NCBI RefSeq assembly: GCF_008629675.1
Contig: NZ_VWOX01000002.1
Span: 372,001-436,000, forward strand
Direction: 5' to 3'
DNA from: Roseiconus nitratireducens
GTDB taxonomy: Bacteria > Planctomycetota > Planctomycetia > Pirellulales > Pirellulaceae
Length of the DNA stretch: 64,000 nucleotides
The translations under genes and the position numbers were made by a program. Positions 1-64,000 of the stretch are shown here, one piece after another (positions within the stretch are counted from its first letter, which is position 1; each line of letters begins with the position of its first letter). The notes under the pieces are model-generated. The model was not told the origin of the DNA. It did not search any database and was given only the letters and a program-made list of their open reading frames with translations.

Positions 1-112
1 ATAGAGGGTCAAGATTGGTACGTTGAAGAATCACGGAGATTTGAAAACGCCATGCTCAGTCCGCCGGCACGCAAAGCGCGCCCGAGCTTGCATGACATCG
101 ATCGACGGTCCC

Positions 113-1300
113 CTAAAGAGATTCGTTGATCACTTCGCGATTGGCGCGAGTTCCGAGCGCCCCCCACAGCCCGTACGGGCTCGGGGCTCCCGGCAGGTAG
201 TTGTCGGCGCCGCCGTCGGCCGGCAGACGAACCATCGGGTTGTTCGAATTCCCGGCCTCGATCGAATCGGTGATGAAGGTCACCGAACCGTCACAGAGCA
301 ACACGTGGCACCCGCCTTGGTGACGACTGGCGGGCGGCAAGACTTCGGCATTGGCCCAATTGGTCGAAGTGCAAAACTCTCGGTTCGGCGGCAAGATGGT
401 GGTGAATGCCGAGAACGGGTTGTAGGCCGACGCCCACCGAAACCCTCGACCGTTGTAGTTGGAGGTTCGCGGCGGTGCCGATGGTCCCCAGAATTGCGGT
501 CGCTGCGGATCCTTGAATCCCAAGTCCGCGCAGTCATTGGGGTTGTCCAGCGGGTTGGCGCCACCGGCGGAAGCGAGCGGGATGGTCCGCACGTCGTTGT
601 CGCCCAAGTCGGTCGCGATCTCTCCCATGCAGATGGTGTTGGACAAGCCGTCCAGAATATCGCGGAACGCCAATTGCCGGTGCAGGACAAATGCCCCTCG
701 GTGAGACGCCCGAGACTGCGCCGAGCGGGTCGCGTTTTCATGCAACCACAACGACAGGGCACCCTGATTGATCAAATATCCCGAATCACCAACGCAGACC
801 GCGTAGTTGGTCCGGCCCAACGCGGGCAATCCCGTTCCAGGGTCGCTGGGGCAGCGGTAAGTCGGTATCTCCGTCGTCCACGGCTTGTAGTCGATCTCTT
901 CTTGCGTCGGCCCCATCGCTGGCCACACGCCGTTCTCGTTGCTGGGGTTGGCGATCTGTTCCCACAGCCCTTGTTGCTCGATGAACGGCGTCAGCGAAAC
1001 CAGGATGCTCAGCATCTTGTTGTTGTACAAATCACTTTGCTGGTACCAGTACGATACGAATGCCGGGGAATCATCATCGGTCCCCGCACCCTGCATGGGC
1101 ATCTTTTTGAATGCACTGTGGTAGTTGTGGATCCCCAGACCGATCTGCTTGAAGTTGTTACTGCAACTCATCCGGCGAGCCGCTTCGCGAGCGGATTGAA
1201 CGGCGGGAAGCAGCAAACCAACCAGGATTCCGATGATGGCGATGACCACCAGAAGCTCCACAAGCGTGAATCCTGCGGAAAAAGAACGTCGACGATTCAT
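113..1300 (-). CDS. DUF1559 domain protein with type IV prepilin-like leader
   Basis: 395-residue member of the DUF1559 family, which is greatly expanded in Planctomycetes. The N-terminus has a short basic leader followed by FTLVELLVVIAIIG, the typical prepilin cleavage and methylation motif plus hydrophobic helix. The rest is predicted to be outside the cytoplasmic membrane. Near residues 325-338 it has the family's histidine/glycine/DG box (HQGG...CDGSV). The start is ATG with GGAG about 10 bases upstream. It is divergent from the XylR-like regulator. The exact role is unknown; a pseudopilin-like or surface structural role is the usual family guess. Confidence 0.93.
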   Translation of the reverse strand: MNRRRSFSAGFTLVELLVVIAIIGILVGLLLPAVQSAREAARRMSCSNNFKQIGLGIHNYHSAFKKMPMQGAGTDDDSPAFVSYWYQQSDLYNNKMLSILVSLTPFIEQQGLWEQIANPSNENGVWPAMGPTQEEIDYKPWTTEIPTYRCPSDPGTGLPALGRTNYAVCVGDSGYLINQGALSLWLHENATRSAQSRASHRGAFVLHRQLAFRDILDGLSNTICMGEIATDLGDNDVRTIPLASAGGANPLDNPNDCADLGFKDPQRPQFWGPSAPPRTSNYNGRGFRWASAYNPFSAFTTILPPNREFCTSTNWANAEVLPPASRHQGGCHVLLCDGSVTFITDSIEAGNSNNPMVRLPADGGADNYLPGAPSPYGLWGALGTRANREVINESL

Positions 1301-1724
1301 AACGGCTCCAATTAAACCTGACTGACGGAAAGTGTTCCGAACCCGCCTTCGGTGTTGTGACGTCGAAGTTCTAGCTGCGAACCGGATCGTGCTCTGTGCC
1401 CATCAGTTCGCCCGGTTTGCCGTTTCGTTCAGGGACGAGAGTAGGTGCCACGGAGCCCCGTTACATCGAGATTGCGGGGCAAACGACAAAGGTTGTCAGG
1501 CCACTTTTCCGCGAATCATTTTCCGGGCCCGTTCACAGGCCGGTTAAAGGTTTGATTCGTCGATCAGGAAACGAAGACCGAATCACCTTCCGGCAACGTC
1601 TCAGTGCCCTGACCGGGCAGAATTCCGCCCCAGGGAGGGCCAATTTGCCATTTCGTAAAAAGTGCTATCCTGTTTCGTACTGCGGGGTGCGTTATCGACG
1701 GGATGTGGAACAGATGAGTGGCTG
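1301..1724. other. Divergent intergenic region, DUF1559 gene / XylR-like regulator
   Basis: 424 bases without a convincing gene. It must hold promoters for both divergent genes. A possible promoter for the regulator is TTGCCA (1645-1650) with TATCCT (1666-1671), although the 15-base spacing is short. A direct repeat TTTCGTA occurs at 1651-1657 and 1673-1679 around that -10 box, which could be an operator. Confidence 0.35.
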
Positions 1725-2897
1725 ATGGCCGACAACACGATTCCAATCGCTGTGATTCTGCCGGCGGGTCAGGAGTTCGCGTCTCGATTGATGACCGGGG
1801 TCAATCACTACCGGGATGAGCGTCCCGAGCTCGATCCGCTGGAGCTGCACTACCGCAATGCCGATGACAACCCGTTGGTGCGTGAACGTGTGGACGTCGC
1901 CGGCGCCATTCTGTGGGTGGATCGGAACAGTGCCTGGCCGCCGACGATCGTTGCGCGGGGCGTCAAGGCCGTCAATTGTTGTTTCGACTGGCGGGGCGAA
2001 CCTGGCATCGTGTCGCTGGGCATCGATTTGGACGCCAGCTGTGACTTGGTCCTTTCCCACGTCTCCTCCATCGCCCCGCGTCAGTTTGCGGTTGTCGGGG
2101 TCAATTTTTCCAAGCGTCCGCACTCGGCCGCACTGTGCCAACGATTGGTCGATCGGGCCGCCGAGGACGGCTGGTCGGCCAAGACACACGAGATCCAAGG
2201 ACCGCACCCGGACGAACAACGCCGGCGGATGACCGAGGTCGCTGCTGAATCGGAACTGCTGGAGTTTCTCCGAAATCTGGAGAAGCCGGCGTTCCTGTGG
2301 TGTGAGAATGATCACGTCGCAAGGATGCTCTGCAACGCGGCGGAACACCTGCATCTTTCGGTGCCGGAACAATTGGCGATCATGGGGTCGGGAGACTACC
2401 GTGTCGCCTCTCACTATTCTCCATCGCTCTCGACCCTGCCTCGTCCGGCTGAAGAAATGGGCTACGCCGCGGCCAGGTTATTGCACGAGTGGATCCTGGA
2501 GGATGGGGCCCAGCCACCGGACCTCGAAATCCCGCCGCGTCCCATTCTGATGCGGCAGTCCACCGTGGATACGACGAACTGGGAAAAGATCCGTCAAGCA
2601 CGGCTGTTGATCGAAACGGAAGCCTGCAACGGGATCACGGTGGATCGCATTTGCCGCCGGGTTCAATTGTCCAAAGGCACGTTCACCAAGCGGTACGCCA
2701 CACTTTACGGCGTGACCCCCGGTGCCGACATCAGTAACGTCAAGATTGAAACGGCAAAACGATTGCTCCGTGAATCCAGTCAAAGCGTGGCGGAGGTCGG
2801 CAGCACGATCGGTTTCAGCGAGCAATCCAAGTTCAGTAAGTTCTTTAAACGCTGGACGGGGCTGACTCCCACACAGTATCGGCGGTCACCGACGTAG
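1725..2897 (+). CDS. AraC-family transcriptional regulator, XylR type
   Basis: 390 residues. Residues about 5-270 form a periplasmic-binding-protein-like (LacI/XylR type) sensor, including the typical late segment with 'IMGSGD' and 'LSTLPRPAEEMG'. Residues about 285-390 form an AraC double helix-turn-helix ending in the family signature around GFSEQSKFSKFFKRWTGLTP. This is the architecture of E. coli XylR, a sugar-responsive activator. I chose the ATG at 1725 because the folded domain begins just after it; an in-frame ATG at 1662 would add 21 unlikely residues. No sugar catabolic gene is adjacent, so the effector and targets are unknown. Confidence 0.9.
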   Translation: MADNTIPIAVILPAGQEFASRLMTGVNHYRDERPELDPLELHYRNADDNPLVRERVDVAGAILWVDRNSAWPPTIVARGVKAVNCCFDWRGEPGIVSLGIDLDASCDLVLSHVSSIAPRQFAVVGVNFSKRPHSAALCQRLVDRAAEDGWSAKTHEIQGPHPDEQRRRMTEVAAESELLEFLRNLEKPAFLWCENDHVARMLCNAAEHLHLSVPEQLAIMGSGDYRVASHYSPSLSTLPRPAEEMGYAAARLLHEWILEDGAQPPDLEIPPRPILMRQSTVDTTNWEKIRQARLLIETEACNGITVDRICRRVQLSKGTFTKRYATLYGVTPGADISNVKIETAKRLLRESSQSVAEVGSTIGFSEQSKFSKFFKRWTGLTPTQYRRSPT

Positions 2898-3071
2898 GTC
2901 ATCCTTTTCCTCGCTGTGCCATCATCCACGTGGCGAGGACCATCCAAGCGGCAACCACGGGCATGCTCCCAGCGGGAATGGGGGATTGGAAAGCGGTACC
3001 CCGGCGAAGGGTCACGCGGTCGCCGCGCGGCGGCTACAATCCTCTCGTGGCCGTCCATTGTGTCAGCCCGC

Positions 3072-3139
3072 GGGGCGCCGGTACGCTCGGGGCGCCGGTA
3101 CCCGCGGGGCGCCGGTACCCGCGGGGCAGCGGTATCGTC
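3072..3139. repeat. 17-bp tandem repeat, about 4 copies
   Basis: The unit is GGGGCGCCGGTACCCGC. Copies lie at 3072-3088 (last bases differ), 3089-3105 and 3106-3122 (identical), and 3123-3139 (degenerate). Each unit contains the palindrome GGCGCC and a GGTACC-like core. The array ends exactly at the stop codon of the minus-strand zinc-ribbon gene, so it lies in that gene's 3' flank. No unique spacers are present. Confidence 0.9.
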
Positions 3140-3332
3140 ATGCGGACAGCGTGACCATCCAGAGGAACACCGCGATCAAGGTTGTCACCGTCAGCAAGGC
3201 GCCCAGCGTCCAGCGGCGGCGGAAGCCTTTCATGGGGATTCGTCGGACAGGGCTCTCGCACCAGGGGCACGTTTCCCGATTCGCGTGGACGCGCGCACCG
3301 CAATCCGCACACGTTTGCCAATTCGTTGTCAC
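3138..3332 (-). CDS. Small zinc-ribbon protein with C-terminal membrane anchor
   Basis: 64-residue protein. Residues 8-25 carry two Cys-x-x-Cys knuckles (CADC and CPWC) spaced as in a zinc ribbon. A basic stretch (MKGFRRRW) follows, then one hydrophobic helix (about residues 42-60) at the very C-terminus. The organised Cys pairs and the helix argue against a chance frame. It is divergent from the radical SAM gene; only 14 bases separate the two chosen starts, so one of the starts may be further in. The function is unknown. It may be a tail-anchored metal-binding adaptor. Confidence 0.65.
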   Translation of the reverse strand: MTTNWQTCADCGARVHANRETCPWCESPVRRIPMKGFRRRWTLGALLTVTTLIAVFLWMVTLSA

Positions 3333-3346
3333 CGAACGCTCATCCG

Positions 3347-4210
3347 ATGGTGTCTCCGCAAAATCGCCCCTTGGACTTTCTATTGGAGCAGGAACCGTTT
3401 CGGAGGGCCAACACGGACGTCAACTTGGTGGACGTTTCGACAATCTTTTTGCTCGGTCAACGATGTCCGGTGGGCTGCGCGATGTGTGACCTTCATGTCG
3501 GCCTGCTAGAGCAGCCGACGCCGGCCGGTGCGATCCCAAATCAGATCGACTTTGCCCAACAGAGATTGCCAACGACGCCGTGGATCAAGCTTTACAACGG
3601 CGGGAACTTTTTTGATCCCAGCGGGATCCCCCCCACCGATTTGCCGGCCATCGCGGATCGTTGTCGGTCCTACGACCGGGTCGTGGTGGAGAACCATCCT
3701 CGTTTTGGCTCGCACCGGCATCGCGAGTTTCGCGACTCGATTCCAGGACGACTGGAAGTGGCCGTCGGACTGGAAAGCGTCCAACCGAGGTTCCTGGATC
3801 GAATCAACAAACGAATGACGCGAGACGATTTCGATCGCTATGCCCGCCGTCTCGAACAATGGGACATCGATTTGCGAGTGTTCTTGATCGTGGGAGCCCC
3901 TGGCCTGTCGATCGCCGAATCGATCCGCTGGGCACGGTTATCGGTCCGGCACGCGATGTCCGCCGGTGCGCGGCACATCAGTTTGATTCCCGCCCGCTCT
4001 GGCAGCGGATGGAATGGCCAGGCCGGAGCCTTGCCGCAAATCACCGCCGATGTGCTGGGCGAATTGTTTTCCGCGTCTCTCGAAGATCTGAGCGGCCCCG
4101 CTTGCTTGTCGGTCGACCTGTGGGGTTTCCAACAGCCGGGCATTGAAGCGGAAGCCCGGTCGGAACTGGGGCGTCTGGAATCGGCCATTCGCAATCAGGT
4201 ATCGCTGTGA
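3347..4210 (+). CDS. Radical SAM protein (Elp3/RaSEA-like)
   Basis: 287 residues from the ATG at 3347. The cluster motif CPVGCAMC (Cys40, Cys44, Cys47) fits the CxxxCxxC [4Fe-4S]/SAM site. It is followed by 'LYNGGNFFDP', 'VAVGLESV' and 'IVGAPGLS', features seen in TIM-barrel radical SAM enzymes of the Elp3/archaeosine-synthase-like group. The stop overlaps the GTG start of the flavoprotein gene by four bases (GTGA), so the two are translationally coupled and probably act on the same substrate. An in-frame start at 3182 would add 55 low-complexity residues and run through the divergent small gene, so I rejected it. The substrate is unknown. Confidence 0.85.
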   Translation: MVSPQNRPLDFLLEQEPFRRANTDVNLVDVSTIFLLGQRCPVGCAMCDLHVGLLEQPTPAGAIPNQIDFAQQRLPTTPWIKLYNGGNFFDPSGIPPTDLPAIADRCRSYDRVVVENHPRFGSHRHREFRDSIPGRLEVAVGLESVQPRFLDRINKRMTRDDFDRYARRLEQWDIDLRVFLIVGAPGLSIAESIRWARLSVRHAMSAGARHISLIPARSGSGWNGQAGALPQITADVLGELFSASLEDLSGPACLSVDLWGFQQPGIEAEARSELGRLESAIRNQVSL

Positions 4211-5703
4211 CCCGTGATTCTTTTGATGTTCTGATCGTCGGATCAGGTTTCTCCGGTTCCATCCTGGCACGGATTCTGGCGACGGCCGGCCGGAAAGTGG
4301 TCCTGGTCGATTCCGTCGCGCATCCTCGTTTCGCAATCGGAGAATCGTCCACACCGATCGCCGATCGCTTGCTGGCCGCTATAGGACAACGGTACAGGCT
4401 TGCTGACCTGATTCAGCTCTCGTGCTACGGCAGCTGGCAGTCCCAGTTTCCACAGCTGGCGTGCGGAAAGAAACGGGGGTTCAGCTATTTCGACCACCGC
4501 GAACCCGGCGGTGAACGTGCTTCGCCGCCTGGCAAGTCAAGTATCCCGGATGGCCAGCGTCCCGAAAGCCAACTCGGGGAGCGAAGCTTGCTGGTCGCGG
4601 CGAGCCCGAATGATGAACGCAGCGATACACACTGGTACCGAAGCGACGTCGACCACTTTCTCTTTCAACGGGCGAAGGACGCTGGGGTCCAGTGCCTGGA
4701 AACCTGCGAGGTCGTGGAATTTTGTCCCGGAGAACCTAATCGGATTCGGATGGCGGATGGACGTGTCCTGATCGCAGATCAGGTCGTTGATGCCTCGGGA
4801 CGATCGGCGGTGACCGCGCGTCTGCTGGATCGCCCCGACTGGACCGTTCGCCTGCGGACTCGAACCTGTTGTTCTTTCAGCCACTATGAGAACGTCTCAT
4901 CGTTCTCGAATCACTTCGATCGCATGCATCAAGATCGGCGGGCGACGGTACCCTTTGATGCGGACGACGCAGCGCAGCATCACTTGGTCGACGGAGGCTG
5001 GGTGTGGATGCTGCGGATGAACAACGGGATCACGAGCATCGGATGCACGCTTACAGGAGATCATCCGGCGTCGGTGGCGCGCAGCCAGCGACTGATGGAA
5101 TCTCGCTTTGAAGATTACCCGGCCATCCACGCCGTGTTGCAGTGTGCACGACCAAGCGAGGCGATCGGTGTCCGGAGCATCGGCCGACTGCAGCACTTTC
5201 GCAATCCAATGGTGGCGCCAACCTGCTGGATGCTACCGACGACCGCGGCCACTTTGGATCCGTTGCATAGTACGGGGATCGCCCATGCCTTGGCTGGCGT
5301 GCACCGCCTCGCCCGCTTGATCCTCCAGGGTCCGACGCAATCTGCCATCGACGAATACCAATCGGTGGTCGTGGGGGAACTGTTGCATTTAGATCGTCTG
5401 ATCCAGCTGGCGTATTCCGCCATGGCATCGTTCGCTCGATTTGAAGCCGCCTGCATGATCTACTTTGCCGCGGCGATCCACACGGAAGAACGACTGCAAG
5501 CGGGAGAACTCCCCCGGACGTTCTGGCTTGCCGATGACGACCGCTTCGTGGCGATGGTCGCCCGCGCGGAACAGTGGATCGTTTCCGGCGCCCCCGACGG
5601 GGAAGTCGTCGGCGCGGTCCGTCGGTTGCTGGAACCATTCAATCAAATCGGCTTGCTGCACGAAGACGTGCATCGCCGGTATGCGTATACCGCGACCAAA
5701 TGA
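4207..5703 (+). CDS. FAD-dependent oxidoreductase, tryptophan-halogenase-like
   Basis: 498 residues with a GTG start overlapping the radical SAM stop. The N-terminal Rossmann motif GSGFSG (12-17) and the acidic strand end (VLVD, to Asp35) bind FAD. The 'GESSTP' segment at residue 45 and 'GGWVWMLRM' around residue 260 resemble the flavin-dependent halogenase / geranylgeranyl-reductase superfamily. 'VVDASGRSA' is the second FAD-binding segment. I cannot point to the catalytic lysine of true halogenases, so oxidation or reduction is as likely as halogenation. The coupling implies one two-step modification pathway with the radical SAM enzyme. Confidence 0.85.
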   Translation: MTRDSFDVLIVGSGFSGSILARILATAGRKVVLVDSVAHPRFAIGESSTPIADRLLAAIGQRYRLADLIQLSCYGSWQSQFPQLACGKKRGFSYFDHREPGGERASPPGKSSIPDGQRPESQLGERSLLVAASPNDERSDTHWYRSDVDHFLFQRAKDAGVQCLETCEVVEFCPGEPNRIRMADGRVLIADQVVDASGRSAVTARLLDRPDWTVRLRTRTCCSFSHYENVSSFSNHFDRMHQDRRATVPFDADDAAQHHLVDGGWVWMLRMNNGITSIGCTLTGDHPASVARSQRLMESRFEDYPAIHAVLQCARPSEAIGVRSIGRLQHFRNPMVAPTCWMLPTTAATLDPLHSTGIAHALAGVHRLARLILQGPTQSAIDEYQSVVVGELLHLDRLIQLAYSAMASFARFEAACMIYFAAAIHTEERLQAGELPRTFWLADDDRFVAMVARAEQWIVSGAPDGEVVGAVRRLLEPFNQIGLLHEDVHRRYAYTATK

Positions 5704-5748
5704 CATCCCGGGGCAGACTTCTCACCGGCCATCTGGTAGACCATCGCC

Positions 5749-6732
5749 ATGAACAAATCACCACGAATCTTCCTGACCCGGCGACTTCCGCCGCAGACGA
5801 TGCGTCGACTGGACGAATCGGCCACCTTGCTTTCCGTCGATCTGGATCGCCCCCTCCGTCCCGAGGAGTTGGCGGAGGGGATCAGAGACGCCGACGGTCT
5901 GATCTGTTTGCTGACCGACAAGATCGACGGCGAATTGCTGGACGCGAATCCCGATTTAAAAGTGGTTTCCAACTATGCCGTCGGGTTCAACAACATCGAT
6001 CTCCAGGCGGCAACCGAACGTCACGTCGCGGTCACCAACACGCCGGACGTGTTGACCGATTGCACCGCCGACATGGCGTGGGCTCTGTTGATGACATCCG
6101 CACGGCGGGTGCTGGAAGGGGATCGCCTGGTGCGTTCAGGACAATGGTCCGGATGGGGTCCGTTGCAACTGTTGGGAACCGAGGTCACCGGTTCCACCCT
6201 CGGACTGGTCGGATTTGGACGCATCGCCCAAGCGGTCGCACAACGGGCCAAAGCATTTCAGATGCGCATTCTGTACTGGAATCGCACCCGACTTTCGCCC
6301 CAGCGCGAAGCCGAACTGGGTGTCGAATACCGTGAACTGGATGAACTGCTGCCGGAATGCGATTTTGTTTCCATCCACGTCGCCCTGTGTGACCAGACGC
6401 GTCATCTGATCTCCGCACCGCAATTTGCTGCAATGAAATCGTCCGCAACGTTGATCAACACGGCGCGGGGAGCGGTCGTGGATGAAGAAGCCTTGGTCGC
6501 GGCGCTTCAACGGAGCGACATCGCTGCGGCGGCCTTGGACGTTTATGAACACGAGCCCGAGGTGCAGGCGCCGCTGCTTGAAATGGACAACGTCGTGTTG
6601 GCGCCGCACTTGGGGAGCGCAACGATCAACACGCGGACGAAGATGGGGAACCTGGCGTTGGAAAACTGCCTGGCGGCGTGCCGCGGCGAGCGGCCACCCA
6701 ACTTGGTCAACACCGACTGGACTGCTCGGTAA
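5749..6732 (+). CDS. D-2-hydroxyacid dehydrogenase (glyoxylate/hydroxypyruvate reductase type)
   Basis: 327 residues, normal length for the family. Catalytic triad candidates are Arg240 (in NTARG), the Glu in the DVYEHEP segment (267-270) and His287 (in APHLGS). The NAD-binding fold has GFGRIA near residue 155. The sequence 'NYAVGFNNIDL' and the length match D-glycerate dehydrogenase (GyaR/GhrB-like) better than long-form SerA, because there is no ACT domain. It probably reduces glyoxylate or hydroxypyruvate with NAD(P)H in the cytosol. It starts 45 bases after the flavoprotein gene and may be co-transcribed. It converges on the SulP gene. Confidence 0.9.
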   Translation: MNKSPRIFLTRRLPPQTMRRLDESATLLSVDLDRPLRPEELAEGIRDADGLICLLTDKIDGELLDANPDLKVVSNYAVGFNNIDLQAATERHVAVTNTPDVLTDCTADMAWALLMTSARRVLEGDRLVRSGQWSGWGPLQLLGTEVTGSTLGLVGFGRIAQAVAQRAKAFQMRILYWNRTRLSPQREAELGVEYRELDELLPECDFVSIHVALCDQTRHLISAPQFAAMKSSATLINTARGAVVDEEALVAALQRSDIAAAALDVYEHEPEVQAPLLEMDNVVLAPHLGSATINTRTKMGNLALENCLAACRGERPPNLVNTDWTAR

Positions 6733-6787
6733 CGGCCAGCGGATTTCCACGCTGCGGTACCGCCATTCTGCCGATCCTGGAGAACGT

Positions 6788-6804
6788 CGGTCAACCGTTG
6801 ACCG
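6788..6804. terminator. Small inverted repeat between convergent genes
   Basis: CGGTCAA-CCG-TTGACCG forms a perfect 7-bp stem with a 3-base loop. It sits over the stop codon of the SulP gene and between two convergent genes. There is no T-tract on either side, so this is only a possible bidirectional transcription end. Confidence 0.25.
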
Positions 6805-8836
6805 CCTGGAGGTTCTCATTCGAAAGCTTACTCGTCTCGTCCAACGGTTCCTCGTTGGTGCCGACGAATGGTTCCAACCCGGAAACTTGCACGGTGTCCG
6901 CATAGAACGTCAGCCGATGATTTGGCTGCAGCTCGCGTCGCAGGTATTCCATCATGCGTTCGCACGCGTCCTTGGGAGCCAGGATCTCGATCCGGACCTG
7001 GGAAAGCGGTTCGACAACACCGGTCGGCAGGTTGCTCCGTCCGCTGCCGTAACACGGAATCGACGTGAATCCGCTGGCGCCCAAACGGACCAATTCGCGT
7101 TCCACGGTTTGCTCCAAGTCGGGATCGGTGACGATCGTCAACCGTTTGACCGTGCAAATTCCTTTGCGGCGAGCAGACTGGGCGTGAGCGGCGAATGGCT
7201 GGTGGGCATCCAGGCCGACGACCTCAAAATTCAACCCCTGTTGGGCGAAGTCGGATTCCATCTCGTGCAGTTTGTCCATCACGCTGTGATCGACCAGATG
7301 CGTTTCCGACAGGTCAAATCGGACATTCTTGCGTTCCAGCAACCCGACGCGCTCGATCTGTCGGCGAATCGGAATCCAGTTGCTGAAGACGGCAGATTTG
7401 AACGCCCGGATCGACACGGTTTCCCCGTCGTCGTCGCTGATCTCGATATCAGGCTTGAACAGGGACCGAAGGGGGACTCCATTTGCCAGGTGAATGGCGA
7501 CCTTCGTGGCAATCCCGATGGCAATCCCGATTAGCAAATCTGTCGCCAGCACGGCAACCAATGTGACCACAAAAATCACGAACTGTTCGCGCCCGATCTT
7601 CCACACGTTCATGAACTCGCTGGGGTGGGCAAGGCGAAATCCGGTGTAGATCAGCATCGCCGCCAGAGCGGCCATCGGAATCCGGTGCAGCACCATCGGA
7701 ATGAACGCCACACAGACCAGAAGAAACATTCCGTGCCAGAAATCGGCGAAACGCGTGCGCGCACCATTATCGATGTTCGCTTTACTCCGCACGATCTCCG
7801 AAATCATGGGAAGTCCGCCAACCAACGCGCAACAGAGGTTGCCGGCACCGACCGCCACCATGTCGCGATCCATGCTGCTTTTCCGCTTCCAAGGGTCAAT
7901 GATGTCGACCGCCTTGGCACTCAGTAGCGATTCCAAGCTACCGATAATGAAAAACATAAACACCCATTTCCAGGCAACTGGCTGCTGCAGCGCGGCGAAA
8001 TCAGGGGCCGTCAACGAGTCGAACATTCCGAAGACACGGTCAGGCATGTCCACCAAATAGGTTTCGTCAAGCTGATACTCATGGTTCTGAAGCGTGTAAG
8101 AATGCTTGTGCATCAGATCGAACCCCATCCCCAGCGGGATGGCGACCAGCAGGACGATCAGCGGCGATGGAAGCTTCTTGAGTATCGGAAATTTTTTGCC
8201 GGCCAGTGGCCAGGCGAACATGATCAGGACGCTGATCAGCCCGATCGCGGCGATCGCCGGATTCGCCGCGGCAAGGAATTCGGGGATGCGTTGGAGCAAA
8301 TCCAGGGGTTCGCCCGAGGCGCTCACTCCCAACGCCACCGGGATCTGTTTGGCGATGATGATCACACCGATTGCCGCCAGCATCCCATGGACGGCCGAGA
8401 TCGGAAAAAACTCGCCCAGAATGCCCGCACGAAACATCCCGAACAAGATCTGCAGGACCGCCGCCGCGACTCCGACGGCAAGGGCCGCGCGGTAGGCCGC
8501 CGTATCAATACTGGTCCAATCCCCGACCATGCCGTCGCCACCGAAGTCGCTGATGCAGCCGATGGCGATCACGATCAAACCAGCCGCCGGACCCTTAATT
8601 GTCAGTTCTGAATCACTGATGATCGTGGCAACCACCGAACCGATGATCGCGGTGAAAATCCCCGCGATCGGCGGATAGCCGCTGGCGATCGAGATGCCCA
8701 GACACAGGGGCAGGGCGATTAGAAAGACGAGCAAGCCGGAGACAAAGTCGTACTTGAAGTACTTGGTAAACCCCGCGAGATTCCCGCGAGGCTTTTCCAG
8801 CTCAGCCGGAGTCGACGAATTCATAGAAGATTCCAT
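6791..8836 (-). CDS. SulP anion (probably bicarbonate) transporter with STAS and SbtB-like PII domains
   Basis: 681 residues. Residues about 30-440 are a multi-helix SulP transport domain ([31 protein letters not shown]). Residues about 465-550 are a STAS domain ([19 protein letters not shown]). Residues about 558-655 look like a PII protein of the SbtB type: 'RLTIVTD', 'LGASGFT', 'YGSGRSN', then 'VRIEIL'. SbtB has KLVIVTE, GASGYT and GGKGSRN at the same places. SulP proteins of the BicA type are bicarbonate importers, and SbtB senses adenine nucleotides in carbon uptake. It is last in the dab operon, 80 bases after the NuoM-like gene. A start at Met5 (8824), which has GGAA upstream, is also possible. 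Bicarbonate as substrate is inferred from context. Confidence 0.88.
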
Positions 8837-8916
8837 GGGTAAAGTGTTGAGGATGAAGGCCGGACGGCTTTCGCGTCTTGGCCGTAATCGTCCGTTTGTT
8901 CAGATTTGAAAGTGGT

Positions 8917-10401
8917 TCATGGGGTCAAGGATCCCGTCGCCGGCGTTTCCATCGAAGGGCGACTTGACGTGTCTTTCCGGACGACCGTGACGTCCGCCGC
9001 AGAACGCAAAGCAAGGTCTTCGTTTCGCTGCTCCGACAGCGCTTGGGCGGCGTGGTATCGGTTCTTGACTCCTGGCTGCGGAAACAATCCGCCCAGCAAG
9101 ATGACGACGCTAAGAACCATCACGGCGAATCGTTCGGCGGGACGGGCGTGCATCGGAACACGGGTTCGATTCTCGCGACCGGTGAAAATCCGAAAGAAGG
9201 CTGAAAGCACCGTGATCCCACTCAGCGCCGCCGCAATCACGACCATCGTTCCCACCAGCGGGTACACCTCAACCGCTCCCTCGATCAACAGTTCCATCCC
9301 CACGAAACCGATGGTTGCCGGAAAGCCGATGGCCGCCAGCCCCGTCAGCAGAAAGAAACCCGCCAGCATGGGCATCTGTCGGTACAGCCCGTGAAAGTCG
9401 ACCAGCGAGATTCGAGAGATGCGTGATTCGATTGATCGCAGGACGATCGCAAACCCGGTCATCGAAAGGCCCACCGAAAGCCACACGCACAGGGCGCCGG
9501 TCAAACCGATCGGCGTGACCAATTCCAAGCCAACCAACACCAGCGACGACTGACTGAGCAGCAAGTAGCAGAACATGCGGCGCGCCTCCCGCTGGATCGA
9601 CGCCATGCCTGCGGCGTAAACCGCCGTCACCAGTGACAGCACGGCAATGCTCTGCAACGCCCACGTGGGGGCGATCGGCAGCACCAGACGCATCACCGCG
9701 TAGGCGCCGACGAGCGGGGTGGTGTAGAGAATTGCCGTTCCGAAGGTTCCCTTCTCAAAAAGATCGGTGATCCACAGATGCAACGGAAAGACACCGCTGC
9801 GTAGCAATGCCGCCACCGTGATCAAAGCCCCCGGAATTAGCGCCGTCGGCGACGCCGGTTCGATCAGTGACAACCAGCCCCAACCGATCACCAGCAGGAC
9901 CGCGAACAATCCCATGTGCAGAGTGTAAATCCGTGTGCACCGCTGGCGTTGACGCAGTTCGATCCAAGGCGGAATTGCCGATCCGATCAACAACAAGATC
10001 AGGGTCCACGACGGCCGGCAGCTAAAGGTGGCCAGCACCAACGTCTCAGACACCAATGCCAGTTCCACCGGAAAACGCGGGGACTTGGTCCGCAGGGTCG
10101 ACGTGATGGTGACCAGAAAGATCAATGCGGCCAGCGGCAATTGAAACGCGCTCAGCTCATCCACCACAAACACGTCGCGGTCAAAAAGCCAATCAAAAAA
10201 CGGCCAATGATCATGAGCTTCGAACGAACCGATCAACGTGAAGTCGATCAATTCTCCCAGGGTCAACAACAACGTCAGACCACAAACCGCTGCGGCGATT
10301 GCCAACACGTTGTCTCGTTTCCCCATGAATTGGATCCACAGGGCACCCAGCAGCGGTACCAGGATGGAGACTTGGATCCAGGGAAAATGAAGCTCGGACA
10401 T
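8917..10401 (-). CDS. NuoM/N-like proton-translocating subunit of the DAB operon
   Basis: 494 residues, nearly all hydrophobic helices, of the complex I / Mrp antiporter subunit family. 'ALLRSGVFPLHLW' aligns with the TM7 motif of NuoM/MrpD, where the first basic residue is normally Lys; here it is Arg201. I do not find the conserved TM5 Glu in the expected 'WE' setting. The ATG at 10401 is preferred to the TTG at 10404. It lies 67 bases downstream of the dabB-like gene, with no other complex I subunit nearby. It is probably an accessory ion-channel subunit of the DAB complex. The cytoplasmic tail (about 50 residues) is low in hydrophobicity. Confidence 0.82.
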   Translation of the reverse strand: MSELHFPWIQVSILVPLLGALWIQFMGKRDNVLAIAAAVCGLTLLLTLGELIDFTLIGSFEAHDHWPFFDWLFDRDVFVVDELSAFQLPLAALIFLVTITSTLRTKSPRFPVELALVSETLVLATFSCRPSWTLILLLIGSAIPPWIELRQRQRCTRIYTLHMGLFAVLLVIGWGWLSLIEPASPTALIPGALITVAALLRSGVFPLHLWITDLFEKGTFGTAILYTTPLVGAYAVMRLVLPIAPTWALQSIAVLSLVTAVYAAGMASIQREARRMFCYLLLSQSSLVLVGLELVTPIGLTGALCVWLSVGLSMTGFAIVLRSIESRISRISLVDFHGLYRQMPMLAGFFLLTGLAAIGFPATIGFVGMELLIEGAVEVYPLVGTMVVIAAALSGITVLSAFFRIFTGRENRTRVPMHARPAERFAVMVLSVVILLGGLFPQPGVKNRYHAAQALSEQRNEDLALRSAADVTVVRKDTSSRPSMETPATGSLTP

Positions 10402-10468
10402 CAAACGGTCACCATGGAGGAAATGGCCGGTTGCGTCCGCGTCCCGGCAGCGACATACAAATCAGACA

Positions 10469-11869
10469 TCAGGCAGCCTTCTCCAATTCTTCCGGGTGCA
10501 GCTTTGCCTGCTCAGATTCTCGCGAGGACTCCCGGCTGATCACGTCGGTCACTCGATGTTCGACGCGATCAAACCAAGAGAAAAAATCCTGGAACGGCGC
10601 AACAATCCAGCGGTCCAGCGCCGTGTCCATGAAGCCACGGTCGAAGCCGAAGCGATAACACCAGCGTTGAACATCGACCGGCAGATTCCGAGCACCTGCC
10701 CATGCTTCGCGTGGCAGACGTGACCCCATGGCATTCTCCAATTCGTCGTAGTCACGCAACAGCGTCGGGGCACGAAGCAACTGCATGGTCCGAAGGCAGG
10801 CGTGGCCGACGATGTGGATGAGCGCCAAATAGTGCAGGCCCAATCCGATCTCGATCACGATCAGCCCCACCTGCGTCAGCGAGGCGTAGGCCAGCGAAGC
10901 CTTGATGTCGCTTTGCACGCGAGACATTAGCGAGCCGCTGATCGCGGTGACCGTCCCCAATGCGATCACCATCAACTGCAGTAGCAACGAAGCTTGGATG
11001 ATCGGGCTGACTCGCAGCAACAGAAACGCTCCCAGGTGGACCGACAACGCCCCATAGAAAATGGCACTCGAAGGGGTCGGCCCCTCCATCGCACGCGGCA
11101 GCCAGCCGGAAAAGGGGAACAGAGCTGATTTCCCGGCCGCAGCGACCAGCAACAGACTGCCGACCAATAATGCTTGAGTCGAGGTGATCGTCGCCGTGCC
11201 GTACGGCCAAACGCCGGTACTGAGCAGCCCCCCAAAATCGCCCCGTCCGGTCATGTGATGCATCGTGATCGCCGCGATCAGGAATGCCGCGTCGGCCAAG
11301 CGATACACCGACCACACGCGTTGCCCGTTGCGGACGGGGTTCTCCCGTTCCAAGAAATAGGCGACCAATAACGCCGAGGAAAGCCCGACCATCTCCCAGC
11401 CGACGAACAGCGTTTCGATGGTGCCGGCCAGCGATGACGTCACCATGCCCGAAAAGAAAATGGCGTAGTACAGAAAGAACCGCCCATAACCCTCTTCTCG
11501 GTGCAGGTACCGTTGCGTGAACGCCCCCACGATGCCGCACAGAACGCACGAAAGCAACACAAACGGGATGCTCAACGCGTCGAACACGAACTTCAAGTGA
11601 AAGTGAAAATGATGTTCGGGGATCGTGACCCAATCGCCCCATTCCACGGGGACATAGCTGCGACCGACCACCAACATCAACCCGACCAGTGTCAGAGCGG
11701 AGGCCAGCGCAACAGCGACCGCGACCTGAGTCATCCGAGAGATCAGAGACTCCGTGAGCGGTTTGCCGACCAGGGCGGAGACTCCCAGGACGGCAAGCAA
11801 GATCATCGGGCTGGCCACCACGGCGGTTCCCAAGACCTGAAACGGCATTTCACTGTCAATCACATTCAT
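10469..11869 (-). CDS. dabB: DabB: NuoL-like proton-conducting subunit of inorganic carbon transporter
   Basis: 466-residue membrane protein of the NuoL/MrpA family. Proton-channel residues are kept: Glu159 in GWEMVGLSS and Lys247 in [13 protein letters not shown]. '[16 protein letters not shown]' is the TM8 segment. In the later HA-x4-K segment the Lys is Arg ([10 protein letters not shown]). It is much shorter than NuoL (about 610), as DabB proteins are. It lies 70 bases after dabA in the same direction. In the DAB system DabB couples proton entry to CO2 hydration by DabA at the inner membrane. The identity rests on pairing with a DUF2309 gene. Confidence 0.85.
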
Positions 11870-11939
11870 CGCGTCACATGTTGGTAATTCGGTGCGACCC
11901 GGCCGAGGTGCAAAAGGTCAATGGGCCGATCCCCCCGCG

Positions 11940-14900
11940 TCATCCTGCGGGTGGGGCGCGGTCGACGATCGAGGCAAAACCCAGATTGGTGCGGGTTCCT
12001 CGGTACCAGTCGATGGAGGATTCGACTTGCGGCAGATCGTTGGACGACGGCGTGTAAGGTTCAAATTGTCTGTCGACGTATCGCATGATCGAGGACGTTT
12101 CCGGATCGATCAGGGCAACCGAAACCCAGTGACCCTCGACCAACCGCGCAATGCCTTCGTTCTTTTCAATGATCCGAGCCATCTTTTCGGGCGTGGTCTC
12201 AATGACGAACAAGATCCGCATCGGTTCGTGAATCTCGATCATCTGCTGGGAAAGCCCCGGTCGCAGGTCACTGGCGGCTCCCGTCATCACCCCGACCATC
12301 GAAGCGACGTTGTGGGGCAACTTCGATCCGCATCCGTAGCCTTCGACGTCGATCGACGAGAAGTAATACTCCAGACTGATGCCGGCACACACGGGGATGG
12401 CGGCCGAAAGGATCCGCGTCAGCACGTTGACGTCCTCATCGTCGACGGCCGGATCGTACTCCGTCAGAAAAACGCGACGGTCCATGAACAGCCCCCGCGT
12501 CCAGTGGCGACGACCGACCGTCACCAGAGCATTGGTGGCGTGATTGTACTCCGGACGTGCCTGAGAGAGATCCTGGGAACGCTCCTCAACGTGCTCGAGC
12601 GCCTCACGCGGTGTCATATCCAGTGGCGCCGATTCGAATCGTCTGGCACGCTCGTGCGCGTCCCTCGCACGTGTCTGATCCACGCTCTTCTCGATCTCGC
12701 GAAACAGTCCTCGGTGTGAACGCGGCAACAAGTCCAAATCGTAGTACTCAACACTGTCGTCACAGGTGTTGTGGAAGGCGCCCACGAACCGAACCTCAGA
12801 GGGAAGTTCGATGCCCCGCTTTGCAACCAGCTCGCGGACCCGAGGATCATTGGCCATCATCGCGAACGCCCGGGCGTTGGGCCCGCCACGGCCACCGCTG
12901 CAAGCACCGCAGTTGTAAGCGGATTCATGCGGATTGTTCAGACTGCTGCTGCCGTGACCGAAAAAGACGACGATCCGAGGCAGATTCTTGACGTGTCCGA
13001 TGTCCTGCAGGATGCGCACCACGATCGCCGCCATCTCGTCCAGGCTGTAGCCGAGCGACTCGGGATCCGATCCCGGTTCCTCGGCTTCGCGTTCCAAGTG
13101 CAACTCGGTTGCCGGCGGACGCATGAAGGTTCCCAGTGATTCACGCATCTTGGCGGTTAACCGCGGGGCCAGGATCCGCGTGACCATTGGAATCGTCGCC
13201 AACGCCCCAAACACCGCCGTGAACATCCCGCCAATCAGGGATCGCGAGTTTGCGTGGACCCGGTGCTTCATCTGGCCCAGTTGGCGTCGTCGATTGGCCC
13301 GCCGTTTACTCGCTTCGATGGTGGAAAACAGCGGCTCCTCTTGCACGTAGTGATTGGGCTGGATGATGGCCGGACACAACGGGCGGTAGTGTGCTTGATC
13401 GGCTCCGCGATAATACATCGCAACGGCAAAGAAGCCCGCGGCTGACGCCGTTTCGCAACGCGGATCGACTTCCTCCAGATGCCGACGAAAGGATTCTTCC
13501 CGGTCATCGATGCAAAACACCGCCAAGAATGACGGCTTGGTTTCCGGGCTTCTCGGCAATTCTCTCCGGCGTCGGGCGTGCACCGCCAGGGCGTCCAACG
13601 TCTGCACCATGTAATGACGCTCATAGGCCGTGTGCAAGATCCGCCGTCGTTCCAAGGAAGAAAACGACTGGAACTCGTTCACCAGACACGTCCACTGGTG
13701 ACTGGTCATGTCGAACAACTGTTGTGGAGTCCAACCGCCAATCTGCGCGACCTGAAAGATGGCATGCGTCCGCTCATCAATCGACGGTTGATGGCGAGCC
13801 TCCGTCGCCGAATCGACACGACTGCGAATCTGCGCCAAATCCGAAGTACCGAAATGACGGCGACCGACATCGGAAATGGCATACCGCTGCAAAAGCAAAC
13901 GGATCGCCAAGTATTCAAAGAAGGAACCGTCGGGAATCGGCTTGGGCAGGAAAGGTGTCGCCGTTTCCATCTGCCAAATCATTCCCGCCCAGCCTCGCAA
14001 CGCCAGCGCGGCCTCGCAGATCTCTTCATCGAATTCGTCGAATTCGATGCCCATCCGCGCCAGTGAATCGGCAATCGAAAGCATCGGATCGAAGGGCCCC
14101 TCAACGATCGCCCGCAGTTCGCGTTTGATGCCCTCCATCCATGCCGGAGTGACGACCAGTTTCTCCAAATACAGTTTCGCAAATGATGTTGCAAATCCTA
14201 GGTCGCGGTCCGGAAGTTCCCAGTCCGCAAATCCCTGATCGAGGAAGACGCCAACGAATCGAATCAGGACGTCGTTGACCACCCTGGCGGTGTCTTCGCC
14301 GGTGACTCGCGAGATCTTCTGATGCAGGGTCAGCGGGGTCGAGGCCGTCGGAGACGGGACCTGAGCCTGCTGGATGCCGTCGCGACATGCCTGCCACAAC
14401 AATCGCAACGTCAATTCTTCCCATCGCCGCTCGGACCAGTGCTGAATGTCACCGCTCCCGAAATCCGACATCACTCCCAAGACCGATTCGGGAAGCGACG
14501 ACGCGGCGGTGCTGTCGGCCGACCGCGCGGACCCGGCAACGTGACGCGCGACCCAATTTCGCGTCTGAGTGATCATCTGCTCTCGCCGCTGCGGCGACAC
14601 TTCTTCGCGGAATTTTCGCAGAAGATCGGTTTCGGCGATCAGCCACCGCAATTCGGCATCGGGCACCGCATCGATCGTGACCTGCAGCATGGCCAGGCGG
14701 AGCGTGTACCGGGTCCCAAAGCTGGCCACCAAGTCGTCAGCATGATCACCCAAGTCGTCCATCAACACCTGACGCAGATCATCAATCGAAATCCGACCGC
14801 GGTGAAGTTCATCCCGGTAACGCGACTCCGACAAATACGGTTCGCAACCGTATCGACGTCCGCCCTCGATCACGGCTTGGTCGAAAGGCAGGTGTTCAAA

Positions 14901-15065
14901 CGAATGCAGCGTGTTGTGGTGAACGAAGATCGAAATCGGGCCCTGCGTCGGCAGGTACTCAATCGCGTGCTCGATGGCTCGAGCCAGACTCTCCGGCTGA
15001 ATCGATGTGCCCAATCGAGAATCGGCGCTTTCGTTTGCCGGGATCACAACGGAAGCGTCGTGCAT
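11940..15065 (-). CDS. dabA: DabA: DUF2309 inorganic carbon transporter catalytic subunit
   Basis: 1041 residues of the DUF2309 (DabA, also MpsB) family. The beta-carbonic-anhydrase-like zinc site is intact: Cys518 and Asp520 in 'FCIDDREESF', His704 in 'FFGHGSSSLNNP' and Cys719 in 'NCGACSGG'. The 15-residue His-Cys spacing equals that of Halothiobacillus DabA2 (His524, Cys539). The N-terminus has 'FVHHNTLHSFE', a family motif. It converts CO2 to bicarbonate vectorially on the cytoplasmic side, using the ion gradient through DabB. The start is ATG with AGGA about 10 bases upstream. It is the first gene of a four-gene minus-strand operon. A 1.2-kb non-coding region lies upstream. Confidence 0.95.
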   Translation of the reverse strand: MHDASVVIPANESADSRLGTSIQPESLARAIEHAIEYLPTQGPISIFVHHNTLHSFEHLPFDQAVIEGGRRYGCEPYLSESRYRDELHRGRISIDDLRQVLMDDLGDHADDLVASFGTRYTLRLAMLQVTIDAVPDAELRWLIAETDLLRKFREEVSPQRREQMITQTRNWVARHVAGSARSADSTAASSLPESVLGVMSDFGSGDIQHWSERRWEELTLRLLWQACRDGIQQAQVPSPTASTPLTLHQKISRVTGEDTARVVNDVLIRFVGVFLDQGFADWELPDRDLGFATSFAKLYLEKLVVTPAWMEGIKRELRAIVEGPFDPMLSIADSLARMGIEFDEFDEEICEAALALRGWAGMIWQMETATPFLPKPIPDGSFFEYLAIRLLLQRYAISDVGRRHFGTSDLAQIRSRVDSATEARHQPSIDERTHAIFQVAQIGGWTPQQLFDMTSHQWTCLVNEFQSFSSLERRRILHTAYERHYMVQTLDALAVHARRRRELPRSPETKPSFLAVFCIDDREESFRRHLEEVDPRCETASAAGFFAVAMYYRGADQAHYRPLCPAIIQPNHYVQEEPLFSTIEASKRRANRRRQLGQMKHRVHANSRSLIGGMFTAVFGALATIPMVTRILAPRLTAKMRESLGTFMRPPATELHLEREAEEPGSDPESLGYSLDEMAAIVVRILQDIGHVKNLPRIVVFFGHGSSSLNNPHESAYNCGACSGGRGGPNARAFAMMANDPRVRELVAKRGIELPSEVRFVGAFHNTCDDSVEYYDLDLLPRSHRGLFREIEKSVDQTRARDAHERARRFESAPLDMTPREALEHVEERSQDLSQARPEYNHATNALVTVGRRHWTRGLFMDRRVFLTEYDPAVDDEDVNVLTRILSAAIPVCAGISLEYYFSSIDVEGYGCGSKLPHNVASMVGVMTGAASDLRPGLSQQMIEIHEPMRILFVIETTPEKMARIIEKNEGIARLVEGHWVSVALIDPETSSIMRYVDRQFEPYTPSSNDLPQVESSIDWYRGTRTNLGFASIVDRAPPAG

Positions 15066-16305
15066 TCGGGAGTCCTGAGACGATGGTCGATAGGCGATCC
15101 TACCGACTGGGTGGAGAGAATGAAGCCGACGCCAGCAGCGCGGATCTGAAGCGTGGCAATCCGCGGTCGTGAAGAAAATCCGTGCGGCATTCCGAGACGA
15201 TTCTTCACGCTTCGCGCGTGCGGTGCCGATTTAGCAACGCTCATACCAACGTCCCCGGCCTTCGCGAGTCGATCAGGGCCGATCCGCCCCATTTGCGCCC
15301 CGCAGCGGGAATCTGATGGGAAATACCGGTGCAATCCGTTGTTTTCGTGACTCCAACGGAGGTCCAAACGCCCCTGGACGTGCAAGTTTCTGCAGCTTTC
15401 ACGCAACTTGTTGCACAGACAACTGGCAGCTGTTTCCAACAAAAAACCATCCAAACAAGCTGCGGACCCGGGTTGCCGTCGGAGGCTTCGGTACGCTTAC
15501 CGCGCGCCCCGTGCGGATCTGTCCGCCCAGAGGGCTTCCAGGCACCGCCCCAGGCAATTCGGCGACACCGAATCGCCTTGCCGCGGAAGCGGAGCAACCA
15601 TGTTGCGTTGGCGTTAGAAGAGTGAAGTAAAACGGCATGGCTCCGAAAAGCGACGACAGCTCCCTGCCGTCGGCGCAAGTCGATGGATACGACGGCCCAG
15701 AACACCACCAGCCTCGGAGCGGCGACAGCAACACGCCGTCAGCGAGAAACGGGCAATCCTCCCTCGCTGCCGCGACACACTCCTTGCCAAGCGACGTGCA
15801 GGAAAACGACGCGACCTACCCTCGAATCGCAGGCCCTGCAAAAAGATGCATGCCTGATGCACGCAGTTGCAGGATTCGAGCTCCGGGGACAGGTCCATCA
15901 ATCAATTTGCAAAGGTTTTGGGGCAAAGTTCGATCGCAAGGATTGGGCGGCACGAACCATTGAAGGAAGTCTGCCTGGGCTTCCGCTGAACGCAGTTTCG
16001 CAGCGTCTGGACAACGGAAACCGACCGAGGCGCGTCCTTAGCGGTCGTCATTGCCGTCACCACATCCGGCGTGCCCGAGGCTGTCGGCGGCATTGTTCTG
16101 GCACACAGCTTGCCCTGTCGAGCAACGACCGATCGATTCGTCGACCGCTGAATGTTTTTGCTCGTGCTCACACACACATGCGAAAGCGGCATTCAAACGA
16201 CCCGGCGGATCCGTCCATTCTCAACCCGTGAGACTTTGCCCATCAACATCCGAGCCTGGCCGATGCAACAGAGTTTCCACCACTCGTGTCTGCGGAATAC
16301 CTGAC
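15066..16305. other. 1.2-kb gene-poor region upstream of dabA
   Basis: No frame here has a recognisable domain, a plausible start or a signal peptide. The leader and promoter of the dab operon must lie at its left end (15066 onward). A copy of dispersed repeat family I is at 15636-15766. The rest shows nothing I can name. The frames present look like antisense or chance frames. Confidence 0.6.
15636..15766 (+). repeat. Dispersed intergenic repeat family I, copy 1
   Basis: Shares with the copies at 36688-36815 (inverted) and 41895-42016 the ordered blocks GCGACGACAGC, CCTGCCGTCGGC, then CAGAACACC / CAGC and GCGGCG-CAGCAAC. The central hairpin (CCGTCGGC, loop, GCCGACGG) has decayed here to CCGTCGGC...GTCGATGG at 15667-15686. 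It lies in a non-coding gap. Confidence 0.65.
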
Positions 16306-16899
16306 GTGAAAGACGCATCTTTTCGGATACTGATTGTCGGTGGCACGTCGTCAATGCGTTCTGCCCTGGCCCATGGCTTGCAATCAGATGCCGACGTCGT
16401 CGAATCGGCGATTGACATCAACCCTGTCTCGGACCGACCAGGCGAACAGGCCTGGCAGATGGTCCTGGCGAACATCGACTGTCTGGATCCGCCTGCCGTT
16501 CGAGCCATGGTGCAACGAATCAGGATGCTGCATCCCAACGCCTCGATTCTTTGCCTGCTTTCCGACCCTGCTTGCCCGTCCGCGGCAGCTGCGATTGAGG
16601 CGGGAGCTTTGGATTGCCTGTCCGATCAAATCCCGTGGCCGTTGGTTCGGCAAAAGGTTCACCTGATCCGCGATCGTTGGCGGCTTCACGAAGAGAACCG
16701 ACAATTGCGTTCGCGATTCCAGCCGTCCGAGTCACGCTCTCTGCCGGACTCCTTGGCCGATGCCGTGGCTGAATGCGAGCGGGCCACGATCACCGCAGCG
16801 CTTGCTCAGTGCAATCATCATCGCGAACGAACCGCCAAGCGGCTTGGTATCAGCGTCCGAACGCTGCATTACAAGATGGGCCGCTACAGCCTGCACTAG
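16306..16899 (+). CDS. Orphan regulator: degenerate receiver plus Fis-type helix-turn-helix
   Basis: 197 residues from a GTG at 16306. The N-terminal 115 residues resemble a response-regulator receiver (FRILIVGG; SILCLLSD; AIEAGALDCLSD), but the usual phospho-acceptor Asp position reads 'VLANID' and the acidic pocket is not clear. There is no AAA+ module. Residues about 150-197 match the Fis/NtrC C-terminal domain (ECERATITAALAQCNHHRERTAKRLGIS...LHYKM). It may act without phosphorylation. It has no adjacent kinase. It lies 1.2 kb from dabA, transcribed away from it. The start is uncertain, since an open frame extends back to 16051 without domain content. Confidence 0.72.
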   Translation: MKDASFRILIVGGTSSMRSALAHGLQSDADVVESAIDINPVSDRPGEQAWQMVLANIDCLDPPAVRAMVQRIRMLHPNASILCLLSDPACPSAAAAIEAGALDCLSDQIPWPLVRQKVHLIRDRWRLHEENRQLRSRFQPSESRSLPDSLADAVAECERATITAALAQCNHHRERTAKRLGISVRTLHYKMGRYSLH

Positions 16900-16947
16900 G
16901 GGTTCTTCCATTTTGAGTTTGTGTCCAGCCACGTCGTGTTCGGTCAC

Positions 16948-16974
16948 TTCACCCTCCGCTTGCGGGAGGGTGAA
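16948..16974. terminator. Strong hairpin downstream of the Fis-type regulator
   Basis: TTCACCCTCC and GGAGGGTGAA form a perfect 10-bp stem around a 7-base loop, 48 bases after the regulator's stop. No T-tract follows, so factor-independent termination is uncertain. It may instead be a repeated intergenic palindrome. Confidence 0.45.
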
Positions 16975-17066
16975 TCAGAGAACGCATGCACTTATCGCTA
17001 GCTGGACTTCTGCGGAATTGACCCACAAAAGCAAGCAAGTTGAGCCACTCGACTTTGTCTAAAAAA

Positions 17067-17150
17067 GTGTAGCTACGCTCGCCAGAGCGTGGCTTTCCGC
17101 CATATCCGTCGGCTTGCGCCGACGGAAGAGGGCTGTCATCGCTAAGCGAC
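17067..17150 (-). repeat. Composite repeat: GAGCG hairpin plus partial family I element
   Basis: 17069-17102 (hairpin ACGCTC-GCCA-GAGCGT and flanks) is identical over 34 bases to 18239-18272. It is followed at 17106-17125 by CCGTCGGC-TTGC-GCCGACGG, an 8-bp perfect stem that is the core of family I, and then by GGGCTGTCATCGCTAAGCG, the inverted orientation of family I's arm. Confidence 0.75.
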
Positions 17151-17194
17151 TGAAATCAGGCAAGGTCCAGCAACGCCGGATGGAACTTGCCAGA

Positions 17195-17410
17195 TTATCC
17201 CTGTTCGCCACGCAGTTGGAACCCGATGCTTCGTCGGGCCTCAAGCACAGCGCGTCGCTTTTCCTCGTCATCCTGGGAAACTTGGATCTCCGCAGTGAGG
17301 TTGGTGTTGGATTGGTTGTTGGTGTGTTCTCCATGCGGATGGAGCGCGTCGTAGGCCGATCCCGACAACAGGGCTGTCGTCAACGACAATGCAAGTGATC
17401 GTGTTTTCAT
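17195..17410 (-). CDS. Possible small secreted protein
   Basis: 71 residues. It starts MKTRSLALSLTTALLSGSAY, a short basic and hydrophobic leader that could be a signal peptide. A polar Asn/Gln-rich part and a charged C-terminus (DDEEKRRAVLEARR) follow. GAGAA lies about 6-10 bases before the ATG. It has no known domain. A second small exported protein gene lies 184 bases upstream on the same strand. It could be a chance frame. Confidence 0.5.
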   Translation of the reverse strand: MKTRSLALSLTTALLSGSAYDALHPHGEHTNNQSNTNLTAEIQVSQDDEEKRRAVLEARRSIGFQLRGEQG

Positions 17411-17593
17411 GATCGTTTCTCAGGTACGGACAATCGCCGGCGGTCGCCGGCATCTCGCTTCAATCAGAATCAGAAAGTCCCCGCGGAGATGTGACTGGTG
17501 ACGAACCCACCTGTCGCACAACCGCGGGGACGAATTTGGCGACGCGGATGAAGCAGACGCGTCGCACGGAGCGAACGGGAAAGGAAACGCGGT

Positions 17594-17824
17594 TTATCCG
17601 TTGACACGAACGGTTCGCACCACGCGGGCGTTGGTGTTGCGGTCATCCACACGAATCACGGTGGCATGGCGATGGTGGGAGTCGTCTCGTTTGAACAGGC
17701 AATGTCCTGGGTGTTGTCGGCGGTTCACGGTACTGCGGATGTGGGAGGCCTGTGCGACACTCGCACCCGAAACAACCGTGATCAATGTTGCGGCAACCAT
17801 CAAATGACGAAGTCTGCGTGACAT
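17594..17824 (-). CDS. Small exported protein of unknown function
   Basis: 76 residues. MSRRLRHLMVAATLITVVSG and the following ASVAQA form a clear signal peptide with an A-x-A type cleavage site near residue 26. The mature part is short, His- and Arg-rich (HPGHCLF; DDSHHRHATVIRVDD) and has one Cys. I chose the ATG at 17824 because AGAGGTG lies 6-12 bases upstream and the leader starts there; an in-frame upstream extension has no signal. It belongs to no family I recognise. A tandem operator-like sequence lies about 225 bases upstream. Confidence 0.7.
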   Translation of the reverse strand: MSRRLRHLMVAATLITVVSGASVAQASHIRSTVNRRQHPGHCLFKRDDSHHRHATVIRVDDRNTNARVVRTVRVNG

Positions 17825-18047
17825 TTCGACACCTCTTTTTAGATCGGCAAGATCATCTGGTCGCTTTTCACGACGGTCGAAGAATCCGATCTGAATGGGC
17901 CTGACCAAATCCGCCTTAGGATCAGTCCTCGATGATCTTATTGGTTTGACTTCAACGCACCGCCCATGCCAAAGCGTGATTCGTTGCCGGCAAGGCGTAT
18001 TTCCCCCGTCTAGCACCGGTTCTTCGGGTGAATCCGGTGCCCAAAAC

Positions 18048-18091
18048 TGCAAACGCTTGCGCTGCGATGCAATCGCTTGCAGCGCAAGCGT
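18048..18091. promoter_or_regulatory. Tandem LacI/GalR-type operator-like sites in a long hairpin
   Basis: TGCAATCGCTTGCA (18068-18081) matches the general LacI/CcpA consensus TGnAAnCGnTTnCA perfectly. TGCAAACGCTTGCG (18048-18061) matches at all but the last base, with 20 bases between starts. In addition, ACGCTTGCGCTGC (18053-18065) and GCAGCGCAAGCGT (18079-18091) form a perfect 13-bp inverted repeat. No LacI-type gene is in the window. Confidence 0.45.
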
Positions 18092-18135
18092 GAAAGCGTC
18101 GGCTTTCAATCCGAAAGTACCGTGATTTGCGGAGT

Positions 18136-18275
18136 AATGAGCGGCGCGGCGTTAGCCGCCGGTTGAAGCGAGAAAACCCGCGGCTGACGCCACGCGGCTC
18201 ACCCAGAGTGGCGCCATGTAGGCACTGTCTGGAAACGAGTAGCTACGCTCGCCAGAGCGTGGCTTTCCGCCACGA
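18136..18275 (+). repeat. Dispersed intergenic repeat family II, copy 1
   Basis: AATGAGCGGC, GCCGCCGGT, GCGAGA, AACCCGCGGC, ACGCCACGC, GGCTCACC and AGTGGCG occur in the same order and spacing as at 49228-49348. The copy ends with the 34-base hairpin segment shared with 17069-17102. It is rich in GCGGC palindromes. Confidence 0.75.
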
Positions 18276-18362
18276 TCACGACGGCTGCGACGGGGTTACA
18301 ATGCGGCGGCAAGACGACAGTGCGAGGAAATCCGACAACGCGAACTGGTCAGGATCGAACGT

Positions 18363-20255
18363 ATGCGTATCGCAACGCTCAGAACACTCTTGGTAGTCAG
18401 CGGACTTTTTTCGGGGCTGCTGATTCTCGATCGCCCCGCCGCCGGGCAGACGGCGGAAGATTGGGTGTGCGTCGGCGGCGATCGTGGATGCCGACGCTAT
18501 TCCACGTTGACGCAGATCAATCAATCCAACGTCGATCAGTTGGAGATTGCCTGGACGTATCGCACGGGTGAGTTGATCGATGGCCGCGGACGCATCATTG
18601 AGTGCACCCCGGTGATCGTCGACGGCGTCGTCTATGTCAGCACTGCGAATCGACGTGTCGTCGCACTTGACGGAGCGACCGGTCAAGTGAAGTGGCGGTT
18701 TGATCCTGCCGACCATGGTCCGCTGGCCGGCCCCCTGGCCTCCGGCGGCGTCAACCGCGGAGTCGCCTTTTGGTCCGATGGCATGCCGGACGGCGAACGA
18801 CGCATCCTGCACGGAACGTCGGATGGCCGACTGTTTTCGATCGACGCGCGTTCGGGACAACTGGACGCCGCATTTGGAGCCGAGGGCATCAAGGACCTGA
18901 GAGAGGACTTGGAGCGGGACATTTCGAAACTTCCCTATGGACCCACCTCCGCCCCAGCGGTCGTCGGAGACGTCGTCGTCTTGGGAGTCTCCAACGGTGA
19001 AGGCCCGGGTTTGGCGGCGCCCGGTGACATCCGCGCCTTCGACGTCCGCACCGGCAAGCAGGCATGGCGGTTCCACACCGTGCCGCGGCCGGGCGAATTC
19101 GGGAACGACACATGGCGCAACGATGGCTGGAAGAATCGGGGCGGCGCCAACGCCTGGGGGGGAGCCAGCGTTGACACCGATCGGGGCCTGGTTTTTGTCG
19201 CCTTGGGTTCGGCGGCGTTTGACTTTTATGGAGGCGATCGTCAGGGAGACAACTTGTTTGCGAATTGCGTGCTGGCGCTGGACGCATCGACGGGACGCCG
19301 ACGTTGGCATTTTCAAACGCTGCGGCACGACTTATGGGACCACGACTTGCCGGTCTACCCGACGCTTGTCACCGTGACACGCGGGGAACGTGTGGTGGCC
19401 GCCGTTGCGCAGGTCACCAAAACAGGTTTCGTTTACGTGCTCGATCGCGAAACGGGTGAGCCGCTGTTTCCGATTCGCGAGGTTTCCGTTCCCGCTTCAG
19501 ATGTGCCTGGAGAAGTCGCTGCCAAGACGCAACCCGTTCCGACCTTGCCGCCGCCGTTTGCTGCCCAGTCCTTTGACGAAACGAACGTGACAAACATTGG
19601 CCCGGCAAATCGCCAGAGCGTGTTGGACCAATTGACGAAGCTTCGCAGTGGTCCGGCTTTCAATCCGCCCAGCCTGCAGGGGACGGTCGTGATCCCGGGC
19701 TATCACGGCGGAGCCAACTGGTCGGGCGCATCCTTTGATCCGACCACGTCCACGCTTTACGTCAATTCGACAAACCTCCCCAACGTCGTCCAACTGAAGG
19801 AGGCACCACCGGACAGTCGCTACCGGTACCAACATCTGGGGTACACGCAATTGCGTGACTCGGAAGGCTATCCCGCCATCCAACCGCCCTGGGGACAACT
19901 CAACGCGATTGACTTGAACTCGGGGCAGTTTCGCTGGCGCTCGACGCTGGGCGAATACCCCGAACTGACCGCGCGGGGTATTCCACCCACCGGGACGGAA
20001 AACTTTGGCGGGTCGATCGTCACCGCGGGCGGCCTGGTATTCATCGGCGCGACCAAGGACGAGCGATTTCGCGCGTTCGACAAGCAGACCGGCCAGAAGT
20101 TGTGGGAAGTCCAATTGGACGCGGGAGCCTACGCCACGCCGGCGACCTATCAGACGGCGGGGAAGCAGTTTGTCATCGTCGCGGCCGGGGGGGCCGGGAA
20201 GCTGGGGACCCGCGCCGGGGACGCCTTCTACGCCTTCGCGCTGCCGTCAAATTGA
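18363..20255 (+). CDS. PQQ-dependent quinoprotein dehydrogenase
   Basis: 630 residues. The signal peptide is at about 1-28 (VVSGLFSGLLILDRPAAGQ), so the protein is periplasmic. It is followed by an eight-bladed beta-propeller with repeated PQQ-type blades: 'VVALDGATGQVKWRF', 'DARSGQLDAAFG', 'VLALDASTGRRRW', 'YVLDRETGEPLF', 'DKQTGQKLWEV'. It resembles membrane-bound glucose/quinate-type dehydrogenases, which oxidise sugars or polyols and pass electrons to quinone. It lacks the N-terminal membrane helices of E. coli Gcd and any cytochrome c motif (CxxCH). The substrate is not readable from sequence. Confidence 0.9.
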   Translation: MRIATLRTLLVVSGLFSGLLILDRPAAGQTAEDWVCVGGDRGCRRYSTLTQINQSNVDQLEIAWTYRTGELIDGRGRIIECTPVIVDGVVYVSTANRRVVALDGATGQVKWRFDPADHGPLAGPLASGGVNRGVAFWSDGMPDGERRILHGTSDGRLFSIDARSGQLDAAFGAEGIKDLREDLERDISKLPYGPTSAPAVVGDVVVLGVSNGEGPGLAAPGDIRAFDVRTGKQAWRFHTVPRPGEFGNDTWRNDGWKNRGGANAWGGASVDTDRGLVFVALGSAAFDFYGGDRQGDNLFANCVLALDASTGRRRWHFQTLRHDLWDHDLPVYPTLVTVTRGERVVAAVAQVTKTGFVYVLDRETGEPLFPIREVSVPASDVPGEVAAKTQPVPTLPPPFAAQSFDETNVTNIGPANRQSVLDQLTKLRSGPAFNPPSLQGTVVIPGYHGGANWSGASFDPTTSTLYVNSTNLPNVVQLKEAPPDSRYRYQHLGYTQLRDSEGYPAIQPPWGQLNAIDLNSGQFRWRSTLGEYPELTARGIPPTGTENFGGSIVTAGGLVFIGATKDERFRAFDKQTGQKLWEVQLDAGAYATPATYQTAGKQFVIVAAGGAGKLGTRAGDAFYAFALPSN

Positions 20256-20602
20256 TTTGCTCGGCAAGACCAGTCGGAACGATTCGAACCACGTGTCGTC
20301 CCGGTGGTGAAACGGAGTTCGATCCGCCAACGTGCGGCAAGGACCGACGGAATGAAGCATTTGGCGTTCTGGAGACTGCAGCGACGGGTGCGACTGGCGG
20401 CGACGACGGTCAACGTGGCAACCGATATACGCCTCACAACCGACGGTCGGAGGGGCCGGCAACCGACCAGATTCGTTGACCGGTCATTTCCAGACGACTA
20501 CCATTGGTTGGGTGTCTCGCTTTGTCGCATGAACGGAACGGTGACGGCGGCGCAGGGTTTGGCGCCGCGGATCGGACACGCTCTTTTCTGGCTTCTTCTT
20601 TG
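20256..20602. other. Intergenic region before the kinase gene
   Basis: 347 bases. I see no gene, repeat or strong hairpin. An in-frame extension of the kinase frame to 20504 looks non-coding. Confidence 0.5.
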
Positions 20603-23512
20603 ATGGACAGCAACGACCCCTCTGCGACGGATCAGACCGTCCACCGTCGAATCGGCGCTGGATCGGGTGGAGATGGTGAGTCGGCGTCCAGCCAAAAGCT
20701 CAACGGAGGAGACTTTGCGATTGACGGTCTGGAGGAGGGGCTGCAAGAGGCCCAGACGGTCATCAAACAGACCAGCGACTCCAACCGCAGGGAGTCCAAG
20801 CCGGTTGGCAGGACCCCGGCTGAAGTCGCGAAGGTTTTGGTCGGCCAGACACTGAACCAATACTTCCTGGATCAGATGATTGGCGGCGGCGGCATGGGAG
20901 CCGTCTTTCGGGCCCACGATCAGCAGCTGGACCGCGTCGTCGCGCTCAAGGTGATTCCCTTTGTCGGAAATGACCCGGAGTTGCAGCGGAGGTTTCGCAA
21001 CGAGGCGCAAAATGCGGCCAAGCTGGATCACCCGCGGATCGCCCGGATCTTTGATGCCGGCAGCCACGGCGACTGGCACTACATCGTCTTCGAATACATC
21101 CAGGGAACGAATCTGCGTGACCTGATTCAGTCCCAGGGCCCGCTGACCTTGGACGACGCCGTTTTCTACACGGCGCAGGTCGCCGAAGCGATCGATCACG
21201 CGTCGCAGCGGGGGATCGTTCACCGCGACATCAAACCATCGAATGTCCTGATTGCCGACGACGGATCGGTGAAATTGGTCGACATGGGATTGGCGCGAAG
21301 CGACAACCTGGATTTGAGCGAGGACATGACCGCCAGCGGCGTGACCTTGGGGACCTTCGATTACATCTCACCCGAACAGGCGTTGGATCCTCGTGACGCC
21401 GACGTCCGCAGCGATCTGTACTCGCTCGGCTGCACCTTCTACTTCATGTTGACCGGTGAGGCGCCCTATCACGGCGGGACGATGCTGCAAAAGTTGCTCA
21501 GCCACGGCAACGCCCCGCTGCCCAACCCCCAGTCGTTGCGAAAAGATCTTCCCGACGAATTTGTGGCGGTCGTGCACCGCATGATGGCCAAGGAGCCCAA
21601 GGCCCGCTACCAAAACGCCAGCGACTTACTGGCCGACCTGAACGAACTGGCCTTTCGCTTCCAGCTGAAACGTTCCAAGGCGACCGCGGCGATTGCCCCG
21701 CCCCCGATCAACGAAGGGCTGCAGCGGTTGCAAACGCACCTGCCGTGGATGATCGCCGTGCTCCTGGTGTTGATGATCGCCGGCTACCTGGAACTGCAGT
21801 CGACGGCGATCAACGATTCCTTTGCGGTCGAACGCCGCAGCGGCATGGTGACTGACACGTCGACCGGTTTTGACGACGACTCGGGCGGTTCGGCGATCCG
21901 CAATGCATCGGGCGGTTCGACATCGAGCCGCGGGGATGCTGCCCAGGGGCCAGCATCACCGACCGACGAAGCCTCGGGTAGTGAGTCCGAAGTTTCCTCC
22001 ACCGATTCACTCGCCGGCGATCCGACCGAGCAGCGGCGTTCGATGCAAAGTTCGGACTCGGAGAGAATCGCCGCTTCAGCGGCCAAGCCTCCACCGCTGG
22101 TCGACGAGCTACCGCTTCCGATCGCGGACCGCGACAGCGAGGACGGCGACGGACGATCACCCGCCATGAGTGAGATCAACCCGTCCGTCGGTCCAGCATC
22201 GGAAAAGCTGTCCGGCGACGGCAGCAACGCCGCCGGCGGGGGCCCGGCCGAGACCGCAATCGGGTCCATCGGGAGCGCCGTCGACACGCCGGAATCCGAT
22301 CCGGTGGGCGGCCTCCCGGCACCCGAAGCCGTTCGGATTGTCCCACAAAGTCTGCTGGCACTCGCCCAGCAAGTCGATCAGGTCGATCGAGATACCGACG
22401 GTGCCATCCTGGCGTCCACGCTCCCCGACGCGCTGGACCTGGCGATGCGATTCGGCGTGTTGCGTGTTGAGTTCGCGACCGCCGAGATCGTTACCGGACC
22501 GGTCTCGCTTCCCTCGGACAACATGTCCTTCGTCTCGACGGTCGGACGGACCAGCGTCCGGATGGTGTCCACCGATCCGATGGCGATTGGCCGCAGCGAG
22601 CTTTTGAACATCGGCAATAACCGCGCCCGGTTCGAGAATCTGGACTTTCAATGGGAATTGACCGGCGACCAGGTGGACGGCGGCGCGATGTTCGTCGTCA
22701 ACGACAACCGATTGGTGCGATTCAGCAATTGCACGTTCACGCTGGTCAATCGAGCCAACCATGATCGCGTGGTCTTCTTCCAAATCGTGACCGACCCGGA
22801 AGCGCTTCCCGAATCCGACACGCTGCCGGGGCGCATCTTCAATCCCAATGAGCGGGCGCTGCCCTTGGTCGCGATCCAGCTGGATGACTGCATCGCCCGT
22901 GGTGAGGCAACGTTTATCTCAATGGACTACGCGGTCGCACTGCAGCTGGTCTGGAACAACGGATTGCTGGCCATCAACGGTCGTTTGATCGAGACTTTCG
23001 GGGCTCGCGTGCGTCCGCCGATGACCAGTGGCCCGATGCAGTTGGCGCTCTCCAACGTCACCGCGGAGATCCCCGGCGGTTTGATCCGCATGCGATTGGG
23101 TCCCAGCGGCGTGTTCCCGGTCCCCATCGAGCGCCAGGCCAACCAGTGCGTCTTTCTGGTCGATGAGGGCCAGCCGCATGTGGAGATTGCCGGGACCGAC
23201 ACGCTGGCGTCGCCTTCGTCACTGCTGACGTGGCGTGGTGAGGAGAATGCGTATGTGGTGACGCCTCCGACGTTGAGCGATCCGCTGCTGTTGATTTCCG
23301 ACCTGGAAGGCAACAGTCGGGTGACGACCATGGCAGATCTGCAATCGGATCGGCTGACTTGGTCCAGCGAAAGGAGCCCCGGTTGGTCGGTCTACTGGTC
23401 GATGCCACGGTCCTCCATTCCCGCTTACCATCGGCGCACACCGGCGGACTACCGTCAGGACGGCGCGGTGGTCCGCGGCTTTGACGAAGCGGATCTGCCG
23501 CCACTGCCCTGA
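20603..23512 (+). CDS. Transmembrane Ser/Thr protein kinase with exported-type C-terminal domain
   Basis: 969 residues from the ATG at 20603. Kinase domain about residues 88-345: glycine loop GGGGMGAV (93-100), VALK lysine near 115, catalytic loop HRDIKPSN near 206, and DMG in place of DFG near 226, followed by 'GTFDYISPEQA'. One transmembrane helix lies at about 381-396. After it come about 160 Ser/Gly/Glu-rich linker residues, then a beta-rich domain with repeats like 'VRFSNCTF' and 'ARFENLDF' suggesting a right-handed beta-helix outside the membrane. It is a planctomycete PknB-like receptor kinase that may sense an external ligand and phosphorylate cytosolic targets. A start at 20504 is less likely. 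Confidence 0.9.
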   Translation: MDSNDPSATDQTVHRRIGAGSGGDGESASSQKLNGGDFAIDGLEEGLQEAQTVIKQTSDSNRRESKPVGRTPAEVAKVLVGQTLNQYFLDQMIGGGGMGAVFRAHDQQLDRVVALKVIPFVGNDPELQRRFRNEAQNAAKLDHPRIARIFDAGSHGDWHYIVFEYIQGTNLRDLIQSQGPLTLDDAVFYTAQVAEAIDHASQRGIVHRDIKPSNVLIADDGSVKLVDMGLARSDNLDLSEDMTASGVTLGTFDYISPEQALDPRDADVRSDLYSLGCTFYFMLTGEAPYHGGTMLQKLLSHGNAPLPNPQSLRKDLPDEFVAVVHRMMAKEPKARYQNASDLLADLNELAFRFQLKRSKATAAIAPPPINEGLQRLQTHLPWMIAVLLVLMIAGYLELQSTAINDSFAVERRSGMVTDTSTGFDDDSGGSAIRNASGGSTSSRGDAAQGPASPTDEASGSESEVSSTDSLAGDPTEQRRSMQSSDSERIAASAAKPPPLVDELPLPIADRDSEDGDGRSPAMSEINPSVGPASEKLSGDGSNAAGGGPAETAIGSIGSAVDTPESDPVGGLPAPEAVRIVPQSLLALAQQVDQVDRDTDGAILASTLPDALDLAMRFGVLRVEFATAEIVTGPVSLPSDNMSFVSTVGRTSVRMVSTDPMAIGRSELLNIGNNRARFENLDFQWELTGDQVDGGAMFVVNDNRLVRFSNCTFTLVNRANHDRVVFFQIVTDPEALPESDTLPGRIFNPNERALPLVAIQLDDCIARGEATFISMDYAVALQLVWNNGLLAINGRLIETFGARVRPPMTSGPMQLALSNVTAEIPGGLIRMRLGPSGVFPVPIERQANQCVFLVDEGQPHVEIAGTDTLASPSSLLTWRGEENAYVVTPPTLSDPLLLISDLEGNSRVTTMADLQSDRLTWSSERSPGWSVYWSMPRSSIPAYHRRTPADYRQDGAVVRGFDEADLPPLP

Positions 23513-23818
23513 TGACGGGACCATCGTGGGGCGTCTTTTTGACGCGACCTGAATCCCCATGGGAAGCGTACCATCTGGGCCAGCCAACGGATTGCGGCGG
23601 TCCGAACGCCGTCGACGGTGGTTGAACTGATCTCCGGCGGCCCTTGCCGATCCGGACTCGTCGGAGAATCTGGCTCGGGTTACCAGGCGGATTCCCGGGT
23701 GAATTTCCGGGCGGGGGGCACCCGCGGCAATCCGGTATCCGCACGGTGGCGGCCCTGATATCCTGTGTGGGGAAATCCCCCGTGGCATCATTCGTTCATC
23801 TAGTGCAATGGAAGTTAT
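23513..23818. other. Intergenic region between kinase gene and moxR
   Basis: 306 bases. A short GCGTC-TTTTT-GACGC hairpin at 23531-23545 follows the kinase stop and could be a weak terminator. Otherwise it presumably holds the promoter for the seven-gene moxR cassette, which I cannot place. Confidence 0.4.
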
Positions 23819-24907
23819 ATGTCGGCCGAGGCGACCAGGGACACAATGGAAAATGGCGAACGCAACGCCGGAGAACTGTCGGCGGCCGATGCGGGTCGAC
23901 TGAACGCGGCGAAGAAGCAGATCGGCGACGAGTTGGGAAAGGTGATTGTCGGTCAACAGGATGTGATCGACGAAATCATGATCGGACTGTTCAGCCGCGG
24001 CCACGTGCTGCTGGAGGGCGTTCCCGGCTTGGCCAAGACACTGATGATCAGCACGCTGGCCCGCACGATGGATCTGGCGTTTTCGCGTATCCAGTTCACG
24101 CCCGACCTGATGCCCGCCGACGTCACCGGGACTGAGATCATCGAAGAGGACCGGTCGACCGGGCACCGCGATTTTCGATTCATGAAGGGTCCGCTGTTCG
24201 CCAACATCATCCTGGCCGACGAAATCAACCGGACTCCGCCCAAGACCCAGGCGTCTTTGCTGGAAGCAATGCAGGAGCGGCAGGTGACCGTGGGCCGCAC
24301 GCCGCACGAATTGCCCAACCCGTTCTTCGTGCTGGCAACGCAAAACCCCATTGAACAAGAAGGCACCTACCCGCTGCCAGAGGCGCAGCAGGACCGGTTC
24401 ATGTTCAAGGTCTTTGTTCAATACCCGTCGTTTGACGAAGAGTTCGAAGTGGCGCGGCGGACGACCGGGACTGACGTGCACAACGTCCAACCGGTGCTCA
24501 ACGCCGAAGAGATCATCAAGCTGCAAGACCTGGTGCGACGCGTCCCGGTCAGCGACCACGTCGTCCGCTATGCCCTCTCACTGGTGCGGCAAACACGCGT
24601 CGGAGACGAAGGCGTGCCCGACTTTGTTGACGAACTGGTTGGTTGGGGCGCCGGTCCCCGTGCTGTCCAGTTTCTGATCCTGGGTGGGAAAGCCCGGGCA
24701 TTGCTGGAAGGTCGATTCCATGTCGCGATCGAGGACATTCAAAAGCTTGCCAAGCCGGTTCTCCGTCACCGCATGGTGGTCAATTTTGCGGCCGAAAGCG
24801 ATGGCGTCAGCAGCGACAACGTGATCGATCGCATTGTTGCGGCGACCCCGACGACCGAAGACGAGCTCTCACGCGATGCCCGATTCCAAAAAATATTTGC
24901 GTCCTGA
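23819..24907 (+). CDS. MoxR-family AAA+ ATPase
   Basis: 362 residues. Walker A is GVPGLAKT (about 67-74) and Walker B is LADEINR (about 131-137), with the MoxR signatures '[15 protein letters not shown]', '[16 protein letters not shown]', '[22 protein letters not shown]'. MoxR proteins are cytosolic chaperone ATPases that act on partner VWA proteins, often in membrane or metal-centre maturation. It starts the cassette; GGAAG lies just before the ATG. Its end overlaps the DUF58 gene by 32 bases, so the two are coupled. Confidence 0.96.
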
Positions 24908-25778
24908 AGTCACGCAGCGGATCCGTCGGCTGGAGCTGACGGCCAGGCGGGTGGTGGAAGGATTTCTTTCGGGAATGCACCGCAGCCCCTACTTCGGCCA
25001 GTCGATCGAATTCCTGCAGCACCGCCAGTACCACCCGGGCGATGAGATCCGTCACATCGACTGGAAGGTCTACGCCCGGCAGGACCGGCTGCACGTCAAG
25101 CAGTACGAGGAAGAAACCAATCTGCGGCTGACGCTGTTGGTCGATCGCAGCGCGAGCATGGCGTACGGTGACGGCGAGTCGAACAAGTTTGACTTCTCCG
25201 CATCGATTGCGGCCTCGCTGGCTTACCTGGCGCTTCGCCAAAAAGACGCCTGCGGCTTGATCACCTTCGACACCGAGGTGGGTGCCAGCGTCCCCGCCAA
25301 GAGCAACCAGCAGCAACTGGCGCGGATCCTTTCGTTGTTGGAAGACGTCGGCGCAGACGGTCGAACGGAATTTGTCCGCGTTGCCAAACAGGTCGGGCAG
25401 TTGATCCCCCGACGTGGCCTGGTCGTCATTATCTCGGACTTGCTGGGCGTCGATTCGCTTGTCGAAGGGCTGCGCGTGCTGCGTTCACGCGGTCACGACG
25501 TCGCGTTGTTTCACGTGCTTCACAATGACGAGATCGATTTTCCCTTCAGCGGTTCGACGCGATTCGAAGCGCTGGAGAGTGACGACCTGTTGAACTGCAA
25601 CCCTCGCGCGCTCCGCGAGGGCTACCTACAGGCGTTGGACGACTTTTTGACCTCCACGCGACGGGCCTGTGGGCGTCTTTCGATCGACTACGTGCAGGTG
25701 CGGACCAGCGAACCGCTGGACGCGCTGCTGGCAAAGTTTCTGTCGCATCGAATCTCGCTGCCCAAGTTGCGACGGTAA
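24876..25778 (+). CDS. DUF58 (VWA-like) protein
   Basis: 300 residues. The DUF58 core motif '[20 protein letters not shown]' is near residues 51-70, followed by a VWA-like segment with the metal-site-like '[11 protein letters not shown]' near 90-100. Start ATG at 24876, inside the end of the moxR gene. DUF58 proteins are the standard second gene of MoxR operons and probably bind the AAA+ partner. The product is soluble and has no signal peptide. The stop is followed directly by an AAGGAGG ribosome-binding site for the next gene. Confidence 0.93.
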
Positions 25779-25793
25779 GGAGGCCACCCGATC

Positions 25794-28256
25794 ATGTTTT
25801 TGTACCCCGCTCTGCTTGCCGGATTCGCCTTCGTGGCCGTCCCGCTATTGGTGCACCTGATCAACATGCTCCGGCATCGGCGGCAACGCTGGGCGGCCAT
25901 GGAGTTCTTGCTTGCCAGTTATCGCAAGCAGAAAAAGTGGCTGCGGATGCGACAATTGCTGTTGCTGCTGGCTCGCCTGGCCGTTGCGTTCTTGTTGGTC
26001 GCCCTGCTGTGCGGCTGGACCGGCGGGCGGCGATTGCTAAGCGTTCTCGGCGGCCAAACGACCCACCACATTGTTGTCTTGGACGACAGCTATTCGATGG
26101 GCGACCAGAGCGGCAGCGGCGAAATCACCGCCTACGGCAGAGCCCGGTTGGCGCTTCAGCAGCTGACCCGGCAGTTGGCCGGAGATGAAGGCAATCACCA
26201 GTTGACCGTGATGCGCGCCAGCCGCGCTGCCTTGGCGATGCGGGGCGGCAGCGATTCCGGTGACGCTGCCGCCGACTTGTCGGCGCGAACGGTCAACAGT
26301 GACGCCGGACTGATCGCGCGGGTGATGTCGACGGACGCATCGCCGATCCGCACCGACCTCGTTTCGGCCTTGGATTTGGCAGCGGAGTTGGCCGAGGCAA
26401 GCTCGGCCGACGAACAAAAGCTTTACATTGCCAGCGACTTTCGTCAGCGAGACTGGGAGTCCTCGGAACGTCTGGCCGAATCGATGCGACGGTTTGCCGG
26501 CGACGACGTTGAGATTCGAATGATCGATTGCGCGGCGCGTCCGGAAGCCAATCTGGCCATCACGGCACTTGCCCCGGTCCGTGACGTGTGGGTCGCCGGC
26601 GTCCCGGTGGTCGTCCGCGTCAGCATCAAGAATTACGGTCAGGTCCCGGCGGAGAACGTCACGATGGCCTGCCGAGTGATCCGCTACGACGAAACCGTTT
26701 CGTCGGTCGATCCGTCTCGCCGAGTCAGCGGCGTGATCGAGAATCTGCCGGGCATGGTCATCGAGTCATTGGCGCCGGGGGCCGAGATCACAAAGTCCTT
26801 TCAGGTCTTTGTCAATCAAACGGGAACCCACGCGATCGAAGTGGAGCTGCCGCCCGATGCGATGTCCATCGACAACACGCGCGTCTGTACGTTGCCCCTG
26901 TCCGATGTCGAACGGGTGCTGGTGATCGATTCCGATCCCGATCAGTCGGGCGCGTCGACCATCGCCGCCGTGCTGGATCCGGGCAGCCAAGTTCGCATCG
27001 GTGCCGTCCCGGATTTGAAACCACCGGGCTTCCTGCGTCAGGCGACAATCGAAACGTTGACCCCCTATCGGGCGATCTACTTGATCAACTTGCCCGAGAT
27101 CAGCGAAACCTCCGCAGCGGTGCTCCAGGAATACGTCCGGGCCGGCGGCGGGCTGGCGTGGTTCCTCGGGGATCAGGTTCAGCCGCAACGTTACAACAGC
27201 GTGCTGCTCTCTCAACAACGTCAACTACTTCCGGCGCTGCTGGAGTCCATCACACCGTTGGAATCTGGTGGCGCCGCCGACGCCGGTGACCTGGCCTTTG
27301 CCGATCAGGACACCCTGATCGACCCGCTCCGAGGGGCGGGGGATTCCGTGTTGGCGATGGTCGGATTGGCCAAGTCCTGGATCTTTTCCGAAGACGAATC
27401 CGGAACGACAGTCGGATCGCCGCCAGACGGGCCCAACGCGAATCCCAGTGATCAAGTTCGATTTCGCAGTGTCCTGCGCCGCCGTGACGGCCGGCCGCTG
27501 GTGACCGAACACACCTCAGGGGCGGGAACCGTCGTCACCGTTCTGACCGGGTTGGACCCGGCCTGGACCAACTGGGCCGGAGATCCAACATTCGTGCCGT
27601 TCATGTTGCTCGCCAACGCCCGACTTTGGAGCGGCGCCGCCGCGGCGACGTCCCGAACGGTCGATAGCCCGTTGGAGCAGCGGTTCTCCCTGCGAGAGTT
27701 TTTTCCGGAGGTCAAATTGTTGACACCCGTTCAATCGCCTCCGCGGGTGACCATCGAGATGACCGCCGAATCGGACGACTCCGATTCAGCTTCCCAGACG
27801 GCTTCGATCATTCTGGATCCGGTCGAGTGGCTGATCGCCGGCCAGTCCAACGTCGATGACCTGCTTCAACCTGGCGTCACCGAGTGGGGGCTGCTGCGTG
27901 CCGAGGGCGGTGGCAAGGTGATTCCGACCGCGACCGTCATCGAAAACGGAGAAGGCGATTTGCAGCGAGCGGATGCAGCGGAGATTCAGCGTGCCTTGTT
28001 GCCGTTGGAAGTGGAATTCGTCTCCAGCGATGACTGGAACCAACAAACCCAGTTGGCCGGCAGCTCCAGCATCGCGCTCATGTTGTTGGCGATCTTGGGA
28101 CTGTTGTTGGCTGCCGAACAGGCGTTGGCCTACTGGGCCAGCTATCACAGTTCCGGCGAGACGCGTTCGCCGGCCGAACTAGGACATCTCGGTGGACGTC
28201 GTCCAGCCTTCGGGCTCGATGCCGGTTCGACGACTTCGGCGGGAGGAAAGGCGTGA
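25794..28256 (+). CDS. BatA-type membrane protein with VWA domain
   Basis: 820 residues. The N-terminal BatA region (MFLYPALLAGFAFVAVPLLVHLINML, then RHRRQRWAAMEFLL) contains a helix, followed by a second helix near residues 55-75. Next is a VWA-type domain with 'VVLDDSYSMGD' as MIDAS start, then a CARDB/Ig-like stretch ('SIKNYGQVPAENVTMACRV'), a GATase-like region ('LQEYVRAGGGLAWFLGD') and a C-terminal helix (ALMLLAILGLLLAAEQAL). A perfect AAGGAGG lies 9 bases before the ATG. The protein is anchored in the cytoplasmic membrane, with its loops probably periplasmic. It is the third gene of the cassette and is coupled to the next gene. Confidence 0.9.
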   Translation: MFLYPALLAGFAFVAVPLLVHLINMLRHRRQRWAAMEFLLASYRKQKKWLRMRQLLLLLARLAVAFLLVALLCGWTGGRRLLSVLGGQTTHHIVVLDDSYSMGDQSGSGEITAYGRARLALQQLTRQLAGDEGNHQLTVMRASRAALAMRGGSDSGDAAADLSARTVNSDAGLIARVMSTDASPIRTDLVSALDLAAELAEASSADEQKLYIASDFRQRDWESSERLAESMRRFAGDDVEIRMIDCAARPEANLAITALAPVRDVWVAGVPVVVRVSIKNYGQVPAENVTMACRVIRYDETVSSVDPSRRVSGVIENLPGMVIESLAPGAEITKSFQVFVNQTGTHAIEVELPPDAMSIDNTRVCTLPLSDVERVLVIDSDPDQSGASTIAAVLDPGSQVRIGAVPDLKPPGFLRQATIETLTPYRAIYLINLPEISETSAAVLQEYVRAGGGLAWFLGDQVQPQRYNSVLLSQQRQLLPALLESITPLESGGAADAGDLAFADQDTLIDPLRGAGDSVLAMVGLAKSWIFSEDESGTTVGSPPDGPNANPSDQVRFRSVLRRRDGRPLVTEHTSGAGTVVTVLTGLDPAWTNWAGDPTFVPFMLLANARLWSGAAAATSRTVDSPLEQRFSLREFFPEVKLLTPVQSPPRVTIEMTAESDDSDSASQTASIILDPVEWLIAGQSNVDDLLQPGVTEWGLLRAEGGGKVIPTATVIENGEGDLQRADAAEIQRALLPLEVEFVSSDDWNQQTQLAGSSSIALMLLAILGLLLAAEQALAYWASYHSSGETRSPAELGHLGGRRPAFGLDAGSTTSAGGKA

Positions 28257-31057
28257 TGGAACCGACGGCCCCAGACGCGATGGCATCGCGTCAAACGATT
28301 TATGAATTTGCTCGCGCCGCTTCGATCGAAGGCTGGTGGTGGTGGGCGTTGTTGATCGCTTCGTTGGCGTTGATCGTCTTCGGATGCGTTCGCTTTTACC
28401 GACGCGATACGGCCGAGCTATCCCGCCCGATTCGGATCACCCTGATCTTCTTGCGGCTAGCTTCGGTGGCGGCACTGGTGTTCTTTTTCTTTGATTTTCA
28501 ACGCCGCACCCAGCGGGAGATCACGCGTCCCAGCGAAGTCGTCGTGCTGGTCGATACCAGCCAGAGCATGTCGCTGGCGGAATCCGACCAGATCACCGGC
28601 GAAAGCCGTGCCGAGCGGGCCGCGGCGCTGCTGGGTGAGACGGACCTGTTGGAACAGTTCGGCAAGGAACACCGTGTCAGCGTGTATGCCTTCGGCGACA
28701 CCGCGGAACCGGTGCTGTTGGAATCGCACACCAATGTCGGGCCGATGGGTGATGGAAATCAAGATGCGGATTCGGTCGAGAGCGCTCCGGCAGCCGGTTC
28801 ACTGTCTTTGGTTGCCATCGCCGGCCTGATCTTGATCGGCGTCGCCATCGCCCTGTCCCTTTCCTCACTGCTGATCGCCGGTTTTGGACCAGCGGTCATC
28901 GGTGACCAAAGTTCCTCGCCGCGTGTCGGCTGGTTGTTGGTCACGACCGCGGTCACGTTGGTTCTCGGAATCATCGTTGCTGGCAGCGCCTACTGCGCCG
29001 ATCCCGAGATGTCATTTGCGCAGTTGATCGGGATCGAAGGGGCTGAGAGTTCGGGCGACGAAGACGACGTGCGGCAAGACCCGGACGAAGCGGACCAAAA
29101 GCCGATTCGTGTGATCGACTGGAATGAAGCAATCGCGGCATCGGCCGCGCAGAGTCGTATCGGTGATGCGATCAGCGGAGTGCTTGCCAGCCACGACCCG
29201 ACCACCCTGGCCGGCGTGGTTCTGTTAAGCGACGGCCAAAACAACGGGGGCGAAAACGTGGCGGCGGCCATGGCCACGGCGCGACGCAGCGAGGTTTCGG
29301 TTTACCCGGTCGGGTTGGGCAGCAGCCAACCGCCGGTCAATGTTCGCGTGGTCGACTTGGACGTTCCGCGACGCGTGTACCCGAACGACAAGTTCGCGAT
29401 TTCGGCGGTCCTGCAGGCGACCGGCAGCAAGGAATTGGAAGTGACGATTGAACTGCTGGACGGTTTGGATTCGACCGCGTCCGGCACACCCCAGGACGGC
29501 GGGAATGATCTGCCCGTTGAAGTGATCGACTCGCAAACCATCACCATCCCCGGTGACGGGACCTTGGCGGGAGCCAAATTTGAGCTGGAACCGGAGTCGG
29601 TGGGCCGCCGACGCCTGGCAATCCGCGTGATTCCACCCCAACAGGACCAAAACGACAAAGACAACGTTCGCGACGCACGGTACGAAGTCGTCGCGCGGAA
29701 ACTGCGTGTGCTAACCGTCGCGGGCGGGCCGACCCGCGAATACCGCTTCGTCCGCAACCTGCTGTATCGCGAAAACTCCATCCGGCTGGATACATGGCTG
29801 CAATCGGGCCAGGAGGGAATGAGCCAGGATGCCGACACGCTGCTGAACGAATTCCCTTCCACCGCCGCGGAACTTTTTGAATACGACGCGATCGTGATGT
29901 TTGATCCGGACTGGACGGCCATTCCGGCAGAGTCGCTGGACATGCTGGATCGTTGGCTGGCGTCGCAAGCGGGCGGTTTGGTGATCATCGGCGGTCCGGT
30001 TTATCACCCGCAATGGCTGCGGCTGCGCACCGACCCACGGGTCGCGCGGATCGCCGGTTTCTTTCCGGTGACTTTTTCCAGTCGGGGATTGTTGATGGGA
30101 TCCGGCCGTGAGGGCGGCGAAACGGCGTGGCCGCTGGAATTCACGCCGGAGGCCCGGCGGGCGGAATTCTTGTGGGTCACTGATGATCCCGCGAGCAGCT
30201 TTGAAGCCTGGGAGAGCTTCGGCGGGGTTTACGACTACGTGGGTGTCAAAGCGGCCAAACCAATTTCCAAGGTCTATGCATACTTTTCCGATCCGACCAC
30301 CCAGATCGGAGACACGTTGCCCGTCTACCTGGCCAGCCAGTTCTATGGTGCCGGAAGGGTTTATTTCCAAGGCAGCGGCGAAATGTGGCGGATGCGACGG
30401 GAGAGCGTGGCCTACTTCGACAGCTACTACACAAAGCTGATCCGCTGGGTTTCCGAGGGACGACTGCTGCGCGACAGCAATCGGGGTGTGCTGCTGGTCG
30501 ACAATCCGCGGGCAATGGTTGGTGACACGATTACGGTGCGTGCCGTGTTGACCGATGAACAGTTCGAACCGTTGAACGTTCCGGAAGTCATGGCCAAGCT
30601 GCTGACGCCTGACGGCCGAATCATCGATGTCCGCTTGACGCCGCTGGAAGGCGAATCGCGGCCCGGAACGTACAGCGGCCGATTCGTCGTCCGACAAGCC
30701 GGCAATCACGAACTTCGTCTGACGTTGGGTGACGCCTTGGGCGAACAACTGTTTCGTCAGAACGTGCAGGTACGACTGCCGACGATCGAACTGGAACGTC
30801 CGCGGCGCAACGATGACGAATTGGCGGATTTGGCCAAGACGACCGGTGGAACGTATTGGAAAGTCGATCCGGACGTGACGAACACCGCCCTGGCGGCCGC
30901 GATGCACAACACGATTCGGCCGCAGCCACAACTGACCGTCCTGCCGGGAACGCCGGATAAATTGTTTGCCCAGCGTCGCAATGCCGTGTTGCTGTGGCTG
31001 ATCGCAAGCGCGCTGACGATGGAGTGGGTTGTTCGCCGCTTGCACCGCCTGGCCTGA
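28256..31057 (+). CDS. Large membrane VWA protein with GATase-like domain
   Basis: 933 residues. Two N-terminal helices (about 22-44 and 62-85) precede a VWA start with MIDAS 'VDTSQSMS' near 98. Two more helices (about 182-215 and 223-248) follow before the rest of the VWA fold resumes at 'GVVLLSDGQNNGG' (about 321). Then come Ig-like segments, a glutamine-amidotransferase-like region ('LDRWLASQAGGLVIIGG' near 562-580) and a final helix near 910-930. The ATG at 28256 overlaps the previous stop (TGATG) with GGAGG upstream; a GTG at 28253 is an alternative. It is a partner of the MoxR/DUF58 machinery at the membrane. Confidence 0.87.
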   Translation: MEPTAPDAMASRQTIYEFARAASIEGWWWWALLIASLALIVFGCVRFYRRDTAELSRPIRITLIFLRLASVAALVFFFFDFQRRTQREITRPSEVVVLVDTSQSMSLAESDQITGESRAERAAALLGETDLLEQFGKEHRVSVYAFGDTAEPVLLESHTNVGPMGDGNQDADSVESAPAAGSLSLVAIAGLILIGVAIALSLSSLLIAGFGPAVIGDQSSSPRVGWLLVTTAVTLVLGIIVAGSAYCADPEMSFAQLIGIEGAESSGDEDDVRQDPDEADQKPIRVIDWNEAIAASAAQSRIGDAISGVLASHDPTTLAGVVLLSDGQNNGGENVAAAMATARRSEVSVYPVGLGSSQPPVNVRVVDLDVPRRVYPNDKFAISAVLQATGSKELEVTIELLDGLDSTASGTPQDGGNDLPVEVIDSQTITIPGDGTLAGAKFELEPESVGRRRLAIRVIPPQQDQNDKDNVRDARYEVVARKLRVLTVAGGPTREYRFVRNLLYRENSIRLDTWLQSGQEGMSQDADTLLNEFPSTAAELFEYDAIVMFDPDWTAIPAESLDMLDRWLASQAGGLVIIGGPVYHPQWLRLRTDPRVARIAGFFPVTFSSRGLLMGSGREGGETAWPLEFTPEARRAEFLWVTDDPASSFEAWESFGGVYDYVGVKAAKPISKVYAYFSDPTTQIGDTLPVYLASQFYGAGRVYFQGSGEMWRMRRESVAYFDSYYTKLIRWVSEGRLLRDSNRGVLLVDNPRAMVGDTITVRAVLTDEQFEPLNVPEVMAKLLTPDGRIIDVRLTPLEGESRPGTYSGRFVVRQAGNHELRLTLGDALGEQLFRQNVQVRLPTIELERPRRNDDELADLAKTTGGTYWKVDPDVTNTALAAAMHNTIRPQPQLTVLPGTPDKLFAQRRNAVLLWLIASALTMEWVVRRLHRLA

Positions 31058-31157
31058 CCGCCTGACTGGAGCCCCCCGGATCGATTGCAATTGACAGAAC
31101 GTTTTCGCGTCCCCCTGATGCCTCCTTCGATTTCCATCACTCGACCCTCCTGACTCG

Positions 31158-33563
31158 ATGCTTGATCCTCAACTGCAATCGCTGCTCCAGTCGCTTCGCG
31201 GGCGTGTCCGGCGGTACGTCGTCGTGGATTCGCTGTTGGCGATCGTGGCGGTCATTCTGATCGGCTTCTGGGTCGGATACCTGATCGATTACCTGCCGGT
31301 GTTGCTCGGTGGCAGCGAGATGCCTCGGCTGGCCAGAGCGATCTTGCTTGGCATCGTCGTCGCCGCCGTGGCGGCGATCGCGGTGCGACTGTTGGTCGCC
31401 AGACTCCGGCGCCCCCTTCCCGACGACAGCCTGGCGTTGTTGATTGAACGCCATCATCCGCAGTTGGGTGGCAGGTTGGTGACGGCGGTCCAATTGAATC
31501 AGCCCGGTCGTCACGGCGACGCCCATTCGCCGGACCTGTTGCAGATGGTGCACCGCCAAGCGTCGGATCGGATTGGCGAGGTTGATCCGGGGCGCGTGTT
31601 TCGACACCAACCGTTGTTTCGCAAGGCCCTGGTCGCAGGTCCCTTGCTGCTGTTGGCGATCGTCTTTGCGGCCATCAGCCCACAGGGATTCGCCCGCGCG
31701 GCGGGCCGGCTTTCGTTGCTTTCCGATGCGCGTTGGCCAAGGCGGGCAAAGCTTGAAATGGTCGGTGTGGATCTGCCAATCGTCACGGCGTCCGGATCCC
31801 AGGAAATGGATCCGGAACGAATCGAGTTCGTCGACGGGGTGATGCGGTTGCCCAAGGGCAGCAGCGGCGTCCTGCGGATCCGAGCCGTCGCCGATGACGC
31901 CGAAGTACCGTCGCTGTGCACGGTTTACTATCGGAGCGAAGACGGAACACGCGGACAGTCCAACATGCGGCGGGTCGGTCGCCAGCGCGATGGCTACCAG
32001 GCCTTCATTCTGGATGGGGCGCCGTTGAGCAATTTGAGCGATTCATTCGAGTTTTCCGTGCAAGGGTTGGACGACCGTTTGACCGACTTTCGGATCGAGG
32101 CGGTTCCGCCGCCGGTCATCACCCAGATGGACGTCAAAATACGGTACCCAAAATACCTGCAATCGGTCGCATCCACGGAAGACTCAAATACCTTTGACTT
32201 CGAGACCCCCTACCAGGCCGGACTGCGGGTCAGCGAGGGAAGCGACGTCTTGTTGCAGGCGGTTTCGAGTGAACCGTTGGGCGAAGTCGATGTGGTTCTG
32301 GAGGCGGCGGGAGTCGAGCGGCCGGCGCAAGACCTGACGTTCTCCTCCGATCGACGCGTCGTGACGGTGTCACTAAAGGATTTCGATCAACCGACCGCGG
32401 TCAAGCTGGTCCCGGCCGACCAGACGGGTATCAGTGCCCAAGCCCCGTTTCGGTACTTTCTGGGAGCGGTGATGGACGAGCCCCCCACGGTGGAACTGGC
32501 GCTCAAGGGCATTCAGTCGGCCGTCACGCCGATCGCCAGATTGCCGATCGAGTGTCGCGTCAGCGACGACTACGGCGTCGAATCTTTGCAGGCTTTTGTG
32601 GCTCCCAAGCACTCCACCGACGAAAACGAACCCGCGGCGGGTCCGGAGGACGGCTCCACGGAGGATGACGACGCGACGGCGCAAAACGTCGAAGACGCCT
32701 CCGCCGAGCAAACCACACTTGCGGTCTCGCTCCGGCCGGACCGCGAGGGGAATGCATCGACCGTTGTCGATTTGCGGGAATTGGTCAACGACGGAAGCCT
32801 GCAACCGATCGAACCCGGTGGAGCAATCAGTGTCTACGCAGAAGCCCGAGATGGATACAATCTGGATGGACAGCATCTGACTTCCAGCGAACTGTACCGT
32901 TTGCAAGTGGTGACGCCAGAAGAACTGTTGAGTCTGCTGGAGCGACGCGAGCTAGGATTGAGAACGCGGTTGGAGCAAACCGTGACCGAGGCTCAGGGGT
33001 TGCGCGACCAATTGGCGCGATTCCGAGCGGAACGTTTTGAAGTTTCCCCACCGAACAATCCCGAGGCGTCGTCCGAGAGCGACCAGGACGTGCGGCAGCG
33101 GGAACTGCAGATTCTGCGGCTGCGCGTCCAACAGAGTCGTCTGCAAGCCAGCAAGGCGAAGGAGGAATTGACCGGAATCGCGGAGTCCCTTGATGACATT
33201 TTGCAGGAGATGGTCAACAACCGCGTCGATTCGGCGGACCGGCAGGAACGTCTGGGATCGGGGGTTCGAGACCCGCTTCGACGGATTGCCGACGTGTCCA
33301 TGGAACAGTTGGGGCAGCAGATTGCCGAAATCGAATCGGCCGTCGACCAGCCGGAACTCGCGATGCAACGGACCGAGGCCGCTTTGCAAACGGCCGACAA
33401 AATCCTGTTGGATCTCACCGCGGTTTTGGAAAAAATGCTGGATCTGGAAAGCTACAACGAAATCCTGGATCTGGTCCGCGGTTTAATCGACGACCAGGAA
33501 AAACTGAAAGAAGACACTCAGAAAGAACGTAAAAAGCGAGTGTTGGATTTGTTCAACGACTAA
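31158..33563 (+). CDS. Membrane protein with long coiled coil, MoxR-cassette protein
   Basis: 801 residues. Helices lie at about 20-45, 58-80 and 157-178. A large mainly beta region, probably periplasmic, follows ('MDVKIRYPKYL', 'YFLGAVMDEPPTVEL'). An acidic linker near 490-520 precedes a long C-terminal coiled coil from about 590 (LERRELGLRTRLEQTVTEAQ) to the end. It resembles the DUF4175-like proteins found in such cassettes. It starts 100 bases after the VWA gene. The function is unknown; the coiled coil may pair with that of the next gene, 15 bases downstream. Confidence 0.8.
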   Translation: MLDPQLQSLLQSLRGRVRRYVVVDSLLAIVAVILIGFWVGYLIDYLPVLLGGSEMPRLARAILLGIVVAAVAAIAVRLLVARLRRPLPDDSLALLIERHHPQLGGRLVTAVQLNQPGRHGDAHSPDLLQMVHRQASDRIGEVDPGRVFRHQPLFRKALVAGPLLLLAIVFAAISPQGFARAAGRLSLLSDARWPRRAKLEMVGVDLPIVTASGSQEMDPERIEFVDGVMRLPKGSSGVLRIRAVADDAEVPSLCTVYYRSEDGTRGQSNMRRVGRQRDGYQAFILDGAPLSNLSDSFEFSVQGLDDRLTDFRIEAVPPPVITQMDVKIRYPKYLQSVASTEDSNTFDFETPYQAGLRVSEGSDVLLQAVSSEPLGEVDVVLEAAGVERPAQDLTFSSDRRVVTVSLKDFDQPTAVKLVPADQTGISAQAPFRYFLGAVMDEPPTVELALKGIQSAVTPIARLPIECRVSDDYGVESLQAFVAPKHSTDENEPAAGPEDGSTEDDDATAQNVEDASAEQTTLAVSLRPDREGNASTVVDLRELVNDGSLQPIEPGGAISVYAEARDGYNLDGQHLTSSELYRLQVVTPEELLSLLERRELGLRTRLEQTVTEAQGLRDQLARFRAERFEVSPPNNPEASSESDQDVRQRELQILRLRVQQSRLQASKAKEELTGIAESLDDILQEMVNNRVDSADRQERLGSGVRDPLRRIADVSMEQLGQQIAEIESAVDQPELAMQRTEAALQTADKILLDLTAVLEKMLDLESYNEILDLVRGLIDDQEKLKEDTQKERKKRVLDLFND

Positions 33564-33578
33564 CAGGTTCGATCAACC

Positions 33579-35468
33579 ATGAACCCCGCTCATCCCATCT
33601 GCTGTGACCGCCCGCGGTTTCGAATTTTCCGGGCCAGAGGACTGAAGTGGGGAATCGGCCTGATGATCCTCTGCTTGCCGCTGCTCCCTTCGCGCGGCAT
33701 TGGCCAGGAGACGCCCAGCCCCGCCCAGGAGTCGGACCTGCTGCTTCGCCAGTCGGGGGTGGCCGAGCGATACGAGCGCCTGGAAGAACTGTTGCTCCGT
33801 TTGGCCGACATGGAGGCGGCAGAAAACCCGGAGCGGTCCGCATTGCTGCGTCGGGCCGCAAAACAGTCACGCGACAAGTTTGTTTTGCAGCAATTGCGCA
33901 ACGCATCCGAAGCACTGCGGGATGAAAAGTTCGCCGACGCGGTTTCCAACCAAGATTCGGCGCAAAAGGGCTTGGCGGAAATCCTGAAGTTGCTGACCAG
34001 TGAGGACCGCGCGAACCGAATTCGCGACGAAAAGAAACGCGTCGCTGAGATGATCAAGGATCTGAAGCGCATCGAGCGTTCACAGCGGAGCACTCGCGCG
34101 CGGACCGAAAACGGGTCAGAATTGGAGCGTCTGAAAGCGGAGCAGGCGGCTCTTGCCGAGCGGGGCCAGAAACTGCAAGACGAACTCGGTGAAGAGCAGG
34201 AAGGAGAGGCAGAGGGGAACTCGGACGCGTCCGACCAGCAGTCGTCCGACGAACCACAAACCGGGAATGCCGATCCGGCAAGCGATCAGCCCCCAGGCGA
34301 AGCGAATGAATCCGGCGACTCGGATGAATCGGGCGAGCCAAAAGAGTCCGGCGGGAAAGAAGATCGGCCAGAAAAGAATTCCGACGACAGCGATGCCGGC
34401 AAACCGTCCGAGCAAGATCCCTCCGGACAGCCTGCCGGCCAAGAATCCCCCAACGGCTCGGATCAATCGCAGGAGTCCACCCCGTCGGATTCCCAGTCTG
34501 GTGAATCCCAACCATCCCAGCAGGGTCAACCGAGCCCGTCCGAATCGCAGCCCAGCGAATCACAGCCCAGCGAATCGCAACCCAGCCAACAGGGGCAATC
34601 GGGGCAGGACTCGAGCCAGCAGTCCCCGACGCCTCCGCCCACCCCCCAGCAGCAGGCCGAACAGCAGCTGCAAAAGGCGGTCGAACGGATGCGTCAGGCG
34701 GAGCAGGAACTGGAGGACTCCAAACGGAAAGATGCAGTCGATCAGCAACTGGCCGCCGAGGAAAACCTGCGGAAAGCGATCGACGAGTTGGAGCAGATCC
34801 TGCGTCAGCTTCGCGAAGAAGAAATGCAGCGGGAACTTGCCCGGCTGGAAAGTCGTCTTAAGAAAATGGCGGCGATGCAGTCGAAAATCCTCGATGACAC
34901 CGCCTCGCTGTCGGCAACCCCGAAATCGCAACGCAATCGGCAAACCGATCTGAAAGCCGGTGACCTTTCATTCGAACAGAAAAAAGTGACCGTCGAAGCG
35001 GATCGGGCCATGCTGCTGCTCCGTGAAGAGGGCTCCAGCGTGGCCTTTCCCGAAGTCGTCGCGCAGATCCGTGACGATAGCGATCGGATTGCACAACGTT
35101 TGGGCAAATCACAAATCGATGCCGTCACTCAAGGCATTCAACAAGATGTCCTGGCCGCGATCGAAGAAATGATCCAGGCTTTGCAGCAAGCGCAGCGGGA
35201 CCTGGAAAAACAAAAGCAACAGGGAGAAACCCCGCCGCAACAACCCGGCGAGCCTGGTGAACAGCCGCTGGTGGACGCGATCGCAGAACTGAAACTGATC
35301 CGAACGATGGAAACCCGAATCAAATCGACGACACAGCGTTATTCGGGACTGCTACAATCGGATGAGGGTTCGGCACAGGAGTTGCTTCCGCTGCTAAAGA
35401 ACTTGTCCGAGCGTCAATCGCGGTTGTACAAAATAACACGCGACTTGGTGATGCGGCGGAACCAATGA
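33579..35468 (+). CDS. Exported coiled-coil protein with Ser/Gln/Glu-rich low-complexity centre
   Basis: 629 residues. A signal peptide or anchor lies at about 24-43 (WGIGLMILCLPLLPSRGIGQ). An N-terminal coiled coil (about 50-205) is followed by a very polar low-complexity region (about 205-365) with ESQPS repeats, then more coiled coil to the end. The composition suggests an extended, filament-like partner of the preceding coiled-coil membrane protein. It has no enzymatic motif. The DNA of the low-complexity part includes 15-bp tandem units at 34542-34586. Confidence 0.78.
   Translation: MNPAHPICCDRPRFRIFRARGLKWGIGLMILCLPLLPSRGIGQETPSPAQESDLLLRQSGVAERYERLEELLLRLADMEAAENPERSALLRRAAKQSRDKFVLQQLRNASEALRDEKFADAVSNQDSAQKGLAEILKLLTSEDRANRIRDEKKRVAEMIKDLKRIERSQRSTRARTENGSELERLKAEQAALAERGQKLQDELGEEQEGEAEGNSDASDQQSSDEPQTGNADPASDQPPGEANESGDSDESGEPKESGGKEDRPEKNSDDSDAGKPSEQDPSGQPAGQESPNGSDQSQESTPSDSQSGESQPSQQGQPSPSESQPSESQPSESQPSQQGQSGQDSSQQSPTPPPTPQQQAEQQLQKAVERMRQAEQELEDSKRKDAVDQQLAAEENLRKAIDELEQILRQLREEEMQRELARLESRLKKMAAMQSKILDDTASLSATPKSQRNRQTDLKAGDLSFEQKKVTVEADRAMLLLREEGSSVAFPEVVAQIRDDSDRIAQRLGKSQIDAVTQGIQQDVLAAIEEMIQALQQAQRDLEKQKQQGETPPQQPGEPGEQPLVDAIAELKLIRTMETRIKSTTQRYSGLLQSDEGSAQELLPLLKNLSERQSRLYKITRDLVMRRNQ
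34542..34586 (+). repeat. 15-bp in-frame tandem repeat, 3 copies
   Basis: GAATCGCAGCCCAGC, GAATCACAGCCCAGC and GAATCGCAACCCAGC, encoding three ESQPS units inside the low-complexity part of the coiled-coil gene. Copy-number change would keep the frame. Confidence 0.9.
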
Positions 35469-35538
35469 CCGGCGGCGGTGGGTCCTGAACCCGCGGACGA
35501 CGCGTGACAGGACCAACGCATCCGACCGATGACTCAAA

Positions 35539-36645
35539 ATGAGGCGGAACGTTGTGAATCGTTTTCGATCTACCCTTCGGCGACACGATGCGGCCAGTTT
35601 GATTCCCTTGCTCTCGATCGGGCTCTTATCGATCGGGGTCGTCGCCCGTGCGGATCAGTCGCTCCAGCGGGAAAGCAAGTGGGACGCTCTCAGTTCCGAC
35701 CAAATGTCCACGGTGCTGCGAAGTTCCCTGGACGAGTACGGCGCCGGTCCGAGTCTGATTGACCAGGCGACGGAGAAATTTCAGGGAGATCTGCAAACCC
35801 AATCGCGTGACGCCATCGACGCGTTCGTCACGGCGGTCGCGTCACTGACCGATTCGGTCGAGCAGTTGGTGGCACTCGCGGAAAAAGATCCGGTCGCCGC
35901 GGCGGTCAGCATCGATCCCTCGGCAGCCGAATACGCAGAAATCGAATCGCTTCCGAAGCCGATTCGTATGACGGTGCGAACTTGGTTGGGTCGCAGGTTG
36001 GTACGACAACGACTCTACGACGAAGCCATGCCTGTGATCGCCGAAGTCGATCCGGTCGCTTCCATCGATCCGGCAAGCTCACTGTTCTACCGCGGGGCCT
36101 GTTACCACGCCTTGCTGATGAAAAAGGAGGCGCTCGCGGATCTCAGGCTGTTGCTCGAGAATGAGGAAGACAGCCCGGAACGGTTCGCCCGGTTGGCCAA
36201 GTTGATGATCGCCGACATCAAACCGTTGAAGGAAGATTCGCTCGATGAAATCTCCCGTCTGATGACCGACGTTTCGCGACGGTTGGACCTGGGACGGAGT
36301 GGCGAGAAGGTCGAGGGCCAAGAGCAAAAGATCATCGACAAGCTGAGCAAGCTGATCGACAAGCTCGAAGAGCAACAACAGCAACAGCAGCAGCAACAAC
36401 AATCCGGCGGCAGCGGGCAAGGTTCCTCGGGTGGTGCTCAAGCGTCACCGATGCAGGACAGCCAGATCGCCGGCGGAAGCGGGGCGGGGAACGTCGACAA
36501 GAAGGAACAAGAAACCGACGACAAGTGGGGCAACTTGCCTCCCGCAGAACGCAAAGAAGCGCTGCAAAAAATCAGCCGTGACCTGCCGACCCACTATCGC
36601 GACGCGATCGAGGCTTACTTCCGCAAACGGGCAACCGACGGATAG
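35539..36645 (+). CDS. Exported helical-repeat protein, last gene of MoxR cassette
   Basis: 368 residues. A signal peptide lies at about 19-38 (ASLIPLLSIGLLSIGVVARA). A helical region with TPR-like organisation follows ('SSLFYRGACYHALLMKKEALADLRLLLENEED'), then a coiled segment ending in a run of ten Gln (near residues 278-287), a Gly/Ser linker, and a conserved-looking tail 'KWGNLPPAERKEALQKISRDLPTHYRDAIEAYFRK'. That tail resembles C-terminal segments of other planctomycete MoxR-cassette proteins. It begins 70 bases after the previous gene and probably belongs to the same transcript. Its biochemical role is unknown. Confidence 0.8.
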   Translation: MRRNVVNRFRSTLRRHDAASLIPLLSIGLLSIGVVARADQSLQRESKWDALSSDQMSTVLRSSLDEYGAGPSLIDQATEKFQGDLQTQSRDAIDAFVTAVASLTDSVEQLVALAEKDPVAAAVSIDPSAAEYAEIESLPKPIRMTVRTWLGRRLVRQRLYDEAMPVIAEVDPVASIDPASSLFYRGACYHALLMKKEALADLRLLLENEEDSPERFARLAKLMIADIKPLKEDSLDEISRLMTDVSRRLDLGRSGEKVEGQEQKIIDKLSKLIDKLEEQQQQQQQQQQSGGSGQGSSGGAQASPMQDSQIAGGSGAGNVDKKEQETDDKWGNLPPAERKEALQKISRDLPTHYRDAIEAYFRKRATDG

Positions 36646-36687
36646 GGACCGGCCGCTTGCTGGAACCGTGGTTGCCCTGGCGAGAGG

Positions 36688-36815
36688 TATGGCTGTTTTC
36701 TCGCTACCGATGTTGCTGGCGCCGCTTCGCGGCTGAGGGTGTGTTGGGCAGCCATTCCCGTCGGCTTCCGCCGACGGCCGGGTGCTGTCGTCCCTTCGAG
36801 ACTGTGCTTCACTCT
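36688..36815 (-). repeat. Dispersed intergenic repeat family I, copy 2 (inverted)
   Basis: Read on the minus strand it gives AGTGAAG, GACGACAGC, CGGCCGTCGGCGGAAGCCG, CTGCCCAACACACCCTCAGC and GCGGCGCCAGCAAC, in the same order as copies 1 and 3. The central hairpin CCGTCGGC-TTCC-GCCGACGG is perfect at 36758-36777. It fills most of the gap between two convergent genes. Confidence 0.75.
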
Positions 36816-36863
36816 GCTTTCCAAGGCGGGTCGAGCGTCAGCGAGGGGAACGTCTCTCAATGC

Positions 36864-39761
36864 TCATCGCTCCCAATTCTCGCTGATTCTTCGCAGCGGT
36901 AACGTCGGCAATGGTTCGGGGGCCCAGGCTCGGACCGACACTTCGTCGACGATTGCTTCGCCGTCGCCGATGATTTCGAAGTGCACCTTCAAGTCTTCCT
37001 GGCCAAAACTTTGGCGGTACAGACGAACCGGAGTCCACTCGGTCGCACCACGCACCAGAACTCCCATCTCCGGACCGCCCAAACTGTCGTACACCAGAAC
37101 GCCCTGGTGTGGCGCTCCAAACCCAATCGTTCGGATCATGGCGTCAATCCGAACCGCCTGATTCTTTTTCAATGAAACTGGAGGACTGGACAGCACTGCC
37201 ACGGTTCCTTCGTAGCCACCGCCCAGCGGCTCGGGCGTGGTCGACGTGGCAACCAGACGTGCCGCGCCTCGGCCATCGAAGAAGCCCCGGGAAACCCAGG
37301 AGATGCTGCTCCGTGAACGGACGACCTGTCTTTGGGCAAATTCCCATCGTCCCTCGCCCAAGTCTTCGGGCCGATCCAGGCCACCGGCGGCGATCAGGTT
37401 CTCACTCCAACCCTCATCGCCCATCAACGGTTGCCAACCGATCTGCAACTGCGGATGTCCCGCCGACATCGGTGGGCTGCTGACGTAAGCTTCGCCGGGA
37501 CGGGATCGCATTCCCGGCATCAGGGCTTCGGTCAGTTGCCAGGCGGATCGCAAGCCCCAGGCGTCGGCCCGGCTCGACAGTCGCAATGTCGTTTCCGCAT
37601 CGCCCGCCCGATACGCCGGTTCGGCATCCCTGAGCGTTCGCTCCGCCACCGTCATCAAATCCACGGGAACCAGAGATTCCGTCGCCCCCGAACCGACCGC
37701 TTGGCTCCACGCGGCTCGCACCGCGGCAACGCGCTCGTTGGTCAGTTGCCACCGATCGGCGGACGCGTGCCGTGCAAATTGAAGCGCCGACTGGTTCAGC
37801 GGCACGCCCGTCCCCGCATCGCCGCTGATCACCAGCAGCTCGCAGACGTCCGGGGAAACGATCTGGATCTTGGCTCCGGTTGGCGTGGAATCAATGTCGA
37901 CTCGCTGCGCGGAAAAGTGCGTCATTCGCCAGGCAATCCGGTTCTCGTGCCCCGGCGGAAGCAACACATTGATGACCTTTCCGTCGCCGGCAAGGATTTC
38001 GTCACCGCGAGCTTGCTGCGAACTGATCAGCAGCAATTCTTCTCCATCCGCGCGAAGGCACCCGCATCGATAGGGGGCACCTTCAATCGTGTACGATGAC
38101 ACCGGCTCGGAGGACGCGAGCCACGGAGAGATCATGGCCACAAACCGATTGACGTAACTGAGTGCCATCGAGCGTTGCTGCGAATCGACGTCACCCGAGA
38201 CGAGGGACCGGTTGGAGCGAAACAGCAAGGCCCGCGGGGCGTGCTCCAGGGCTTGGACCGTTTGCGCCCACATTGAATGCCAGCGATACATCCCGCCCGG
38301 AGCCACGCCAATCGAGTTTTCGATGGCACGGTTCATCTCGGTCAACCGATTGGGCAGTGACGACTGGATCGCGATGGCGACGTCGTGTCCGCCCCCAATC
38401 TGCGAGATCTTGTTGGCGATTGCCAGGGACTGTTCGCTGGCCGACAGGTCGCGACCGCGCGGCGGCGCATCGGTGACCACACCGTCGGCCAGACTCGCAT
38501 ACTGTGGCCAACTTTCGGTCGGTGCCACGACGATGGGACGCTGCCAGACACCAGGCAGACGTCGCAGCCGACGCACCGTTTTGTCGGTCTGTTCGACCCG
38601 CTGGTTATCCAAGGCGACACCGCCTCCCAGGTACCAGGCGACCACCGGATCCAGCAACGTCTGTAACTCGGGATCGGGCGCTGTTGGCGGTGGAGCGTAG
38701 ACCAACACCCGAGATTGAATCGCTTCACGCAGCAATTCCGCGGTCGGCGGTTGATCGATCAAAACGGCATCGAAGCCGAGCCGCCGGACCCAGTTCAACG
38801 GCTCGCCCTGATGCTCCAAAATGCGAATCACCCGCCCGTGTGGAAACGCGGGTCCCGGCCGCAAGTTTCGGGTCGATTCAGCCAGTTCACCGGCTAGGCT
38901 CTGACGCAACACCATCGACGTCCCACTCTCGCGGTCGCTACCAGATCGAGCAACCATGGCCCCCGACGCGCCGGGTCGAGGCCGACCGGAACTCAATCCG
39001 GGGACCGGATCGACTCGGCCGTGGTCTCCGATCGGGATCATGCCGCGCAACGAGAGGCTATCGACGCGGATTCCCGTATCGCCGCGACCGCTGTAGGCGT
39101 TGATCACGATGGCATCGACATAGGGATCCGACACGTCGGCCGAGGCTCCGTGGGCGCCGCGGAGGTTGGCCTGTTTGATTCGCAACGGCCGTTCGATGCT
39201 GCCGATTCCGATCGACTCGAACTTTCCGGCACGCTCATAGGTCGCACCGTAAATGATGGCGGAGACCGGACGCCGCGTTTGAGGATCGCGGAGATAGGGA
39301 AACCGCACCCGCAGCCCGATGCGGGACCCGCGGCGGGCGCTCATCACCGAAACGTTGGCGACCAGATCGTCGGTCGGTCGCACCGGTTCAATGCTGTAGA
39401 CAAACAGCACCTCGCTTCCCAAACCGGCGTGAAATTCAATCGACTCACATGCCCCTCCGTCCGCACCGCCACTGTGCAGATTGCGATGGTTCAGGATGCG
39501 TGCATCACAATCCGACCGATCCAGGTGCCAGCGCGGCGGATAGGCGTCCAGGGAATCAAACAACTCCCCGCCGGCCAGGGCTGGGTGGATGACCGAGGAT
39601 GCGAGCGAGACGATCAAACACAAGGCGATCCACCGTCGGACTGCTCGGCGACCTGGTTGCCGGACTGTCGCACCGAGCCCGGCTGCGATCGATGCCGGAA
39701 AGGATTGCCGAGCCGGAACGACCGACGGGCGTTTGACGGCTCGCTGTCGGGTTTTGTGCAT
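36864..39761 (-). CDS. Large exported protein of unknown function
   Basis: 965 residues from the ATG at 39761. The signal peptide is about residues 38-62 (RRWIALCLIVSLASSVIHPALA). The first mature part is beta-rich. A middle part ('RRLGFDAVLIDQPPTAELLREAI', 'VVAWYLGGGVALDN', 'VVTDAPPRGRDLS') has the rhythm of a TIM barrel, as in glycoside hydrolases. The C-terminal about 200 residues look like a carbohydrate-binding jelly roll. No catalytic pair can be assigned. An upstream in-frame start at 39947 would place 62 odd residues before the signal peptide, so I rejected it. Convergent with the MoxR cassette. Confidence 0.75.
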   Translation of the reverse strand: MHKTRQRAVKRPSVVPARQSFPASIAAGLGATVRQPGRRAVRRWIALCLIVSLASSVIHPALAGGELFDSLDAYPPRWHLDRSDCDARILNHRNLHSGGADGGACESIEFHAGLGSEVLFVYSIEPVRPTDDLVANVSVMSARRGSRIGLRVRFPYLRDPQTRRPVSAIIYGATYERAGKFESIGIGSIERPLRIKQANLRGAHGASADVSDPYVDAIVINAYSGRGDTGIRVDSLSLRGMIPIGDHGRVDPVPGLSSGRPRPGASGAMVARSGSDRESGTSMVLRQSLAGELAESTRNLRPGPAFPHGRVIRILEHQGEPLNWVRRLGFDAVLIDQPPTAELLREAIQSRVLVYAPPPTAPDPELQTLLDPVVAWYLGGGVALDNQRVEQTDKTVRRLRRLPGVWQRPIVVAPTESWPQYASLADGVVTDAPPRGRDLSASEQSLAIANKISQIGGGHDVAIAIQSSLPNRLTEMNRAIENSIGVAPGGMYRWHSMWAQTVQALEHAPRALLFRSNRSLVSGDVDSQQRSMALSYVNRFVAMISPWLASSEPVSSYTIEGAPYRCGCLRADGEELLLISSQQARGDEILAGDGKVINVLLPPGHENRIAWRMTHFSAQRVDIDSTPTGAKIQIVSPDVCELLVISGDAGTGVPLNQSALQFARHASADRWQLTNERVAAVRAAWSQAVGSGATESLVPVDLMTVAERTLRDAEPAYRAGDAETTLRLSSRADAWGLRSAWQLTEALMPGMRSRPGEAYVSSPPMSAGHPQLQIGWQPLMGDEGWSENLIAAGGLDRPEDLGEGRWEFAQRQVVRSRSSISWVSRGFFDGRGAARLVATSTTPEPLGGGYEGTVAVLSSPPVSLKKNQAVRIDAMIRTIGFGAPHQGVLVYDSLGGPEMGVLVRGATEWTPVRLYRQSFGQEDLKVHFEIIGDGEAIVDEVSVRAWAPEPLPTLPLRRISENWER

Positions 39762-40153
39762 CGATGATTGACCTAAACCTCCACAGCCCGAACAATCGGC
39801 CGCACGACGGGGGAAACGGGTGTCGGTGGAGCGACCGATGGCCAGCCGGGTTCGTGAAATGAAGCGTGCGGTTGACGCGACGATGTTGAAAAAAAACCAC
39901 ATCCCGTCGCAACCCGCAGCTACCTGCGTAAAACGTTGGTGTATCAAGATTTACGTTGCCGGGCCAAGGTGAATCAACGTTGTTTTTCTTCAACGTTGCG
40001 TTTTGACAACCTGGGCCGACAGATCATCGTAAGTTGTTTGGTAACCGAACGTTACGCATCCAGATTCGCTCGGCTGGCCGGAGCTGGCATCGAGAATGCA
40101 TTGGAGGCATGCAACGCAATCAATCACTGTCTCTCTACCCGGAGCCCAGGCGC
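39762..40153. other. AT-richer divergent regulatory region
   Basis: 392 bases between two divergent genes, with a visibly lower GC content over 39900-40070. It contains four AACGTT sites, two of them as perfect CAACGTTG palindromes. No gene is convincing. Confidence 0.5.
39975..39998. promoter_or_regulatory. Paired CAACGTTG palindromes, possible operator
   Basis: CAACGTTG occurs at 39975-39982 and 39991-39998, separated by 8 bases. Further AACGTT sites lie at 39932-39937 and 40048-40053. Sixteen-base phasing of two perfect 8-bp palindromes in a divergent promoter region suggests binding of a dimeric regulator. Confidence 0.35.
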
Positions 40154-40447
40154 ATGCATAAGACATCGACCGGATCGACCCCCACCGCCAAAGACGACGT
40201 CCCCCAAGAGCTGCGGGAACTGAATGCCGCGATCGACGCTTTGCCGGCGACCTATCGCGACGCGGTGGCACCGGCACTGATGCGAGCGATCGAATGCAGC
40301 ACCCGCCGCCGCCGCATCCTGAATCTGGTGCAAGAAGCTCTGTCCCAACTGCGTCTGGACATGAAGTATCTGGTGTTTGACTTGGAAGCGACCCGTCGGG
40401 AACGCGATCAATACCGTGATATGCTGGAAAAGGACGGCTTGATGTAG
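40154..40447 (+). CDS. Small helical protein of unknown function
   Basis: 97 residues from the ATG at 40154. The product is soluble and all-helical by composition: 'ELRELNAAIDALPATYRDAVAPALMRAIECSTRRRRILNLVQ', then a likely coiled coil 'MKYLVFDLEATRRERDQYRDMLE'. It has no signal peptide or catalytic motif. It looks like a conserved Pirellulaceae hypothetical protein. The frame is open upstream to 40034, but those residues look non-coding. Confidence 0.65.
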   Translation: MHKTSTGSTPTAKDDVPQELRELNAAIDALPATYRDAVAPALMRAIECSTRRRRILNLVQEALSQLRLDMKYLVFDLEATRRERDQYRDMLEKDGLM

Positions 40448-40604
40448 AAACGGGGGCCCGGCCTGGCGACCTCGCCTTGGGCGATGTCGCTCGCCAGATG
40501 TGGCTAAGCAACGGGGCTCTTGATGATCCGCTATCATACCGGCCGCGACCGATCCCTTGGTCGCATCCACACGATGGCACCATCAAGCTTGCACGGAACC
40601 GAAC

Positions 40605-41825
40605 ATGCGTCACGCTTCCCGTCCGCCATTAGCGATCGGAGATACCCGCCGCTCTCAACTAAGAATGCTGGCATTCGGGGCACTGCTTGCCGGTGGCCTG
40701 CACGCGGCCGGACTTGTTGCGGAAGACCGCGCCCCGAATCCGGAACTGCAGGCGGTCGCAGCACCGGATGGGACAGCCGCCTCGGATCGAGCCGCTGCCC
40801 AGTCCGCGGCAAACCTTCAATCCCTGCCTTCTGAACAGGTGATTCAGGTTCTGAACGCATTCGGGCAGGCCACTCCGCGCGGCAAGAATTGGCTGCGAGC
40901 GCTGGCGGCCGACGTCGCCGACAACGGACCCTTTCCGCGTGAAGCGTTGCAACGATTCTTTGACGACCGCTCCGGTGATCCGGATGCCCGCTACGTTGCC
41001 TTCCAACTGCTCGCTCAGCAAGACCCAGCACTCCGTACCGAATTGCTTGCTGAAGCTCAAACCGATCCATCGTTGCCCGTTCGCTACCTAAGGATTCGGG
41101 ACCTGCTGGACGAAGCCGCCGGACTGGTCGATGAGCGGCCGGAAGAAGCCAAAGCCCTTGCGACGACCGCGATCGAAAACGGTCGCAGCCCGGCGCAACT
41201 GGAACGTGCCGCCAAGTTGTTGGAGCAGTTGGACGTTCCCGTCGACCTGGCCGAAACCCTGGGGATGATGCGATCCTGGTTGGTGATCGGGCCGTTTGAC
41301 AACACCGACAGCGAGGATTTTGATACCGCCTACGTTCCAGAGAACCGCTACCTGGAACTGGGGACGCCGATCGATCCCCAAAACGGCGGTGAACCGGCTG
41401 CCGAGAAGGGAAAACGGGGTCCCGTTCAGTGGCAAAAGGTTTCCAGTGACGACAGCCAGGGAATGGTGGACTTGAATGCGCCGCTGTCCAACGAGAAGGA
41501 TGCGGTGGCGTACGCGTATCAAAAGCTCACGGTGCAGGGAGAGCAACTACCGCTGAAAGCGGAAGCACGGTTGGGATCCATCACCGCGAACAAGGTGTGG
41601 GTCAACGGTCAGTTGGTCATTTCCAACAATGTCTATCACTCTGGCACCCGAATCGACCAGTACGTTGGAGAATGCCAGTTGCTACCGGGCGAGAACACGG
41701 TCCTGATCAAGGTGCTGCAGAATGCCCAGACAGAGCCTTGGGCCCAGGATTGGCAATTCCAGTTTCGGCTTACGCACCCGGACGGACGCCCCATCAAAAC
41801 AACGCCGGTTGAAGTCGAACTCTGA
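40605..41825 (+). CDS. Exported protein of unknown function with galactose-binding-like domain
   Basis: 406 residues from the ATG at 40605. The signal region is 'LRMLAFGALLAGGLHAAGLVA'. A helical stretch follows, with a HEAT-like feel. The second half begins at 'SWLVIGPFDNTDSEDFDTAY' and continues through 'NKVWVNGQLVISNNVYHSGTRI' and 'LLPGENTVLIKVLQN'. This is the pattern of a beta-sandwich domain found in planctomycete exported proteins, often next to PQQ-repeat or glycosidase modules. It has no catalytic residues I can name. It stands alone, followed by a family I repeat. Confidence 0.78.
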   Translation: MRHASRPPLAIGDTRRSQLRMLAFGALLAGGLHAAGLVAEDRAPNPELQAVAAPDGTAASDRAAAQSAANLQSLPSEQVIQVLNAFGQATPRGKNWLRALAADVADNGPFPREALQRFFDDRSGDPDARYVAFQLLAQQDPALRTELLAEAQTDPSLPVRYLRIRDLLDEAAGLVDERPEEAKALATTAIENGRSPAQLERAAKLLEQLDVPVDLAETLGMMRSWLVIGPFDNTDSEDFDTAYVPENRYLELGTPIDPQNGGEPAAEKGKRGPVQWQKVSSDDSQGMVDLNAPLSNEKDAVAYAYQKLTVQGEQLPLKAEARLGSITANKVWVNGQLVISNNVYHSGTRIDQYVGECQLLPGENTVLIKVLQNAQTEPWAQDWQFQFRLTHPDGRPIKTTPVEVEL

Positions 41826-41894
41826 CGTGACCGAGAAGGCCGGCGGGACGACTCCGAGTCGAAGTGTGACCGTCTTTGACAAGGAGGGGCAGCA

Positions 41895-42016
41895 AAGCGT
41901 TGTGAAGCCCAAGTCGCGAAGCGACGATAGCCCCCTGCCGTCGGCATAAGCCGACGGAAACCGCTGCCCTAAACACCCCAGCGGCGCCAGCCACACCGCG
42001 TCAGCAGCGCGGGCAT
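41895..42016 (+). repeat. Dispersed intergenic repeat family I, copy 3
   Basis: GCGAAGCGACGATAGCCCC, CTGCCGTCGGC, GCTGCCCTAAACACCCCAGC, GGCGCCAGC and CGCGTCAGCAGCG occur in the family order. The core hairpin CCGTCGGC-ATAA-GCCGACGG is perfect at 41938-41957. It lies between two convergent genes. Confidence 0.75.
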
Positions 42017-42028
42017 GCACAGCATGCC

Positions 42029-42928
42029 CTACCTTCCTCGGTTCGATCCGTCGTCCAGACGCTGCAAGACTTCGTCGGTCGGTTCGGGCTGAATCTCCTC
42101 CAGCGGGCTGTCGTCTCGCGCGAAGAACATCAGGTGTTGCCAGGGCAGTTCGTTGTATTCCCGAACCAATTTGAACCCGTTGGCCTGGTACTCTTTCATG
42201 ATTTGCCGCTTGGACATTTTGTGCAGCGGCTTGATCGGAACGGTGGGATCCTCCTCGCGGTATTCCAGTAGCGCGATTACCCCCGTCGGTTTGAGTGCAC
42301 GACGGATCTCCCACAGCATCGACTGGGGATGAGAGAACTCGTGATACACGTCCACCATCAACAAGAGATCCAAGGTGTCCTCGGGCAGCTTGGGGTCGTC
42401 CACGGTTCCCAGGACCGGCTGGATATTCTTCAGGTTGTACCGGTCGGCTCGCTGGCGAAGTTTTTGCAGCATTTCGCGTTGAATGTCGACGGCATAAACG
42501 CGTCCGTCTTCACCAACTTTGCGTGCCATCGGCAACGTCCAATACCCGTTACCACAGCCCAGATCGCAGACGACCATGCCGTCGGTCAGTTTCAATTGCT
42601 GGAACGATACCGACGCGTTCTCTTCTTCATCGCGTTCGGGGCGGATCAGCCACGGTGCTCCCAGATGGCTCATCGGCTTGGCGACGACGCGTCCCAGGTA
42701 GCTGTTCCGTGGCTCTTCCACCGGTTTCGACTGCGACGCAGAACCGGCTTCCTTTGCGGCCTCTTCAGCCGCCGGTTCTGATGGAGATGCGACCGGCTGG
42801 GCGATCCCCTCAGCGGCCCCGACCAGGGTCAGCAACAACCCGAGCACAGAGACCAGCAAACGAGCTCGACCGTCGACCGGCGTGCCTGAATACCAGCGGA
42901 CGGAGCGGGAACGGAAAGAGATCATCAT
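42029..42928 (-). CDS. Class I SAM-dependent methyltransferase with N-terminal signal sequence
   Basis: 299 residues. A hydrophobic leader at about 24-44 (LLVSVLGLLLTLVGAAEGIAQ) predicts export or anchoring. The methyltransferase fold follows: motif I 'VVCDLGCGNGYWTLP' near residue 115, acidic 'VYAVDIQ', 'DLLLMVDVYHEFSHP' and 'LKPTGVIALLEYRE'. The family resembles UbiE/Methyltransf_11 proteins. SAM is cytosolic, so an exported enzyme would be odd; the helix may just anchor it with the enzyme inside. The substrate is unknown. Two adjacent ATGs (42928, 42925) are possible starts. Confidence 0.85.
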   Translation of the reverse strand: MMISFRSRSVRWYSGTPVDGRARLLVSVLGLLLTLVGAAEGIAQPVASPSEPAAEEAAKEAGSASQSKPVEEPRNSYLGRVVAKPMSHLGAPWLIRPERDEEENASVSFQQLKLTDGMVVCDLGCGNGYWTLPMARKVGEDGRVYAVDIQREMLQKLRQRADRYNLKNIQPVLGTVDDPKLPEDTLDLLLMVDVYHEFSHPQSMLWEIRRALKPTGVIALLEYREEDPTVPIKPLHKMSKRQIMKEYQANGFKLVREYNELPWQHLMFFARDDSPLEEIQPEPTDEVLQRLDDGSNRGR

Positions 42929-43012
42929 GCGAGCGGATTTGGGGGAAGACGTGCGAAGCGGATCCGCTGGCGCTGAACGGCAAACTGGGACAGCCGGTAG
43001 GATGCAAACGGC

Positions 43013-43459
43013 CTATATGTCCAGCGTGTCGGTGGGCTTGGGCAGCGCAAAATCAGGTTCAAATGCGCCATCGAAAGAATAAACGTCGTCAAAATCTTCG
43101 CGGCGATCGGAATCGCTTTTTCGCATCTGCTCGATCCGAATCAGATTGTAAACCAGCTCGCCAAAGTCACTGGTCGATCGAACGCCCCAGCTTTCGAGCA
43201 CCATCCGAGCGAGGTAGCCGAATTGGTCGATCGCGTAATGCCGACAGGCCTCGCAGAGTTGCTGGCCGGTAATGTGCCTGGGACGCGGTTTGGAGAATGA
43301 ATCATTGGCCGCCACCGCCTGAGACAATTCGGGCAGGTGTTCGTGAGCGTACTGGAGCGCCTCGCGAATGAATTGGTACGCCTCGTACTTGTACCGCGGG
43401 TCCTCTTTCAAAAGCTTTCGCATCGCTTGAAGGGGCGAGTTCATCAGTTCATTGCTCAT
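43013..43459 (-). CDS. Minf_1886 family protein
   Basis: 148 residues. Matches the small soluble Minf_1886 family of Planctomycetes and Verrucomicrobia: 'DPRYKYEAYQFIREALQYA', 'GQQLCEACRHYAIDQFGYLA', 'LESWGVRSTSDFGELVYNLI', with an acidic C-terminus. The two Cys in 'LCEACR' could bind metal. The family function is unknown. It starts 63 bases after the end of the RicT-like gene on the same strand, probably in the same operon (WD40, ricT-like, Minf_1886). Confidence 0.85.
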   Translation of the reverse strand: MSNELMNSPLQAMRKLLKEDPRYKYEAYQFIREALQYAHEHLPELSQAVAANDSFSKPRPRHITGQQLCEACRHYAIDQFGYLARMVLESWGVRSTSDFGELVYNLIRIEQMRKSDSDRREDFDDVYSFDGAFEPDFALPKPTDTLDI

Positions 43460-43522
43460 ACGGCGTTTGGCAGGTTTGCGAAAACGTTTCTTCTATCATA
43501 GTGAAGCTGTGGGCTGGCCAGC

Positions 43523-44455
43523 TCAATTTTTTCGTCTGGGCGATCGAGACTTGGCCGGAGGAGGATGCTTCGTGATCCGCACGACCTGGTCGGCGGCGAT
43601 CAGGATCCTCCGCTTGTCTTCCGTTCGTACCATCAATTGTTGCGAAAGAATGTCCTGAGCCAAGACCGCAACGGTCCCATCTCGGGTCAAAACCTCGGCC
43701 CCCACCGGAGGCAATTGGTCAGCAAGTTCCTGGTAAGTGTCAAATTCGTAACGCAGGCAGCACTTCAGTCGGCCACAACGCCCGGAAATTTTGGTCGGAT
43801 CCAGCGTCGACCGCTGGAGTTTTGCCATTTTCATCGATACAGGCGGCATTTTGCTCAAAAACGTCGCACAGCACAGCGGACGGCCGCAATCGCCGTAGTC
43901 CGCCAGCAGCTTCGCTTCATCGCGAACGCCGATTTGACGCATCTCGATCCGGGTTTGGAATTCGCCGGCTAAGTCCCGCACCAGCTGGCGAAAATCGACC
44001 CGCCCCTCCGCAACATAGTAAACGACGATCCGTTCTCCCCCCAATAGTCGTTCGACGTCCACCAGGTCCATGGCCAGGCCAAGTCGATCGACACATTTCT
44101 GACACTTGGCCAAATCGTCGCGTGACATCGCGTCGATGTGGTCCCATTGGATCTGATCGTCGCCCGTCACCGCTCGCACGATTTTTCCGGCAGAGTTCTC
44201 CTGCATCGAATCGACCGCCGCGGGGGTGGCTTCGCAAAGCACCGTGCCGATTTCGGTTCCACGCTCGGTGCGAACCACCACCTGGTCTCCATAACGAAAT
44301 GGTGTCCGTGAACCCATCACGCCCAAGATCCGCATCGAGCCGAAACGCACGACATATTCCAGATCGGTTTGCCCCGATCCGGCGGCGTCACCATTCCGGT
44401 CTCCGCGCGGTGGGGACTCGATCGGAGGTTCGCCACGCCGATCCGACGGGGTCAT
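43523..44455 (-). CDS. PSP1 domain protein, RicT/YaaT-like
   Basis: 310 residues. The PSP1 core is present: 'YGDQVVVRTERGTEIGTVL', 'VYYVAEGRVDFRQLVRDLA', 'QIGVRDEAKLLADYG'. The four-Cys signature 'CGRPLCC' and 'CGRLKCCLRYE' ligates iron-sulfur clusters in the Bacillus Ric complex. In Bacillus RicT helps RNase Y-dependent mRNA processing; in other phyla the role is little known. The product is soluble and cytosolic. Its ATG overlaps the stop of the WD40 gene by four bases (ATGA), so they are coupled. The N-terminal about 35 residues are a disordered extension. Confidence 0.9.
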   Translation of the reverse strand: MTPSDRRGEPPIESPPRGDRNGDAAGSGQTDLEYVVRFGSMRILGVMGSRTPFRYGDQVVVRTERGTEIGTVLCEATPAAVDSMQENSAGKIVRAVTGDDQIQWDHIDAMSRDDLAKCQKCVDRLGLAMDLVDVERLLGGERIVVYYVAEGRVDFRQLVRDLAGEFQTRIEMRQIGVRDEAKLLADYGDCGRPLCCATFLSKMPPVSMKMAKLQRSTLDPTKISGRCGRLKCCLRYEFDTYQELADQLPPVGAEVLTRDGTVAVLAQDILSQQLMVRTEDKRRILIAADQVVRITKHPPPAKSRSPRRKN

Positions 44456-45546
44456 GGTGATTCCTGATCCGGCTTGGAAGCTTCCTCCTCCACTTCAGCA
44501 GCCGCAGCTTCCTCCTGGCCGGCATCGTCAACCGCCTCATCTTTTTCGGCCGACTCGTCAGCGGCGGGCGTCGCCGTCGTGGTCACGGCCGGATTCCACG
44601 TCCAACTTTGCCCAGCCGTCACGATGCCGTTCTTGCGAGTTCCCACAAGCAACTGTCCCGGACCGCCGAAGCACAACGCCCACACACCACTCTCGGCGCC
44701 GATCGTGGTCAGTTTGCTTCCGTCGGCGAAGTGAATCTTGCCGCTCACTTCGGACGCAGCGATCTGGCCGCTGGGCGACACTGCAATCCGCGTGATCCAG
44801 TCGGTGCCCTGCGCGATCGACTCTGGTTTGGCATCGGGAGCCGCCCGAACCTGGTACAGGTTCCGATCGGCTGAACCGACAACCAGCGATTCGGAGTCTT
44901 GAGTGAACGACAAGCACCAAGCCGTTTCATCACTGATGCTGATGACGCCGATGCTATCCAACTCCGGCCACTTCAACAGGTGAACCTTTCCGGCTCCGTC
45001 CGTTGCTGCAACCTTGGTCGCGTCGGGAGAAACCGCCAGATCCGTGATCGCTGCCTCACTCAGCTCAACCGTTTTCGCCAACTCGCCTTTTGCGAGATCG
45101 AAGGAGAATAGCTTTCCAGATTCATTACCGGCCAAGACGGTTTTATCGTCCGGTCCCATCACCAGGGTTTGGCACCACCGTTCAAAAACCGATTCGTGCG
45201 TGGTCGGAGTCTTGGACGCCACGTCGTACACAATCAGATTGCCGCGATAGTCAACGCTGGCAATGGTGTTCGCATCGTCGGTCGCGGCAACGTCCCATAC
45301 CGCGGCCGGGTGCTCGTAAAGTTTCTCCAGCTGGCCGGTATTGGCCAGCTTGACGCGTGAAACGGTACCGGGGCGCAAAAGCAATCCCGTGGCCGTGCCC
45401 ACGACGAACGAGTCGCCGCCGCCGGGAACGATGGAGGTGACCCAAAGCGATTCGGAATCGACGCTGCCGGAATCGTCCGCCGGTTCAGCGGCTGCCGTGA
45501 CGGAAATCAGGCCAAGCAGCAACGCAATCATGCAGGGAGCTTTCAT
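44452..45546 (-). CDS. Exported WD40-repeat protein
   Basis: 364 residues from the ATG at 45546. Signal peptide 'MKAPCMIALLLGLISVTAAA'. A seven-bladed beta-propeller pattern of WD40-like blades follows: 'VWDVAATDDANTIASVDYRGNLIVYD', 'TDLAVSPDATKVAATDGAGKVHLL', 'WCLSFTQDSESLVVGSADRNLY', 'TRIAVSPSGQIAASEVSGKIHF'. The C-terminal about 50 residues are Ala/Glu-rich and disordered. It is probably a periplasmic binding or scaffold protein. It is odd that it is translationally coupled to a cytosolic RicT-like gene. No enzymatic motif is present. Confidence 0.85.
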   Translation of the reverse strand: MKAPCMIALLLGLISVTAAAEPADDSGSVDSESLWVTSIVPGGGDSFVVGTATGLLLRPGTVSRVKLANTGQLEKLYEHPAAVWDVAATDDANTIASVDYRGNLIVYDVASKTPTTHESVFERWCQTLVMGPDDKTVLAGNESGKLFSFDLAKGELAKTVELSEAAITDLAVSPDATKVAATDGAGKVHLLKWPELDSIGVISISDETAWCLSFTQDSESLVVGSADRNLYQVRAAPDAKPESIAQGTDWITRIAVSPSGQIAASEVSGKIHFADGSKLTTIGAESGVWALCFGGPGQLLVGTRKNGIVTAGQSWTWNPAVTTTATPAADESAEKDEAVDDAGQEEAAAAEVEEEASKPDQESP

Positions 45547-45625
45547 CAATCAACGCGCGGGATGGAGGAAGGGAGGTTGGAAGGTCTTCCCCGCATTGTA
45601 ACGGTTCCCGCGTCCGATTGAGAGA

Positions 45626-47302
45626 TCACTCGTCGGTGACGCATCCCTCGCTGGCCGTCTTGACGTTCTTGATGTACTTGTACAGCGTCCCGCGCGTCGC
45701 CTTCAGCGGAGGCGCCGTCCAAGCCTTTCGGCGTTTATCCAGCTCTTCCGGATCCAGAGCGACATCCAGGGAATTGCTTTCGGCATCGATGGTGACCTCG
45801 TCACCGTCTTGCAACAACCCGATGGGCCCACCCAGTTGGGCTTCCGGGGTGACGTGCCCCACGATGAATCCGTGACTGCCGCCGCTGAAGCGACCGTCGG
45901 TGATCATCGCCACATCGGCCCCCAAACCGGCGCCCATGATCGCGCTGGTCGGGGTCAACATCTCTGGCATCCCCGGACCGCCCTGCGGACCTTCGTAGCG
46001 AATGACGACGACATCGCCTTTCTGGATCTTCTTTTGTTCCAGTGCCGCCAGCATGTCCTCTTCGCTGTCGAAACAGCGGGCCGGCCCGGAGAATTTCAAT
46101 CCTTCTTTGCCGGTAATTTTGGCGACGGCACCTCCCGGTGCCAGGCTGCCGCGGAGAATGCGGATGTGTCCGGTCGGTTTGATCGGTGCTTCGACCGTCT
46201 TGACCACCTTTTGTCCTTCCTTCAGTCCAGGAAGGGAATCCACGTTCTCGGCCAACGTTTTGCCCGTCACCGTCATGCAGCTCCCGTCCATGAACCCTTT
46301 CTCCAGCAGGTACTTCATCACGGCCGGAGTGCCGCCAACCGAATGCAGGTCTTCCTGCACGAAACGGCCGCTGGGTTTCAGATCCGCCAGCAACGGTACG
46401 CGATCACTGACCGATTGAAAGTCGTCGATGGTCAGCGGCACGTCGACGGCCCGGGCCATCGCGATCAGGTGCAGCACGGCGTTGGTGCTGCCGCCCAGTG
46501 CCATCACCGTGACCATCGCATTCTCGAAGGCGGCACGGGTCATGATGTCCCGCGGCTTGAGGTCCAGCTTCAGCAACTCCAGCATGGCCGCCCCCGCGCG
46601 GCGGCACTCCTCTTTTTTCTCAGGGTCTTCGGCAGGAATGCTGGCCGAATACGGCAGCGACATCCCCAGCGCCTCGATCGCCGTGGCCATGGTGTTGGCG
46701 GTGTACATCCCGCCGCAAGCGCCCGCGCCCGGGCAGCTTTTTTCGACGATCTCCTGACGTTCTTCGTCACTGATCTGACCCGCCAGGAATTGTCCGTAAC
46801 ACTGAAACGCGCTGACGATGTCCAGCTTCTCGTCTTTGCGGAACCCCGGTTTGATGGTTCCACCGTAGACCATCAAGGCCGGTCGATTCAAACGTCCCAT
46901 CGCGATCAAACATCCCGGCATGTTCTTGTCACATCCGGGCAGCGCCACCAGTCCGTCATACCACTGCGCGCCCATGATGGTTTCGATCGAATCGGCGATC
47001 AGGTCACGGCTCTGCAACGAAAAGCTCATCCCCTCGGTGCCCATCGAAATCCCATCGCTGACTCCGATGGTATTGAATCGCATGCCCACCATTCCCGCGT
47101 CGGTCACGCCCTTCTTGACCTCCGCGGCCAAGTCCAGCAGGTGCATGTTGCAGCTGTTCCCCTCGTACCAGACGCTGGCAATCCCGACCTGCGGCTTGTT
47201 CATGTCCTCGCGTGAAAGTCCGGTGGCGTACAGCATCGCCTGAGACGCGCCCTGGCTCTTGGGCTGGGTGATCTTGCTGGAGTACTTGTTCAACTGCGTC
47301 AT
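45626..47302 (-). CDS. ilvD: Dihydroxy-acid dehydratase
   Basis: 558 residues, normal for IlvD. Cluster and active-site signatures are intact: '[21 protein letters not shown]', '[24 protein letters not shown]', and near the C-terminus '[22 protein letters not shown]'. It converts 2,3-dihydroxy-3-methylbutanoate or -pentanoate to 2-oxo acids in valine, isoleucine and pantothenate synthesis, in the cytosol, using an Fe-S cluster. It stands alone. It may share a promoter region of about 400 bases with the divergent DUF1080 gene. Confidence 0.97.
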
Positions 47303-47697
47303 GGGAATTTGGGATGGAGGGTGGGATCGGACGAGAGGATGGACCCTGGGAAGATCCGGTCAGTTTAAATTCGGCCAGTGTGAATTCAGGCAAGCCGTGC
47401 TGGAAGTGGATCGTGGTGGTAACGGTCGGCGAAAGGAAAACACCGTCGGACGCTCGCATCCTGCGCGCGAGGCCGTCACAATGAGCACCTCCGCACCACG
47501 GTAGGCCCGACGACGAACGGCCCGACGACACGCCAGCGGCATGCCGCCCACCGTCACGACGACACCCGCCCCAGCAGGACAGGTTCGCGGGTCGCCAAAA
47601 ATGCGAGCGTTGCGTGTTTGCCATTCGGCGTCGCGTATTATCCCTATGCCGGCGGTTCTCACAATCCGCCCCTTCCCTCCTCCGCAGGTATCCCCCC
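47303..47697. other. Divergent intergenic region, ilvD / DUF1080 gene
   Basis: 395 bases. It should contain promoters for both divergent genes. I see no repeat, leader peptide with runs of branched-chain codons, or recognisable riboswitch or T-box. Confidence 0.4.
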
Positions 47698-48396
47698 ATG
47701 ACTCCCTTCGGTTCACTTTTTCCGGTCAAGGTCGTCCGCGTCACGCTGGTCGCGGTGCTGGGATGCTGTCTGCCGTCCCCGCCGGTTCGAGGCCAGGACA
47801 CTGGAATCCAAGACCAGGCGTCCTCCTCCCAGGTGAAGTTGTTTGACGGAAAAACACTGCAGGGCTTCAACGGGGACGAAGCCTGGTTTCGCGTTCAGGA
47901 CGGTGTCATCATTGCCGGCAGCCTGGAGAAACCGATTCCGCACAACTACTTTCTGTGCACCGACAAGACCTACAGCGACTTTGAGCTGACCGTGGAAGCC
48001 AAGCTGGTGGGACAAGGAAACAACGCGGGTGTCCAGTTTCGCACCAAGCGGATTCCCAACGACACCGAAGTGATCGGCTATCAGGCGGACATCGGTTTCG
48101 TCAATCAATCCACTCCATGCTGGGGCGCCCTGTACGATGAATCGCGGCGAAGAAAATTCCTGGACGAATCTCCGCAAAAGGCGATGAAGGCGCTTAAACG
48201 GGGCGACTGGAACCAGCTGAAAGTGATTGCAAAGGGGGACCACATCCAGATTTTCCTGAACGGAGTCCAGACGGTCGACTACGTGGAACAGGACCCGAAG
48301 ATTGAACGCGAAGGAGTCATCGCCTTGCAGGTTCACAGCGGGCCACCATTGGAAGCACACTACCGCAATCTGCAGCTCCGCATCCTGGAAGACTGA
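47698..48396 (+). CDS. DUF1080 (3-keto-disaccharide hydrolase-like) exported protein
   Basis: 232 residues from the ATG at 47698. Signal peptide 'VVRVTLVAVLGCCLPSPPVRGQ'. It is followed by the DUF1080 beta-sandwich: 'VKLFDGKTLQGFNGD', 'FRVQDGVIIAGS', 'YSDFELTVEAKL', 'NNAGVQFRTKRI', 'NQLKVIAKGDHIQIFLNG'. The fold is that of laminin-G/concanavalin-like proteins. Family members in Planctomycetes and Bacteroidetes act on glycans outside the cytoplasm. A start at 47614 would add 28 residues before the signal and is less likely. Confidence 0.9.
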   Translation: MTPFGSLFPVKVVRVTLVAVLGCCLPSPPVRGQDTGIQDQASSSQVKLFDGKTLQGFNGDEAWFRVQDGVIIAGSLEKPIPHNYFLCTDKTYSDFELTVEAKLVGQGNNAGVQFRTKRIPNDTEVIGYQADIGFVNQSTPCWGALYDESRRRKFLDESPQKAMKALKRGDWNQLKVIAKGDHIQIFLNGVQTVDYVEQDPKIEREGVIALQVHSGPPLEAHYRNLQLRILED

Positions 48397-48481
48397 CCGC
48401 GTCATTCGCGCGACGTGGAATCGCGTCTGATGTATTCGTCGTAAGCCTTCCCTTGTGTGATCGCCTTAGCCGCCTGCACCG

Positions 48482-49120
48482 ATGAGTGACTCCCCGAACG
48501 CGTCGATCGAATTCTGCTATTTCGATTTGGGCAACATCCTGGTGTCCTTCGATGAATCGGTGGCCTGTGAGAATCTGTCGCGCCAGACAAAGCTACCGAT
48601 CGATCAAATTCGGGAACGAATCTACGCCAGCGGATTGCAACAACGCTATGAACGTGGCCAGCTGGATGACGAAGCCTATGCCGATCTGGCTCGACAAGCC
48701 CTGGGGCTGAGCATCGATCAACTTTCCACGCGAGATTTTTTGACCGCCATCAGCGACATGTTTTCGCCGATCGAATCCATGGTGGCGGCGGTTCAAGCGA
48801 TGCGTCGCCAGACCGGTCGCGTTGGCATCCTCTCCAACACCTGCGACGCCCATTGGCGGTGGATCCGCAACCAAGATTGGAGGATCTCCGGCGTGGAGTT
48901 CGATGTCACCATCCTCAGCTACCAGATCGGATGGATGAAGCCGGACGTGCAGATCTACGACGCCGCCGAACAGGCCGCCGGAGTGCCGCCGGAAAGAATC
49001 CTGTTCATTGATGACAAGGACGAAAACGTCCATGCGGCGCGTCAACGCGGCTGGCAGGCAGCCCAATGCTGGGGCGGACCGGACGCCTGCGCCGCGCTCG
49101 ATCGATACATGATCCGATAG
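48482..49120 (+). CDS. HAD-superfamily phosphatase (YihX-like)
   Basis: 212 residues. HAD motifs: I 'CYFDLGNILVSFD', II 'GILSNT', III 'GWMKPD', IV 'LFIDDKDENV'. The DLGN form of motif I is that of HAD-IA enzymes such as YihX (glucose-1-phosphate phosphatase), with a helical cap after motif I. It is a soluble phosphatase for a small phosphorylated metabolite. Its start lies 86 bases after the DUF1080 gene in the same direction, so the two may be co-transcribed. The substrate cannot be read. Confidence 0.9.
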   Translation: MSDSPNASIEFCYFDLGNILVSFDESVACENLSRQTKLPIDQIRERIYASGLQQRYERGQLDDEAYADLARQALGLSIDQLSTRDFLTAISDMFSPIESMVAAVQAMRRQTGRVGILSNTCDAHWRWIRNQDWRISGVEFDVTILSYQIGWMKPDVQIYDAAEQAAGVPPERILFIDDKDENVHAARQRGWQAAQCWGGPDACAALDRYMIR

Positions 49121-49483
49121 TCGTCGCACGGGCCGGCGTCGGGCCGCCTCCTGTGACGATTCGGCAGATCGGCCCCAAGACTGCATGGACAGCGCCAGTT
49201 TCAATCAAAAACACCGTGACGTGCAGTGCAATGAGCGGCAAGTCGCTTGCCGCCGGTGGAGGCGAGACAACCCGCGGCGAGCGCCACGCCGGCTCACCTA
49301 AAGTGGCGTTTGACCGGCAGCTTCCACGCTCTGGCGAGCGTGGCTACTTGCCGGACCGCTGTGCGCTGCACGTCATCGCGGCTACGGTATCGTGCGACGT
49401 GCTGCCGGGCTGTCGGTTCGTTGCCTCTTCGCCGCGAATCTGGAAAGCGCCGGCCCCTTCATGACTTCCTTGAGTCGATTGTT
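49121..49483. other. Intergenic region with family II repeat
   Basis: 363 bases, of which 49228-49348 is the repeat. The frame of the downstream gene is open back to 49247, but it runs through the repeat and lacks domain content. Confidence 0.5.
49228..49348 (+). repeat. Dispersed intergenic repeat family II, copy 2
   Basis: Same ordered blocks as 18136-18275 (AATGAGCGGC, GCCGCCGGT, GCGAGA, AACCCGCGGC, CGCCACGC, GGCTCACC, AGTGGCG). It is followed by the GAGCG hairpin in inverted orientation (CCACGCTCTGGCGAGCGTGG, 49324-49343). Confidence 0.75.
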
Positions 49484-50260
49484 ATGGCCGAATTGAAACT
49501 TGCGGTACGTTTGGATTCACTCGGATTGCCATTGAAACGTGGATTGGATGTTGCCGCCCGCCTGGGTGTTCGCGGGGTGGAACTGAACGCCCGCGGCGAA
49601 GTTCATCCGGAAGCGCTAAGCGAAACGGGGCTGCGTCACCTGAGGAAGATGCTGGAGGACCGGAACTTGTCGGTGGCGGCGCTCCGGTTCCAAACGCGGC
49701 GCGGCTACGAAAACCCGCAGGATCTGCAACGGCGGGTTGAGGCGACAAAGTCGGCGATGAGCCTGGCCTACAAGCTCGGCGCGCCGGCTGTCATCAATTC
49801 CATCGGGTACGTCAGCGACGACAAGGACGATCCACGCTACAACACGCTGCAGGCGGTGATCGAGGACCTGGGACGTTTTGGGGCTCGCGTCGGTGCTTTT
49901 CTGGCGGCGGAGACCGGGGCCGAATCGGGTGAAACGCTGTCCGAGATCCTGGGGGAGAGCGAAGACGGGTTTGTCGCGGTGGCTTTCAATCCGGGCCAGT
50001 TGATCGTCAACCGGCACAGCGTGCTGGACGCCGTTCGCGTGTTGAAAGATCGCATCGTGGTCGTGTGCGCCACCGATGGCGTGGTCGACCTGGCCGCCGG
50101 GCGGGGCATCCGTGTTCCGATCGGTGAGGGTACGGCGGACTTTCCGCAGATTCTCGCGACGCTGGAAGATTCTGATTTCCGCGGACCGGTGATCGTGGGA
50201 CGCTCGGACGCGACGTTGGCCGAGCTGGACCAGGGGGTCCAATACCTGACGAACTTGTAG
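49484..50260 (+). CDS. Sugar phosphate isomerase/epimerase-like TIM-barrel protein
   Basis: 258 residues from the ATG at 49484. Resembles the AP_endonuc_2 / xylose-isomerase-like fold: 'GLPLKRGLDVAARLGVRGVELNAR', 'LRHLRKMLEDRNLSVAALRFQTRRGY', 'KLGAPAVINSIGY', 'AETGAESGE', 'VRVLKDRIVVVCATDGVVD', 'GRSDATLAELDQGV'. Metal ligands are not all clear; the usual Glu/His set is only partly visible. The product is soluble and cytosolic. The upstream frame to 49247 is rejected because it runs through a repeat. Confidence 0.82.
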   Translation: MAELKLAVRLDSLGLPLKRGLDVAARLGVRGVELNARGEVHPEALSETGLRHLRKMLEDRNLSVAALRFQTRRGYENPQDLQRRVEATKSAMSLAYKLGAPAVINSIGYVSDDKDDPRYNTLQAVIEDLGRFGARVGAFLAAETGAESGETLSEILGESEDGFVAVAFNPGQLIVNRHSVLDAVRVLKDRIVVVCATDGVVDLAAGRGIRVPIGEGTADFPQILATLEDSDFRGPVIVGRSDATLAELDQGVQYLTNL

Positions 50261-50663
50261 CAGCCGCCCGGGGTGGGTGCGACCTTGCGGTTCGCACGTT
50301 CAGACGGCCGGTCGCCGGTGGCAAATGTCCCCGGTGGTTCGGACGTTTCGCGGGGAAAGGCCGGCAGAGCCGGCGCGTGCAGTGCGTTCCCGGGCGGGAT
50401 CCCGGGAACGAGGGGGGGCCCCTGGTCCCAAGGCTCCCGCCTTGGAACCAACGGCTTGGTAGGCTCCGCCTGCCAGCTCCCGCAGATGCTCTATCTCCGG
50501 ACGCCTTGGTCCCGGAACAAGCCAGAGCGGCCGGAATCGACGGCTTGGGCTAAGCCGAAAGTCGAAGGCGGAAAGTTGAAAGTTCAAGGTGACTCCAAGG
50601 CCTGATTTTTGACATACTTCGTTGCAGTGTGGTCCCAACTGTCCATGGCCGAGCCCTCCTGCA
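50261..50663. other. Intergenic region with clustered palindromes
   Basis: 403 bases after the TIM-barrel gene. Three hairpins lie within 90 bases: GCCGGC-AGA-GCCGGC (50360-50374), GTTCCCGGG-CGGGAT-CCCGGGAAC (50386-50409, perfect 9-bp stem) and GGTCCCAAGGC-TCCC-GCCTTGGAACC (50424-50449, 10 of 11 pairs). No gene is visible. Confidence 0.6.
50386..50449. terminator. Two strong hairpins downstream of the TIM-barrel gene
   Basis: Perfect 9-bp stem at 50386-50409 and near-perfect 11-bp stem at 50424-50449, with no T-tract. They could end transcription or be mobile palindromic repeats. Confidence 0.35.
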
Positions 50664-51620
50664 GTGATCCGATCCGACATTTTCGCCTTGCAGATCGCGA
50701 ATCTTCGCAAGAGATATCGCCGACTGGACGCGCTCCGCGGCGTGGATTTCGCGTTGTCCGAAGGTGAACGGTTGGCGTTTCTGGGGCCCAACGGTGCGGG
50801 AAAAACCACGCTGATCCGTTGCCTCGCGGGGCGGACCCGTCCCACCGAGGGCCAAATCCTGGTATTTGGCCACCCGATCAACGCGCCGGGCGTCCGCCAA
50901 TCGTTGGGACTGGTGCCTCAAGAACTGGCCCTCTACGACGATCTGACGACTCGGGAAAACCTTCGCGCCTTTGGCAAGTTTCACGGCATCGGCCGGCGTG
51001 AACTGAGGGATCAAGTGGAGTGGGCTTTAGAATGGACCGGGTTGCGTGACCGCGCCGACGATCTGCTGGGGGGCTTTTCCGGCGGAATGAAGCGACGCGT
51101 TAATCTTGCCTGTGGCGTGCTGCATCAACCCCGAATCATCTTGTTGGACGAACCGACCGTTGGCGTCGATCCGCAGAGTCGCCAGCGGATCTTTGCAATG
51201 CTGGACGAGTTGAATGATCGGGGCGCATCCATCCTGTTGACCACCCATCACCTGGATGAGGCTCAACAGCGAAGCGACCGGATCGTCATCATGGATCAAG
51301 GCAGAGTGATCGCCGACGGAACGATCGAAGATCTCGTCCGGCAGACGGTCGGCAAGTCGCGGATGATCAAGATGCGAGTTGACCGACCGCTGGAGTCGCC
51401 GCTGGTGTTCCACGGGGACGGGGAACACGTCGCGCCGCGATCAGTCGGGGTCGCCGGCCAAGACACTTTTGAAACTCGAATCGACGACGTCACCGTTTCA
51501 CTGGGGCGCCTCATCCAATCCGTCCGGCACAGCGGCTATTCGGTTTCGGACATGGAAGTCCAGTCGCCTTCGTTGCATCATGTCTTCTTGCATCTGACCG
51601 GTCACGAACTCAGGGATTGA
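50664..51620 (+). CDS. ABC transporter ATP-binding protein (drug/Na export type)
   Basis: 318 residues from the GTG at 50664; a TTG at 50622 is possible and neither start has a good ribosome-binding site. Walker A 'GPNGAGKTT', signature 'FSGGMKRRV', Walker B '[13 protein letters not shown]', H-loop '[10 protein letters not shown]'. All ATPase residues are intact. The C-terminal about 70 residues are the extension seen in the CcmA/NatA-like ABC-2 exporter family. It pairs with the permease 7 bases downstream. The substrate is unknown; a drug, ion or lipid is typical. Confidence 0.9.
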
Positions 51621-51627
51621 GCGGCCG

Positions 51628-52962
51628 ATGATTTTTACCATCATCCAGATCAGCCTTCGAAGGTTGCTTCACAATCGGATTGAACTGCTGCTGACGTTCG
51701 TCGTTCCGATCGCGTTCTTCAGCGTGTTTGCAGTGATCTTCGGTAACGGGATTGGCAGCGGGACGACCCCCAAGATCAAAGTCGTCGTCGTCGACGAAGC
51801 CGAAACGTCGGAATCTGAATCGCTGGCCGCGTCCCTGCGTGATAGCGCCGGACTGCGATTCATGGATTCGGGCGCGGATTCGGGCGGGGAATCGGGCGAA
51901 GAATCTTCGGCAGCGTTGCACGGGACCTTGTCTCGTGAACAAGCCTCCGACCTGGTCCGCCACGGAAACGTCACGATTGGGATCGTGCTGCGACCCGCGG
52001 AAGATGGCGTCGGTGCGGACCTGCTGGCCGACGCGTCCGATCAGGTGGCTGGGCAAGTGGTTGCCGCTTTGGTAGGGCGGGAACTGGCAATCGCGCGCAC
52101 GAAAAGTCTGGCGGCCGCTCGCGTTGCATCGCATCGGACTCCTGCCGGGATAGGCTCGCAGGCCCCCGCGCAAACTTCTTCGCTGCGAAAACCGCCTGGA
52201 ACCGGAGCCGTCCCGAATTCACCTCCAGCCGATTCCGCCTCCTTTGTGAAGCTGTCACAGGGCACCGCGATGGCCCGTGGAGCGGACGTACCGCAGGACG
52301 GGTCCGAGATCCTCTCCCCGGCGATCCAAATTGTGGACGTGATTGGCGAAGGAAAAACGAATCCCGTGGTCAGCATGTACGCCGCGGGGATTGCCGTGAT
52401 GTTTCTGCTGTTCGGTGCAACCGGCGGAGGAGGCGCACTGCTTGAAGAACGCGAGAACACGACCTTGGACCGGTTGCTTTCGACGCGGTTGACCATGGAT
52501 CAATTGTTGTTGGGGAAATGGTTCTACCTGACAGGGCTGGGATTCTTTCAGGTCTGCGTGATGTTCCTGTGGGGGCAGTTCGTCTTCGGCGTCGATTTGC
52601 TCGGTCACCTGGACGGATTTGTAATGATGACGCTGGTGACCAGCTCCGCCGCAGCGGCGTTTGGCCTGCTCCTGGCGACACTCTGCAAGACGCGAGGCCA
52701 GTTGAATGGGCTGTCCGTCATCCTGGTATTGACCATGAGCGCTTTGGGCGGATCGATGGTGCCTCGCTATGTGATGAGCGAACGGATGCAGGAGTTGGGG
52801 TTATGGACGTTCAACGCGTGGGCACTGGACGGATACAACAAAGTTTTCTGGCGAGACATGCCGGTGGAAACCCTGTGGCCGCAGTTGGCCGTGTTGATGG
52901 CGGCCGGGGTAACGTTTCTACTGGTGGCTCGAGCGCTCGCGGTTCGTTGGGAATTCGATTGA
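51628..52962 (+). CDS. ABC-2 type transporter permease
   Basis: 444 residues. A first helix at about 15-40 is followed by a large soluble segment (about 45-245) with a low-complexity part. Five more helices follow, including 'VSMYAAGIAVMFLLFGATGGGGALLEERENTTLDRLLSTRL' and 'NGLSVILVLTMSALGGSMVPRYVMSE', the ABC-2 membrane signature. The linker 'PPGTGAVPNSPPAD' is unusual. It forms an exporter as a pair with the upstream ATPase; one dimer per complex is expected. Confidence 0.9.
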   Translation: MIFTIIQISLRRLLHNRIELLLTFVVPIAFFSVFAVIFGNGIGSGTTPKIKVVVVDEAETSESESLAASLRDSAGLRFMDSGADSGGESGEESSAALHGTLSREQASDLVRHGNVTIGIVLRPAEDGVGADLLADASDQVAGQVVAALVGRELAIARTKSLAAARVASHRTPAGIGSQAPAQTSSLRKPPGTGAVPNSPPADSASFVKLSQGTAMARGADVPQDGSEILSPAIQIVDVIGEGKTNPVVSMYAAGIAVMFLLFGATGGGGALLEERENTTLDRLLSTRLTMDQLLLGKWFYLTGLGFFQVCVMFLWGQFVFGVDLLGHLDGFVMMTLVTSSAAAAFGLLLATLCKTRGQLNGLSVILVLTMSALGGSMVPRYVMSERMQELGLWTFNAWALDGYNKVFWRDMPVETLWPQLAVLMAAGVTFLLVARALAVRWEFD

Positions 52963-53000
52963 GTGCTGGTTCTCCCAATCCTTGAGACGGCGACTTTGTC

Positions 53001-53915
53001 ATGAATTCAGTGAGCCCCGGCCAAACACGACTCGGATGGATCGGTACCGGTGTCATGGGGTACAGCATGTGCGGACACCTGATCGACGCCGGCTACGACA
53101 TGACCGTCTACAACCGATCGCCGGACAAGGCCAAACCGCTCGCCGAGCGCGGGGCGAAGATCAAAACGTCACCCAAAGAAGTTGCCCAAGAAAGTGACAT
53201 CGTTTTCACGATCGTGGGTTTTCCGAAAGACGTCCGCGAAGTCATCCTGGGAGAACAAGGGGTTTTGGCCGGATCACGTTCCGGCATGACGTTGGTGGAT
53301 ATGACGACCAGCCAACCAAGCCTGGCACGCGAGATCGCAGAAACCTGCGAGGCTGCTTCGATTGATGCAATCGATGCGCCCGTCAGCGGCGGTGACAGCG
53401 GCGCAAAGAACGGGACCCTCTCCATCATGGTTGGCGGCAAGGCGGACGCGGTTGCGCGTGTCGAACCGCTGCTTCAGTTGATGGGAAAGACCATCGTCCA
53501 CCAGGGCGGACCGGGCTGTGGCCAACACACCAAGATGGTCAACCAGACCCTGATCGCAACCGGCATGATCTCCATCTGCGAAGCCCTGCTGTACGCTCAC
53601 CGCGTCGGCCTGGATATCCCCACGGTTCTCAAGAGCGTTGCTTCCGGTGCCGCGGGAAGCTGGGCCCTGTCCAACCTTGCCCCGCGGATGCTCGACGGCG
53701 ACTTTGACCCGGGATTTTTCGTCGAACACTTCTTGAAAGACATGAAGATCGCGTTGGACGAAGCCGCTCGGATGAATCTGGCTCTACCCGGAATGGCCCT
53801 GGGCTACCAACTGTACCAAGCCGCCGCGGCTCAAGGGCATCGCCGCAACGGGACCCAATCTCTGATCCTGGCGCTCGCCAAACTGAACGCCATCGATTGG
53901 CCGACCGGTCGATGA
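53001..53915 (+). CDS. Beta-hydroxyacid dehydrogenase (3-hydroxyisobutyrate / tartronate-semialdehyde reductase family)
   Basis: 304 residues. N-terminal NAD(P) motif '[13 protein letters not shown]', substrate motif '[22 protein letters not shown]', catalytic Lys in 'GQHTKMVNQ' near residue 178. It is a complete HIBADH-like protein of the MmsB/GarR/GlxR group, which reduces or oxidises beta-hydroxyacids in the cytosol. It starts 38 bases after the permease gene. The neighbourhood does not fix the substrate. Confidence 0.92.
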
Positions 53916-53993
53916 ACCCAGGCCTGCCCTCGGGTCGGGGTCCCTGGACGGCGAGGACGGTGACTCAAGTGGCCGTTGACTTCAACAACGCGT

Positions 53994-55898
53994 TCATTCT
54001 GGTTTGACAGAGTGCGTTTTCCAGTCACGCTCAAACGCTTCTGGGTCCGGTTCGCTGACACTGGGCAAATGGCCGGGGCCGGGAACTTTGCTAGAGGGAA
54101 GCGATGAAACCACGACCGCCTGATCCAGCGGATCCAGCCCCAGGGTCACCTGCAGCGATGCCAACGCCAAGAACCAATCCCGCTGCGCTTCGACCAACTT
54201 GATCTCGGCCTCGTTCGTCTTCGTTTCCAGCAGGTTCAAGTAGATCAGGTCAATCTTTCCCCGCTCAAACGCAAATCGATAGCGTTCCAACGTGTCGATG
54301 GCGGCCAGCAACGAGATTTCCGTTTGTTCAACGATTTCCGAGGCCAACGTCAAAGCGTTGAATGCCGTCAGCAGCTCCGTCGCAATCTTGTCTTGGACCA
54401 AACGAATCTTTTCGTTGATCTGAATCATCTTGGCGGAGGTGGACTGGACCTTTCCCCTCGCCTTGCGCCGCTGGATGGGCACTTCACTGCGAAATCCGAT
54501 TACCAGCTCGAACCACCCCTTGTCGTCATCCTTTGTTGCGGGGGCTCCCATGTCTTGCGAAGCCTCGGCGACAAAATCCAAATTGGGTAACATCTGGTTG
54601 TAGGCCAACCGCCGGTCCAGGTTTGTCTGCTGCAGTTGCAGGCGAAGGATCTGCGGCTCAGGGCGACGGCTGATCGCGGCGGCCAGGTCTTGTTCAAAAC
54701 CCTCGGTGGTCGGCATTTCGATCTCCGGGAACTGTTCGGGAAGCCATTGATCGTTTGGAACCAGCGGCTGGCCTTCCTCGTCTCTCAGAAATAGTGCCAA
54801 CTTGAACGACGTCGCGCGATACTTCTGTTGGCTTTTGAGCAAAATGGCTCGGCGTTCGGCGATCAACTGGTTGTTCAAAACCACATCGATCTCGGCAAAC
54901 TTTCCGGCTTCCAAACCGGCTTCAAACTGCTCCCCCCGTCGCTCCGCCAGATCCAACAACTCTTCGCGTGCCTGGAGAATCGCTCCGGCGGCGACCCAAT
55001 CCCAGTACACCGTTGCGGCCTGCAGCGACGTGTCCAAAATAACCTTTTGGACTTGGGGAGTCGCAGCCTGTCGCGCCAGCGAAGCCTGAAAAACGGCGAC
55101 CCGCTCGGCATCGATCGCGCGGCCCTGCAGCAACGGTGTGGCGACGCTCAGCTTGAATTCGCCCGCATCGTCGGTTTGTCGTTCCTTGTACCACGGTTGG
55201 TAGTAGCCTCGGCCGATCCGGTAACCCGCTGAAAGATATCCGCCCCACCAGGTTTGCCGCGCCAATCCCAACCCGTTGCGATAGTTTCTGTAAAAGCCCG
55301 TGGGCTCGGAAAGCGAATGGGCGTTGAATTTGGTGTCGTAGGCGCCGTACGCCGACACCAGTTCACCGTTGGCAATGCGCCCCAACTCTCGGGCCTGCGT
55401 GATCTCCGGATAGAACCGATACAGACTGGCAATCACGTCCGAGAGCTGGAGCCCCGAATCGGGCGATTCGGTCTCTTCGGCGGTCCCTGGCGGCGCGGGC
55501 AGCAGTTCGGCGTCGCCAGTGCCAATGCCCGCGCCGGCGTCGGGCATTTCTGCCGGACCGGCATTCGGAGGAACCGCCGCTGCGCCAGGCGATTGCGCCG
55601 GCACTGCCGGACTGGCCGGGGTCGCGTCCTCCAACCCGGATTGGCTCACTTGTGACAGAAAATCTGCGAAGTCCCTGCCGTCGGACGGATCCGCCATGCG
55701 CGGACGCGGTTCCTGCCCGTGTAAAGGATGGACGATCAGCAAGGACAGGATGGCCGTGACGACGATCCCAAAAGCTGTCGCCGTTGCGCCCAGCCGATTC
55801 AGGGCTTGGGTAGCTTGACCTTGCTGCCCTTGGATGAATTGGGCTGTTTCGGTTCGTCCTCCGCGACGACCGGTGGAAACCCGTTGAACTGACGCCAT
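53994..55898 (-). CDS. TolC-family outer membrane efflux protein
   Basis: 634 residues. After a hydrophobic leader ('GIVVTAILSLLIVHPLHGQ') and a low-complexity Pro/Ala linker, two long helical halves follow the TolC pattern ('DVIASLYRFYPEITQARELGRIANGELVSAYGAYDTKFN', 'ELAVDLAERRGEQFEAG'-like heptads, 'ERYRFAFERGKIDLIYLNLLETKTNEAE'). It forms a trimeric outer-membrane channel. The ATG at 55898 gives a 100-base overlap with the HlyD gene. No good later ATG exists before the leader, so the true start may be a non-ATG codon. Same strand as ppc, ABC and hlyD. Confidence 0.85.
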   Translation of the reverse strand: MASVQRVSTGRRGGRTETAQFIQGQQGQATQALNRLGATATAFGIVVTAILSLLIVHPLHGQEPRPRMADPSDGRDFADFLSQVSQSGLEDATPASPAVPAQSPGAAAVPPNAGPAEMPDAGAGIGTGDAELLPAPPGTAEETESPDSGLQLSDVIASLYRFYPEITQARELGRIANGELVSAYGAYDTKFNAHSLSEPTGFYRNYRNGLGLARQTWWGGYLSAGYRIGRGYYQPWYKERQTDDAGEFKLSVATPLLQGRAIDAERVAVFQASLARQAATPQVQKVILDTSLQAATVYWDWVAAGAILQAREELLDLAERRGEQFEAGLEAGKFAEIDVVLNNQLIAERRAILLKSQQKYRATSFKLALFLRDEEGQPLVPNDQWLPEQFPEIEMPTTEGFEQDLAAAISRRPEPQILRLQLQQTNLDRRLAYNQMLPNLDFVAEASQDMGAPATKDDDKGWFELVIGFRSEVPIQRRKARGKVQSTSAKMIQINEKIRLVQDKIATELLTAFNALTLASEIVEQTEISLLAAIDTLERYRFAFERGKIDLIYLNLLETKTNEAEIKLVEAQRDWFLALASLQVTLGLDPLDQAVVVSSLPSSKVPGPGHLPSVSEPDPEAFERDWKTHSVKPE

Positions 55899-57151
55899 AT
55901 TTCATAACCGAGTGGAACTCGTTTCAGCAAAACCCAACCATTCGCGCGCACGCCTTGACGCAAGTATCGGTTGTCCGGCCATCCATCCTCCCGCGGAAAA
56001 TGATTGTCCGGCGTGACGACGACGCGAAAGTTTCCCATGCCATCATCAGTTGGGAAGACTCGGTTGACTTTGCCGCCGAACGTCCCCACGGCGACCGATG
56101 GCCAGCCCACGAACTGAACAGCGGGCCAACCTTCGAATTGCAGCCGGACCCGCGCCCCTTCCTGAATCAGCGGCATATCGTTCCCGTTCACCTTCAATTC
56201 GACCGCCAACTGGTCCGCGTCGGGGACAATGATGAACAGTTGGTCTCCTTCTTTAACCGTATCACTCCCTTCGACTCCGAACCATTGCTGGATGTATCCC
56301 GATCGCGGCGCCGGAATCTCCAAGCGGTCCAGCTCTTGTCGCTTGTTGCGTAGATCCAGGATTTCCTTCTCGATCGTGTTAATCTTTTGCATCTCGTCGA
56401 GCACTTTCTGGTTGGCTTGCTGGTTCTTGATCGCGATTTCCTGCTTTTTTGCTTCAATTTCTTCTTCTTTGGAAAGCAGGCTCGCGTAGGCTTCCGCGAC
56501 GGCGCCTTCCGCTTTCAAAACCTTCGCGACCTGAGCTTCGACCGCCTGACGCTTGGAGAACAGTTCCTCGCGAGACACCAAACCCTTCTCGGCGACTTCT
56601 TCCGCGATGCGAAGCTGGTTGCGTTTGTCGTCCAGTTCAGCCTGAAGCAGCGTCACTTCGTTCTTGGCCTGTTCCCATTTCTGCCTGGCCGCCTGGTAAT
56701 CCTGATTGAGTGATTCGGTCATCCGTTGACCACTGTTTTCCTGCAACGCCACCGCTTGCTTGGCGACCTCCAGACTGGAAAGCGCGGAAGCCTCTTTGGA
56801 CTCCATCGCAACGATCTGCGTGTCCAACTGCGAAACGGAGTCGACGGCAAACGGGGTCAATCGCAGCAGCAGTTCACCCTCTTCGACGTAACTTCCTTCA
56901 CGCAGATCCGGTTTGACGTAGCTGACAACGCCCTTGGACGGGCTGAGCACCGGTTGGGGCCGCTGCTGCGGGTCCAACGCGACGACCGTTCCGATGCCTC
57001 GTGCCGTCTGTCGCCATGGCACGAAGATCATCGCAATGATCGAAAGCACCATCGCCGCAAAAGTCAGCTTGCCGATCCGGCGCACCAACCGTCCCGTACG
57101 GACCATCTGCAAGGCCGGGAAATCGTCGGTCAAAAGTCGTTCGTCAAACAT
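55799..57151 (-). CDS. HlyD-family membrane fusion protein
   Basis: 450 residues from the ATG at 57151. One N-terminal helix (LTFAAMVLSIIAMIFVPWRQ, about 33-52) is followed by a lipoyl/barrel-sandwich part ('PVLSPSKGVVSYVKPDLREGSYVEEGELLLRL'), a long coiled-coil hairpin (about 100-290, rich in K/E/Q heptads), then 'EIPAPRSGYIQQWFGVEGSDTVKEGDQLFIIVPDADQLAVEL', the second half of the family fold. It links an inner-membrane transporter to TolC. It sits between the ABC gene (upstream) and the TolC gene (downstream). The start at 57208 is less likely. Confidence 0.92.
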   Translation of the reverse strand: MFDERLLTDDFPALQMVRTGRLVRRIGKLTFAAMVLSIIAMIFVPWRQTARGIGTVVALDPQQRPQPVLSPSKGVVSYVKPDLREGSYVEEGELLLRLTPFAVDSVSQLDTQIVAMESKEASALSSLEVAKQAVALQENSGQRMTESLNQDYQAARQKWEQAKNEVTLLQAELDDKRNQLRIAEEVAEKGLVSREELFSKRQAVEAQVAKVLKAEGAVAEAYASLLSKEEEIEAKKQEIAIKNQQANQKVLDEMQKINTIEKEILDLRNKRQELDRLEIPAPRSGYIQQWFGVEGSDTVKEGDQLFIIVPDADQLAVELKVNGNDMPLIQEGARVRLQFEGWPAVQFVGWPSVAVGTFGGKVNRVFPTDDGMGNFRVVVTPDNHFPREDGWPDNRYLRQGVRANGWVLLKRVPLGYEIWRQFNGFPPVVAEDEPKQPNSSKGSKVKLPKP

Positions 57152-57337
57152 CACGGGGAGCTCGGAAAGGAGCGTTGAAATTGTTAACGAGTGTGGATTG
57201 AACGCCAATGCTCGTCCGGAAAGCGTTTTCTGTCGTCACGCGATCCGGTGCGTGGCAACCGCTGCCGGGCCAACCTTTGGCGGCGGTGACGACCGTGGGC
57301 CGGCTGCCATCGCAACTCTCTTTTTGACGAATCCGCA

Positions 57338-59470
57338 TCACGTATTTCGCACGGAAATACGGCTGTCGCAAAGGTCCGCCACGTCCTTGCGGTTGGTCAC
57401 CAAAACCAACGTCCACGGGGCGTCGTCGCGGACGAGCCCCTGCCAGACTTCGGCACGCGTCTGGTCGTCCAATCCGTCCAACAATCCATCGACGACCAGA
57501 ACCTTGGGATCGCTGACCACGGAACGGGCAAGAATCAACTGAGAGATTTGCTGGCCCGAAAGGGGATATCCTCCGGTCTGCAGCCGCGTCCGCAGTCCCT
57601 CCCGCAACCGCAGGATCACTTTGGAAAGTCCTACCTGAGTGAGCGCATCGCGGATTTGTCGCTGACCGATTCCCGCGCGACCCAGATCGACGTTTTCCGC
57701 CAGGGTGCCGTGAAAAATGCCGCACTCGCCGGCGTACGCGACAACGCTGCCCTGCCCGCCAATTGCGGCGTGGGTGGCGTCGTAACCTGCCACCTGCACC
57801 AATCCCTCGTCGGGTTCCAACAAACCGGCGATCGCCTTGGCGAGCATCGTCTTTCCGGCCGTGTCGTCACCGACGATCGCCACCCGCGTTCCGGGCGCGA
57901 TGGACGCTGGGCCGACACGGGAGTGGATGGCTGGTCCGCGAAAATGCAACGGACCCCAGGTCAGTTCCGCCGGGCCGTCGGGCGGATGCGTGACGCTGAC
58001 GCGAGGATCGGCGGGAATGTCCAGCAGATGCCCGACCTTATCGATGCCGGCCATCAGGTCATAAAACTTTTCGAGCGACTTGCCCGCCTTGGCGAACGCG
58101 CCGACCACCACCGTGACCACCAATTCGCTGGCGACCAGCTGTCCGAGAGTCAGCTGTCCCTGAATCACCAACCAGCCCCCCAGGCCCAGCAGGGCCGTCG
58201 AAGCCAACACCTGCAAGCTGACGGCAAAAATGACTTGCCGGATCACCACCGCAAACTGGCTCTGGCGGGCGCTCAGGTAGTCCGTGGTCAACTGGTTGGC
58301 ACGCTGAATCGCCAGTGCTTCGCCGCCGCCCGTTTTGAACGCCGCCGGCGACGCGATCACATCTTGCAACCAATGAGCCACACGGTATTTCGTGATCGAT
58401 TCACCGATCGCCGTCCGGACCCCTCCTCGGCCCAGGATCCAGGTGAATGACAACATCGTGATGATCAGCACGATGTCAAACCCCAGCAGAAACGGGTGGT
58501 AGAACGCCAGCAGAACCAGCCCCAGCACCGTCGTCAACACGATCGACAAGCCGTCCAACAGTAAGACGGCCGTGGCCTTCTGGATCGTCATGATGTCGAA
58601 CACCCGGTTGGCAAGCTCGCGTGGATACTCGCCTCGCAATGCCGACTGGCTGGCGCGCGGAAAGCGGTGGGCCAAGTCGCTGACGATCCGGACGAACTGT
58701 CGGCGCTGGATCAATTCCACCACCACGGTCTGCAGGACTCGCAGCACACCGGCCAGCCCCAGGCAAACCAGCAACATTCCCGCCAACACCACCAGGGGTT
58801 GGAAGTAGGTGCCCCAGCTGACCACGTTGACCAGGCTTTCGACGACCAGGGGCGAGGCCAAGGCCAGCACTCCCGCGACGAGCGCGAAGATCACGATCAG
58901 ACCGAGGTCCCGTTTATCCAAAGCCAGCAGCGAAACGAACCGCCGGAAAGGCGTCGGATGGTCGTGCGGATGGCCGGCGCTGTGCTCGCCGGGCGAGTCT
59001 GAAAGGGAGTCACACTCCAGCTCTTTCTTCGCAACCATCATCCGAACCGCGGAGGGATCCCCCAGCAGTTTCTTCAGCCCGCGACGGTTGACCCAACGCT
59101 GTTCGACGGTCGACCCGATCACGCTGCACTCGATTTTTCTGCCCTCGGCGTGCTCCATCACGATCAGACGTCCGTCGTCGGGCGCGATCACGATCGGGAA
59201 CCCCTGCCGCACCATGGCCATCGTGTCGGCAACCGAATGCAACTCGGTTTCCTTGATAAAAATCCCCGAGTGTTCCGCCAGGGCGAACAGGTCGTCCAGC
59301 GGATCGGCCACGTCATCGAGGTGATTGTCCGTCTCGTCAGAATCGCCGGAAAGTTCTTTCAGCGAGACGTTGACGGCGAGCGCGATCCCCAGCCGCTCGA
59401 TCGCTTTGACGATCTCCTGGCGGCTCGGTCCCGGTGTCGGGTCGGAATGATTGGCTGTGCGTTCTAACAT
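57338..59470 (-). CDS. Type I secretion-like ABC transporter with degenerate ATPase and C39-like domain
   Basis: 710 residues. About 1-165 looks like a C39-peptidase-like domain without the catalytic Cys and His. A six-helix ABC transmembrane domain is at about 180-475. Then comes the ATPase: Walker A 'GDDTAGKT' (Lys540) is intact and the signature 'LSGQQ' is present, but Walker B reads 'VLVVDG' (Asp661, Gly662 for the catalytic Glu), the H-loop reads 'VTNRKD' (Asn693 for His) and the Q-loop Gln appears replaced ('YAGECGIF'). It probably binds but hydrolyses ATP poorly. It lies with HlyD and TolC genes, suggesting export of an unknown substrate. Confidence 0.85.
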   Translation of the reverse strand: MLERTANHSDPTPGPSRQEIVKAIERLGIALAVNVSLKELSGDSDETDNHLDDVADPLDDLFALAEHSGIFIKETELHSVADTMAMVRQGFPIVIAPDDGRLIVMEHAEGRKIECSVIGSTVEQRWVNRRGLKKLLGDPSAVRMMVAKKELECDSLSDSPGEHSAGHPHDHPTPFRRFVSLLALDKRDLGLIVIFALVAGVLALASPLVVESLVNVVSWGTYFQPLVVLAGMLLVCLGLAGVLRVLQTVVVELIQRRQFVRIVSDLAHRFPRASQSALRGEYPRELANRVFDIMTIQKATAVLLLDGLSIVLTTVLGLVLLAFYHPFLLGFDIVLIITMLSFTWILGRGGVRTAIGESITKYRVAHWLQDVIASPAAFKTGGGEALAIQRANQLTTDYLSARQSQFAVVIRQVIFAVSLQVLASTALLGLGGWLVIQGQLTLGQLVASELVVTVVVGAFAKAGKSLEKFYDLMAGIDKVGHLLDIPADPRVSVTHPPDGPAELTWGPLHFRGPAIHSRVGPASIAPGTRVAIVGDDTAGKTMLAKAIAGLLEPDEGLVQVAGYDATHAAIGGQGSVVAYAGECGIFHGTLAENVDLGRAGIGQRQIRDALTQVGLSKVILRLREGLRTRLQTGGYPLSGQQISQLILARSVVSDPKVLVVDGLLDGLDDQTRAEVWQGLVRDDAPWTLVLVTNRKDVADLCDSRISVRNT

Positions 59471-59485
59471 GCTTTGGTTGAATTC

Positions 59486-62257
59486 TTACCCGCTGGTCCG
59501 CATTCCGGCTGCGATTCCATTGATTGACAGCCGAGTCAAGTGCCTGAGTTCTTCATCGTCGGTTTCTGCCGTCGAATCTTCCCCCCGTCGGCGAAGCAGC
59601 TCGATTTGAATCAGGTTTAGCGGATCGATGTACCGATTGCGAACCCGGATGGACTCTTTTAGCCACGGTGTCTGATCCAGCAATTCCTTTTGCCCGGTCA
59701 GTTGCAGCACCCCCGCACGTGACCGCTGAAACTCCTCGGTCAGCAAATTGGCAATGGGCGAGGGGTCCGCTGGGCCGCCGGCAAGCCGCATGTACGCGCC
59801 GGCGATGTCCTGATCCGACTTCGCCAATGCCAGCTCCGCATTGTCGATGACGGCGCGAAAAAACGTCCATTCGTCGTACATTTGACGAAGCGTTTGCCGC
59901 TCCGGTTCGGTCTGCGACATTTCCTGCAGCGACGTTCCCAAACCGTACCAGGCGGGGATCAGGCACCGCGTCTGGGTCCAAGAGAAGACCCACGGAATCG
60001 CTCGCAGGTCGCTCAAATCGCCACCAGACTTGCGGCGTGACGGACGCGATCCGATCGGCAATTGCTCGATTTCCGACAGCGGCGTGACTCTCCGGAAAAA
60101 ATCGACAAACCCCGGCTGCTCAAGCAGTTCGCGGTAGGCCTTGAACGACTTTTGGGCCAACCCCTCCATGACGGGATACCAGCGCCGCGCGTCGACGGCT
60201 TGCAGCCCCCCGGCGGCCAGCAGCGACGACCAGATCACCTGCTCCAAATGCCGATGGGCGATCACCGGGTCATCATATCGGTCCGCCAACACTTCGCCCT
60301 GTTCGGTCAGACGCAAAGATCCTTGGAACGTCCCCTGTGGCAGCGACAGAATGCTGCGGGCAGCGGGGCCACCACCGCGGCCCAGCGATCCGCCTCGGCC
60401 ATGAAAAAATGTCACCTCCACCCCAAACTCCTGTGCGACGTCGACCAGTTCCTGCTGTGCCTGGTGCAAGGACCAACAGGACGAGAGATAGCCGCCGTCC
60501 TTGGTGCTGTCGGAATATCCCAGCATGATCAGTTGGTGATCACCCTGACCGCGGACATGCTCCCGATACTCCGGAACCGACAGCATTTCACGAAAGATCC
60601 GCGGCGCGGCCGCCAAATCTTCGATCGTTTCCAGCAGCGGCGCGATGGGCAGGGTCCAGGCTTCGACCGGTGCGGTGATCGAATGGCTGCGATCATCCGT
60701 CTGACGCCACAACCACAGGATCGAAAGCACATCACTCGCATGGCCGGCCATGCTGATCACGTAAGCCCCCAGAGCATCGCCCGAATACGCGTTCTTCACT
60801 TGATGGATCAAGTCGAAGACGTCCAGCAACTCACGAGACTGCGGCGACAGATCTTCTCGACAGACGGAAAGCTCTGCATCCAGAGTCTTGCAAAGGATCG
60901 CTCTCCGATCGGACTCATTCAACTCCGCGGGCGCTTCACAGACGTCGCTGACGCGGAGCAATTCGTCGATCACTTCGCGGTGGATCTTGGCATTCTGCCG
61001 GACGTCCAACCGGGCCAGACTCAATCCGAACGTGTCGATCTGAGTCAACCAGGTGCGGATCTCGTCAATCACGGAGTCGGTCGACACCTCGCGCAGCGAG
61101 CTCTCCAGCACCGCCACATCCGAATGCAGATCGCGTGCTGAGCGGTAAACGCCAAACGGACGCGGTTGTCCCCCCATCTCCGAAAGATCCGCGTGCTCGA
61201 GTGTTTGCTGCAGACGCCAGGCGATCACCGACAGCCACCGGCGGCACCACTCACCGGGTGGCAACTGGGCCAGACGTTCTTTCAACGCCGGCCACCGATC
61301 CACCGCGGCATCGATGTGCTCGATCAGTTCGTCACCCAGGTGGACCTGACGTCGCGACAGACTCAAGGAATCGAAAAGACGTTCGCAGGCCGTACGATGA
61401 AATTGCACCGCTTCGCGACGCAGCCACTGCAAGGTTTGGCGGGTGACCGAAGAGGTGACGCCAGGGTGCCCGTCACGGTCACCGCCCATCCAGGAACCGA
61501 ACGACAAACAGGGCCGTTTGATTCGCACTTGATCCCCAAAGTGCTCCCGCAGGGCGCGCCGCAGCTCGTCGTCGATGCGGGGCACTTGATCCCACAGGAC
61601 GCGTTTGAACGACAAACCGCGGCCGACTTCGTTTAAAACCGAAGGACGCCAGGGTCGGATGAAATCCGTTTGCCACAGCTTGGTGATTTCCGCTCGGATC
61701 TGACGCTCGGTGCGATCCCGATCTTCCGGCAGCTGATCGGAATCGTATGCATCCAACAGGTGCCGCAGGGCACGCAGCTTCGCCCGCACCGATCGCCGCT
61801 TGGCTTCGGTCGGGTGCGCCGTGAAAACGAGTTCCAAATGCAGGTGGTCGACAATCGTTTGGACCTGCTCGGCGGACAACCCCGATTCTTTTAAACTGGC
61901 CACGGCCTGACGGACGGACTCCGCGTGCGGATTCGGATACGCCCGACGGGCACGTTGTCCTAAAACTCGAATCCGCCGACGATCCTCGACCAGATTGGCC
62001 AGGTCCAAGAACACGGTGAAGGCCCGGATCACCGTTCGCACCTGCTGATCGTCCAGCCCGGCAACCAAGGCTTTCAGCCGCTCATCGGCCTCGGCAGCTC
62101 CGCGACGACGGTCACGCGCCGCGAGCCGCAGGTTCTCGACCAGCTCCAAAGCCGCGGCTCCCTCGCATTGTCGAATGATTTCCCCCAGCACGGTGCCCAG
62201 AAAACCGATCTCCGCGCGAAGGGTGTTGTCCGAATCTGACGTGGTTGCCGACGACAT
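59486..62257 (-). CDS. ppc: Phosphoenolpyruvate carboxylase
   Basis: 923 residues from the ATG at 62257. The bicarbonate/PEP active-site motifs are intact: 'VFTAHPTEAKRRSVRAKL' (His148), 'GGDRDGHPGVT', 'FFHGRGGSLGRGGGPA', and C-terminal 'RLSINGIAAGMRTSG' (the usual ending is RNTG). It makes oxaloacetate from PEP and bicarbonate. AGGA lies 13 bases before the ATG; an in-frame start at 62377 gives a 40-residue extension of unlikely composition. It ends only 15 bases before the ABC gene and is likely co-transcribed with it. A second dabA lies upstream on the same strand. Confidence 0.96.
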   Translation of the reverse strand: MSSATTSDSDNTLRAEIGFLGTVLGEIIRQCEGAAALELVENLRLAARDRRRGAAEADERLKALVAGLDDQQVRTVIRAFTVFLDLANLVEDRRRIRVLGQRARRAYPNPHAESVRQAVASLKESGLSAEQVQTIVDHLHLELVFTAHPTEAKRRSVRAKLRALRHLLDAYDSDQLPEDRDRTERQIRAEITKLWQTDFIRPWRPSVLNEVGRGLSFKRVLWDQVPRIDDELRRALREHFGDQVRIKRPCLSFGSWMGGDRDGHPGVTSSVTRQTLQWLRREAVQFHRTACERLFDSLSLSRRQVHLGDELIEHIDAAVDRWPALKERLAQLPPGEWCRRWLSVIAWRLQQTLEHADLSEMGGQPRPFGVYRSARDLHSDVAVLESSLREVSTDSVIDEIRTWLTQIDTFGLSLARLDVRQNAKIHREVIDELLRVSDVCEAPAELNESDRRAILCKTLDAELSVCREDLSPQSRELLDVFDLIHQVKNAYSGDALGAYVISMAGHASDVLSILWLWRQTDDRSHSITAPVEAWTLPIAPLLETIEDLAAAPRIFREMLSVPEYREHVRGQGDHQLIMLGYSDSTKDGGYLSSCWSLHQAQQELVDVAQEFGVEVTFFHGRGGSLGRGGGPAARSILSLPQGTFQGSLRLTEQGEVLADRYDDPVIAHRHLEQVIWSSLLAAGGLQAVDARRWYPVMEGLAQKSFKAYRELLEQPGFVDFFRRVTPLSEIEQLPIGSRPSRRKSGGDLSDLRAIPWVFSWTQTRCLIPAWYGLGTSLQEMSQTEPERQTLRQMYDEWTFFRAVIDNAELALAKSDQDIAGAYMRLAGGPADPSPIANLLTEEFQRSRAGVLQLTGQKELLDQTPWLKESIRVRNRYIDPLNLIQIELLRRRGEDSTAETDDEELRHLTRLSINGIAAGMRTSG

Positions 62258-62843
62258 GACGTTGCGATCCTGTGGCGGTGAAGGAAATATCGGGCATTTG
62301 GCTGCTCCGCTGATAGGACACCCATCGGGAAAAGATGCTAGCGGACACAGAACATCAGGCCCGGTCGGGGACAGCAATGGCAGCGATCGGGCTCTTCCAG
62401 TCGGAAGAACAGTGGATTATCGCCACCAGGGAACCATCCGTGCCACCGCCGTCGGCGGGCCATCCGCCGACCGGCGGTTGATCAAACGCTGGCAGGTGCA
62501 CAACGGCGGAGATGCATGCATCGCCGTCGCACGCGCAGCGAAGGTCGGGTAGCGTGGCGTCCGCACCGAACCGTCGCCCACGCAATCTGAACAGCCCGGT
62601 AAATCACAAACGGGCCGGTAAATCACAAACGGGCCCGTACATCGCAAACAGGGCCAGTACAGCGACAATCAATTCGTCCGGCGTGAATCAGCCGGTACGA
62701 CCTCAGTCAGATCGCAGATTCCGAAGCCTGCAGGATGCTTGCGCTCCGCATCTCAGGCTCCGGCGGGCGTCGCTCCCGCCAGCTGACGTCTCGCCTTGTG
62801 CCTCGCAAACCTGAATCGCCAACGGACCTCGCATCGATGAACC
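62258..62843. other. Intergenic region between dabA homologue and ppc, with tandem repeats
   Basis: 586 bases without a convincing gene. It contains a 19-bp tandem repeat array at 62593-62668. The promoter for ppc and its downstream genes is probably here. Confidence 0.5.
62593..62668. repeat. 19-bp tandem repeat, about 4 copies
   Basis: Unit GGGCCGGTAAATCACAAAC. Copies lie at 62593-62611, 62612-62630, 62631-62649 (diverged) and 62650-62668 (degenerate, one insertion). They lie between the 3' end of a dabA homologue and the ppc start. Iteron-like, without unique spacers. Confidence 0.85.
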
Positions 62844-64000
62844 TCATGCATCGGACGCTGCGAAAGTCGGTTGCGGTGGCCGGGCGTTTTCCCTCTCGCG
62901 GCGATTCTGAGAACCTTGTGTGTCGGATTGAAGCCGCCCGAGATCTCCCAGCGACCGCCACCGGCCGTCGTGTCCGTATCGAAACGCCCGTCCCTGATCG
63001 ATCGCGATCAAGTGCATCCAGCCGCCAGCCAGCAAGTTTCGGACGACGGCGTGCGTGTCGATCACGGCCTGGATCTTTTCCCGCGGCGCCACGATGACCG
63101 ACTGCAAACGCAAGGGATGATGTTGGAATCGTTTGCCGTTGTGAATCGATTGCCAAGCCATGCCGGTTTTCAGATCGCCTCCGTTGCCCGAAAGGATGCC
63201 GAATTGTCCCACCACGTTATGAACGGCCTTGCTGCCGCTGCCAAAGCGACCGTGATCGGCGACGGACGCGTAGTACTGCATGTTGATCCAATGGGCCACG
63301 ACCATCGGTGCCGTCATGATCGTTTCCAGGACCGTTCCGTCTTCGTCCTGACGATGATCGTAGCTGTGCAGAAACGATCGGCCATCCAGGTTTGCCCCGC
63401 GCGTCCAACTCCGTGGCCCCGCGACGAATCCGGCGTTCCCCGCCAATCCCCATTCCGGACGAACCTCCGACCAATCCGTTGCCAGTTGTTGCACCAGGGT
63501 GTCCGCGTTGGAAGACTCGCCAGCCTGAGCCGCCGTTTCAACATGACGTTCTTGTCGCGTTTGCAGTCCCGCTTGCTCCGCCATCGCTTTCAGTTGATCC
63601 AGATCCGCACTGACCCGCGAGGGCATGGAGTCCTGGTCGAAGAATTCCAACTGGTCGGTGGTCGTGTTGTGCAGCGCGGCGACGAAACACGTGTCTTCCG
63701 GGATCTCGATTCCCTGCTCGGATAAGCCTCGGCGAACCTCCGGCCGATTCAACAACATCGCTGCCAATCGCGCGTTGGGTTCGCCCGAATGCCCCCCACA
63801 GGCTCCGCAGTCCAAGGCGGCCGCCAAGGGGTTGTTGGCACTTTGACTGGCGTGCCCACACAAGACCACCAATCGAGCAAAATCCGACTTCAGGCCAACG
63901 GCGCCCAGCATCGATGCCGCCAATTGGACCTGCTCTTTCTCGCCCAGGGTCTGCAGATCAGTAGGATCGATCGCCAAAGCGACCTTGTCGCGATCCCGCC
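62844..64000 (-). CDS. dabA: Second DabA (DUF2309) homologue, C-terminal part, cut by window edge
   Basis: About 385 residues of the C-terminal part are present; the frame is open to the right edge with no stop, so the gene continues outside. The zinc motif half is intact: 'VVLCGHASQSANNPL' (His codon 63852-63854) and 'DCGACGGHSGEPNAR' (Cys codon 63807-63809), with the same 15-residue His-Cys spacing as the first DabA. 'RSWTRGANLDGRSFLHSYDH' and 'HNVVGQFGILSGNGGDLKTGMAWQSIHNG' align with the first DabA's 'HWTRGLFMDRRVFLTEYD' and '[27 protein letters not shown]'. Its DabB partner is probably upstream, outside the window. Confidence 0.9.
   Translation of the reverse strand, partial: RDRDKVALAIDPTDLQTLGEKEQVQLAASMLGAVGLKSDFARLVVLCGHASQSANNPLAAALDCGACGGHSGEPNARLAAMLLNRPEVRRGLSEQGIEIPEDTCFVAALHNTTTDQLEFFDQDSMPSRVSADLDQLKAMAEQAGLQTRQERHVETAAQAGESSNADTLVQQLATDWSEVRPEWGLAGNAGFVAGPRSWTRGANLDGRSFLHSYDHRQDEDGTVLETIMTAPMVVAHWINMQYYASVADHGRFGSGSKAVHNVVGQFGILSGNGGDLKTGMAWQSIHNGKRFQHHPLRLQSVIVAPREKIQAVIDTHAVVRNLLAGGWMHLIAIDQGRAFRYGHDGRWRSLGDLGRLQSDTQGSQNRRERENARPPQPTFAASDA

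Follow-up and report, generated by a model that had tools for sequence, protein, structure and literature searches.

An SbtB-type PII-like domain fused to a SulP transporter encoded beside DAB genes in Roseiconus nitratireducens

Organization of the locus

The DNA analyzed here (the window) is a stretch of 64,000 nucleotides from contig NZ_VWOX01000002.1 of R. nitratireducens, and gene coordinates refer to this stretch. Four genes follow one another on its minus strand, separated by gaps of 70, 64 and 80 bp: those for DabA (11940..15065), a DabB-like, NuoL-type membrane subunit (10469..11869), a second antiporter-like subunit resembling NuoM/MrpD (8917..10404; M in what follows), and a SulP transporter with a C-terminal extension (6791..8836). 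The first product was identified as the CO2-hydrating subunit by its match to PF10070 (E 1.9e-226) and its alignment to DabA2 (9rd0_A), where C351, D353, R355, H524 and C539, named as active-site residues (PMC13144422), correspond to C518, D520, R522, H704 and C719, the zinc and Asp-Arg residues thus being kept. With the second product, complex I subunits rank first, and DabB2 (9rd0_B) is matched at E 1.6e-26. The existence of a DAB operon, proposed in a preliminary description made from the sequence alone, is therefore well founded. Like DAB1 and DAB2 of Halothiobacillus, it combines a DabA having the same active-site residues with a DabB-like subunit, but it differs from them in the extra NuoM-like subunit and the SulP gene that follows. 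DAB systems have been described with two or three subunits, of which one is antiporter-like; this statement, and those cited below by PMC number, refer to the accessible excerpts of the respective papers. On the plus strand, a tryptophan-halogenase-like FAD protein is encoded at 4207-5703, and the adjoining ORF (3182-4210) contains a CxxxCxxC motif and looks radical-SAM-like by eye.

Domain architecture of the SulP protein

The SulP gene is one ATG-to-stop ORF encoding 681 aa. Pfam (PF00916), the helices in the AlphaFold model and alignment define a SulP/SLC26 transmembrane domain at residues 20-455 (7472..8779, minus strand), Sulfate_transp matching residues 27-425 with an E value of 3.5e-56. 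It is followed by a STAS-like domain (residues 463-547; 7196..7450, minus strand), delimited by alignments to two SLC26/SulP structures, which end at residues 544 and 546, and by strands and helices in the model, and by a PII-like domain of the SbtB/TTHA0516 type (residues 564-657; 6866..7147, minus strand), recognized by Pfam (PF00543), hmmsearch against the PDB, AlphaFold and Foldseek. P-II was matched at residues 564-642 (E 9e-10, 39.3 bits versus a cut-off of 25), and with 43.7 bits when the domain was analyzed on its own. The order SulP, STAS and PII given in the preliminary description thus stands for its first and last elements, which pass Pfam, while STAS_2 reaches 12.9 bits, below its cut-off of 29.2, and the middle element is STAS-like by its alignment to SLC26/SulP structures. 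The protein ends in a tail (residues 658-681; 6794..6865, minus strand) that is predicted to be disordered, with pLDDT below 50 at residues 662-681, and fast-evolving, the tails of relatives having higher dN in close pairs over the 13-23 codons compared only.

A scan of genome contigs with the full-length alignment returned 519 relatives, and the long tail containing the PII domain is present in 76 of the best 80. This, together with the single ORF, bears out the covalent joining of a PII-like domain to SulP and shows that other fusions of this kind exist; a frame error or assembly artefact as the source of the fusion can be ruled out, since the fusion recurs in 76 of the 80 loci kept.

The C-terminal domain groups with SbtB and TTHA0516 within the PII superfamily

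The four sequence landmarks on which the resemblance to SbtB had originally been based were found close to where they had been placed (RLTIVTD, 565-571; GASGFT, 586-591; YGSGRSN, 596-602; VRIEIL, 614-619). An AlphaFold model computed from 77 aligned fused domains showed a b-a-b-b-a-b arrangement with a mean pLDDT of 86 (about 97 in the core), that is, a ferredoxin-like fold in which, also according to Foldseek, the loop between strands 2 and 3 is present. A profile of 23 fused domains, run against the PDB, gave E values of 2e-20 for TTHA0516, 1e-8 for SbtB and 3e-6 for canonical PII. In Foldseek, the top 50 matches listed all belong to TTHA0516, SbtB, CPII or 3dfe, a PII-like protein of Anabaena. 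The predicted match to the PII/SbtB fold was therefore obtained, with TTHA0516, SbtB and CPII as the best matches. TTHA0516 (2cz4, Thermus), the top hit in both sequence and structure, has a loop of similar length, but is a stand-alone protein with the loop motif GEGSRGIR. CPII of Thiomonas shares the PII-like fold and has entries titled as complexes with ADP, AMP and bicarbonate; it differs in being stand-alone, with 15-19% identity among the Foldseek matches listed. CPII is associated with the carboxysome.

In two trees, a branch with support of 100/98 and 100/99, respectively, had the fused domains and SbtB/TTHA0516 on one side and the genome's canonical PIIs on the other, the former tree calling for caution in view of its long branches. 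Stand-alone SbtB/TTHA0516 proteins formed a supported group of their own, and the fused PII domains may or may not make up a single clade (AU p 0.39, in the analysis that gave the 100/99 branch). The genome encodes four other PIIs above the cut-off; these carry the GDGK B-loop, which the fused domain lacks, and they branch separately from it. A canonical PII identity was rejected on these grounds. The results support the assignment of the fused domain to the SbtB/TTHA0516 side of the superfamily, and not to canonical PII. There is no cysteine at residues 652-681, so the CGPxGC C-terminal redox loop, found in some SbtBs only, is absent.

Loop and beta-3 residues

The T-loop that the preliminary description expected is present between strands 2 and 3 (residues 598-613; 6998..7045, minus strand), as seen in the model and the alignment, but it is shortened: compared with the profile of fused domains, that of SbtB has four more residues and that of canonical PII (1hwu) seven more. 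Its base reads G-S-G-R-S-N-L-P and does not match the SbtB pattern GxGSRxxR. The equivalents of SbtB R43 and R46, both required for apyrase activity (PMC10117731), are S601 and P604, and both positions are Arg/Lys in just 2 of the 77 fused domains, while Arg or Lys occupies position 600 in 66 of them. E617 and R615 of the beta-3 R-I-E motif are kept in 77/77 and 76/77 domains, respectively. The GxGR loop motif has been lost, with the strand pattern kept, at the C-termini of six SulP relatives (L057, L058, L063 and L066-L068), and a Pfam match to P-II was not found in three fused relatives with degenerate loops (L057, L064 and L066). Since the motif is lost in some lineages, nucleotide binding cannot be general.

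The combination of a kept fold and R-I-E motif with T-loop arginines that are not kept and loop motifs lost in several lineages could indicate that the domain is an assembly module and no sensor, linking SulP proteins to one another or docking them to DabA/DabB, its ligand binding having decayed. We regard this as rather unlikely, as 62 of the 77 fused domains still match the loop signature G..G.T/GxG[RK], which decay would not preserve.

Distribution, descent and selection

Among the matches listed for 60 genomes, the one under study included, the match extends to at least residue 640 in 23 genomes. A sample of the phylum (392 genomes) contained 29 with close SulP homologues at E 1e-100 or below, 30 matches in all, 20 of which reach at least residue 640. 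The best 80 of the 519 relatives are all titled as planctomycetes except L116 ('bacterium') and L108 (Methylococcaceae). The latter has the fusion and branches among planctomycetes in the SulP tree, and it is probably a misbinned contig. This tree was built with 65 fused rows, 20 non-fused rows and one outgroup row; its earliest-diverging branches lack the fusion and at least seven changes are needed, which would fit an early gain and repeated loss of the PII part, with backbone support being partial and some long branches meeting.

No separate PII gene was found in the stretches round 22 non-fused loci (some of which represent the same gene twice, and some of the stretches being short), so the idea of such a gene substituting for the lost domain was discarded. 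Non-fused loci without a PII gene nearby suggest that the domain is dispensable in some lineages. In one fused relative (L035), a separate PII-like frame of 131 aa (17079-17471) is located downstream of the fused gene, at a distance of about 5 kb, and matches the fused-domain profile at E 1.6e-5.

Where it is retained, the fused PII part is under purifying selection. In the six closest pairs, which represent three lineages, the PII part had dN/dS values of 0.098-0.150 and the membrane part values of 0.020-0.051, the PII part thus evolving faster than the transporter part; for the short tail, the calculation was feasible in five of the six pairs and gave 0.15-1.3. A PII part that is a non-functional leftover carried by the transporter might be suspected from the apparently several losses and the degeneration in some lineages, but it is very improbable, given this selection, in contrast to the values for the tail, and the existence of near-invariant positions across the 77 fused sequences.

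Stand-alone relatives accompany SbtA

The fused-domain profile matches 32 of 294 planctomycete genomes. Among its matches that are not part of a SulP protein, the 12 with the best E values (1.6e-21 to 6.1e-10) directly adjoin an SbtA gene in every case (12/12). The module carried by this SulP protein is therefore of the kind that partners SbtA elsewhere, here joined to a transporter of a different family. Planctomycetes with an ordinary SbtA and a stand-alone SbtB-like neighbor were represented by L169 (1730-2029), L181, L182, L184-L190, L192, L193 and L196, and in another genome (G050) SulP is non-fused and an SbtA gene is followed by a stand-alone SbtB-like gene. A search of plasmids gave three matching records, the best one (Arthrobacter) being a separate gene after SbtA and another lying in an unannotated stretch.

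Among the matches listed for the 294 genomes, with at most 15 candidates scored per genome, 13 genomes had the fusion, 12 had SbtB and none had both, numbers too small to establish a mutual exclusion between SbtA-SbtB and the fusion. Two genomes (G048 and G049) carry SbtA together with a SulP-PII fusion. Their SbtA homologues (L171:1477-2865 and L170:1471-2838, respectively) have long Gly/His-rich insertions in the middle, and no SbtB-like gene was found beside them in the stretch examined.

Association with DAB genes

Of the loci in genome contigs, 50 have 6.5 kb or more of upstream sequence. Same-strand genes for DabA, DabB and M were found directly upstream of the SulP gene in 36 of these (35 by script, plus L087, scored as partial by the script and having all three on reading), and 14 had no DAB genes there. 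DabA and DabB without the NuoM-like gene were not observed directly upstream in any of the 50. The PII part is absent in two of the 36 DAB-linked loci (L130 and L153), and is found in each of the 14 that have no DAB genes directly upstream. In two non-fused relatives (L023 and L024) the SulP gene precedes DabA. The frequent DAB linkage would suit a domain that docks SulP to DabA/DabB, while the 14 fused loci without such genes directly upstream speak against that role. A SulP-PII copy without DAB genes in the stretch examined (L096) has a beta-carbonic anhydrase gene (5200-5865; PF00484, E 3e-47) about 2 kb upstream.

Neither SbtA nor RuBisCO_large was matched at E 0.01 in the R. nitratireducens genome, which is about 93% complete. 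A role in a Rubisco CO2-concentrating mechanism is thus unlikely, and was rejected for this genome only.

The transporter part differs from BicA

The transporter had been described as BicA-like, a designation that holds only loosely. The protein scores 104 bits with the BicA model NF050096, far under the cut-off of 880, and the residues of the Na+/HCO3- site of BicA, T69, D258, T262, G300, A301 and T302 (PMC13249358), align to A84, E302, S306, S346, E347 and I348 (the chain numbering in this alignment being shifted by one), so that membership of the BicA family was rejected. These six residues are invariant in 49/49 aligned fused sequences, as is R350, which aligns to prestin R399 and has no arginine counterpart in BicA. 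The replacement of the BicA site and the SLC26-type R350 suggest that the substrate is probably an anion handled in the SLC26 manner.

These same features, along with the low NF050096 score, could mean that the protein moves some other anion, such as sulfate or chloride, in exchange for bicarbonate made by DAB, which would be used or balanced in this way, with the PII part regulating that exchange. This explanation, which overlaps with the one we favor as to the PII part, is a possibility to be taken seriously, if not the one we would expect; against it, the frequent adjacency to CO2-hydrating DAB genes and the carbonic anhydrase gene near the DAB-less copy point to inorganic carbon. From the operon, bicarbonate is probably the substrate.

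A possible built-in regulator

Taken together, we consider it somewhat probable that the DAB operon here encodes an SLC26/SulP anion transporter in which an SbtB-type PII-like domain placed after STAS serves as a built-in allosteric regulator. Its most likely role would be that of a switch on a DAB-linked transporter of an anion, probably bicarbonate: the PII-like domain would respond to adenylate or a similar ligand, and the signal might pass via STAS. With a short T-loop and a tethered domain, action via STAS or DAB contacts is to be expected, and not a plug of the SbtA type, in which the T-loop of SbtB reaches about 20 angstroms into SbtA (PMC8352866). Several results weigh against the regulator proposed here, namely the R43/R46 equivalents that are not kept, the loss of loop motifs in some lineages, the faster evolution of the PII part, the 22 non-fused loci, the 14 of 50 loci, all fused, without DAB genes directly upstream, and the different residues at the BicA site.

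SbtB/SbtA, present in cyanobacteria and others, offers the closest parallel in that a PII-like fold of the same branch is tied to an inorganic-carbon transporter. SbtB, a protein that binds adenyl nucleotides, is however a separate trimer that acts on trimeric SbtA via an extended T-loop (PMC8352866), whereas the domain described here is covalently attached to an unrelated, dimer-type SulP, has a short T-loop and does not keep R43/R46. BicA and other SulP/SLC26 bicarbonate transporters share the SulP fold with STAS; BicA dimerises via STAS, and SbtB is reported to bind it physically in trans (PMC13249358). BicA differs in its Na+/HCO3- residues, and the excerpt of that paper does not describe a PII domain in it. 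SulP-carbonic anhydrase fusions also join SulP to a domain related to inorganic carbon (PMC6458275), the partner being an enzyme and not a sensor domain.

PII proteins are homotrimers whose ligands sit in the clefts between subunits, and attachment of such a domain to a dimer-type transporter creates a symmetry mismatch. Ligand-dependent PII trimers might join three SulP dimers into an array, so that transporters and attached DAB pumps are switched together, or the sensor could be non-trimeric; we hold this idea to be doubtful. If this reading were true, PII control would extend beyond trimeric transporters, to which it seemed limited according to a 2023 review (PMC10710835); the presence of a PII domain on a dimer-type family already challenges that limit.

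The SulP-PII fusion is not named in the titles and abstract openings of the literature searched, whose coverage is partial, and the architecture may already be recorded in domain databases; the new element is SbtB-type regulation moved in cis onto SulP, for which we do not claim priority. The covalent fusion of an SbtB-type domain to SulP, kept in many planctomycetes, represents independent evidence that the pairing of the SbtB-BicA type is functional, and provides a single-gene system in which to study it. In R. nitratireducens, where RuBisCO was not detected, a DAB operon may carry built-in regulation of its partner transporter.
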